A DNA stretch of 39,019 nt from an uncultured Pelagibacteraceae bacterium (GTDB lineage Bacteria > Pseudomonadota > Alphaproteobacteria > Pelagibacterales > Pelagibacteraceae), in contig CACPCL010000009.1 of NCBI GenBank assembly GCA_902632445.1, positions 1-39,019 on the forward strand, given 5' to 3'. Positions 1-39,019 of this stretch are shown here, piece by piece. The notes beneath the pieces are model-generated. The model did not search any database. It saw nothing but the letters and a program-made list of their open reading frames with translations, and was not told where the DNA came from. How positions within the stretch are numbered: the first letter of the stretch is position 1; each line of letters opens with the position of its first letter. Made by a program: the position numbers and the translations under genes.

Positions 1-97
1 CAGCTTCAGTCTCCCTCCGCTGCCCTTAAATGTAATTTAATTGATTCGAGCATTAATCTTAAGACTCTTTTAAGTTGTATGTGGATAATAAAATAAA

Positions 98-1912
98 CTA
101 AAATCTTTGAGAATATTTTAAATTAGCTTGAATTCCGCCTGTATCTTGAGTTGTGCTAAGTCCCTCAAGTGCAAATATAAATTTACTATTTTTAGAAAAG
201 TTATAATCATAGTTTAAGCCAGCAGATAAGCTAAATTCAGTCCTTAAATCGTTGTTTTGAGCATAGGATCCTTTTGTTCCATTTACATAAAAGATTTGCA
301 CGTCATCATCTAATATTGTTCTGGCATCAGCAATCCAAGACAAATTAAGACTCTTTTTATCATCTTTTAAAATTTGATGTTCATTACTTAAAGCTAAAGA
401 TAAATTGTAAACATCCCTCTCGTCCCACTCAAAATATTTACTTTCTTTATGAGACGGGGTATGTGAATAGCCAAAATTTAAACTTAGATCGGGTAATAAG
501 TTATTAGAGTTTATTTTTTTTCCAGTTAAAACTTCATAACTTAAATAATCATCCGTTATATCAAGTTCTCCAGTAGTTGTAGTATTGGTCAAAATATTTC
601 TAGTGCTTTTATTAAAACTGGCCCCACCTAGAAAGAAAAGTTCTGTACTTAAGTTTTTGCTTATTTTAATTTCATCAAAATGTATTCCTGTTAAAAAACT
701 AAATTTATCTAGATCATGATTTTGAGAAATATTTTGTAAGCTAGTTTCAAAAGAGAAAATTAAATTTTTATTATTTGAAATAGGTTCAAAAATATTTGCT
801 CCGACTCCTATTTTTTCACTGTTTAATTTCAAGGTGCTATTTTCACCGTCCCTTTTTATAAATGATGTTGTAATTTCGCCCCAACCCTTATCTCTATCAT
901 TATATTCATCACTGTTTTTAAATCTTATAAGAGAGTTTCTAAAAGCTATTGATTTGTACCCAAGTTCCTCATCAATCATCTCATTACCTCCTTGGCCAAT
1001 AGATCCAGCTGAACCTTTAACAACTGGGTTTCCATCCAAATCCTGCAATGTATAAGATCCACTTCCATCTATGTCATAAAAGTAGCCTTGTCCTACACCG
1101 TGTTGTAATTTTATTGTGTGCGCTGTAGTCGATCCACCAGCTACACTAATTTTTCCTATTACTTTTCCGTCATCTTTTAAAGTCACTGTGACCCCATTTC
1201 CGGCTAATCCTATTGCATAATTTTCTACTCCACCTTTATTCTCAATTGTTCCACTATTAGTTAATGTTGCAGATGAATTTGCAGCTATGAAAACAGTCGA
1301 AGCATTTAAAGCAGTGCTAGAGGTATTATTATTATGTATATGACCCCCAACATTATTTACTACAGTAACATTATCTGTGTCATCTTCAGACCTAATGGCA
1401 TTGTTTGATGTGGCTCCCGAACTAGCCGCACCAGCTGAAATTTGTCCAGAGTTATTTATTGTAACGTTGTTAGCCGTCCCTGAATTTTCTGTAACTGTAA
1501 TAGTGTTAGTATTACTTTTAATAACTCCTCCAGATTTATTGGTAACAGTTGAACTCTGCGCGTTTAATAAGTTAATAGCTTTAGAACCGTCAGCATTTAT
1601 AGTTCCAGAATTGGTAATAAGTAATCCTGATTGATTCTTTCCTTGAACTGCATTAGAAGCCGTTGAAGTTACGGTAGATCCAGAATTTATTGTTAAGGTA
1701 CCATTATCCTTTTCATTTATATTTACTGGCGCAGCTCCACTTCTTGATAATGTCGAAGAGTCTGTAATTGTTAAAGATGTATCGTCTGCATTATATACTT
1801 GTTGGGTTGACGAGTCGCTGTTTATGGTATTAGAACCCGTTATATTTGCAGCATTAACATGACTTAATGACATCAAATAAATAATAATAATTGCAAATCT
1901 AAAGGCTTTCAT
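98..1912 (-). CDS. Autotransporter (type Va secretion) with repetitive passenger and C-terminal beta-barrel
   Basis: This 604-aa protein is probably displayed on or released from the outer membrane. Residues 1-21 form a Sec signal peptide (basic start, hydrophobic core, cleavage after VNA). Residues about 22-325 are a low-complexity passenger rich in Ser, Thr, Asn and Gly, with recurring units such as 'TNSGTI', 'INNSGQI' and 'LTNSGTIENKGG', typical of a right-handed beta-helix. From about 335 to 604, alternating hydrophobic and aromatic strands end in a terminal Phe (SQRF), the usual signature of an autotransporter barrel. The passenger is short for the family and shows no recognisable protease or lipase motif, so an adhesin-like or surface-layer role is only an inference. 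It stands alone next to the tRNA-Ser islet, a common position for variable surface genes. Start chosen: the ATG giving the signal peptide. Confidence 0.85.
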   Translation of the reverse strand: MKAFRFAIIIIYLMSLSHVNAANITGSNTINSDSSTQQVYNADDTSLTITDSSTLSRSGAAPVNINEKDNGTLTINSGSTVTSTASNAVQGKNQSGLLITNSGTINADGSKAINLLNAQSSTVTNKSGGVIKSNTNTITVTENSGTANNVTINNSGQISAGAASSGATSNNAIRSEDDTDNVTVVNNVGGHIHNNNTSSTALNASTVFIAANSSATLTNSGTIENKGGVENYAIGLAGNGVTVTLKDDGKVIGKISVAGGSTTAHTIKLQHGVGQGYFYDIDGSGSYTLQDLDGNPVVKGSAGSIGQGGNEMIDEELGYKSIAFRNSLIRFKNSDEYNDRDKGWGEITTSFIKRDGENSTLKLNSEKIGVGANIFEPISNNKNLIFSFETSLQNISQNHDLDKFSFLTGIHFDEIKISKNLSTELFFLGGASFNKSTRNILTNTTTTGELDITDDYLSYEVLTGKKINSNNLLPDLSLNFGYSHTPSHKESKYFEWDERDVYNLSLALSNEHQILKDDKKSLNLSWIADARTILDDDVQIFYVNGTKGSYAQNNDLRTEFSLSAGLNYDYNFSKNSKFIFALEGLSTTQDTGGIQANLKYSQRF

Positions 1913-1984
1913 ATTTTTTTAAATTTTTATAGATATACCTAAATTTATATCAAATCGCATCTATTCCATTTTAGGTCTTATTTA

Positions 1985-2058
1985 TGGCGGAGAGAGAGGG
2001 ATTCGAACCCTCGAAACGGTTTCCCGTTTACACGCTTTCCAAGCGTGCGCCTTCAACC
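1985..2058 (-). repeat. 74-bp partial copy of tRNA-Ser(GGA) 3' part; candidate att site
   Basis: This segment is identical, base for base as read, to positions 3271-3344 and has the same orientation. It contains the CCA end, the 3' acceptor strand, T arm, long variable arm and anticodon arm, then diverges inside the D arm. The first 16 bases of the tRNA are missing, so it cannot fold a full acceptor stem. Copies of a tRNA 3' end in direct repeat are the classic footprint of integrase-mediated insertion into a tRNA gene. Confidence 0.85.
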
Positions 2059-2138
2059 TAGCCTTCTAGAATTATTGATTAGAGAGCTGTATTTTTTTAC
2101 AATTTTGAAAAAGTTGAGCTGCTGACGACCATGCGGAG

Positions 2139-2876
2139 TCAATCTTGATGAACCATAAATGCACCCATAATTTGAGAGTAATCATCTAAAATGACTGGTC
2201 TTAAACTATTTTTCAAATTTTCAAGATCATCATGAAACCAAAACCTGCTTCCTATAAAAAATCTTTTCAAGCCTCTTTGCAAAACTTCAGCATTATATTT
2301 ACGATATTTGGTAAATAACTCGTCTCTAGCTGTTTCCATTTTAAAATGGTTCATTGAAATTAAATACATGTACTTAGATGTTAAACTCTTCGAAAGGGCT
2401 TTATCACCTCTGACTAGCATCCATCCGATCCATCCGCATGTTTTGGATTTAATTAATCCATAAGCAAATTCTCTGTCTTTCATCTTATTGTCAGGTCCCT
2501 GTAAGTAAACTTCTTGAAAGTCATCAATATTATAATAAATTCGCGCATTTAAAAAATCTAGCGGTCCAAGATAACATTCCATTAAACATGAGGTTATTGA
2601 ATTATTTAAAATAGTTTTTTTATGAAAGAAGAATTCCTTAAGTCTTTTAAATAATTTATCAAAATCATCTTCGGACACTGTCTCTTTCATTATTTTTTTA
2701 GTTAAAGATATAATCTTCTTAGCAGTTTTTTTTGCAACTTCTGGCTTAGGATTATTCGCAAAATCCTTCAAATCTTTTTGGAAACGGTAGTATCTCAATG
2801 ACTCGTAGATTCTCCAATGTTCTGAGAGTTTACAATAACCAGTTTTTTTATGTGGCAAAAATTTAAACTGTTCCAT
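2139..2876 (-). CDS. Hypothetical protein, second gene of the tRNA-Ser islet
   Basis: I do not recognise this 245-aa protein. It is predicted soluble: no signal peptide or membrane segment, and many Lys, Phe and Tyr residues. Residues about 45-95 are Lys-rich and helical; the middle (about 95-165) holds several Cys and Trp residues, including 'TCGWIGWMLVRG', and the C-terminal part is basic then acidic. The start is taken as the ATG at 2876, which shares an A with the TAA of the upstream gene (TAATG), giving translational coupling; a TTG six bases further upstream is possible but less likely. Pairing with a small secreted Cys protein suggests the two function together. Both lie in the candidate islet and may be of foreign origin. 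Confidence 0.7.
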   Translation of the reverse strand: MEQFKFLPHKKTGYCKLSEHWRIYESLRYYRFQKDLKDFANNPKPEVAKKTAKKIISLTKKIMKETVSEDDFDKLFKRLKEFFFHKKTILNNSITSCLMECYLGPLDFLNARIYYNIDDFQEVYLQGPDNKMKDREFAYGLIKSKTCGWIGWMLVRGDKALSKSLTSKYMYLISMNHFKMETARDELFTKYRKYNAEVLQRGLKRFFIGSRFWFHDDLENLKNSLRPVILDDYSQIMGAFMVHQD

Positions 2877-3190
2877 TACCAATTATCATCACATCCTATC
2901 ATCCAGTCTTTTGTTGGATACTTTCGAAGCATTTCAGCAGTATCTGCGTATTCTTCGATAAACTCCATGCATTCATCCTCGTTCTTTGCTTTAAACTTTC
3001 CGCCTACATAAAATTTATATTTACTCGGACCACCTTCCATACAAGGATCACCAGTTTTACCAAGATCTGGGTTTTCAAAAATTCCCTTCTGAAAATTACA
3101 GAAATACGCCTTCACATCTTTTCCAAAAAAAGCTTCAGCACTTATACTAAATAATGAGCTAATGAATATTATCGCTATTAATTTTTTCAT
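2876..3190 (-). CDS. Small secreted four-cysteine protein, first gene of the tRNA-Ser islet
   Basis: This 104-aa protein of unknown function has a clear Sec signal peptide (residues 1-20, cleavage after AEA). The mature part is about 84 residues with four cysteines (31, 50, 74, 100), enough for two disulfides in the periplasm. The mature protein is Lys/Asp/Glu-rich with no membrane segment. The ATG at 3190 lies directly downstream of three 11-bp tandem repeats and has no visible Shine-Dalgarno. Two ATGs inside the repeats are out of frame with it, so they do not extend the protein. Its stop codon overlaps the start of the next gene (TAATG), so the pair is very probably one transcript. No known family is recognised. 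Confidence 0.7.
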   Translation of the reverse strand: MKKLIAIIFISSLFSISAEAFFGKDVKAYFCNFQKGIFENPDLGKTGDPCMEGGPSKYKFYVGGKFKAKNEDECMEFIEEYADTAEMLRKYPTKDWMIGCDDNW

Positions 3191-3194
3191 ATAC

Positions 3195-3225
3195 CGACGA
3201 CCATACGACGACCATACGACGACCA
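3195..3225. repeat. Three tandem copies of an 11-bp unit upstream of the islet genes
   Basis: The plus-strand unit is CGACGACCATA, at 3195-3205 and 3206-3216, with a third partial copy at 3217-3225. It is much more GC-rich than its surroundings. A nine-base core, GACGACCAT, recurs at 2124-2132, just past the stop codon of the second islet gene, so the two-gene module has the motif at both ends in the same orientation. Possible meanings are a regulator-binding array, a replication-slippage product or a recombination footprint. Confidence 0.8.
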
Positions 3226-3270
3226 GTCTATTTTAAATTAAATTTAAGGTTGTGCAATATTTTTAAAAAA

Positions 3271-3360
3271 TGGCGGAGAGAGAGGGATTCGAACCCTCGA
3301 AACGGTTTCCCGTTTACACGCTTTCCAAGCGTGCGCCTTCAACCACTCGGCCACCTCTCC
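3271..3360 (-). tRNA. tRNA-Ser(GGA)
   Basis: Ninety bases including an encoded CCA. The acceptor stem pairs GGAGAGG with TCTCTCC, the discriminator is G as expected for serine, and the T arm has the 5-bp GAGGG/CCCTC stem. There is a long class II variable arm (CGGGAAACCG), and the anticodon stem ACGCT/AGCGT closes a loop with anticodon GGA, reading UCC and UCU. Its first base coincides with the last base of the TAG stop of the upstream glycosyltransferase, so the tRNA may be processed from the long operon transcript. Its 3' part is duplicated at 1985-2058. Confidence 0.97.
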
Positions 3361-4382
3361 TAGTTATATTCATCAATAGCTTTAACAAAATCTTCGATGA
3401 ATTCTTTATTTGTTGGCAGTTTGTTTTTCATCATATCTTTTTGGATTTTTTTATAATTTTTCTTAATATGATTTAGTATTCCAAAAAAATTTAAAAAGTT
3501 TCGCTTTGCAACAAAGATGCCTTTTTTATCACCGATTACATGTTCAATTTCATCAAAAATAATAACTGGTCTTCTTCTAGCCAATGCTTCAAGTAAAACC
3601 ATAGGATGGCCTTCTGTAAATGATGGCAATATAAAAATATCATGATCATCATAATATTTTATTAGTCTTGCTTTATTACTTTGAGTTAATTGAATATTAA
3701 TATTACTTTGATTTATCTTGTAGGACGTATTTTTTTCTGCACCAACTATCGTTAATGAAATATCCCGTTTATTTTTGATTAAACTAGCAAGTGAAAAAAT
3801 ACCTTTTTCGACTCTTATTCTACCTACATATAAAAGTTTGAATTTTTTAATCTCAAGACTTTTTGGTTTTCTAAGCCAAACAGAATCAAGCTGCGATGGG
3901 TAAATTACTTTTCCCTTCCTACCTCTTAAAATATAATTTCTACAACTTATAAAGTTTGATATTAATGAAGTAAAAATAAACATAAAATGATAGATTAATT
4001 TACCTAAATTACCAAGGATAGCTTTGTACTCTCCATAACCATCACTTCTTAAATATACTATTGGTTTTTTTCCTAATATCCTAAGAAAAATACAAATTAA
4101 AAAAGTATACGGAGAAATAGATATTATTAAAAACTTCGAATTTTCAACTTTTGAAGACTTTATAACATTAGATAAATAGGAAATAATGTTAGAGAAAATT
4201 TTTATCTTTTTTAATTTTATTTCATGAGACCTCTTCTTTGAAGATTTTTTTCCAAAGAGATATATATCAAATTTTTTATTTAAACCTTCTGGAGTTGATT
4301 TAAGATCAATATTATCACAAAAAAATTTTCCCTCTTGTAAGAAAATACTTTCATTGGAAAAAATAAATAACTTTTTCTTCAT
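3360..4382 (-). CDS. Glycosyltransferase, GT4 (group 1) family
   Basis: This 340-aa protein probably transfers a sugar from a nucleotide donor during lipopolysaccharide or capsule synthesis at the cytoplasmic face of the membrane. The C-terminal half has the GT-B signatures: '[12 protein letters not shown]' near residue 182, and '[16 protein letters not shown]' followed by 'RRRPVIIFD', which supplies the E-x7-E-like donor site. The N-terminal half is divergent and Lys-rich, with hydrophobic stretches near residues 85-105 and 125-145 that could associate with membrane. The ATG overlaps the lepA stop (TAATG) and the stop touches tRNA-Ser, so it is the last protein gene of the translation operon. 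Acceptor and sugar cannot be told from sequence. Confidence 0.85.
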
Positions 4383-6190
4383 TATGTCTCTTTATTGATC
4401 TTTAAAACTCCAATAAAAGCTTCTTGTGGTATCTCGACTTTGCCAAATTGTTTAGATCTAGCTTTACCTTTTTTTTGCTTATCTAAAAGCTTTCTCTTTC
4501 GATCAGTAGCTCCACCTCCATGAATTTTTGTTAAAACATCTTTTTTAAATCCTTTAATTGACTCCCGGGCTACAATTTTTCCTCCTATTGCAGCTTGCAC
4601 CGGTATCATAAAATTATGTCTAGGGATTAAATTTTTAAGTTTTTCACAAACCTGTCTTCCAGTTTTTTGTGCAAAGTCTTTATGAATTATCATAGCTAGT
4701 GCATCAACAGGTTCAGAATTTACTAAAATTCCTAATTTAACGAGATCTCCTTCTCTATAACTTGAAAGTTCGTAATCAAAGCTTGCGTAGCCACTTGATA
4801 CTGATTTTAATCTATCGTTAAAATCAAAAACTACTTCATTAAGCGGTAAATCATAGGATAATACTGCTCTATTACCTGAGTAAGATAGGTTAGTTTGAAT
4901 TCCCCTTTTATCTTGGCAAATCTTTATGATTGACCCTAAATATTCTTCTGGGGTTATGATAGTTGATTTAATCCATGGTTCCTCAATTTTTTCAATCTGA
5001 GAAGGGTCCGGCATATTTGTCGGATTTTGTAAATCCAAAATTTTGCTCTTGGTCGTATGTACTTTATAAATAACCCCAGGGGTAGTCGTTATTAAACTTA
5101 CGTCAAATTCTCTCTCTAGCCTTTCAGTAATTATCTCAAGATGTAAAAGACCTAAAAAACCACATCTAAACCCTAGTCCTAAAGCGCTTGAAGACTCAGG
5201 TTCGTATGAAAAACTTGCATCATTTAATTTAAGTTTAGCCAAACCATCTTTTAATTTCTGGTACTCTGAGCTATCGACTGGAAATAAACCACAAAATACA
5301 ACAGGTTTACTCGGTTTAAATCCAGGCAAAGGATCATTAATTGGGTTATTAGCGTCACATATTGTATCGCCAACTTTTGTTTCTGATAAAGATTTAATGC
5401 CAGTAATTATGAATCCAATTTCTCCTGAGTTTAACTCATTTATATCAGTAGGTTTAGGGGTAAATACTCCAACTTTTTCAATTAAGTGTTCTTGATTGTT
5501 AGACATTAGTTGTATTCTCATGCCTTTTTTTAATTTACCATTAATCACACGAACTAGAATTACGACACCTAGATAACTGTCATACCAACTGTCGACTAAT
5601 AAACATTTTAGTTTTTCGTTCGAAATACCATCAGGGGCTGGAAGTTTGTTTATTATTGCCTCTAAAATATCATCGATTCCTTCACCAGTTTTACCTGAAC
5701 AAGGAATTGCATTAGTTGTTTCTATACCAACAACATCCTCTATTTCTTTTTTTGTTTTTTCAATATCAGACGCGGGTAAATCTATTTTATTTAATACAGG
5801 TATTACTTCATGATTTATTTCAAGTGCTTGATATACATTAGCTAAAGTTTGAGCTTCCACCCCTTGAGTGCTGTCTACAATTAAAAGTGAGCCTTCGCAT
5901 GCTGATAATGATCTGCTTACCTCATATCCAAAATCTACATGTCCAGGTGTATCAATTATATTAAGTTTATAATTTTGTCCGTCTTTACTTTTATATTCTA
6001 GTTTTACTGTTTGAGCTTTTATTGTAATACCTCGCTCTCTTTCTATATCCATTGAGTCTAAGACTTGTTGTTTCATCTCACGATCTGTCAAGCCACCACA
6101 CTTATGGATTATTCTATCTGCGATAGTGGATTTACCGTGATCAATATGCGCAATTATAGAAAAATTACGTATTCTTTTTATATCTGACAT
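4382..6190 (-). CDS. lepA: Elongation factor 4 (LepA), ribosome back-translocating GTPase
   Basis: This 602-aa protein has the family's usual length. LepA is a translational GTPase that binds ribosomes, promotes back-translocation or remodelling of stalled complexes, and helps assembly. Visible motifs are the G1 loop AHIDHGKS (residues 14-21), G3 [12 protein letters not shown]4 NKID, and the LepA-specific C-terminal segment with [16 protein letters not shown] and '[10 protein letters not shown]'. Domain order is G domain, beta-barrel, two EF-G-like domains and the unique C-terminal domain. Its start overlaps the pheT stop by one base (TAATG) and its stop overlaps the next glycosyltransferase start in the same way, so it is translated from the long operon. 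lepA joined directly to pheT is unlike the usual lepA-lepB pair. Confidence 0.98.
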
Positions 6191-8592
6191 TAGGACCTAA
6201 TTGTAGCGCCTGTTTTTTCTTTAACTACATCAATAATTTTTTTACTAATCTGATCTATATCTTTTTCACCCAAAGTTTTATTTGGAGACTGTAAAGTTAC
6301 ATTAATTGCTACTGATTTTTTATCTTTAGGAATATTTTCTCCCTCGTAAACATCAAAAATTATCACTTCTTGAATGAGTGATTCATCTATTTCTTTAATA
6401 ATCTTTTCTAACAGCCCTATCTTAAAAATTTTGTCAATTACGAATGCAAAATCTCTTTGGGATTTTTGAAAATCTGAGGGTTGAAAACTTTTTTTTGTTT
6501 GCCTCATCTTTTTATTAGGTTCTGGTACATTCTTTAAAAATATTTCTAATCCGTAAATATTTGGCTCTTTAAAATCTAATTTTTTTACTATGGCAGGATG
6601 TAATTCTCCAAAGTAAGCGAGGTGAGGCCCTTTTTCTGATTTTAAATTTATAGAGCCAGATCTTCCTGGATGGTAGCACTTTTTTGTATTATCACTTATA
6701 AAAAGATCTTTCTCAGATAACCCAAGTTCAATTAAAGTTTTGACTACGTCACTTTTTATATCAAACACATCTATATTTCTCTCTTTTTCAATCCAGCTTT
6801 TTCTATTTACTTTCCCTGACTTTAAAGCGCCAACTACAATTTGTTGTTCTCCAGGATTTCTTCCAAAAAATACTGGTCCTATTTCAAATAGAGATACATC
6901 TTCATAACCTCTATCTTGATTTTTTTTAAGATAAAGTGAAAGATTTGAAAAGATTGATCTTCTCAAAACATCAAGGTCGGAGGAAATTGGATTAAAAATT
7001 GGAATTTCCTTTTCACCTTTTGAAAATTGACTATCAATTTTAGAGTCAGTAAATGACCAGGTGACTGACTCAAGAAATCCTTTTGATGCAAGAGATCTTT
7101 GTGACAAATGAAATAGCTTTTGTTTAAAATTTAAAGTTTCACTTTCTCTAATTCTCTCAGGGGCAACTAATTTTATATTTTTGAAACCTTTAATTCTAAT
7201 AAGTTCTTCAATTATGTCTACATCTTGATTAATATCTGGTCTCCATGAGGGAATTTCTATTTTAAGATCTTTTTTTCCTTTTTTACAAATGAAACCCAAT
7301 GAAATCAGAATTTTTTGTGCCTCATTAAGAGATATTGGTATACCAATCAAATTTTCAAAATTATCGATATCAAATTTTATAGTCTTATTTTTTTGAGAAT
7401 TTTTTCCTGTGATCGTAAACTTGCTAGCTTGCCCACCACAAATCTTTAATATCATTTCAGTGGCAACTTGAAGACCCTCTATTATAGAATTAGGATCGAT
7501 GCCTCTTTCAAATCTATATTTTGCATCAGTATTAATTGCTAATTCTCGAGATGTTTTTCTAATGGAAGATGGAAGAAAATATGCAGATTCAAGTAGAATA
7601 TTTTTGGTATCAAATTCTGTCGAAGTTTTTGTTCCCCCTATAATTCCACCAAGGCCCAAAATACCAGACTTATCAGTAATAACACACATACCTTTTTTAA
7701 GTTTGTATTTCTTATTATCTAATGCTTCAAACTCTTCACCTTCTTTTGAATCTCTTACAATTATTTCTCTATCAATTTTATCTGCATCGTAAGCATGTAA
7801 TGGACGGTTCAAATCAAACATCACATAATTAGTGATATCGACAACAGCGGAGATTGGTTTTAAGCCAAGAGTATGAAGTTTATTTTTCAACCACTCTGGA
7901 CTCTCTTTATTAACTATATTTTTAATATAACAACTTCCAAATGTAAGACACCCTTGATGCTTATCTTTAGTTATTGAGATCTTAACTTGATGCTTAGAGC
8001 TTTGTTTTATCTTTTTTCTTTTTGAAGTTATTAATTTTCCTATTCCAGTAGAAGATAAATCTCTTGCAATACCTCTTATACCTAAACAGTCTGGTCTATT
8101 TGGTGTAATTGCAATATCAATTGCTTTTTCTGACTTACTTTTAAAGTAGCTTTTTCCTATTTCTTTTTCCTTAGCATTTAATTCTATTATTCCGTCACTC
8201 TCATCTGATAAATTCAGTTCGCTCTCAGAACACAACATACCGCGAGACTCAACTCCTCTTATTTTAGCAATTTTTAGCTGGAACTTTGTTTTAGGTATTA
8301 TAGCGCCTGGAGGAGCGTAAATTGTTATAAGGCCATCTCTAGCATTAGGTGCTCCACATACAACTTTTAAAGTTTCTTTTCCACCAATGTTTACATCGCA
8401 CACTTTCAATTTATCTGCGTTAGGATGTTTCTCAGCTTTGATGATTTTAGCAATTTTAAATTCACTTAGCTTTCCAGAATTTTCTTTTACACTTTCAACC
8501 TCTAAGCCGATATTAGTAAGTTTATTTATAATTTCGTTTTCATTTGCATTAGTTTTTAAATGCTCTTTTAACCATGGAAGAGTAATAATCAT
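6190..8592 (-). CDS. pheT: Phenylalanine-tRNA ligase beta subunit
   Basis: This 800-aa subunit of the alpha2-beta2 enzyme recognises and edits tRNA-Phe. The N-terminal tRNA-binding (EMAP-like) domain is seen at about residues 40-150, including '[15 protein letters not shown]'. The B3/B4 editing domain follows (about 215-380), then B5 (about 400-475), the catalytic-like core, and a C-terminal FDX-ACB domain (about 705-800), with '[15 protein letters not shown]'. Length matches the bacterial family. Its ATG overlaps the pheS stop in an ATGA junction, giving equimolar translation with the alpha subunit. Confidence 0.98.
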
Positions 8593-9656
8593 TTGCTTAA
8601 TCCTCTATAGTTTGTTGGCACATCTAAAGGGTCAAAACCAAAATGACTTAACCATCTATAATCTGTTTCAAAAAAAGCTCTTAAATCGTTAATTCCATAT
8701 TTTAACATAGCCAAACGATCAATACCCATCCCGAATGCAAATCCCTGATATTTTTTTGGATCAACTTTTGCATTTTTTAGAACATTGGGATGAACCATTC
8801 CACAACCTAATATTTCTAACCATTTATTACCTTCACCAATTACAATTTTTTCATTCTCAATTCTGTATCCTATGTCTACTTCAGCAGAGGGTTCGGTAAA
8901 CGGGAAATGACTGGGTCTAAATCTCATTTTAACATTTTTGACTTCGAAAAATTCTTTAATAAAATAATCTAAACATCCCTTAAGATGACCCATAGTAATA
9001 TTTTTATCAATGTGAAGCCCTTCTAATTGATGAAACATTGGAGCATGAGTTTGATCACTATCGCATCTATAAGTTCTACCAGGAACAATTATTTTAAATG
9101 GTGGTTTTCCATTTAGCATTGCTCTAATTTGAACTGGAGAAGTATGTGTTCTTAAAAGAAGTTTTTTATTTTTTTCCAAATAAAATGTATCATGCATGTC
9201 TCTTGCTGGATGGTCTTCAGGTGTATTAAGTGCTGTGAAATTATTGTATTCAGTCTCAACATCTGGGCCTTCTGCAACAGAAAAACCTATTTCAGAAAAA
9301 ATAGAGGAAATTTCATCTATAACTTGCGATACTGGATGTATTTTACCTTGCTGATATGGTCTGATTGGTAAAGTAACATCAACTTTTTCATTTTTTAGTT
9401 TATCATTAATTTCAGCGTTCTCAATTTCAAAACTTTTTTGTTCAATCTGTTTTGACAGGTCATCTTTAATTTTATTTAAGTCTAAGGCAAAATCTTTTCT
9501 TTTATCTGGTTCTAATGTACCTAGTGTTTTAAATTGCTGAGTTATTTGCCCATTTTTCCCAAAGAACTCTGTTTTGATATTTTGTAAATCTTCTTTAGTT
9601 TTAACAGAGTCAATTTTTGCGTTAAAAATTGAATTTATTTTATCCAAATCACTCAT
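8589..9656 (-). CDS. pheS: Phenylalanine-tRNA ligase alpha subunit
   Basis: This 355-aa catalytic subunit activates phenylalanine and charges tRNA-Phe. The N-terminal 100 residues form the expected coiled-coil arm. The class II motifs follow: motif 1 region '[14 protein letters not shown]', motif 2 '[18 protein letters not shown]', and motif 3 '[17 protein letters not shown]'. The segment 'HDTFYL' and '[10 protein letters not shown]' are typical of PheS. It lies 49 bases downstream of rplT, the largest gap inside this half of the operon, with no convincing attenuator or terminator there. It overlaps pheT by four bases. Confidence 0.98.
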
Positions 9657-9705
9657 TAGGTAATTGATTTTTTATATTAAAGTTTGTGTTAAATCAAAGA
9701 CCCTT

Positions 9706-10062
9706 TTATCCAAGGGAGGATTGAACCTTTTTTACCACTGATTTAAAGACTTCTGGATTGTTGTAAGCCAATTCTGCTAAAACTTTTCTATCTAATTTTA
9801 TTTTAGATTTAGCTAAACCGTTAATAAATTTTGCGTATGTTAATCCCTCTGCCCTCACTCCAGCGTTTATTCTTTGGATCCACAATGATCTAAATTCTCT
9901 TTTTTTAGCTTTTCTATCTCTGTAAGCATATTGCATTGCTTTTTCCATAGCCTGACGAGCTATTCTGATAGTATTTTTTCTTCTTCCACGTTGCCCTTTT
10001 ACAGTTTTTAAAACTTTATTATGTTTTGCTCTGCTTATTACTCCACGTTTAGTTCTAGCCAT
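9706..10062 (-). CDS. rplT: 50S ribosomal protein L20
   Basis: This 118-aa protein is the standard length for L20, which binds 23S rRNA early in large-subunit assembly and in many bacteria represses its own operon. The start '[19 protein letters not shown]', the basic helix '[19 protein letters not shown]' and the conserved '[19 protein letters not shown]' are diagnostic. It starts one base after the rpmI stop, so the two are co-translated. Confidence 0.99.
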
Positions 10063-10063
10063 A

Positions 10064-10270
10064 CTACCCTCTTAAGTTATATGGCATGTACGATTTAACT
10101 ATTTTCGTGTCTTGTTTCGACATTATCGTAGTGCCTCTTTGTTTTCGTATTTGTGAATTTGATCTTTTAATCATTCCATGTCTTTTTCCGGCTTGAGGCA
10201 TTTTAATCTTACCTGAAGCAGTAAATCTAAATCTTTTTTTAGCTGAGCTTTTTGTTTTAAGTTTAGGCAT
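10064..10270 (-). CDS. rpmI: 50S ribosomal protein L35
   Basis: This 68-aa basic protein is a large-subunit component. The N-terminal '[15 protein letters not shown]' and '[10 protein letters not shown]' are characteristic of bL35, and the length is typical. It follows infC after a 59-base leader and is followed one base later by rplT. In other bacteria that leader is where L20 autoregulation acts; I see no clear structure here that proves it. Confidence 0.98.
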
Positions 10271-10329
10271 AAATATTTTTGGTCTTATATAGGCATTAAT
10301 AAATCTTTACAAGATAATAATATTAGCGT

Positions 10330-10875
10330 TTAGATGGGTTGAATTATCATTACCATCTGCCGACCTTCAAATTTTGGCTGACTCTCGACTTTAGCAATAT
10401 CTTTTGTTTCTTCTATAATTTTATTCATTAGCTCTCTTCCTAGCTCAGTATGTTGCATTTCCCTTCCTTTGAATTTCACTGTGAATTTTACTTTATCTCC
10501 CTTTGTAATAAATTTTTTCGCGTTTTTAATTTTAAAGTTATAATCATGAGCTTCTGTTCCTGGTCTAAGTTTAATCTCTTTTAAAGAAACAATTTTCTGT
10601 TTTTTTTTTGCCTGATTAGCTTTTTTTTGTAAGTCATACTTGTATTTACCCATATCCATTATCTTACAAACTGGTGGATTTGCGTTAGGTGAAATTTCAA
10701 TAAGATCCAAATTTTCTTGCTTAGCTAGTTCTATAGCTTTGTTTAAGGGCAAAACACCAAGATTTGAACCATCGCTTCCGATTACCTGAACATCTAAGGC
10801 TCTTATTCTCTCATTAGCTTTAGGCCCTTGAGGTTTACTTCTTCTCTGAAAATAATTAGGTTTGAAGTTGGACAC
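10330..10875 (-). CDS. infC: Translation initiation factor IF-3
   Basis: This 181-aa factor binds the 30S subunit, prevents premature joining with 50S, and proofreads the start codon and initiator tRNA. The N-terminal domain includes 'NERIRALDVQVIGSDGSNLG' and 'LDLIEISPNANPPVCKIMD'; the C-terminal domain includes 'IKLRPGTEAHDYNFKIKNA' and 'GDKVKFTVKFKGREM'. The start is GTG, placed immediately after the thrS TAA with no gap. Many infC genes begin with a rare codon because IF-3 discriminates against its own start; GTG is a milder form of that. An ATG start is not available near the N-terminus. Confidence 0.97.
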   Translation of the reverse strand: MSNFKPNYFQRRSKPQGPKANERIRALDVQVIGSDGSNLGVLPLNKAIELAKQENLDLIEISPNANPPVCKIMDMGKYKYDLQKKANQAKKKQKIVSLKEIKLRPGTEAHDYNFKIKNAKKFITKGDKVKFTVKFKGREMQHTELGRELMNKIIEETKDIAKVESQPKFEGRQMVMIIQPI

Positions 10876-12795
10876 TTAGTTTAAAGGCAACTTATTTGCT
10901 TGAAGCATATTTTTAATAAATTTTTCTCTTTTTATAGTTTCTTGTTTTTCAGATCCAAGTTTTCTAATTGTTACCGTGTCATCCGTAATTTCTTTTTTTC
11001 CACAAACAACAATGAAAGGTATTTTTGCAAGAGAGTGTTCTCTTACTTTATAATTTATTTTCTCATTTCTTAAATCCACTTCACATTTTATACCCTCTTT
11101 AAATAAATCTTCAAATACCTTTTTTGCATATTCATTGTTTTCTTCTGCTATTGGACATACTACTGCTTGTGCAGGAGACAACCAAAAAGGTAGCTTACCA
11201 GCGTAATTTTCAATTAAAATTCCTATAAATCTTTCTAGAGAACCAAATAAAGCTCTATGAAGCATTACAGGAGTTTTTTTTGACCCATCTTTGTCAACAA
11301 ATGTTGCTCCAAGTCTACCTGGTAGATTTAAATCAACTTGTAAAGTACCGCATTGCCAATCTCTTCCTATCGCATCTCGTAATACAAATTCAATTTTGGG
11401 TCCATAAAAAGCACCCTCACCTTTGTTAATGGTGTATTTTAATTTTGATTTTTTTATAGCTGTTAATAGCGCAGCCTCAGATTTATCCCAAACTAGATCG
11501 TCACCAACTCTTATATCAGGGCGATCTGAATACTTTAAAATCACATTTTCAAAACCTAAATCTTTATAAATTTCTAAAATTAAGTTCGTTACAGCCAAAG
11601 ACTCTTGGGTTATTTGGTCCTCTGTACAAAAAATATGTGCATCATCTTGTGTAAAAGCTCTTACTCTTAGTAATCCATGAAGTGCTCCTGAAGGTTCATA
11701 TCTATGAACTTTACCAAATTCAGAAAGTTTTAGAGGTAAATCTCTGTAACTTTTCAATCCTTGATTAAAAACTTGGACACACCCTGGGCAATTCATTGGT
11801 TTAACTGCAAAAGTTTTCTCATCTGGTGTTTCTGATGTAAACATGTGTTCACCAAATTTTTCCCAGTGCCCTGATTTTTCCCACAAAGTTTTATCTAAAA
11901 GTTCAGGAGTGTTAATTTCTTTATATCCAGCTAAACGCTGCTTCATTCTCATATATTCAACCAATCGCTGAAATAATAACCAACCCTTTTCATGCCAAAA
12001 AACTGATCCAGGACTTTCCTCTCTAAAGTGAAAAAGATCCATTTCTTTTCCTAATTTTCTGTGATCTCTTTTCTCGGCTTCCTCTAATCTGTGAAGATAT
12101 TCTTCCAATTCTTTTTTTGAACTCCAACAAGTGCCATATATTCTCTGTAACATCTCATTATTAGAATCTCCTCTCCAATAAGCACCTGATACTTTAGTTA
12201 ATTTAAAAGCTTTTCCAATTTTGCTTGATGATGCTAAGTGGGGGCCTCTACATAGGTCATGCCAAGTATCTCCGTGGTGATAAATTGAAAGCTCCTCATT
12301 TTTTGGGATGCTTTCTATGATTTCTGCCTTATATTTTTCACCTATATTTTTAAAATGAGTTATGGCATCTTCTCTTTTCCAGACTTCCCTTTTAGTTTTT
12401 ACGTCCCTGTCAATAATTTCGGACATCTTTTTTTCTATTTTAATAAGATCTTCACTTGTGAAAGGATCTTTTCTTGCAAAATCATAATAAAAGCCATTTT
12501 CAATTACTGGTCCAATAGTAACTTGTGTCCCTGGAAATAATTCTTGGACTGCCATTGCCATTATATGTGCTGCATCGTGCCTTATAACTTCTAAACCCTC
12601 TTTATCCTTAGGTGTGATAATTCTTACTTTAGAATCTTTAGTGATAATGTAGCTTAAATCTTTTAATTCACCATTCACCTCCATTATTAATGCTGACTTC
12701 TCTAACGATTTACTAATTTTTTTACTTAGTTCAAAACCATCTATAGATTTTGTAAAAGGAATTTTATTACCATCTATTAATTGTATCTGTGGCAT
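10876..12795 (-). CDS. thrS: Threonine-tRNA ligase
   Basis: This 639-aa class II synthetase charges tRNA-Thr and edits mischarged serine. Domains in order: TGS (about residues 1-60), editing domain with 'HDAAHIMAMAVQELFPG' (about 73-90), catalytic core (about 240-535) with the zinc-site segment 'KPMNCPGCVQVFNQG' near residue 333 and motif 2 'GKVHRYEPSGALHGLLRVR', and a C-terminal anticodon-binding domain (about 540-639). Length is typical. It starts two bases after a glycosyltransferase stop and ends flush against infC. The order thrS-infC-rpmI-rplT-pheS-pheT is the same as in enterobacteria. Confidence 0.98.
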   Translation of the reverse strand: MPQIQLIDGNKIPFTKSIDGFELSKKISKSLEKSALIMEVNGELKDLSYIITKDSKVRIITPKDKEGLEVIRHDAAHIMAMAVQELFPGTQVTIGPVIENGFYYDFARKDPFTSEDLIKIEKKMSEIIDRDVKTKREVWKREDAITHFKNIGEKYKAEIIESIPKNEELSIYHHGDTWHDLCRGPHLASSSKIGKAFKLTKVSGAYWRGDSNNEMLQRIYGTCWSSKKELEEYLHRLEEAEKRDHRKLGKEMDLFHFREESPGSVFWHEKGWLLFQRLVEYMRMKQRLAGYKEINTPELLDKTLWEKSGHWEKFGEHMFTSETPDEKTFAVKPMNCPGCVQVFNQGLKSYRDLPLKLSEFGKVHRYEPSGALHGLLRVRAFTQDDAHIFCTEDQITQESLAVTNLILEIYKDLGFENVILKYSDRPDIRVGDDLVWDKSEAALLTAIKKSKLKYTINKGEGAFYGPKIEFVLRDAIGRDWQCGTLQVDLNLPGRLGATFVDKDGSKKTPVMLHRALFGSLERFIGILIENYAGKLPFWLSPAQAVVCPIAEENNEYAKKVFEDLFKEGIKCEVDLRNEKINYKVREHSLAKIPFIVVCGKKEITDDTVTIRKLGSEKQETIKREKFIKNMLQANKLPLN

Positions 12796-12797
12796 TA

Positions 12798-13952
12798 TTA
12801 TTTAAGCAATTTTTTATATTCTCTTAAATTTGAGTCACACATTACTTCAACATCAAACTTTTTTGTTATGTTTTTTCTACCCTCGTTTCCTATAAATTTC
12901 AACTCTTCTTGACTTAATTCAATAACAGTATTTAAATTTTTAGCAAGCTCTCTAGGATCATCATGTTTATATAAAAAGCCTGTTTTTTTATTTAAAACAG
13001 TTTCTTTAGATCCTCCAATATTACTTGCAATTATTGGTTTGCTCATTGATTGAGCTTCTACAGCAACCCTTCCAAAAGCTTCAGGTTCAATTGATGCAGA
13101 TACTACTACATCAGTAAGAGAATACGCTAAAGGCATTTCTCTACAATTATTAATAAATTTAATTTTTTTTGTTAAACTATATCTTTCAACTAAGCTATAC
13201 AGTTTTTTTGTATAGACTTTTCTTCCTTGATCAGAGCCTAATAGAATAGCCTGAAAATCACTTTTATTATAGTCTTCAATTAAAATATTAAGTGACTCTA
13301 TGAATTTTTCTTGCCCTTTCCAATAAGTAAGCCTACCTGGCATTAATATTGTAAATTTATTCGTATCTAAATTCCATTCTCTCTTTAGTTTTTCTTGTTT
13401 TAAAATTGAAATATTTTTTTGACTGAAGTAGTCAACGTTAATACCTCGGAAAATAACCCTTAATTTTTTCTTTTTATTTAAATACTCAGAATAATTTTCA
13501 TTTATATGGTCAAAAATAAAGTTTGATCCTGCAATAGTAAGTTTGGATCTTAGCATTATACTATTATAAAATTTCTTAATTTTACTTTTAAAATTATATG
13601 TTCCGTGAAAAGTTGTAACAAAAACTCTGTTGGTAAGAAGACATGCAAAATAACATGACCAAGCTGGTGCTCTACTTCGAGCGTGTACAATACTGATTTT
13701 TTTTATAATTATAAAAAATGATAATATTATTGAATTAAGAAAAATAAGAATAGGATTTTTTGATTGAACTGGAATTTTTAAAATTCCGACTTTATTTTTT
13801 TTAACAAATTTTAGCAAATCACCCCCAGATGTTGCGATGAAAGAGCCGCAATCTTTTTCGGCTAAATAATGAGCAATGTCATAACAGCCAGTTTCGGCCC
13901 CTCCGTAACCAAGTTTAGGAATAACTTGTAAAACGTTTATTTTAGTAGTCAT
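12798..13952 (-). CDS. Glycosyltransferase, GT4 (group 1) family, head of the translation operon
   Basis: This 384-aa GT-B enzyme begins with 'VLQVIPKLGYGGAETGCYD', the GxGGAE pattern that opens many lipopolysaccharide glycosyltransferases. The C-terminal donor-binding half has 'MPGRLTYWKGQEKFIESL' near residue 210 and 'SIEPEAFGRVAVEAQSMSKP' with the E-x7-E motif, followed by 'NIGGSKETV'. A hydrophobic stretch near residues 65-85 may anchor it at the inner membrane. It is the first gene of the minus-strand run and sits two bases before thrS, so a cell-envelope gene leads the synthetase/ribosomal operon. Its sugar and acceptor are not determinable here. Confidence 0.9.
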   Translation of the reverse strand: MTTKINVLQVIPKLGYGGAETGCYDIAHYLAEKDCGSFIATSGGDLLKFVKKNKVGILKIPVQSKNPILIFLNSIILSFFIIIKKISIVHARSRAPAWSCYFACLLTNRVFVTTFHGTYNFKSKIKKFYNSIMLRSKLTIAGSNFIFDHINENYSEYLNKKKKLRVIFRGINVDYFSQKNISILKQEKLKREWNLDTNKFTILMPGRLTYWKGQEKFIESLNILIEDYNKSDFQAILLGSDQGRKVYTKKLYSLVERYSLTKKIKFINNCREMPLAYSLTDVVVSASIEPEAFGRVAVEAQSMSKPIIASNIGGSKETVLNKKTGFLYKHDDPRELAKNLNTVIELSQEELKFIGNEGRKNITKKFDVEVMCDSNLREYKKLLK

Positions 13953-13963
13953 GTTATTTGTTA

Positions 13964-13969
13964 TATAAT
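13964..13969 (+). promoter_or_regulatory. Candidate -10 box (TATAAT) for the alpha/beta hydrolase
   Basis: The 36-base gap between two divergent genes contains a perfect TATAAT, 19 bases before the hydrolase ATG. The matching -35 region would fall inside the start of the glycosyltransferase and is weak (TTTAGT). The same AT-rich core could serve the opposite strand as TATTAT, so one short region may drive both genes. Confidence 0.4.
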
Positions 13970-13988
13970 AGCACTAAAATATTCTTAT

Positions 13989-14744
13989 ATGAAAAAATTC
14001 AAATACTTAAAAATTTCAAAGACAAAAAAACTGAGATTTATAGACAATTATTATAAAAAAAATCTCTATATTGTTTTTCTTCCTGGTTTTATGTCTGATA
14101 TTGATGGAGAAAAACCTCAAGCCTTTAAAAAGTATGCTGTAAAAAGTAAATTAGGTTTTTTAGCTATTGAGTACTCAGGACACGGTAAATCATCGGGCAA
14201 ATTTACAAAAGGAAATATAACCGAATGGTCCAATGATGCTAAGAATTCAATTAAAAAAATAGTAAAAAAGAATAAATTTATACTTGTTGGTTCTAGTATG
14301 GGAGCATGGATCTCTTTAAATCAATTTAAATATTTTGAAAATCAAATTGTAGGTTTTGTTGGTATAGGCTCGGCTCCCGAATTTCTTGAAAGATTAATGT
14401 GGAAAAAATTCCCAAAAAAAAATAAAAATGAAATTATTACTAAAGGATTGAGTGTTATTAAAAATGGGCAATATGAATATCCTATTACGTTACAGCTAAT
14501 TAAAGATGGAAGGAAAAATAAAATCCTATCTAAAAAAATAAGATCTAGAATTAAAGTTACAATGGTTCATGGCAGTAAAGATGAGGTTGTGCCGGTATCC
14601 TTTTCAAGAAAAGTTCTTTCAGTATTTCCTAATGCGCAAAAGAAGTTAGTATTAATTAAAAACGGGGACCATAGTTTATCAAATCAAGTTCCCTTAAAAA
14701 AAATAATTAAAGAATTAAAAAGTGTTGTTAAAGATATAATTTAG
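13989..14744 (+). CDS. Alpha/beta hydrolase (serine hydrolase)
   Basis: This 251-aa protein is a single-domain alpha/beta hydrolase, probably a cytoplasmic esterase or thioesterase. The catalytic triad is visible: nucleophile S103 in GSSMG, D198 in 'HGSKDEVVP', and H228 in 'NGDHSLS'. The oxyanion-hole region is 'FLPGFMSDIDG' near residue 30, and 'EYSGHGKSSG' near residue 61 matches the family's early strand-turn motif. There is no signal peptide. It resembles the ABHD10-type hydrolases common in alphaproteobacteria, but its substrate is unknown. Its 3' end overlaps the convergent SDR gene by 30 bases. Confidence 0.85.
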   Translation: MKKFKYLKISKTKKLRFIDNYYKKNLYIVFLPGFMSDIDGEKPQAFKKYAVKSKLGFLAIEYSGHGKSSGKFTKGNITEWSNDAKNSIKKIVKKNKFILVGSSMGAWISLNQFKYFENQIVGFVGIGSAPEFLERLMWKKFPKKNKNEIITKGLSVIKNGQYEYPITLQLIKDGRKNKILSKKIRSRIKVTMVHGSKDEVVPVSFSRKVLSVFPNAQKKLVLIKNGDHSLSNQVPLKKIIKELKSVVKDII

Positions 14745-15593
14745 TCCTTCAACATAAGTCGGATACTTTAATTTGTGATCAAAAAACTCTTTCATTTTTT
14801 TATTATCTACTTTTTTCGAGTCTTTATAAAAATTTCTTAACATTTCGCTTTCAACCTCCTCAAGTTTTACAGAATTAGGTTTCTCTATTTTTAGTAACTT
14901 TGCACCGTAGGCTGCTACTTCAATTTGCGAAGCGGGTTTATCATCACAAATATTATAAATTTCATTATTTTTAAAATTATCAAGGGACTTAAATAAAATG
15001 TTAGCTATATCCTCAACATGAATTCTTGAAAAAAAGTGATTTTTTTTATCTACAATTTGTACTTTACCAGTTTTTAATCTTTTCAAAATATTAAACTCAT
15101 TTGAATATATGCCGGCTAATCTAAAAATTTGAAGCGGGTAATTTTTTTTTTTCGATAAACTTTTCCAGTTTTTTTCTGCTTCTAATCTATTTATCCCATT
15201 ATCTGACGTAGGTTGAGTAGCACTATCTTCGTTAACCCAATCACCTTTATGATCACCGTATACACTAGTTGCTGATAAATATGTAATCCATTTACAATTT
15301 ATTATTTTTTTTAAATTTGTATCAAGGTAATTTGCTGCAATATCTTTACTGCCAATAGGCGGTATAGAAACTAAAATGTACTCTGCTTCCTCAATTTTTT
15401 TTTTAATAGAGTTATCAAACTTGTCTTCAGTAAATTGGTATGAATTTATTTTAATATTATTAAACTCTATCTGATGGGTTTCCTGTCTAGAGGTAACACT
15501 TAAATCAAAGTCTTTTTTTTCGTTAATTAACTTATTAATGAAACTTTCTGCGACTTGGCCAAAGCCAAAGCAAAAGACTTTAGTTTTACTCAT
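14715..15593 (-). CDS. NAD(P)-dependent epimerase/SDR-family protein (YeeZ-like)
   Basis: This 292-aa Rossmann protein starts with the dinucleotide-binding loop 'VFCFGFGQVAES'. It carries 'ILVSIPPIG', the active-site-like 'SATSVYGDHKG' with a YxxxK pattern, and 'FRLAGIYS', which are hallmarks of extended SDRs of the YeeZ type. The substrate is unknown; a nucleotide-sugar substrate is possible but not shown. Its ATG overlaps the gltB stop by one base (TAATG), so it is co-translated with the glutamate synthase genes. That linkage may be only genome packing. Confidence 0.8.
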   Translation of the reverse strand: MSKTKVFCFGFGQVAESFINKLINEKKDFDLSVTSRQETHQIEFNNIKINSYQFTEDKFDNSIKKKIEEAEYILVSIPPIGSKDIAANYLDTNLKKIINCKWITYLSATSVYGDHKGDWVNEDSATQPTSDNGINRLEAEKNWKSLSKKKNYPLQIFRLAGIYSNEFNILKRLKTGKVQIVDKKNHFFSRIHVEDIANILFKSLDNFKNNEIYNICDDKPASQIEVAAYGAKLLKIEKPNSVKLEEVESEMLRNFYKDSKKVDNKKMKEFFDHKLKYPTYVEGLNYIFNNTF

Positions 15594-18500
15594 TAACCTG
15601 CTTTCTTAGTATGAGATTTTAGACTAATAGGATTATCTAATTTATCAAGCATTTCTATCGGGCAAATTTGTTTAAATTTTTTAAGTTCATTATCAAAGTC
15701 ATTTAATATTTTCTGAGCAATTTTTGAATTTGTTTCTTTGATAAAAGTATTTAAACTTTCTTTCAAAAACTTTTTCCAATAATCTGTTTCAACTTCTTGC
15801 CAAACTATTGAGGTCGGATTAACAAAATTTTCAAATGTATTATTATCATCATAAACAAATGCCATTCCACCCGTCATTCCTGCTCCGAAATTGTCACCTA
15901 CTTCTCCTAGTATTATAGCTGTTCCACCAGTCATGTATTCACAACCATGAGCTCCACATCCTTCAACGATTGAAAAACTTCCAGAGTTTCTAACTGCAAA
16001 TCTCTCTCCCGCTTGCCCAGATGCAAGCAGTTTTCCTGAAGTTGCTCCATAAAGAACGGTGTTTCCTATTATTGTATTTTCGTTTGAAACTAATGAACTT
16101 TTTGGAGATGGATATACAACGATAGTCCCTCCAGATAATCCTTTACCAACATAATCATTGCAGTCCCCTTCGACAATAAGTTTAATTCCTTTAGTTAAGA
16201 AAGCGCCAAGAGATTGTCCCGCTGAACCCTCTAGTTTAATATTAACAGTATTTTCATCTAATTTATTGTTACCAAATTTTTTATAAATATGGTGAGACAA
16301 TCTTGTTCCTACTGATCTTGAAGTGTTTTCTATCTCGTAATTAAATTTATTTTTTGAGTCTGTTTTAATCTTATCTTTAATCTCAGACCAAATCCTTTCA
16401 TCGAGAGTATCTGGTACTTCATTTATATGTTTGTCTTTACAATATCTTAGATTTTCACCTGGATCAGCTTGAACCAATAGTGGATTTAAATCTAAATCAT
16501 CTAAATTAGATGCACCTTTGTTTACCTGAGTTAATAAATCTGTTCTTCCTATAATTTCATTAATTGATTTAAAACCAAGAGAAGCGAGAATTTCTCTTAC
16601 CTCTTTTGCTGCAAACTTAAATAAATTTACAACTTTTTCCGGGGTGCCGGTAAATTTTTCTCTTAAAGCTTCGTCTTGACTGCAAACTCCAACTGGACAT
16701 GTGTTTGAGTGGCACTGCCTTACCATTATACATCCCATTGCAACTAAAGATGACGTGCCCATTCCATATTCTTCTGCTCCCATCATAGCGGCCATCACAA
16801 TATCGCGGCCAGTTTTTAATCCCCCATCCGTTCTTAAAGTAACGTTATGTCTTAAATTATTTAAAGTAAGAATTTGGTTTGCCTCTGTTAAGCCCATCTC
16901 CCAGGGAATACCCGCGTACTTAATACTTGTTTGAGGACTAGCACCGGTTCCTCCGGAATGACCTGAAATCAAAATGATATCTGCTTTTGCTTTAGCTACA
17001 CCTGCTGCTATTGTCCCAATACCAGTTGATGCAACTAATTTGACTCCAACTCTCGCACCTGGATTGATTTGTTTTAAATCATAAATTAATTGAGCTAAAT
17101 CTTCTATAGAGTAAATATCGTGATGTGGTGGTGGTGATATTAAAGTTACACCTGGTGTCGAATGTCTTAATCTTGCTATTTCTTTTGTAACCTTAAAACC
17201 TGGTAGCTGCCCTCCCTCACCTGGTTTAGCTCCTTGGGCAATTTTTATCTCTATTTCGTTAGCATTATTTAAATAGTCCACAGTAACGCCAAATCTAGCA
17301 GATGCAATTTGTTTCACTCTAGAATTTGCGCTATCTCCATTAGGTAATATTTTAAATCTTTTTGCATCCTCGCCTCCTTCTCCGCTGCAAGAGGCGCCTT
17401 TAATTCTGTTCATTCCCATTGCTAAAGTTTCATGAGCTTCTGCTGATAGTGCTCCATGAGACATACTTCCGCTACCAAATCTTTTTAAAATTTCTTCAAT
17501 CGGCTCTACTTCCTCAACATCGATAGGTTTTCTTTGTTTTTTAAATTCTAGTAAATCTCTTATATTAATTGGAGGTAAATTATGAATTCCAGCTGAATAC
17601 TTTTTATATAGTTCATATGAGCCGCTACCTACAGCGCTTTGCAATAAATGAATTAATTTTCCTTGGTATTGATGATCTTCTCCACTTTTTCTATATCTGT
17701 ATAATCCACCAATAGGTAAAGTGAATACATTTTTTGCATTAAATTTTTCATGAAGTTCCTTAATTTTTTTCTCGATACCGATTGTGCCTATTCCTGAAAT
17801 TCTTGAAGACATGCCTGGAAAATAATCAGAAACAATTGCTCTACTTAATCCAACCGCTTCAAAGTTACAACCGCCTCTATAAGAACTGATTACAGATATT
17901 CCCATCTTAGACATTATTTTAAGTAGTCCAGCATCAATTGATTTTTTAAATTTTACAACGCAGCTTTCAAAATCAGATCTACCGAATAATTTTTTTTCAA
18001 ATCTTTGATAAATACTATCTATGGCTAGATACGGATTTACAGTTGTTGCTCCTACTCCGATCAATACAGCAAAAGAATGTGTGTCTAGAGCATCTGAACA
18101 TTCTACGTTAAGTGAACAATATCCTCTTAAGCCATGTTTGACTAAATGTGAATGAACAGCTCCGACTGTTAAAATACTTGGAATACTTGCTTTTTCATTA
18201 TTAATATTTTTATCAGATAAAATTAGACAAGTGCTCCCCTCTCTTACTGAAGTTTCTGCTTCTTCTCTTATTTCTTCTATCCTATCTTTTAGAGATAAAG
18301 AGATATCAAATGTGCAATCAATGATTTTCGTTTTTTTTGAAAAGAATTTTTTAAATTTTTTGAATTGTGCATTTGTTAGAATTGGACTATCTAAGACGTA
18401 AATATTTTCCTCAGTTAAATTATCAAAATCTAAAATATTTCCGAGATTTCCAAATCTAGTTTTTAAACTCATTACTTTATTTTCTCTTAAAGAGTCAATT

Positions 18501-20089
18501 GGTGGGTTTGTAACTTGACTAAAGTTTTGTCTAAAATAATGTGATACTGGTCTAAAATGACTAGACAATACTGCTACGGGAGTATCGTCTCCCATTGAAC
18601 CTGAGGCTTCTTTCCCCTCTTCAGCCATGGGATGAAGGATCAATTCTAAATCCTCAACACTTAGTCCAGATAAATACTGTCTCTTTCTTAAATCTTCATT
18701 AGTAAAATTTGGTCTCTCATTTTCATCAGAAATTTTCTTTTCTAGATCAATAATTTGTTTATTATATTTTTTATAATCTTTTGCTAATAAATCTTTAATT
18801 GCCTTATCTTTAAACAATTTTCCTTTTTTTAAATCTATTGCAATAATTTGTCCCGGACCTAACTTTCCCTTCTCAATAATCTTTTCCTCAGGAATTTTAA
18901 TCATTCCAGTTTCAGAACCAGCAAAAAATAAATCATCCGAAGTTATCGTGTATCTCAAAGGTCTCAATCCATTTCTATCTGAAGATGCTAAAACCCATTT
19001 AGCGTCGGTAGCGCATATTGCAGCTGGACCATCCCAGGGCTCGATTGTACTATTTAAAAAATTAAATAAATCTTGGTGATTTTTAGGAACTGTTTTACTT
19101 CTCTTAGACCATGCATCAGGTATCATCATTAGTTTTATAAGTGGTGCTAATTTTCCTGAATGAACCAATAGTTCAAAAACGTTATCAAGGGCACCTGAAT
19201 CTGAAGAACTTCTGATAACTGGTTTTAAATCTTTTACATTTTTGAACAAGGCGCTGGACATATCTTGTTCATGGATTTTCATCCAATTGATATTTCCTTT
19301 GAGTGTATTTATCTCTCCATTATGCGCTAAAGTTCTAAATGGTTGAGCTAAATCCCAACTTGGAAAAGTATTCGTTGAGTATCTTTGGTGAAAAACTGCA
19401 AACCTAGACGTTAATTTTTCATCGTTTAGATCTGGATAAAATTCTGAAAGCATCTCAGCTAAAAACATGCCTTTATAAACAATTGATCTAGAACTAAAAG
19501 AACATATATAAAAATCTTTTAATTGGCTATCTCTAGCAACTTTTTCTATTTTTTTTCTAGTTTCGAATAAGTCTCTCTCAAGATCATTGGTTTTTAAATT
19601 TTCATTCTTTTTAAACATCACTTGTGCTATTTCTGGTCGACTTTGATCTGCAGTTTTACCCAGCACGCCAGGGTTAATTGGGACTTGTCGCCATCCATAA
19701 ATATAATAATTTCCTCTCAAAAGAGCTGACTCAATAATTTCTCTACATTTTTCTTGTTCTGAATAATCAGTCCTTGGAAGAAAAACCATCCCAACGCAAA
19801 TTCTTTTTTCTTCGTCAAGTGTATGACCGGTATTAAGAATTTTTTCTTTAAAGAAATCTGGGGCTATCTCAATTTGAATCCCAGCACCATCGCCAGATTT
19901 TCCATCAGCGTCTACAGCTCCTCTATGCCAAATCGCTTTAAGAGCTTCAATACCATACTCTACCACTTTTCTGGATTTTTTTCCGTTCGTTGAAGCAATC
20001 AAGCCTACACCACAAGCATCGTGCTCCATCTCTGACTTATAATTGTGTGTTTTTTCTAGAAGAGTTTTATTCTTTTTATAATTATTCAT
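15593..20089 (-). CDS. gltB: Glutamate synthase (NADPH) large subunit
   Basis: This 1498-aa protein transfers the amide of glutamine to 2-oxoglutarate, forming two glutamates, together with GltD. A 25-residue propeptide precedes the nucleophile C26 in 'HDACGVGLIAS', which generates the class II amidotransferase. The central and FMN-binding synthase domains follow (about residues 480-1200) with 'KPGEGGQLPGFKV' and 'GHSGGTGASPQTS'. The 3Fe-4S ligands are in 'MVRQCHSNTCPVGVC' (about residues 1118-1133). The C-terminal GXGXG helix domain includes 'GNTVLYGATSGKL'. Length is normal. It starts flush after the gltD stop, so the order gltD-gltB is reversed relative to many bacteria. Confidence 0.98.
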   Translation of the reverse strand: MNNYKKNKTLLEKTHNYKSEMEHDACGVGLIASTNGKKSRKVVEYGIEALKAIWHRGAVDADGKSGDGAGIQIEIAPDFFKEKILNTGHTLDEEKRICVGMVFLPRTDYSEQEKCREIIESALLRGNYYIYGWRQVPINPGVLGKTADQSRPEIAQVMFKKNENLKTNDLERDLFETRKKIEKVARDSQLKDFYICSFSSRSIVYKGMFLAEMLSEFYPDLNDEKLTSRFAVFHQRYSTNTFPSWDLAQPFRTLAHNGEINTLKGNINWMKIHEQDMSSALFKNVKDLKPVIRSSSDSGALDNVFELLVHSGKLAPLIKLMMIPDAWSKRSKTVPKNHQDLFNFLNSTIEPWDGPAAICATDAKWVLASSDRNGLRPLRYTITSDDLFFAGSETGMIKIPEEKIIEKGKLGPGQIIAIDLKKGKLFKDKAIKDLLAKDYKKYNKQIIDLEKKISDENERPNFTNEDLRKRQYLSGLSVEDLELILHPMAEEGKEASGSMGDDTPVAVLSSHFRPVSHYFRQNFSQVTNPPIDSLRENKVMSLKTRFGNLGNILDFDNLTEENIYVLDSPILTNAQFKKFKKFFSKKTKIIDCTFDISLSLKDRIEEIREEAETSVREGSTCLILSDKNINNEKASIPSILTVGAVHSHLVKHGLRGYCSLNVECSDALDTHSFAVLIGVGATTVNPYLAIDSIYQRFEKKLFGRSDFESCVVKFKKSIDAGLLKIMSKMGISVISSYRGGCNFEAVGLSRAIVSDYFPGMSSRISGIGTIGIEKKIKELHEKFNAKNVFTLPIGGLYRYRKSGEDHQYQGKLIHLLQSAVGSGSYELYKKYSAGIHNLPPINIRDLLEFKKQRKPIDVEEVEPIEEILKRFGSGSMSHGALSAEAHETLAMGMNRIKGASCSGEGGEDAKRFKILPNGDSANSRVKQIASARFGVTVDYLNNANEIEIKIAQGAKPGEGGQLPGFKVTKEIARLRHSTPGVTLISPPPHHDIYSIEDLAQLIYDLKQINPGARVGVKLVASTGIGTIAAGVAKAKADIILISGHSGGTGASPQTSIKYAGIPWEMGLTEANQILTLNNLRHNVTLRTDGGLKTGRDIVMAAMMGAEEYGMGTSSLVAMGCIMVRQCHSNTCPVGVCSQDEALREKFTGTPEKVVNLFKFAAKEVREILASLGFKSINEIIGRTDLLTQVNKGASNLDDLDLNPLLVQADPGENLRYCKDKHINEVPDTLDERIWSEIKDKIKTDSKNKFNYEIENTSRSVGTRLSHHIYKKFGNNKLDENTVNIKLEGSAGQSLGAFLTKGIKLIVEGDCNDYVGKGLSGGTIVVYPSPKSSLVSNENTIIGNTVLYGATSGKLLASGQAGERFAVRNSGSFSIVEGCGAHGCEYMTGGTAIILGEVGDNFGAGMTGGMAFVYDDNNTFENFVNPTSIVWQEVETDYWKKFLKESLNTFIKETNSKIAQKILNDFDNELKKFKQICPIEMLDKLDNPISLKSHTKKAG

Positions 20090-21535
20090 TTATGCTGCTA
20101 CTGAAGATTTATTTTTAATTATTTTTGTTTGCAAGTATTTTTCAATTTGTGCTGCTGCGTCTCTACCATCTCTTATAGCCCAAACAACTAATGAAGCACC
20201 TCTTACAATATCTCCGGCTGCAAAAACTCCATCTAAGTTTGTTTGCATTGTCTTTAAATCAATTTTTATTGTTCCCCATTGTGAAACCACCAATTCCTTT
20301 GCTTTAAAAAGTTTAGGTAAATTTTCTGGATCAAATCCTAGAGATTTTATTACTAAATCTGCTTTAATTTTGTATTCCGAACCCTCTTCAATCTCAGGTC
20401 TTCTTCTTCCAGAAGAGTCTGGTGCTCCAAGCTGCATTTTATTTACTTCAACATGTTCAACTTTTGAGTTTCCTAAAAAACTTTTAGGGCTTGTGAGCCA
20501 AACAAATTCTACTCCCTCTTCAATTGCATTTCCAACCTCTCTGGCAGAACCCGGCATGTTTTCTCTGTCTCTTCTATATAAACATTTCACTGATTTAGCT
20601 TTTTGTCTTACTGAAGTTCTAACACAGTCCATAGCAGTATCTCCACCACCTATAACAACTACGTTTTTTCCTTCGGCATTAAGTGTACCATCATCAAAAA
20701 GTTTTACTTTATCCCCTAATCCTTTTCTATTAGATGCAGTCAAAAATTCCATTGCTGGAAAAATGTTTTTTAAATTATGTCCTGGGATATCTATTTCTCG
20801 AGCTTTATAAACTCCTGTTGCAATTAAAATAGCATCGTGTTTTTCTTTAAGTTCATAAAGTGTTTTGTCTCTACCTACTTCAAAGTTTTGAATAAACTTT
20901 ATCCCACTTTCCTTCAAAAGTTTTGTTCTTCTTTCAACAACAAATTTTTCAAGTTTAAAGTTAGGTATTCCATATATTAAAAGTCCACCTGGTCTATCGT
21001 ACCTATCATAAATTGTTACCTGGTAACCTGATTTTCTTAATTCTTCTGCACATGCCATACCTGCAGGTCCAGCGCCTATTATGCCTATACTTTGTTTTAA
21101 TTCTTTTTTGACTTTAATAGGTTTAACCCAACCTTTTTCCCATGCAGTATCATTTATATATTTCTCTACTGATCCGATAGTAACTGTTCCGTGACCTGAC
21201 TGTTCTATAACGCAATTCCCCTCACATAATCTATCTTGAGGGCAAATCCTTCCGCACACCTCGGGCATATTGTTAGTGCTTTGAGAAATTTCGTATGCTT
21301 CTTTTAATCTGCCTTCAGCTGTAAGTTTAAGCCAGTCAGGAATATTGTTACTTAGCGGACAATGTATCTGACAAAAAGGAACTCCACATTGAGAACACCT
21401 GCTAGATTGCTCTTTGGCTTTCTCAGTTATAAATTCATTGTAAATTTCGTTAAAGTCATCTTTTCTTTTAGATGTACTTCTTTTTATAGGAGTCTCTTGT
21501 TTAATACCTACAAACTGTAGCATTTTCTTTTTCAT
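20090..21535 (-). CDS. gltD: Glutamate synthase (NADPH) small subunit
   Basis: This 481-aa flavoprotein takes electrons from NADPH and passes them through FAD and Fe-S clusters to GltB. The N-terminal domain holds two Cys clusters (C47, C50, C55, C59 and C94, C98, C104, C108), which bind 4Fe-4S centres. The FAD loop is 'GIIGAGPAGMACAEEL' (from residue 151) and the NADPH loop is 'VVVIGGGDTAMDC' near residue 290; 'GVFAAGDIVRGASLVVWAI' is the conserved C-terminal FAD contact. It is the first gene of the gltD-gltB-SDR unit, transcribed from the 166-base divergent region shared with uppP. Confidence 0.98.
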   Translation of the reverse strand: MKKKMLQFVGIKQETPIKRSTSKRKDDFNEIYNEFITEKAKEQSSRCSQCGVPFCQIHCPLSNNIPDWLKLTAEGRLKEAYEISQSTNNMPEVCGRICPQDRLCEGNCVIEQSGHGTVTIGSVEKYINDTAWEKGWVKPIKVKKELKQSIGIIGAGPAGMACAEELRKSGYQVTIYDRYDRPGGLLIYGIPNFKLEKFVVERRTKLLKESGIKFIQNFEVGRDKTLYELKEKHDAILIATGVYKAREIDIPGHNLKNIFPAMEFLTASNRKGLGDKVKLFDDGTLNAEGKNVVVIGGGDTAMDCVRTSVRQKAKSVKCLYRRDRENMPGSAREVGNAIEEGVEFVWLTSPKSFLGNSKVEHVEVNKMQLGAPDSSGRRRPEIEEGSEYKIKADLVIKSLGFDPENLPKLFKAKELVVSQWGTIKIDLKTMQTNLDGVFAAGDIVRGASLVVWAIRDGRDAAAQIEKYLQTKIIKNKSSVAA

Positions 21536-21546
21536 AATTTCGTCAA

Positions 21547-21572
21547 ATTAATTAAGAATTTCATTAATTAAT
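21547..21572. promoter_or_regulatory. Inverted repeat in the gltD leader
   Basis: A perfect 9-bp inverted repeat (ATTAATTAA, 8-base spacer, TTAATTAAT) sits 12 bases upstream of the gltD start. It could be an operator or an RNA hairpin that affects translation of glutamate synthase. It is made only of A and T in an AT-rich region, so chance is a real alternative. Confidence 0.3.
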
Positions 21573-21636
21573 AGATTTTAAAGGTCAATAATAATTACCT
21601 ATATCTTATATTTTCCTTATTTTTAATGATATTTTT

Positions 21637-21653
21637 TGCATACCTGTTATGCA
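21637..21653. promoter_or_regulatory. Palindrome TGCATA-N5-TATGCA between gltD and uppP, candidate operator
   Basis: A perfect 6-bp dyad with a 5-base spacer lies 49 bases before the uppP start. On the plus strand it overlaps a possible -35 (TTGCAT, 21636-21641) and lies just before a possible -10 (CATAAT, 21657-21662; 15-base spacing). This is the position expected of a repressor operator. The regulator is unknown and the promoter is a weak match. Confidence 0.35.
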
Positions 21654-21701
21654 TTTCATAATGACATTAAAAAAACAATCTTTCGCAATATCTCTAAATG
21701 A

Positions 21702-22460
21702 ATGATTGAAATTTTGATTCTGTCTCTAGTCCAAGGTATTACTGAATTTTTACCCGTTAGTTCATCGTCTCATTTAATTATAATTTCAGAGTATACCAAT
21801 TTTAAAAATCAAAGCCTATCAATCGATGTTAGTTTACATATTGGATCATTTATAGCAGTAATAACATACTTTTATAAAGATATTTTTAATTTTATTGAAA
21901 ACAAAGAGCTTTTAATAAAAATATTTATTTCATCAATACCTGTTATCGTGGTCGGAATAATATTAGTTGAAACTAATTTTATTAAAGAAATTAGAAATAT
22001 TAAAGTAATAGGTTGGATGACAATAATTTTTGGTATCTTTCTTTATATTAGTGATAAATTTAAAATTGATAAAAATATTCAAAATAACTTTAATTTAAAA
22101 TCTGCACTTTTCATTGGTTTTTTTCAAGTTCTTTCTCTAATTCCTGGCGTTAGTAGATCGGGAATAACAATTTCTGCGGCAAGAGTTCTCAATTTTAAAA
22201 GATATGACGCAGCTAAAATATCTTTTTTACTCTCGATTCCTACCTTAGGAGCGGTTTCGATATATGGTTTAAAAAATATTTTGATTAATGGAAATATAAA
22301 TTTTTCTGTAATAAATTTATCATCTATTTTTTTATCTTATATATTTTCATTTATAACTATCAAATATTTTTTAAAATACATCAAAAAATTTAGTTTAAAG
22401 ATATTTATCTTCTACAGATTAATTCTAGGAGTAGTAATTTTAACGTTAGCTTACTTATAG
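21702..22460 (+). CDS. uppP: Undecaprenyl-diphosphatase (BacA/UppP)
   Basis: This 252-aa inner-membrane enzyme removes a phosphate from undecaprenyl pyrophosphate, recycling the lipid carrier for peptidoglycan and O-antigen synthesis. The two family signatures are present: 'LVQGITEFLPVSSSSHL' near the N-terminus and 'PGVSRSGITISAAR' near residue 150, containing the catalytic Glu, Ser and Arg residues. About seven or eight hydrophobic segments are visible. Length is slightly short but within the family. It is divergent from gltD and near the O-antigen ligase, which uses the same carrier. Confidence 0.97.
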   Translation: MIEILILSLVQGITEFLPVSSSSHLIIISEYTNFKNQSLSIDVSLHIGSFIAVITYFYKDIFNFIENKELLIKIFISSIPVIVVGIILVETNFIKEIRNIKVIGWMTIIFGIFLYISDKFKIDKNIQNNFNLKSALFIGFFQVLSLIPGVSRSGITISAARVLNFKRYDAAKISFLLSIPTLGAVSIYGLKNILINGNINFSVINLSSIFLSYIFSFITIKYFLKYIKKFSLKIFIFYRLILGVVILTLAYL

Positions 22461-22467
22461 AATTATA

Positions 22468-22566
22468 GTGAAGCTTATCAAAATAATAAATACAATAATA
22501 AAAAAGATTATAACCGATTTCTTTAAAGAAATATTTGATAGGATACTCATTAAGTTGTTTTTATAA
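22468..22566 (+). CDS. Possible 32-aa basic amphipathic peptide
   Basis: A GTG-initiated frame of 32 codons follows uppP by seven bases. The peptide is rich in Ile, Lys and Phe ('IINTIIKKIITDFFKEIFD'), could form an amphipathic helix, and might associate with membrane. There is no Shine-Dalgarno, and such composition arises easily in AT-rich spacer DNA. Weakly supported. Confidence 0.2.
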   Translation: MKLIKIINTIIKKIITDFFKEIFDRILIKLFL

Positions 22567-22593
22567 ATTTTTTTAGAAATTTCAAGAAAATAA

Positions 22594-22670
22594 TGGTGCG
22601 CCTGCTAGGATTTGAACCCAGAACCTCCTGGTCCGTAGCCAAGCGCTCTATCCAGTTGAGCTACAGGCGC
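22594..22670 (-). tRNA. tRNA-Arg(ACG)
   Basis: Seventy-seven bases with encoded CCA. Acceptor stem GCGCCTG pairs with CAGGCGC, the D stem is GCTC/GAGC, and the anticodon stem CTTGG/CCAGG closes the loop CTACGGA with anticodon ACG. The T arm is CTGGG-TTCAAAT-CCTAG. A34 would be converted to inosine by TadA, so this one tRNA reads CGU, CGC and CGA. It lies alone on the minus strand between two plus-strand genes. Confidence 0.96.
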
Positions 22671-22743
22671 ATATTTGATTTTTGCAATTCAATATTTTAA
22701 ATAATTATTGAAGAAATGATAATTATAATTAATATATTAATAA

Positions 22744-24123
22744 ATGTCTTCATTAAATATTTCAAATATAGATAGAAAAACTCTCATAATAAATTGTCTA
22801 TTTTCACTTCTTATTTTTAGTTTTATAGCGGGTAACCTAGTTTTAAATTTAAATGTTTTTCTAATTATTTTAATTTCTACCCTGTTTTATGGTACCAAAA
22901 TAATTAATACTCGTTTCAACAGTATAGATAAAATTATTATATTATTTTTTCTATATGTTTTTGCAATTAGTACATTTAATAACATTTATGATCTTTATAA
23001 AAATGAGACAGAGGATCTAACATCATTAATTAAATCAATTTTATTTTTACGATATTTAATTTTATATTTTATAATAAGATATTTTATTAAGGAAAACATT
23101 ATCAGTTTAAAATTTTTTTTCATTAGCGCTTTTAGTGCAGTAATGTTCGTTTGTCTGGATATTTTTTATCAATTAATCTTTGGTAATGATATTTTTGGAT
23201 TTAAAGCAATAGAAAGAAGATTGTCAGGACCTTTTGGTGACGAGATTATAGCGGGTTCTTTTATTCAAAGATTTTCTTTGTTTGGACTTTTTTTGTTCCC
23301 GATCTTTTTTAGATTTAAAAACAAAAGACTTTTAAATTTAATTGTATTCATTTTAATCAGCATTTTTCTATCTGCTTTAATTCTTGCAGGAAATAGAATT
23401 CCACTTTTATTTTTTATTTTAATTATGATTGCTTTAATTATTTTTGAACAGAAATTAAGACGTTTTTTTTTTCCATTTATAATTATAACTTTAACAATTT
23501 TTACGACTGCATATTTTTCAAATACTAATATAAATTATCATTTTCATAATTTTCACAAAAAAATTAAACAAATTGTTTTTATTCTTTCTCCCGAAAATAT
23601 TCTTTCCGAGGAAGAACTTGAGATAGGGTTTAAAGAGGGTGATATGAAAAATAATTTATTTTATACTTTTGAATATAAAGGAAATGTTTATAAACTTACA
23701 AATTCACATTTAAAGGAATTCAAGTCCGGGTATCTTACCTGGAAAATTAATAAATACTTTGGTGGAGGAATTAAAACTTTTATTAAGAACTGCTCTAAAA
23801 AATATCCAAATTGTGGAAATCATCCGCATAATTATTACTTAGAAATTTTAGCAGAGCTAGGTTTGTTAGGATTTTTTATAATTTTTTATTTATTTATTTT
23901 AGTCTTTTTAAAAACTTTTGTAATAAAGTATTTTAGAGACAGTGAGTTTAAAAATTATCATTTAATAACACCTTTCATTTTTTTATTTTTTGCCGAAATA
24001 TTCCCAATTAAAAGCACTGGAAGTTTTTTCACCACTGGAAACGCAACATATATATTTCTGATATTATCAATGGTAGTATCCTTGGCTGAGCGTAAAAATT
24101 TGATTGAAGATAAAGTTTTATAA
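22744..24123 (+). CDS. O-antigen ligase / polymerase-like membrane protein (Wzy_C family)
   Basis: This 459-aa protein has about ten or more hydrophobic helices and belongs with the O-antigen ligase (WaaL) or polymerase (Wzy) group. These enzymes transfer or extend undecaprenyl-linked glycans on the periplasmic side. The key motif is 'GNHPHNYYLEILAELGLLGF' near residue 360, following a periplasmic loop of about 80-90 residues with three cysteines' worth of polar sequence; this HxxNxYLexLaElG pattern marks the family. 'LAGNRIPLLFF' near residue 218 matches the conserved Arg region. Ligase and polymerase cannot be separated by sequence alone. A nearby uppP and two GT4 genes fit a surface-polysaccharide pathway. 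Confidence 0.85.
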   Translation: MSSLNISNIDRKTLIINCLFSLLIFSFIAGNLVLNLNVFLIILISTLFYGTKIINTRFNSIDKIIILFFLYVFAISTFNNIYDLYKNETEDLTSLIKSILFLRYLILYFIIRYFIKENIISLKFFFISAFSAVMFVCLDIFYQLIFGNDIFGFKAIERRLSGPFGDEIIAGSFIQRFSLFGLFLFPIFFRFKNKRLLNLIVFILISIFLSALILAGNRIPLLFFILIMIALIIFEQKLRRFFFPFIIITLTIFTTAYFSNTNINYHFHNFHKKIKQIVFILSPENILSEEELEIGFKEGDMKNNLFYTFEYKGNVYKLTNSHLKEFKSGYLTWKINKYFGGGIKTFIKNCSKKYPNCGNHPHNYYLEILAELGLLGFFIIFYLFILVFLKTFVIKYFRDSEFKNYHLITPFIFLFFAEIFPIKSTGSFFTTGNATYIFLILSMVVSLAERKNLIEDKVL

Positions 24124-24138
24124 ATATAAGTTCATATT

Positions 24139-25317
24139 ATGAATGATAATAAAATAGTTATTACATCCGCTATAAGAACAGCAATAGGATCTCTAGGGAA
24201 ATCTCTTAAAAATACTAAAAGTACTGAACTAGGTTCTGAGGTAATCAAGGCCTCTATCAAAAACTCAAAATTAAAGAGTAACGAGATAGATGAGGTTATT
24301 ATTGGTCAAGTCCTGACAGGAGGATTAGGTCAAAATCCGGCGAGACAAGCTGCAATAAATTCTGGTATACCTAAAGAAAAACCTGCCTATATTGTCAACC
24401 AAGTTTGTGGATCTGGTATTAGATCAGTTGCTTCAGGTTTTCAAAGTATAAGATCGTCTGATTCTAATATTATTATTGCAGGCGGGCAAGAAAGCATGTC
24501 GTTAGCTCCACATGCAATTCATTTAAGAGATGGAAAAAAATTAGGTGACACTGAGCTTACTGATACCATGATAAAAGATGGTTTATGGGATGCATTTCAT
24601 GGCTATCACATGGGTGTAACTGCAGAAAACGTAGCTGAAAAATTTCAAATCACTAGGCAAGAACAAGATAAATTTGCTCTTAGATCTCAAGATAAAGCTC
24701 TAGAGGCTGTAAAAAATAAAAGATTTAAAGAAGAAATAATAGACTTTAAAATTAAATCAAAAAAATCAGAAATCGTTTTTAATCAAGATGAACATCCTAG
24801 AGAGGGTATAAATCTTGATGCTCTCTCTAGATTAAAACCTGTGTTTAAAAAAGACGGTACTGTAACAGCTGGAAATGCATCTGGCATTAACGATGGAGCT
24901 GCAGCAGTAACTTTGATGTCGAACAAAGAGGCTGAAAAGCGAAAAATTCAAAAATTGGTTACAATTAAATCATGGGCTAGTTGCGGGGTTGATCCTGCTT
25001 TGATGGGCACAGGACCAATTCCCTCATCTAAAAAGGCTTTAGATTTAGCAGGTTGGTCTGTTAAAGATGTTGACCTTTTTGAAATAAATGAAGCATTTGC
25101 GGCCCAAAGTATAGCTGTAATAAAAACTCTGTCTATACCTGAAGAAAAGACTAATGTTAATGGAGGAGCAATTGCTTTAGGTCACCCTATAGGAGCATCT
25201 GGGACAAGAATACTTGTTACTTTAATTCATGAAATGGTTAAAAGAGATGTAAGAAAAGGTTTAGCCACACTTTGTATTGGTGGTGGCATGGGAATAGCAA
25301 TGTGTATTGAACGATAA
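24139..25317 (+). CDS. phaA: Acetyl-CoA C-acetyltransferase (thiolase II, PhaA/AtoB type)
   Basis: This 392-aa cytosolic enzyme reversibly condenses two acetyl-CoA into acetoacetyl-CoA. Catalytic residues are all visible: C90 in 'VNQVCGSGIRSVASG', the His in 'GGAIALGHPIGASG', and C379 in 'LCIGGGMGIAM'. 'NEAFAAQ' is the conserved CoA-site motif. Length is exactly that of biosynthetic thiolases. The acetoacetyl-CoA synthetase 2 kb away would use or supply the same metabolite, linking ketone-body use to acetyl-CoA. The stop overlaps the start of a 44-aa membrane peptide (TAATG). The gene symbol reflects family; phaA and atoB are interchangeable here. Confidence 0.95.
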   Translation: MNDNKIVITSAIRTAIGSLGKSLKNTKSTELGSEVIKASIKNSKLKSNEIDEVIIGQVLTGGLGQNPARQAAINSGIPKEKPAYIVNQVCGSGIRSVASGFQSIRSSDSNIIIAGGQESMSLAPHAIHLRDGKKLGDTELTDTMIKDGLWDAFHGYHMGVTAENVAEKFQITRQEQDKFALRSQDKALEAVKNKRFKEEIIDFKIKSKKSEIVFNQDEHPREGINLDALSRLKPVFKKDGTVTAGNASGINDGAAAVTLMSNKEAEKRKIQKLVTIKSWASCGVDPALMGTGPIPSSKKALDLAGWSVKDVDLFEINEAFAAQSIAVIKTLSIPEEKTNVNGGAIALGHPIGASGTRILVTLIHEMVKRDVRKGLATLCIGGGMGIAMCIER

Positions 25318-25451
25318 TGGAAATATCTAAACCATATAAAGGCAAAGGCAAACGTAGATTAAAGAAAATGCCCTTTACTGTAAAAGGGTACATCCTTTAC
25401 TATGCTTTTTTTTGGGTTGTAATTATTTCTATTTACTTAGCTTACTATTAA
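25317..25451 (+). CDS. Small (44 aa) single-pass membrane protein coupled to the thiolase
   Basis: This short gene begins with an ATG that overlaps the thiolase TAA (TAATG), the same coupling seen at real gene junctions in this window. The product has a strongly basic N-terminal part (about eight Lys/Arg between residues 5 and 17) and one membrane helix from about residue 25 to 43, rich in aromatic and aliphatic residues ('YYAFFWVVIISIYLAYY'). Topology is probably N-in. No family is recognised. It may be a membrane anchor or regulator; function cannot be inferred. Confidence 0.6.
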   Translation: MEISKPYKGKGKRRLKKMPFTVKGYILYYAFFWVVIISIYLAYY

Positions 25452-25459
25452 TTATCTTT

Positions 25460-25478
25460 GATATTGATTATCATTAAA
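25460..25478. promoter_or_regulatory. Fur-box-like site 1
   Basis: The 19-base sequence GATATTGATTATCATTAAA matches the classical Fur consensus (GATAATGATAATCATTATC) at 15 of 19 positions by direct comparison. It lies 87 bases upstream of the 58-aa Cys-rich gene and 22 bases before a second site. Related regulators such as Mur share this consensus. Confidence 0.55.
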
Positions 25479-25500
25479 AGCGTTTTTAGGGATTTTTATT

Positions 25501-25519
25501 GATAATGATTTTCACTATT
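25501..25519. promoter_or_regulatory. Fur-box-like site 2 overlapping a candidate promoter
   Basis: The sequence GATAATGATTTTCACTATT also matches the Fur consensus at 15 of 19 positions. It overlaps a plausible promoter: -35 TTGATA at 25499-25504 and -10 TATACA at 25523-25528, separated by 18 bases. Repressor bound here would block RNA polymerase, giving expression under iron (or manganese) limitation. The only gene downstream on this strand is the 58-aa Cys-rich protein. Confidence 0.6.
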
Positions 25520-25564
25520 AAATATACAAGTTGAAATCAGTTCAAGAATATTTAGGCTATAGTT

Positions 25565-25741
25565 ATGAAAACTTATAGCTGTAAAAAATGTGGTTTAAAA
25601 ATACCTGTAACATGCTCTCAATGTGACAGGGTAATTAACATTAAAGTTGTAGGTGAAGGTTGTTTAGTAAAAGAGAACAAATGTTTAGATTGTACTACTG
25701 TTCCAATTATTAAAGACGTTTGCCTAGAACAAACTGCTTAA
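25565..25741 (+). CDS. Small eight-cysteine metal-binding-type protein (58 aa), likely iron-regulated
   Basis: This 58-aa protein is not recognised as a known family. It has eight cysteines, at 6, 9, 17, 20, 33, 40, 43 and 53, including three CxxC pairs. C6-x2-C9 with C17-x2-C20 looks like a zinc-ribbon or rubredoxin-like tetrathiolate site; C33, C40, C43 and C53 could make a second. There is no signal peptide, so it is probably cytoplasmic. Two Fur-box-like sites precede it, the nearer overlapping a candidate promoter, which suggests a role in metal limitation such as metal storage, delivery or Fe-S handling. It ends three bases before the convergent DUF4174-like gene. Zinc binding and iron control are inferences. 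Confidence 0.75.
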   Translation: MKTYSCKKCGLKIPVTCSQCDRVINIKVVGEGCLVKENKCLDCTTVPIIKDVCLEQTA

Positions 25742-25744
25742 ATT

Positions 25745-26284
25745 TTAGGCCCCCCTATTTTTTTTGTAGTTTTTCATCCATAAACTAAAAACTTTTATTG
25801 CATCTCTCATGTTTTTAGTTTTGTATGGGTGTTTTTTAGCTCTTCCCAACATAGTTGCTATTACATTTACTTGATATTTCAGGTCTCTGTTCTTTATGGT
25901 TTTAACTGTATGTAAGGCTTTTTCTTTATCCTTAAATCCCAAACCATAGGTAGTTGTTTTAGGATTATAATCAGAAAATAAAGATAAGTTTAATGGTTTA
26001 ATTTTTTTATTTTTAAGAACTTTAGACATCGGCATTTTATCTATTATCTTGAAAATTTTTTGACTATGAAAATTTTGAAATGTTTGTTTTTTTGTACCGT
26101 CAAATCCAAATAATTCTATCGAAAAATTATTACTAGTTTTCTTAAAGATCATTTTGACTACTCTTTTATGAAACTGCTTAATGTTACTTTGATAAAGCTT
26201 TTTTGCTTTTTTATATTTTAAGTTTTTATAATCAGGAGTTTTTATTAACAAAACTCTACATTTCCATCTATATTTTTTCATCAT
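25745..26284 (-). CDS. DUF4174-like protein with extra conserved-looking C-terminal region
   Basis: This 179-aa protein has no obvious signal peptide. Residues about 7-87 resemble DUF4174: an opening 'WKCRVLLIKTPDYKN', a central 'IELFGFDGTKK' and the closing 'FKIIDKMPMSK', matching that family's 'IDxMPMR' ending. Residues about 105-175 form a second part ('YGLGFKDKEKALHTVK', 'RAKKHPYKTKNMRDAIKVF') not explained by that domain. It is very basic overall. The role is unknown. The start may be either of two adjacent ATGs. It is divergent from the histone-deacetylase-family gene across 44 bases and convergent with the iron-box peptide gene. The DUF assignment is by eye and moderate. Confidence 0.65.
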   Translation of the reverse strand: MMKKYRWKCRVLLIKTPDYKNLKYKKAKKLYQSNIKQFHKRVVKMIFKKTSNNFSIELFGFDGTKKQTFQNFHSQKIFKIIDKMPMSKVLKNKKIKPLNLSLFSDYNPKTTTYGLGFKDKEKALHTVKTIKNRDLKYQVNVIATMLGRAKKHPYKTKNMRDAIKVFSLWMKNYKKNRGA

Positions 26285-26328
26285 TTGACCTCTTTAAAAA
26301 AGATAATATTACAGTATAGGTTAAAATT

Positions 26329-27225
26329 ATGGAATTACCTGTAATAAATCATCCAGATTATGTTGCTAAAATAAACGATGATAACAAATTTCCCATTAAA
26401 AAATTTGGTGCTTTAGCTAAATACCTTCTAGAAAAAGACGTAGTAAAAAAATTCCATATTCCAAAAGAATGTTCTTTTGAAACTCTAAAAACATCTCATT
26501 CTATAGAGTATATTAATCATATAAGGAATAAAACTTTGGATATCAAAGCTCAAAAGAGAATAGGATTTCCAATTAATGACAGTGTAGTAAAAAGATCTTT
26601 TGTTGCAACTGGAGGAACAGTTTTAGCAAGTAAATTAGCCTTAGACTCAAAACTTGCATGTAATACCGCAGGCGGTAGCCACCACGCTACTTTTGATTTT
26701 GGAGCTGGTTATTGCGTTTTTAATGACGTGGCAGTAGCAGCAAACTATTTAAAAAATAAAGGATACGCAAAAAAAATTCTTATAATTGATTTAGATGTTC
26801 ATCAGGGAAATGGAAATTCAGAAATATTTAAAAATGATAAAAATGTTATAACATTTAGTATGCATTGCGCTTCTAATTACCCAGCAAAAAAGTCGAAAAG
26901 CGATATTGATGTTGAACTTAAAGATCACATGGAAGATGGGGAATATTTAAATATTCTTCATAAAAATTTAAAAGAACTTAACAAAAATAAGTATGATTTT
27001 GTATTTTACGTAGCAGGAGTTGATATTCATTTTGAGGACCGATTAGGTAAACTTAAAATTACTGATGAAGGAATTAATAAAAGGGATCAAATAGTAATCG
27101 AAAATTTTTATTCTAGAAATATCCCTTTATGTGGTGTTTTAGGAGGGGGGTATAATAAAAGTTTTGAAAAACTTATTGAACTTCACTCAATGCTGCATAA
27201 AAATTGTGCTAATTATTTTAGCTGA
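26329..27225 (+). CDS. Histone deacetylase / acetoin utilisation (AcuC-like) family amidohydrolase
   Basis: This 298-aa protein belongs to the arginase-deacetylase fold. The tandem catalytic histidines are H118 and H119 in 'AGGSHHATFDFGAGYC'. Zinc ligands are D156 and H158 in 'LIIDLDVHQGNG' and D237 in 'GVDIHFEDRLGKL', and Y275 in GGGYNKSF stabilises the intermediate. All catalytic residues are present, so it should be active, probably on acetyl-lysine or acetylpolyamines; the substrate is unknown. Its 3' end overlaps acetoacetyl-CoA synthetase (convergent) by 13 bases. The cluster around it handles acetyl groups, a suggestive but unproven link. Confidence 0.93.
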   Translation: MELPVINHPDYVAKINDDNKFPIKKFGALAKYLLEKDVVKKFHIPKECSFETLKTSHSIEYINHIRNKTLDIKAQKRIGFPINDSVVKRSFVATGGTVLASKLALDSKLACNTAGGSHHATFDFGAGYCVFNDVAVAANYLKNKGYAKKILIIDLDVHQGNGNSEIFKNDKNVITFSMHCASNYPAKKSKSDIDVELKDHMEDGEYLNILHKNLKELNKNKYDFVFYVAGVDIHFEDRLGKLKITDEGINKRDQIVIENFYSRNIPLCGVLGGGYNKSFEKLIELHSMLHKNCANYFS

Positions 27226-29141
27226 GGAATATTCTCAAAATATTTTAAAGCCTCGGGATTAGCTATTGCCTCTTTGTTATTAATAGACTCCCCGTGAATT
27301 ACTTTTCTAACAGCTAGTTCAACTATTTTACCACTTTTTGTCCTAGGAATTTCTGGAACTTTGATAATTATTGAAGGAACATGTTTGGGAGAACAGTTTT
27401 TTCTTATTCTTGATTTAATTGATTTTATTTTTTCATCATTTAATTCCTCGTCATTTTTTGTTGTTACAAATAAAATTACCCTTACATCATCATTGTAATC
27501 TTGTCCGATAACTAAGCCCTCTGTAATAAAATCAATGTCTTCAACTTGTTGATAAATTTCTGCTGTTCCTATTCTTACTCCACCAGGGTTAAGAGTGGCG
27601 TCAGACCTTCCACGCATAATAAATCCATTATTCTTAGTTCTCTCAATAAAATCACCATGGTGCCAAATATTTTCAAATCTATTGAAATAGGCTTTATGAT
27701 ATTTTTGACCATTATCATCACCCCAAAATTTTACTGGCATGGAAGGAAAAGGTTTTTTAACTACCAACTCCCCCTTCTCTCCATCTTTTACACTTTTTCC
27801 TTTATCTGTAAAAACATCAACATCAATACCTAGGCTTTGGCCTTGAATTTCTCCCATGAATACATTTGAGTAAAGGTTCCCTAAAACTAAACAACCAACT
27901 AAATCTGTTCCTCCAGCAATAGATGCGAGATGAACATCTTTTTTTATACTATCGTATACATACTTGAAACTTTCCTCAGCTAAAGGAGAGCCTGTTGAAG
28001 TTATTATTTTTATTGAGCTTAGATCTAAGTTTTTACTATTATATTTTTCATTCTTTAAATGATCGATGTATTTAGCGCTTACTCCAAAAAGATTAATTTT
28101 CTTGTTTTGACAATACTCTAAAAGAACATCTATTTTTGGATAAACAGGTGCCCCATCGAATAAAAATATAGATGAGCCTGTTGCTAATCCTCCAACTAAC
28201 CAATTCCACATCATCCAGCCTGTAGTGGTATAGTAAAATAATTTTTCATCATCTCTGATATCGCAATGAAGCATAAATTCTTTGTTATGTTCGATTAAAA
28301 CATTCCCAGCTCCATGTGTTATACATTTAGGTTTTCCAGTTGTGCCGCTTGAAAATAAAATATAAATAGGATGATCAAATTCAAAACGTTCAAAGTTTTC
28401 ATCTACATCTGTTTGATCTATAACTTCATCAAAGTTTATATAATTATGAAGACTCTTCTCTTCTTTATTATTATACGCAAATACTAAAGTTTTTTTTATT
28501 GTAGGAATTTCCTTTAAGATATTCTCAATTTTTTCAAGAATATTTATTTTCTTACCATTGTAAAAATAGTGATCGCTGGTAATTAAAATACTTGGTTCAA
28601 TTTGTTTAAATCTATCAATAACTCCTTGTGCGCCAAAGTCTGGGGAACATGAAGACCAGATAATTCCATTTTTTGCGCAAGCTAAAAAACTAATAATAGA
28701 CTCAATTTTATTTGGAACATACGCTGCAACACGATCTCCTTTTTTCAAACCTATAGATTTTAAGTAATTAGAAAACTTACAAACTTTATTGTAAAGCTTA
28801 TCCCAAGAAATCTCCTCTTCAAACCCTTTCTCAGATAAAAAACTTATTGCAGGATCTGACGACTTTTTTTTAAGAATATTTTCTGCGTAATTTAATTTTG
28901 AGTCTGGAAAAAATTTAGTCTTATTAAAAATTTTATTATATTTAATTATTTCTTTTCCTTTGTCGCCTATAATTTTTGAATAATCCCAAAACTTCGACCA
29001 AAATTCTTCCGGATGATCTACCGACCATTTCCATAAAGTTTTAAAATTATAATTTGATTTATGATTTATAAATTTTGAGAAATCCTCAAGAAGAGATTCT
29101 TCTTTCCTGTTACTAGAGGGTTCCCACAAAAATTTTTGCAT
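27213..29141 (-). CDS. aacS: Acetoacetyl-CoA synthetase (acetoacetate-CoA ligase)
   Basis: This 642-aa ANL-superfamily enzyme activates acetoacetate with ATP and CoA. The P-loop-like A3 motif is 'ILFSSGTTGKPKCITHG'. The AacS-typical 'YTTTGWMMWNWLVGGLATG' follows, then the hinge and A8 segment 'MRGRSDATLNPGGVRIG', and the catalytic Lys in 'RTKSGKIVELAVRK' (A10). Length and these motifs separate it from acetyl-CoA synthetase. With the thiolase upstream it forms a route from acetoacetate to two acetyl-CoA. A perfect 8-bp hairpin immediately precedes its start codon. Confidence 0.95.
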   Translation of the reverse strand: MQKFLWEPSSNRKEESLLEDFSKFINHKSNYNFKTLWKWSVDHPEEFWSKFWDYSKIIGDKGKEIIKYNKIFNKTKFFPDSKLNYAENILKKKSSDPAISFLSEKGFEEEISWDKLYNKVCKFSNYLKSIGLKKGDRVAAYVPNKIESIISFLACAKNGIIWSSCSPDFGAQGVIDRFKQIEPSILITSDHYFYNGKKINILEKIENILKEIPTIKKTLVFAYNNKEEKSLHNYINFDEVIDQTDVDENFERFEFDHPIYILFSSGTTGKPKCITHGAGNVLIEHNKEFMLHCDIRDDEKLFYYTTTGWMMWNWLVGGLATGSSIFLFDGAPVYPKIDVLLEYCQNKKINLFGVSAKYIDHLKNEKYNSKNLDLSSIKIITSTGSPLAEESFKYVYDSIKKDVHLASIAGGTDLVGCLVLGNLYSNVFMGEIQGQSLGIDVDVFTDKGKSVKDGEKGELVVKKPFPSMPVKFWGDDNGQKYHKAYFNRFENIWHHGDFIERTKNNGFIMRGRSDATLNPGGVRIGTAEIYQQVEDIDFITEGLVIGQDYNDDVRVILFVTTKNDEELNDEKIKSIKSRIRKNCSPKHVPSIIIKVPEIPRTKSGKIVELAVRKVIHGESINNKEAIANPEALKYFENIPQLK

Positions 29142-29160
29142 AAAAGCTAGCTTAGCTTTT
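29142..29160 (-). promoter_or_regulatory. Hairpin abutting the aacS start codon
   Basis: A perfect 8-bp stem (AAAAGCTA/TAGCTTTT) with a 3-base loop ends directly before the aacS ATG on the minus strand. A stem there could limit ribosome access. On the plus strand it is followed by a T run (29162-29168), so it also looks like a terminator, though no plus-strand gene ends nearby. It is AT-rich and modest in strength. Confidence 0.4.
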
Positions 29161-29396
29161 ATTTTTTTATCTTAATAGATATTTTTTAAGAATAATTTTC
29201 TGAACTAAAACTGCCCTATTTGTTTTAATCTCTCTTTTTTTAAATAAAAAATTTATTAACCAACGCATGTCACATATAAATAAAACTAATTGACGAAAAA
29301 AAGCGGAAAATATGACGAAAATGGATCTTATCCGACTATTTGCCCTATTCTTTAATGTTTATTAATTATTTATTTTTTATTATGTTGCACCCAGTT

Positions 29397-29402
29397 TATA
29401 AT
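29397..29402 (+). promoter_or_regulatory. Candidate -10 box (TATAAT) very close to the aceE start
   Basis: A perfect TATAAT lies eight bases before the aceE ATG at 29411. A transcript from it would start almost at the ATG and be nearly leaderless, consistent with the absence of a Shine-Dalgarno. The -35 region is only a T-rich match. The rest of the 269-base divergent gap (29142-29410) holds a direct repeat TGACGAAAA (29291-29299 and 29313-29321) and two copies of TGCCCTATT; their roles are unknown. Confidence 0.35.
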
Positions 29403-29410
29403 AGCTAAAT

Positions 29411-32400
29411 ATGGCTCAGAATATTTCAGTTCCAGATATAGGTGATTTTAAAGACGTAGAAGTTATAGAGATTTTGGTTAAACCAGGCGATCAAATTAAT
29501 AAAAATGATCCGATTGTTACTATAGAAAGTGATAAATCTAGCGTTGAAATTCCATCACCATCTTCGGGTCAAATAAAAGATTTAAAAGTTAAAGTTGGTG
29601 ATAAAGTTTCAGAAGGTAGTTTGCTTGCTACTATAGAAAACGGCCAAGCTGCTCAAGCTCCAAAAAAAGTTAAAGAAAACAAAAAAGAAGAGATAAAAGA
29701 AACTCCCAAATCGAATGGTAATTTAAATCAAGTAAAACAAGTAAAAAAAGTATTTGCTGAACCTGCATCTAAAGATGATATTGATCCTATTGAAACAAAT
29801 GAATGGATAGAGTCTCTAAATTCAGTAATTGAAAATGATGGAGCTCCTAGAGCAAGTTACCTCTTAAACAAAGTTATAGATCAAGCGTATAAGTCTGGAT
29901 TAGTTCTACCTGATACTAGAACCACTCCTTACATTAATACTATACCTCCTGAAATAGAAGTTAAATCCCCAGGTGATCAAAATATAGAAAAGAAAATTAG
30001 AGCTTATGTAAGGTGGAACGCCGCCGCTATGGTCGTTAAAGCTAACAAAAAAAGTTCTGAGTTAGGAGGTCATATTGGAACTTTTGCATCTGCAGCAACT
30101 TTATATGATGTTGGAATGAACCATTTTTGGAGAGCAAAAAATAATAAATTTGGTGGAGATCTAATTTATTTTCAAGGTCACTCTGCTCCTGGAATGTATG
30201 CCAGAGCATTTTTAGAGGGAAGAATGACAGCCAAACAACTTGATGGTTTTAGACAAGAGGTTTCCTCAGGTGGTTTATCTTCTTATCCTCATCCTTGGTT
30301 AATGCCAAACTTCTGGCAGTTCCCAACAGTCTCTATGGGCTTAGGACCAATTATGGCCATTTATCAAGCACGTTTTTTAAAATATTTAATCAATAGAGGA
30401 TTAGTTAAAGATGAGGGAAGAAAGATTTGGGTTTTTCTTGGAGATGGTGAAATGGATGAACCGGAGTCTTTGGGTGCAATAGGTTTGGCTGCAAGAGAAA
30501 AGTTAGATAATTTAATTTTTGTAATAAATTGTAATCTTCAAAGATTAGATGGGCCTGTTAGAGGTAATGGTAAAATTATTCAAGAATTAGAAGGAAGCTT
30601 TAGAGGAACAGGCTGGAATGTAATTAAAGTTATATGGGGATCATATTGGGATCAATTGCTAGCAAAAGATAAAACAGGTTTACTGGTAAAAAGAATGAAT
30701 GAGTGTGTCGATGGTGAATACCAGGCTTTCAAGGCTAAAGGTGGTGAATATGTGAGAGATAATTTTTTTGGAAAATATCCAGAACTTAAAGAACTAGTTT
30801 CTTCAATGACAGATAAAGATATTTGGAGACTTAATAGAGGAGGACACGATCCACATAAAGTTTATGCTGCTTACCACGCTGCAATGCAACACACTGGAAG
30901 TCCCACAGTGATACTTGCCAAAACAATTAAAGGATATGGAATGGGTAAATCAGGAGAAAGTATTAATACTACCCACCAGCAAAAAAAATTAGATGAGGGG
31001 GATTTACTTTATTATAGAGATAGATTTGGAGTTCCTCTTACGGATAAGCAAGTTAAAAATATTGAATACTATAAACCAAGCGAAAATTCAGAAGAAATTA
31101 AGTATTTAAAAGAACGAAGAACTAAACTTGGTGGATTTATTCCAGAAAGATCTTCATTTGCAAAAGCAATCAAAGCTCCTCCAAAGGATATTTTTGATAA
31201 TTTTATGAAATCTACTGGAGATAAAGAAATGTCAACTACAATGGCACTTGTAAGAATGTTAACTGCTTTACTAAGAGATAAAAATTTATCACCTAGACTT
31301 GTTCCAATAATTCCAGATGAGGCAAGAACTTTTGGAATGGAAGGTTTTTTTCAAAAAATTGGAATTTATGCTCATGAAGGGCAAAAATATGAGCCTGTGG
31401 ATTCTGAGCAATTAAGTTCATATCGAGAGGATAAAAGCGGGCAAGTATTAGAAGAAGGTATTAATGAGTCTGGCGCTATGTCTTCTTGGATCGCTGCTGG
31501 AACTTCTTATACCAACCATGATTTAGAGATGATACCAATTTATATTTTTTACTCTATGTTTGGTTTTCAAAGAGTTGGCGATCTTGCATGGGCAGCAGGA
31601 GACTCTCAAGCTAGAGGTTTTTTAATTGGAGCAACTGCGGGAAGAACAACTTTAGCTGGTGAAGGACTTCAGCACCAAGACGGCCACAGTCACTTATTAG
31701 CGTCTAATATACCAAATTGTGTAAGTTACGACCCTACTTTTGCTTACGAAATGGCAGTCATACTTCAAGATGGTCTTAAACGTATGCATGAGAAAAAAGA
31801 AAATATTTTTTATTATATCACAGCAATGAACGAAAATTATGCTCACCCTCAAAAACCAAAAGGTAGTGATGAAGGAATCTTAAAAGGAATGTATTTATTC
31901 AAAGAAAATAATAATAAAGGAAAAACAAAAGTACAACTTCTTGGTTCAGGAACAATTTTAAGAGAAATAATTTCAGCTTCAGAAATATTATCAAAGGAAT
32001 ACGGAATAGACTCTGATGTATGGAGTGTAACAAGTTTTAATGAGTTAAGAAAAGATGGGATGGAAACTGAAAGATGGAATTTATTAAATTCGAGTAAAAA
32101 GAAAAAGTCTTATGTAGAAAAATGTTTAGAAAAAAGAGATGGTCCAATTATTGCTGCATCTGATTATACAAGAGCATTTTCTGATCAAATTAGACCATAC
32201 ACTGAAAAGCCATTTTATTCACTTGGAACTGATGGTTATGGAAGAAGTGATACCAGAAAAAATTTAAGAAAGTTTTTTGAAGTTGATAAAGAACATATTG
32301 TTGCCTACACATTAAGTGCATTAGCTAAAGAACAGTTAATAGGTTCTGAACAAGCTGAGAAAGCAATTAAGAAATATAAAATTGACAAAGAGAAAGAATT

Positions 32401-32416
32401 TCCTGCAAACTTATAA
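29411..32416 (+). CDS. aceE: Pyruvate dehydrogenase E1 (homodimeric AceE type) with an extra N-terminal lipoyl domain
   Basis: This 1001-aa protein is about 110 residues longer than the usual AceE. Residues 1-78 are a lipoyl/biotinyl domain, with the modifiable lysine K42 in 'ESDKSSVE'. A Lys-rich linker (about 79-120) follows, then a full homodimeric E1 from about residue 125. The thiamine-diphosphate site is 'GDGEMDEPESLGAIGLA' followed by 'NCNLQRLDGPV', nearly identical to the enterobacterial enzyme. E1 decarboxylates pyruvate and reductively acetylates a lipoyl group; here it could act on its own swinging arm as well as that of E2. The lipoyl domain is about 60% identical by eye to that of the adjacent AceF. 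No E3 gene is nearby. Confidence 0.96.
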   Translation: MAQNISVPDIGDFKDVEVIEILVKPGDQINKNDPIVTIESDKSSVEIPSPSSGQIKDLKVKVGDKVSEGSLLATIENGQAAQAPKKVKENKKEEIKETPKSNGNLNQVKQVKKVFAEPASKDDIDPIETNEWIESLNSVIENDGAPRASYLLNKVIDQAYKSGLVLPDTRTTPYINTIPPEIEVKSPGDQNIEKKIRAYVRWNAAAMVVKANKKSSELGGHIGTFASAATLYDVGMNHFWRAKNNKFGGDLIYFQGHSAPGMYARAFLEGRMTAKQLDGFRQEVSSGGLSSYPHPWLMPNFWQFPTVSMGLGPIMAIYQARFLKYLINRGLVKDEGRKIWVFLGDGEMDEPESLGAIGLAAREKLDNLIFVINCNLQRLDGPVRGNGKIIQELEGSFRGTGWNVIKVIWGSYWDQLLAKDKTGLLVKRMNECVDGEYQAFKAKGGEYVRDNFFGKYPELKELVSSMTDKDIWRLNRGGHDPHKVYAAYHAAMQHTGSPTVILAKTIKGYGMGKSGESINTTHQQKKLDEGDLLYYRDRFGVPLTDKQVKNIEYYKPSENSEEIKYLKERRTKLGGFIPERSSFAKAIKAPPKDIFDNFMKSTGDKEMSTTMALVRMLTALLRDKNLSPRLVPIIPDEARTFGMEGFFQKIGIYAHEGQKYEPVDSEQLSSYREDKSGQVLEEGINESGAMSSWIAAGTSYTNHDLEMIPIYIFYSMFGFQRVGDLAWAAGDSQARGFLIGATAGRTTLAGEGLQHQDGHSHLLASNIPNCVSYDPTFAYEMAVILQDGLKRMHEKKENIFYYITAMNENYAHPQKPKGSDEGILKGMYLFKENNNKGKTKVQLLGSGTILREIISASEILSKEYGIDSDVWSVTSFNELRKDGMETERWNLLNSSKKKKSYVEKCLEKRDGPIIAASDYTRAFSDQIRPYTEKPFYSLGTDGYGRSDTRKNLRKFFEVDKEHIVAYTLSALAKEQLIGSEQAEKAIKKYKIDKEKEFPANL

Positions 32417-32418
32417 TT

Positions 32419-33678
32419 ATGCCTGATCTTAAAATTACAGTTCCTGATATGGGTGATTTTAAGGATGTAGAAATTATTGAAGTTCTTGTAAAAGAAGGTC
32501 AAACAATTATTAAAAATGACTCTTTGATTACTCTTGAAAGCGATAAATCTAGTGTCGAAGTTCCATCAACACAATCAGGTACCATAAATAAAATTAATGT
32601 TAAAGTTGGTGATAAAGTCAATCAAGGTGACCTTATTTTAACTTTAAAATCATCTGAAAAGGTAGAGCAAGTAAAAGAGCCTGCTACAAAAACACCAGCA
32701 AAAAAAATAGATGTAAAAAAAGATCAGCCAAAAAAGATTAAAGCTCCTCCTCCTGCAGCTGTCAGGACAAGTAAAACAGGAGCAAAATTAGCAAGTCCTA
32801 AAGTAAGAAAATTCGCAAGAGAATTAGGAGCAAATGTATTAGAAATTCCTGGTTCTCAAAGATCGGGTAGAGTCTCTGAAGAAGATGTAAAAGAATTTGT
32901 TCGATCGCAAGTAACTGTCAATAAAGGAGCGGTTGAAAAAAAAGAATATAAAGAGGAGTACACGCACGAGGAATTTGGTCTAATTGAAGTAAAAGAAATT
33001 CCCAGAGTAAAAAGATTGTCTGGTCCACACTTAGTAAGGTCTTGGACTGAGATACCACATGTTACTCAACATGATGAGGTGGACGTAACCGAGATGGAAC
33101 AATTCAGATCCTCGTTGTATGATTACTATTCTGGTGATGTTATCAAAGTAACTCCGTTGGCATTTATTGCGAAAGCTTTAGTTAGTGCTTTAAAAGAGTT
33201 TCCTAATTTTAATGCTTCTATTGATCCAAATCAAAATAAGATTGTATATAAAAAATATTTTCACATAGGTTTTGCAGTTGATACACCTCATGGATTAATG
33301 GTGCCTAAAATCAGGGATGTCGATCAAATGAGTATAAAAGAAATTGGAGAAGCATTAAAAAAAACCAGTAAGCTTTGTAGAGAATTAAAAATCGATAAAA
33401 AAGAGTTTTTTGGTGGATCGATGACAATTTCAAGTTTAGGTGGGATAGGTGGCACATTCTTTACTCCAATAATTAATCCACCAGAAGTGGCTATTCTTGG
33501 AGTGGGAAAAACTTTTGATAGACTAGTAAAAATAAAAGAGAAAATTGTTTCAAGAAAAATACTTCCTTTATCATTGTCTTACGATCATAGACTAATTGAT
33601 GGAGCTGAGGGTGCAAGATTTTGCGTTTATTTAGGAAAGTGCCTTGGCAAAGACTTCGCTTTTAAACTTGCTGTTTAG
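32419..33678 (+). CDS. aceF: Pyruvate dehydrogenase E2, dihydrolipoamide acetyltransferase
   Basis: This 419-aa core enzyme moves the acetyl group from lipoamide to CoA. A single lipoyl domain (residues 1-79) has lysine K43 in 'ESDKSSVE'. After an Ala/Pro/Lys linker comes the peripheral-subunit-binding domain (about 122-160, 'ASPKVRKFARELGANVLEI'). The catalytic domain (about 190-419) ends with 'SYDHRLIDGAEGARF', containing the catalytic His and Asp. It starts two bases after aceE, so the two subunits are made together. Having only one lipoyl domain here is notable given the second one on E1. Confidence 0.97.
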   Translation: MPDLKITVPDMGDFKDVEIIEVLVKEGQTIIKNDSLITLESDKSSVEVPSTQSGTINKINVKVGDKVNQGDLILTLKSSEKVEQVKEPATKTPAKKIDVKKDQPKKIKAPPPAAVRTSKTGAKLASPKVRKFARELGANVLEIPGSQRSGRVSEEDVKEFVRSQVTVNKGAVEKKEYKEEYTHEEFGLIEVKEIPRVKRLSGPHLVRSWTEIPHVTQHDEVDVTEMEQFRSSLYDYYSGDVIKVTPLAFIAKALVSALKEFPNFNASIDPNQNKIVYKKYFHIGFAVDTPHGLMVPKIRDVDQMSIKEIGEALKKTSKLCRELKIDKKEFFGGSMTISSLGGIGGTFFTPIINPPEVAILGVGKTFDRLVKIKEKIVSRKILPLSLSYDHRLIDGAEGARFCVYLGKCLGKDFAFKLAV

Positions 33679-33702
33679 TTCTTCTTAAACTATTAACCCT
33701 TG

Positions 33703-34608
33703 ATGGATAAAAAAACGTTCTCATTAATTTGTGCTATTGTTACTTCCGTACTTTGGGGCTCAGCTTTCGTAGCGCAAGATATGGGTATGGATTTTATTGG
33801 ACCTCATACCTTTAATGTAGGGAGATTTTTAATTGGTTTTTTTACTCTACTTCCATTCTTTTTCATTTTTGAATTTAAAAATATAAATTTCAAAATGATT
33901 AGTAAGAAAAACGTGTTTTATTTTTTATTTTATTTAGGATTTGTTTTGGCCATAGGCCAAGAATTACAGCAAATTTCTTTAATATATACTGATGTGGCAA
34001 ATACTGGTGTTTTTACGGTCTTCTATGTTTTGGTCGTTCCAGTAATTTCTTATTTTATCTTTTCAAAAAAAATGCATTGGTCTATTTGGCCTTCAGTTTT
34101 TATTTGTATTCTTGGTGGCTTGCTTTTAAGTGAACTTAATAATTATTCAGTAAGATTGGGTGACACTCTTGGTATCCTAAGTGCTTTTTGTTGGGGAATT
34201 CATATTTTGCTAATAAGAAAAACAGTTGAGTTTTTTAATTTTCCAATAACTATAGCGATGTCTCAATGTTTTGTAGCATGTTTAGTTTTGATTGGTCCAA
34301 TGTTTTACTTTGAAGACCCAACCTTCGAAAATTTTCTAAAAGACTCATATGAGGTTTTATATGTTGGTATTTTATCAAGTGGACTCGCTTTTTTATTACA
34401 AACCTACAGTTTGCAAAATATCTCTCCAGCTCCTGCTGCAATAGTTTTTTCGTTGGAAGGTGTTTTTGCTGCAATATTAGCATGGTTAATATTAGACCAA
34501 TTCTTAAATGAAATTAAAATTTTAGGAATATTTTTAATATTAGCAGCTGTAATTTTCTCACAACTAATGCCAATATATGATAAAAAAAATTATGGACGAA
34601 ACAAATAA
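33703..34608 (+). CDS. EamA-family (DMT superfamily) transporter
   Basis: This 301-aa inner-membrane protein has about ten hydrophobic segments in two repeats, with 'SVLWGSAFVAQDMGMDFI' at the N-terminus and a second repeat starting near 'LGILSAFCWGIHILLIRK'. The conserved EamA ending 'SPAPAAIVFSLEGVFAAIL' is present. DMT carriers export or import small metabolites; the substrate is unknown. The start is taken as ATG 33703; a TTG directly before it is less likely. It lies 24 bases after aceF and its end overlaps the thioesterase start, so the five plus-strand genes may share a transcript. Confidence 0.88.
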   Translation: MDKKTFSLICAIVTSVLWGSAFVAQDMGMDFIGPHTFNVGRFLIGFFTLLPFFFIFEFKNINFKMISKKNVFYFLFYLGFVLAIGQELQQISLIYTDVANTGVFTVFYVLVVPVISYFIFSKKMHWSIWPSVFICILGGLLLSELNNYSVRLGDTLGILSAFCWGIHILLIRKTVEFFNFPITIAMSQCFVACLVLIGPMFYFEDPTFENFLKDSYEVLYVGILSSGLAFLLQTYSLQNISPAPAAIVFSLEGVFAAILAWLILDQFLNEIKILGIFLILAAVIFSQLMPIYDKKNYGRNK

Positions 34609-34969
34609 AGGTTTTATGAAGCTATTAGGTGGTCTGGAATTAAAACAGATCAGCGAAACAAAATATGAATTTATTGTTGAAGTAAGAGAAATACATTTAA
34701 ACACTGGTAAAATTGCACATGGGGGGTTTCTTTCCACCATAGCAGATACTGGTATGGGAACTGCTGCTCACAGAGTTACTGGTGACAAGAGGTGCGTAAC
34801 AATTAATTTAGATATGAAATTTATCTCTGTAGGCCAACTTGGTGATAAACTTATTGGGAAAGTAAAAATTTTGAAAAAAACTAAAACATTAGTTTTTATT
34901 TCTTGTGAAATTTCTAAATCAAGCGACATAGTTGCCTCTGCAAGTGGAACTTGGAAAATACTACAGTAG
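34592..34969 (+). CDS. PaaI-like hotdog-fold acyl-CoA thioesterase
   Basis: This protein of about 125 residues has the single hotdog domain of the PaaI/YbgC-like thioesterases, which hydrolyse acyl- or aryl-CoA. The motif 'GKIAHGGFLSTIADTGMGTA' is the HGG-x-(L/I)-x-x-x-x-D core, with the Asp as catalytic residue. The start could be the ATG at 34577 or, more likely, at 34592; both overlap the end of the EamA gene. The substrate is unknown. Confidence 0.85.
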   Translation: MDETNKGFMKLLGGLELKQISETKYEFIVEVREIHLNTGKIAHGGFLSTIADTGMGTAAHRVTGDKRCVTINLDMKFISVGQLGDKLIGKVKILKKTKTLVFISCEISKSSDIVASASGTWKILQ

Positions 34970-34975
34970 TATTTA

Positions 34976-36445
34976 ATGAAATCAAAAGCTGTCTTCTTTT
35001 CAATATTATTTATTCTAATTTCGATTAAAAGCGCGTCAGCAAATTTTTTCAACAACATTTCAGATTTGATAGAAAACAACTATGAAAGTCTGAGGTATGG
35101 TATTTCTGTGGCTGATGTTAATGACGATGGAGCTTACGAGTTTATAGTAGCCGGTTTTGGAAGTGAAAATTTAGCTTTAACATACAAAAACAACAAACTA
35201 ACAAATATTGTGGATGATACTAAGTTTACAGATAGAAGGAGTTTTACTATTGGTGTAGCTGCTTGCGATATCGACTCTGATGGATACGAAGAAATTTATT
35301 TTTTAAATACTGATACTTACAGCGGTGAAAAAAAATATTCTGATCGTTTAATAGATTTAAAAAAAAGTAAATTTTTTGATATTTTTGAGCAGAAGAAAAA
35401 TCAAATAGATTTAAACTTTACAGCAGGTCGATCAGTGGCGTGTGTGGATAGGAAAGGAAATGGAAAATATGGAATTTATGTTGCTAATTATGGCGGTCCA
35501 ACAAGATTTTACGAAAAGTTTAAAGGAAAAATAAAGGACAGAGCGGCAGAGTTTGGTTTAGACAAAATAACCGGAGGTAGAGCAGTAGTTGCTGGTCATA
35601 TATTATCAAATAATATTGATATTTTTGCAGCTAATGAAAGAGGTGTAAACTTTTTGTATAAGAATGTTGATGGTACTTTTTATGACGTAGCGTCAGGTTA
35701 CAATGTTTTAGACCCTTATGAAAATGGAAGAGGTACTGCATTAAGTGATATTTTGTACAGAGGTCAATTAGATATTGTCAGTGGAAATTGGAATGGAGAA
35801 CATCGTATTTTTATAAAAAAAGAAAACTCATTCAAAGATATTGCGGATAAGAATTTTAAAAGGCCTTCTAAAATTCGGACAGTTATTAGTGCTGATTTTG
35901 ATAATGATGGATATGATGAAATTTTTTTAAATAATATCGGTGAACCAAATAAATTATTTAAGATTAGGGAAAATGGAAAACTAGTGGAAATTGATATCAC
36001 ATCTAACTCTGAAGCAAATGGTCTTGGAACTGGTGCTGCTGTGGCAGACATTGATAAAGATGGAATTTTAGAATTATTAATTGCCCATGGTGAAACAGGA
36101 AACCAAATACTTACACTTTACAAAGCAAATGTAAAAAAAAAGAATAATTATTTAAGAATAAAAGCCTTAAATAAAAACGGAGCACCAGCAAGAGGAGCAA
36201 CAGTAACGCTAACATCTAATTTAAGAAAACATTCTAAAACAATAGACTCTGGATCAGGGTATCTATGCCAAATGGAACCTGTTGCCCACTATGGAATTAG
36301 AAATGGTGAAAAAGGCTTTGGGGTACAAATTAAATGGACAAATGGAAAAATTAATAATTACAAAATTCCTAAAATTGGAAAAACTTATATTTTTCAAGAA
36401 AGCAAAATTACTGTTAATTCTAATACAAGTTTGACAATAAGATAA
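34976..36445 (+). CDS. Secreted CRTAC1-like protein with FG-GAP repeats and ASPIC/UnbV domain
   Basis: This 489-aa protein has a signal peptide (residues 1-22, cleavage near SASA). Several FG-GAP/VCBS-type beta-propeller repeats carry calcium-binding Asp-rich loops: 'VADVNDDGAYEF', 'ACDIDSDGYEEIY', 'SADFDNDGYDEIFLN' and 'VADIDKDGILELL'. The C-terminal region has the ASPIC/UnbV signature, 'APARGATVTL' and 'IDSGSGYLCQMEPVAHYG'. Such proteins are extracellular or periplasmic and bind calcium; function in bacteria is poorly known. It starts six bases after the thioesterase and faces a cysteine-rich secreted protein end to end, with a 4-base gap. Confidence 0.88.
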   Translation: MKSKAVFFSILFILISIKSASANFFNNISDLIENNYESLRYGISVADVNDDGAYEFIVAGFGSENLALTYKNNKLTNIVDDTKFTDRRSFTIGVAACDIDSDGYEEIYFLNTDTYSGEKKYSDRLIDLKKSKFFDIFEQKKNQIDLNFTAGRSVACVDRKGNGKYGIYVANYGGPTRFYEKFKGKIKDRAAEFGLDKITGGRAVVAGHILSNNIDIFAANERGVNFLYKNVDGTFYDVASGYNVLDPYENGRGTALSDILYRGQLDIVSGNWNGEHRIFIKKENSFKDIADKNFKRPSKIRTVISADFDNDGYDEIFLNNIGEPNKLFKIRENGKLVEIDITSNSEANGLGTGAAVADIDKDGILELLIAHGETGNQILTLYKANVKKKNNYLRIKALNKNGAPARGATVTLTSNLRKHSKTIDSGSGYLCQMEPVAHYGIRNGEKGFGVQIKWTNGKINNYKIPKIGKTYIFQESKITVNSNTSLTIR

Positions 36446-36449
36446 TTAA

Positions 36450-37148
36450 CTATCTTGCCATTTTAATAAATATATCCCCCATACCAATATTCATATCCTC
36501 TAATGGGATATCATTTTTAAAAGCACAAAATCTACCTGTTATTTCATTAGCTTCTATTTTTTTAATATCATCCCTCTGACATTTTTTTGCTTCATAAAAG
36601 AGACCTATTACAAGTTTACCGTCAACTACAAATACTTCATCATCGTTCAGCCTTTGTTGTTTACAAAAATAATTTCTATTAACTTCCTTAGGAAAATCTT
36701 TTTTTGAACAAGGATTGTTAATTAATAAAACATCAATTTTTTTAGAGCCATCTTTAAATTTGTGTTTTATCTTTTTAACTTTTGTATAATTCATGAGATC
36801 ACAAGAGCAAGGCCAACAACATCTATAAAGTTCACCACAAATATTCTTTTGTGTTCTTAACTCTTTAACAAAAATATAATCAGGTTTTTCACCTGGATTA
36901 ATCAGTGAACCTGAAATAGGACAATAAAGTTTATTATATTCTTTAAATTCATCATAAGTTAGGTTCTGATCTATTAAGTATTTGAAAAATCTTGGTCCAG
37001 CGGCATTCCTATTGCTGTCTGGAAATATTTTAGACCAGTTTTTAACCAGATTTTCGTAATAAAATTTTTTTTGTTGAAAGTTTACTTCTGCAGTAGCTGA
37101 TGAGAAGTGAATTAGTATTAAAAATGATACTTTTAAAAAAAATTTCAT
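36450..37148 (-). CDS. Secreted cysteine-rich protein of unknown function
   Basis: This 232-aa protein has a Sec signal peptide (residues 1-20, cleavage after ATA). The mature part has ten cysteines (76, 104, 110, 111, 114, 116, 147, 162, 190, 208), with the dense cluster 'RCCWPCSCD' at 109-117. An even number of cysteines in a periplasmic protein suggests disulfides, but the CCxxCxC cluster could bind metal. 'YCPISGSLINPGEKPDYIFV' is a conserved-looking segment. I do not recognise the family. It is convergent with the CRTAC1-like gene; no partner lies on its own strand except the small zinc-ribbon protein upstream. Confidence 0.75.
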   Translation of the reverse strand: MKFFLKVSFLILIHFSSATAEVNFQQKKFYYENLVKNWSKIFPDSNRNAAGPRFFKYLIDQNLTYDEFKEYNKLYCPISGSLINPGEKPDYIFVKELRTQKNICGELYRCCWPCSCDLMNYTKVKKIKHKFKDGSKKIDVLLINNPCSKKDFPKEVNRNYFCKQQRLNDDEVFVVDGKLVIGLFYEAKKCQRDDIKKIEANEITGRFCAFKNDIPLEDMNIGMGDIFIKMAR

Positions 37149-37206
37149 AAATGAAATTAAATTATTTTCAAGCTAGTTTCACTGCGGTGTTCTTACTTGG
37201 CTGATA

Positions 37207-37356
37207 TCAATTTTTTCTTCTAATTTTTTTAATTCCACAATCTTTACATTTTATCGTTTCAGTTGAGCCTCCAGGTCCAAAACTATAATTAATATCAATT
37301 TTTTTGTATCTGTGTATTCCTAGGTGGCAAAATAGCAAATACAACCATCTAATCAT
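37207..37356 (-). CDS. Small (49 aa) zinc-ribbon-like protein
   Basis: This short gene encodes a basic 49-aa protein with C10, H11 and H15 in 'FCHLGIHRYKK' and C37 and C40 in 'IKCKDCGIKK'. The C/H plus CxxC layout looks like a treble or zinc ribbon and resembles DUF1660-type small proteins ('C-x-lGH ... CxxCG'). Start and stop are in one clean frame with no Shine-Dalgarno. It sits about 60 bases upstream of the Cys-rich secreted protein gene on the same strand and may share its transcript. Function unknown. Confidence 0.6.
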   Translation of the reverse strand: MIRWLYLLFCHLGIHRYKKIDINYSFGPGGSTETIKCKDCGIKKIRRKN

Positions 37357-37400
37357 AATTTAAACAAAATAAATTTTTACAATCTTAATGGGAGGTATTT

Positions 37401-37457
37401 ATGTCTGGCTTAGAAATATTAGCTGTAGTTGTAGTACTATACGCTCTTTTTAATTAA
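37401..37457 (+). CDS. 18-aa hydrophobic micropeptide with strong Shine-Dalgarno
   Basis: A perfect GGGAGGT (37390-37396), five bases before an ATG, introduces an 18-codon frame, MSGLEILAVVVVLYALFN. The product is a single hydrophobic segment with almost no soluble part, suggesting an inner-membrane micropeptide. Neighbouring genes mostly lack such a ribosome site, which makes a chance arrangement less likely. No known family is recognised. Confidence 0.5.
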   Translation: MSGLEILAVVVVLYALFN

Positions 37458-37490
37458 TTAAAATTTAAAATTATTAGTAAATTTTAAAAG

Positions 37491-37748
37491 TTATTTTTCA
37501 ATAGATTTAAGCAATCTAGTTAGGAAGATATTGTAGTTCCTTTCTTTTAAATGCACCAAATCATCTTTCCAAATATTTTCAAATTCGCCATAGATATTCT
37601 CTTTTTTCAATATTTTTGAAAAATTTATATGTTTTATCTTGGGAATTTCTTGTATTGAAGTCGAAACTATATCCGAAATATCATTAGGCTGTGTATTAGA
37701 AACTAATTGTAATTTATGAGGATGCGTGACTACATATATTTCTTGTAA
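37491..37748 (-). pseudogene. C-terminal fragment of an unidentified protein, cut at a junction
   Basis: An open frame of about 85 codons with protein-like composition ('DIWKDDLVHLKER'-type helices, ending in 'LTRLLKSIEK') reads leftward from about 37,748 to a stop at 37491. It can be extended to an ATG at 37814, but those first 21 or so residues are the antisense of the TRAP permease and are unlikely to be real. The fragment therefore seems to be the tail of a gene whose 5' part is missing. I do not recognise the parent family. Confidence 0.4.
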
Positions 37749-39019
37749 ATAATTTCTGCAGCTTTTGTAATGGCAAGTTTTATAGGCGTTACTTATTTTG
37801 AAGTTGTTAAACATGCTTTTTTACCTGCTATCATCTCTTATATTGCTCTATTCTATATATCTCATTTAGAGGCTCTTAAATTGGGTCTCAAAGGTATGGA
37901 CGATTCTGATGTTCCTCATTTAAAGAAAACTTTTTTATCTGGGTTACATTTTCTAATACCTATTTTTGTCTTAATTTTTTTACTAGTTTACATGAGATAC
38001 ACCGCAGGTTTTTCTATTTTTTATGCAACTTTATCTTTAATATTAGTAAATTTGGTAAGTCGTATAATTAAAAATCCAGATTTTAAAACTGGTATAAGCG
38101 ATTGGTATAATCAAACAATTGTTGGTCTTCAAAAAGGTGCAATCAATATGGTAGGAGTGGGGATCGCAATAGCCACAGCAGGTATAATAGTAGGTGCAGT
38201 TGGTTCTACTGGATTAAGTACTAATTTAATTATAGTTATTGAAACGATTGCAAGAGACAATGTAATCATATTAATTTTGTTGACTATAATACTTTGTTTG
38301 CTACTAGGAATGGGTCTACCAACTACAGCGAACTATGTTGTTGTAGCCTCTCTAATGGCTTCAGTTCTCGTTGATGTTGGTAATGCTTCAGGATTTATCT
38401 TTCCATTAATAGCTGTTCATTTGTTTGTATTTTATTTTGGCCTAATGGCAGATGTGACACCACCAGTTGGTTTAGCATCTTATGCAGCTGCCGCTATTTC
38501 CGGCGGTGATCCATTAAGGACTGGATTACAAGCTATATGGTATAGTTTGAGAACCGGTATCTTGCCTATAGTATTTTTATTTAATCATGAGCTACTATTG
38601 ATTGGAGTAGATAGTATATGGCAAGCTTTATTAGTTATATCAACCTCATTAATAGGAATTTTAGTTTTTACAGCAGCTACACAGCAATGGTTCATTAATA
38701 AACTAAGATGGTATGAGATTATAGCTTTCTTAGCTATATCTTTATCTTTTTTAGCACCAGATTACGTTTTAGGCAAATTTTACCCAAAATATAATGAGCA
38801 AAAACTTTCAGCAGATAATATTCAAAATTTATCTTTTGATCCTTTAAAAGAAGTTCACATAAAAGTTACTCGAGTTACTGAATATGGAGAAAGATATAAA
38901 CTATTTGTTATTGATAAAGGTAAATTTGAAAATGAATTTAATTTAGAAGAATATGGCGTCACTCTTTTTAATCAAAATGAGAAATTAATTGTAGATAAGC
39001 TTAACTGGAAAGGAGAAGC
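37749..39019 (+). pseudogene. TAXI-type TRAP transporter fused permease, missing its N-terminal part; runs off the window
   Basis: About 423 codons are visible, in one frame to the window end. The sequence begins mid-domain with 'SAAFVMASFIGVTYFEVV', which in intact TRAP permeases is preceded by several hundred residues. Here an in-frame TAA at 37746-37748 and unrelated sequence precede it. The rest matches the DctM part of fused TRAP permeases: 'GMGLPTTANYVVVASLMA' near the middle, 'LMADVTPPVGLASYAAAA' and 'FNHELLLIG'. A DUF3394-like C-terminal domain follows after 'LAPDYVLGKFYP'. Such systems import organic acids or amino acids with a TAXI binding protein. The 3' end is beyond the window. 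The first available ATG is at 37770, but the product would lack the DctQ region and part of DctM. Confidence 0.8.

Follow-up and report, generated by a model that had tools for sequence, protein, structure and literature searches.

In the pyruvate dehydrogenase (PDH) complex, the swinging arms are usually carried by E2, whose core fixes their number, and the usual homodimeric E1, AceE, is a protein of ~890 amino acids without a lipoyl domain (LD); the E2 of Zymomonas retains its LD. LDs on E1β and on E3 have already been published. According to PMC7873978, the alphaproteobacterium Zymomonas mobilis has a heterotetrameric E1p with an LD on E1β (FEMS Microbiol Lett 1999, cited there), and an LD lies on E3 in the PDH of Mycoplasma hyopneumoniae (PdhD) and in Neisseria meningitidis and Alcaligenes eutrophus. 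Actinobacterial OdhA, as described in PMC8146983, is an E1 that bears an E2 catalytic domain and depends on the lipoyl groups of E2p. The original prediction had named E2 and E3 as the known sites of extra LDs, a list that is incomplete in lacking the E1β of Z. mobilis. We found no literature report of a homodimeric E1 that bears the only arm of a PDH.

The PDH of SAR11, described in PMC10030771 as the most abundant group of heterotrophic bacterioplankton in the oceans, can be compared with each of these systems. It shares with Z. mobilis an LD on a PDH E1 subunit in an alphaproteobacterium, but the Zymomonas E1 is an α2β2 assembly of PdhA and PdhB whereas that of SAR11 is a homodimeric AceE, and PdhB (NF008854) was over cut-off in 0/15 genomes; a 363-aa frame in G807 reached 285 bits versus the cut-off of 454, and the first part of NF008854 matches SAR11 LDs. 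As in M. hyopneumoniae, a PDH LD is located off E2, but there it is on E3, and no LD was found on the SAR11 E3 in 12/12 genomes, where the best Lpd frame is 466-482 aa long and its match opens at position 1 or 2 of the model. As in Neisseria and Alcaligenes, and also in the unfused operons that we examined, the LD is on another component of the aceE-aceF operon, but in SAR11 this is E1 instead of E3, and the SAR11 E2 may be without an LD of its own. Finally, OdhA resembles the SAR11 AceE in that an E1 bears a domain usually found on E2, but OdhA has an acyltransferase and AceE has an LD; in a Pfam scan the AceE chain gave no match to the acyltransferase PF00198, so it is not an E1-E2 fusion of the OdhA type.

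The locus lies in a window (the whole stretch of DNA analysed, 39,019 nucleotides) from a SAR11 (Pelagibacterales) genome. The aceE frame runs on the + strand from an ATG at 29411 to a stop codon that ends at 32416 and, by ORF, Pfam and NCBIfam, encodes a homodimeric E1 of 1001 aa that differs from the usual form in its length and in an N-terminal LD. This LD (residues 2-78; 29414..29644, +) is matched by PF00364 (Biotin_lipoyl) at residues 4-75 (E 2.7e-21, 75.6 bits, cut-off 22.1), is predicted to be β-rich, with a pLDDT of 69-83 per ten-residue block in a structure model, and carries the ESDK motif within IESDKSSVE, whose lysine K42 is the predicted lipoylation site (codon 29534..29536, +). 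It is followed by a Lys/Glu-rich linker without a start codon (residues 79-122; 29645..29776, +), and the region 79-129 has a pLDDT of <50 in what is a poor model of the whole AceE (mean pLDDT 48.1, shallow alignment). The E1 body (29777..32413, +) opens, by structure-sequence alignment, with a DIDPxET segment that matches the N-terminus of E. coli E1: AceE 122-998 aligns to PDB 1l8a chain residues 6-883, and a 49-residue E1 fragment, 9h1n_C, aligns at AceE 122-164. TIGR00759 (aceE) matches residues 120-999 with 1445 bits versus a cut-off of 860, which places the protein in the AceE family. Since the only in-frame ATG, GTG or TTG codons among residues 2-140 are TTG at 22 and 71, production of an LD-free E1 from a start inside the linker is unlikely.

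Two bases after the aceE stop, aceF (32419..33678, +; assigned by ORF, Pfam and NCBIfam) begins and encodes an E2 acetyltransferase of 419 aa with, in this locus, a single LD (residues 3-79, PF00364 at 5-76; 32425..32655, +), in which K43 lies within LESDKSSVE. Behind it are a peripheral subunit-binding (E3-binding) domain (residues 124-158, PF02817; 32788..32892, +) and the catalytic domain (residues 192-409, PF00198; 32992..33645, +). The profile for long-form PDH E2, TIGR01348, is the top family by bits for this AceF (424 bits) and for that of L085, which has no LD (334 bits), and both fall below its cut-off of 552. Pfam and the family profiles thus confirm the original prediction of a complete LD (K42) ahead of a full homodimeric E1, with a single-LD AceF (K43) two bases downstream.

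The E1 LD is a fixed feature of the SAR11 operon in our sample: it is present on the operon aceE in 134/134 SAR11 loci where the N-terminus of AceE can be read. This count excludes L161, which is truncated where its contig ends, as well as L049 and L165, which are separate paralogues. The suggestion that the domain might be degenerate in relatives fails, as it is complete there and the ESDK lysine is present in 141/141 SAR11 E1 LDs (a script counted 139, and the two that contig ends truncate, L015 and L069, show ESDK when read by eye). Not every SAR11 E1-like protein needs an LD, however, because LD-free second AceE proteins occur in some genomes: L049 and L165 are such paralogues, and another is found among the matches of both G844 and G883. 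Further genomes also have two AceE matches listed, the second being a candidate paralogue with or without an LD. Outside SAR11, none of the 27 unfused AceE loci read directly has an LD ahead of E1. Long open frames that might have hidden an LD-fused AceE (G130, G244, G493, G701, G632 and the 12 loci L176-L187) have no upstream LD, and their LD matches fall downstream of the E1 body. A contig scan for AceE, whose best 80 matches are all from SAR11, and a plasmid search made up the sampling outside Pseudomonadota; the 1e-60 limit in some AceE profile searches hides an LD that is aligned as a separate piece. For the samples named here and no further, an LD on a homodimeric E1 thus appears to be confined to SAR11.

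The E2 LD is more variable. AceF has at least one LD in 89/131 SAR11 loci and none in 42/131, where it consists of the subunit-binding and catalytic domains only. PF02817 and PF00198 match the four LD-less AceF scanned, as they do the AceF of the window; a structure model of an LD-less AceF, made from a shallow alignment, has a mean pLDDT of 63.7. (These counts leave out repeats of other loci (L002, L004, L034, L035 and L050-L053), the LD-free paralogues L049 and L165, and loci whose E1 alignment covers <850 residues, L162-L164 included.) All 42 LD-less proteins keep the subunit-binding motif and the active-site His, as HRxxDG in 36 and HRxxNG in six. On a quick E1 tree of 55 dereplicated SAR11 rows, which additionally omits L161, L054 and L055 and in which 17/65 inner branches are open, the E2 LD switches between present and absent 10 times, and every row has the E1 LD, with no loss anywhere. 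Because the loci come largely from single-cell or metagenome assemblies, short aceF genes could be artefacts of assembly or of gene-start calling. We regard this as barely credible, given that the short frame has a short N-terminus of its own, begins at the aceE stop or close to it and shares its contig with an intact aceE, that 0/42 are cut by a contig end, and that LD-less AceF recurs on many branches, including 97-99% complete genomes in 5 to 20 contigs (G871, G910 and G900).

These loci bear directly on what the E1 LD does. It might be a passenger, or a structural or regulatory part that, for example, docks E1 or E3, with the E2 LD as the catalytic arm; the loci with at least one E2 LD and the LD-free AceE paralogues fit such a role, and lipoylation of E1 is so far predicted only from its sequence. 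We nevertheless consider this quite improbable: it is impossible for the 42 loci with LD-less AceF, the lysine is invariant, and the E2 LD appears to be less strongly constrained by purifying selection than the E1 LD. Median dN/dS values are 0.031 (E1 LD), 0.102 (E2 LD) and 0.022 (first part of the E1 body), ratios that are rough because synonymous sites are near saturation (10/45 E1-LD pairs lack a finite dS). The SAR11 PDH E1 thus quite probably decarboxylates pyruvate and also carries a swinging arm, which is the sole arm where the E2 LD has been lost. The proposal that lipoyl arms are divided between E1 and E2 was in this respect understated, as the 42 loci have no E2 arm at all.

We infer that K42 is lipoylated and that E1 acetylates itself, docks and channels the acetyl group, as follows. 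The lipoyl group that E1 reductively acetylates would sit on the N-terminal LD of the same chain or of its dimer partner, the E1 linker would bring the acetyl group to the E2 catalytic trimer, on which E1 would dock through the segment directly after the linker, and E3 would reoxidise the arm. With an E2 LD present, the E1 and E2 arms would act in parallel; with the E2 LD lost, the E1 arm would do all of the transfer and its linker would be lengthened. In SAR11 with LD-less E2, it seems likely that the coupling is reversed, with the sole arm on E1, E2 reduced to a core for docking and catalysis, and the length of the E1 arm compensating. If so, the number of arms would be set by the amount of E1 bound and not by a fixed E2 core. 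SAR11 appears to have equipped E1 with an arm and, on several branches, to have shed that of E2, a natural test, in sister lineages that differ by one domain, of the position and length of arm needed for substrate channelling. Labelling the SAR11 PDH as an ordinary aceEF would conceal this altered machine.

The length of the E1 linker, 43-85 residues where measured, varies with the state of E2. In comparisons of path-disjoint pairs (alignment-based lengths, 53 rows), 444/500 draws give 9 or 10 independent pairs out of 10 with the longer linker where E2 lacks an LD: the outcome was 10-0 in 188 draws, 9-0 with one tie in 192 and 9-1 in 64, and the remaining 56 gave 8-1 with one tie. A binary test restricted to supported branches had too little power, and our first linker measure omitted eight loci without a strict DIDPxET (L065, L096, L100, L107, L118, L121, L128 and L160). 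Two exceptions, L153 (64) and L154 (63), have long E1 linkers though their E2 has LDs.

Lineages with LD-less AceF could instead form a mixed complex with SucB, the 2-oxoglutarate dehydrogenase E2, and borrow its arm; PMC8146983 describes how OdhA takes its lipoyl groups from the PDH E2. We searched 16 genomes with LD-less AceF with a biotin/lipoyl profile, which matched AceE in 16/16, an E2 frame of 438-459 aa in 9/16 (the two examined are SucB) and a frame of 119-167 aa in 14/16, read as candidate AccB. No further PDH LD came to light in the genomes searched, and the AceE LD stands alone in G810 and G820, although many of the genomes are incomplete, which limits any statement that there is no other PDH LD. 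A 79-aa frame in G818 was considered as a free lipoyl protein and ruled out by its biotin-type motif, EVMKTE. Of 12 genomes, lipA was detected in 11 and was over cut-off in 10. A SucB-type E2 with an LD adjoins lpd in G807 and G813, an arrangement that speaks for borrowing, but such borrowing would leave a complete E1 LD, with its lysine and lengthened linker, without a reason, and the SucB LD of the window genome has a mean identity of 37% to E1 LDs. On this analysis an arm borrowed from SucB would be highly improbable, and we retain E1 as the likely arm carrier.

Where the E1 LD came from is a separate matter. In a tree of 77 LDs, selected from 122 without SucB and without three E2 LDs that miss the lysine, the SAR11 LDs of E1 and E2 cluster together, separately from the AceF and E3 LDs of unfused operons (support 100/99); the same grouping has an SH-aLRT of 96 in the 122-row quick tree, and a common AT-rich composition could draw SAR11 LDs together in such trees. 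An outside origin, for instance from the E3 LD of a donor aceE-aceF-lpd operon, is favoured by two observations: no lpd adjoins the window aceEF, and 11/13 unfused operons contain a further LD-bearing frame (the four examined are dihydrolipoyl dehydrogenases). It is nonetheless unlikely, as the SAR11 LDs are split from every outgroup E2 and E3 LD, and topology tests rejected a grouping of E1 LDs with the LDs of L036 (p 0.035) and strongly rejected one with all outgroup E3 LDs; these tests are post hoc, named after the tree was seen, and the outgroup E3 LDs are themselves not a group.

A common and old origin of the E1 and E2 LDs is therefore supported by the sequences. The original prediction of a local duplication holds as far as this common origin. 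A recent duplication in this genome is rejected, since the E1 LD occurs in the window's own genus as well as in 11 of 13 other genera examined; in the remaining two, g465 and g468, the contig does not reach the start of the gene. A copying from E2 to E1 is unproven: the E2 LDs fall among the E1 LDs in the 77-row tree, and neither a single clade of E1 LDs nor one of E2 LDs is rejected. The two LDs of the window are identical, ungapped, at exactly 45/74 residues, the number that had been estimated by eye, and at 156/222 bases.

The aceE gene at 29411-32416 encodes a protein of 1001 residues with a lipoyl domain at residues 4-75, joined by a linker to an entire E1 of the homodimeric type (residues 120-999). 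Two bases after it starts aceF, which encodes a lipoyl domain, a subunit-binding domain and an acyltransferase domain. The lipoyl-bearing homodimeric E1 beside a lipoyl-bearing AceF described in the original prediction is real, and the two lipoyl domains are identical at 45 of 74 residues, the same count as given there, and at 156 of 222 bases. That reading, sound on the E1 domain and on its shared origin with that of E2, missed the larger point: in SAR11 a pyruvate dehydrogenase (PDH) arm appears to be on E1, with E2's own arm lost in a number of lineages. The window's genome comprises 0.84 Mb in 33 contigs (80% completeness). Upstream of aceE, 24139-29141 encodes acetyl-CoA acetyltransferase-like, partly DUF4174-like and histone-deacetylase-fold proteins and an acetoacetate-CoA ligase, the last on the minus strand and pointing away from aceE.

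A search of E1 sequences for N-terminal lipoyl domains, one of the checks originally proposed, found them widely in SAR11, and the best 80 AceE relatives from the named genome collection were all SAR11 (e.g. Candidatus Pelagibacter sp. and Pelagibacterales bacterium SAG-MED05), which places the window in SAR11 as well. Within the window's genus, full-length AceE matches that begin between residues 1 and 8 occur in 26 of 37 genomes, counting the window's own; G011 and G022 add AceE pieces beginning at residue 1. Sampling was extended to 30 genomes of another 13 genera in the family: AceE is present in 29 of the genomes, and the E1 lipoyl domain was seen in 11 of these genera; in g465 and g468 the gene start lies beyond the contig. 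AceE was found in 179 of 247 genomes of the order sample, where all matches listed begin within query residues 1-8, and in none of 24 genomes of the order's other family, three genomes of which (G037, G039 and G045) gave neither AceE nor PdhB over the cut-off. The class sample yielded AceE in 11 of 385 genomes at 1e-60: five from the window's family, all lipoyl-bearing, and six from outside it, all without the domain when read directly. AceE occurs in 161 of the 398 genomes sampled from the phylum, and two of the matches listed extend into the lipoyl domain, both from the window's family, and the remaining ones start at residue 99 or later; the best 30 of 98 matching plasmid records begin at residue 111 or later. 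Because the 1e-60 limit could hide a lipoyl domain aligned as a separate piece, 27 unfused loci outside SAR11 (L036-L048, L054, L055 and L176-L187) were read directly, and none has a lipoyl domain upstream of E1.

PDH lipoyl domains are usually on E2, with E3 exceptions in Alcaligenes eutrophus, Neisseria meningitidis and M. hyopneumoniae according to excerpts of PMC7873978, which also place one on E1 in Zymomonas (PdhA in the text, E1beta in the cited title). The SAR11 domain differs from these in being carried by a homodimeric E1, and extends the known E1beta and E3 cases. According to PMC10030771, SAR11 subclades I, II, IIIa and LD12 have aceEF, and aceE is present in several copies in genomes of IIIa; its main text never uses the word 'lipoyl'. 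Literature searches, with subscription papers mostly outside coverage, gave nothing on an E1-borne domain for lipoyl with Pelagibacter or SAR11 by title and abstract opening, and nothing on homodimeric E1 by title among the matches listed for E1-borne domains.

We counted lipoyl domains on E1 and E2 wherever the AceE N-terminus of a SAR11 operon locus could be read (134 loci, in which a genome may appear twice, once unnamed and once named), and found E1/E2 numbers of 1/1 in 80, 1/0 in 42, 2/1 in six, 1/2 in two and 2/2 in one, with one on E1 and E2 beyond the contig in three. In these loci E1 therefore has at least one, and E2 has zero, one or two. AceF lacks the domain in 42 of 131 loci, and in 28 of the 78 loci of the named set alone that have AceF on the contig. 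These short proteins start near the aceE stop and run directly into the subunit-binding domain, and the four scanned with Pfam have subunit-binding and acyltransferase domains only. In L153, L154, L156 and L161 the second E2 lipoyl domain has lost its lysine (IEDEEN, IEDDEN, IEDDES and IEDEES where ESDK is expected), which points to a decaying or re-used domain. In six of the short AceF proteins (L098, L107, L118, L121, L151 and L152) the active-site motif HRxxDG of E2 is replaced by HRxxNG. In 23 of the 42 lipoyl-less loci (e.g. L085 and L136), many of the 23 being close relatives, aceF is in the same frame as aceE with one or two stop codons between; such same-frame junctions occur in 10 of 89 lipoyl-bearing loci, plus one with a gap of nine.

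Several observations are consistent with the E1 domain being a working arm. The lipoyl lysine is present in 141 of 141 E1 domains (two of them, with clipped N-termini, judged by eye) and in 90 of 94 E2 domains. Across ten loci from the window's genus and its near relatives, median dN/dS was 0.031 for the E1 domain and 0.102 for the E2 domain, against 0.022 in the first part of the E1 body; synonymous sites were nearly saturated. A biotin/lipoyl profile matched AceE in all 16 genomes with lipoyl-less AceF that were searched, a 438-459-aa E2 frame in nine, a 119-167-aa frame (putative AccB) in 14 and a single 79-aa frame, in G818. The E2 of ~440 aa was SucB in both cases tested, adjoining lpd there. 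The G818 frame was rejected as a PDH lipoyl domain, since the protein of 72 residues that it encodes carries EVMKTE, a motif of the biotin type. E3 carried no lipoyl domain in any of 12 genomes, six of them with lipoyl-less AceF, and PdhB was over the cut-off in none of 15. Since these searches gave no other PDH lipoyl domain, the E1 domain is, within the limits of genome completeness, the only predicted PDH arm found where AceF has none. We found lipA in 11 of 12 genomes; the match at G861:C1:940635-941508, in a 1-contig genome, consists of two overlapping frames, a possible frameshift.

On a quick E1-body tree, built from 55 dereplicated SAR11 rows with 13 rows as outgroup and leaving 17 of its 65 inner branches open, the E1 domain is on 55 of 55 SAR11 rows and E2-domain presence needs 10 changes, a count that itself carries no direction. 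Loss rather than gain is likely because the E2 domain is present in all 13 outgroup rows and in the 7 rows of the deepest-branching SAR11 clade, and because E2 domains mostly track the E1 groups in the lipoyl-domain tree, with L153 and L154 as exceptions. The median E1 linker is 60 residues where E2 lacks the domain (20 dereplicated rows) versus 52 where E2 has it (29 rows). Over 500 random pairings into path-disjoint pairs, which took in unsupported branches too, the lipoyl-less member had the longer linker in 10 of 10 pairs in 188, in nine with one tie in 192, in nine versus one in 64, and in eight versus one with one tie in 56. Binary linker thresholds on starred branches gave no opposite-sense pair, in a test with too little power to reach significance. 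L153 and L154 run counter to the trend, with long E1 linkers and two E2 lipoyl domains. A helix-like motif, roughly P-x-TEKII-x-EAE, was seen in none of the linkers inspected in the window's genus and recurs in E1 linkers, variable apart from it, of many rows outside that genus (e.g. L080, L101 and L153).

The segment after the linker, which we take to be the E2 docking segment, can be aligned to the start of the E. coli E1 chain, and the solved structure 9h1n contains 49 residues of E1 from this region. Beyond domain content, we infer that an E1 arm rooted beside this docking segment could extend as far as the E2 core. PMC8421416 describes for the E. coli complex that the PSBD of E2 is the binding site for E1 or E3 and that the lipoyl domains are arms swinging between active sites. 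In SAR11 one lipoyl domain is tethered to E1 itself.

The original prediction held that the E1 domain was probably copied locally from E2. In lipoyl-domain trees that include both copies, as had been suggested, SAR11 E1 and E2 domains part together from all outgroup E2 and E3 domains (support 100/99 in a 77-row tree; 96 SH-aLRT in a 122-row quick tree), which bears out the common origin but not the direction. For groups chosen after the trees were seen, a single clade was not rejected for either E1 (p 0.39) or E2 domains (p 0.46), and joining the E1 domains with those of L036 was rejected (p 0.035). The best reading is a duplication shared with AceF that would predate the spread of SAR11 genera. 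All 13 outgroup operons have a lipoyl-free AceE and a lipoyl-bearing AceF; 11 have a lipoyl domain on an additional frame (dihydrolipoyl dehydrogenase in the four tested), which suggests that these domains move about in aceE-aceF operons of this kind.

Several genomes of the order sample show two AceE matches each. A second AceE without the domain is present in some SAR11 genomes (L049 in G158 and L165 in G861, with second matches also in G844 and G883), and no aceF was found adjoining L049 or L165. Such second lipoyl-free AceE-like genes (L049, L165, G844 and G883; the start in G860 is unreadable) occur in genomes with a two-lipoyl AceE. L165 scores 1373 bits with the AKGDH_not_PDH exception model (cut-off 1408), above its 1340 with the aceE model.
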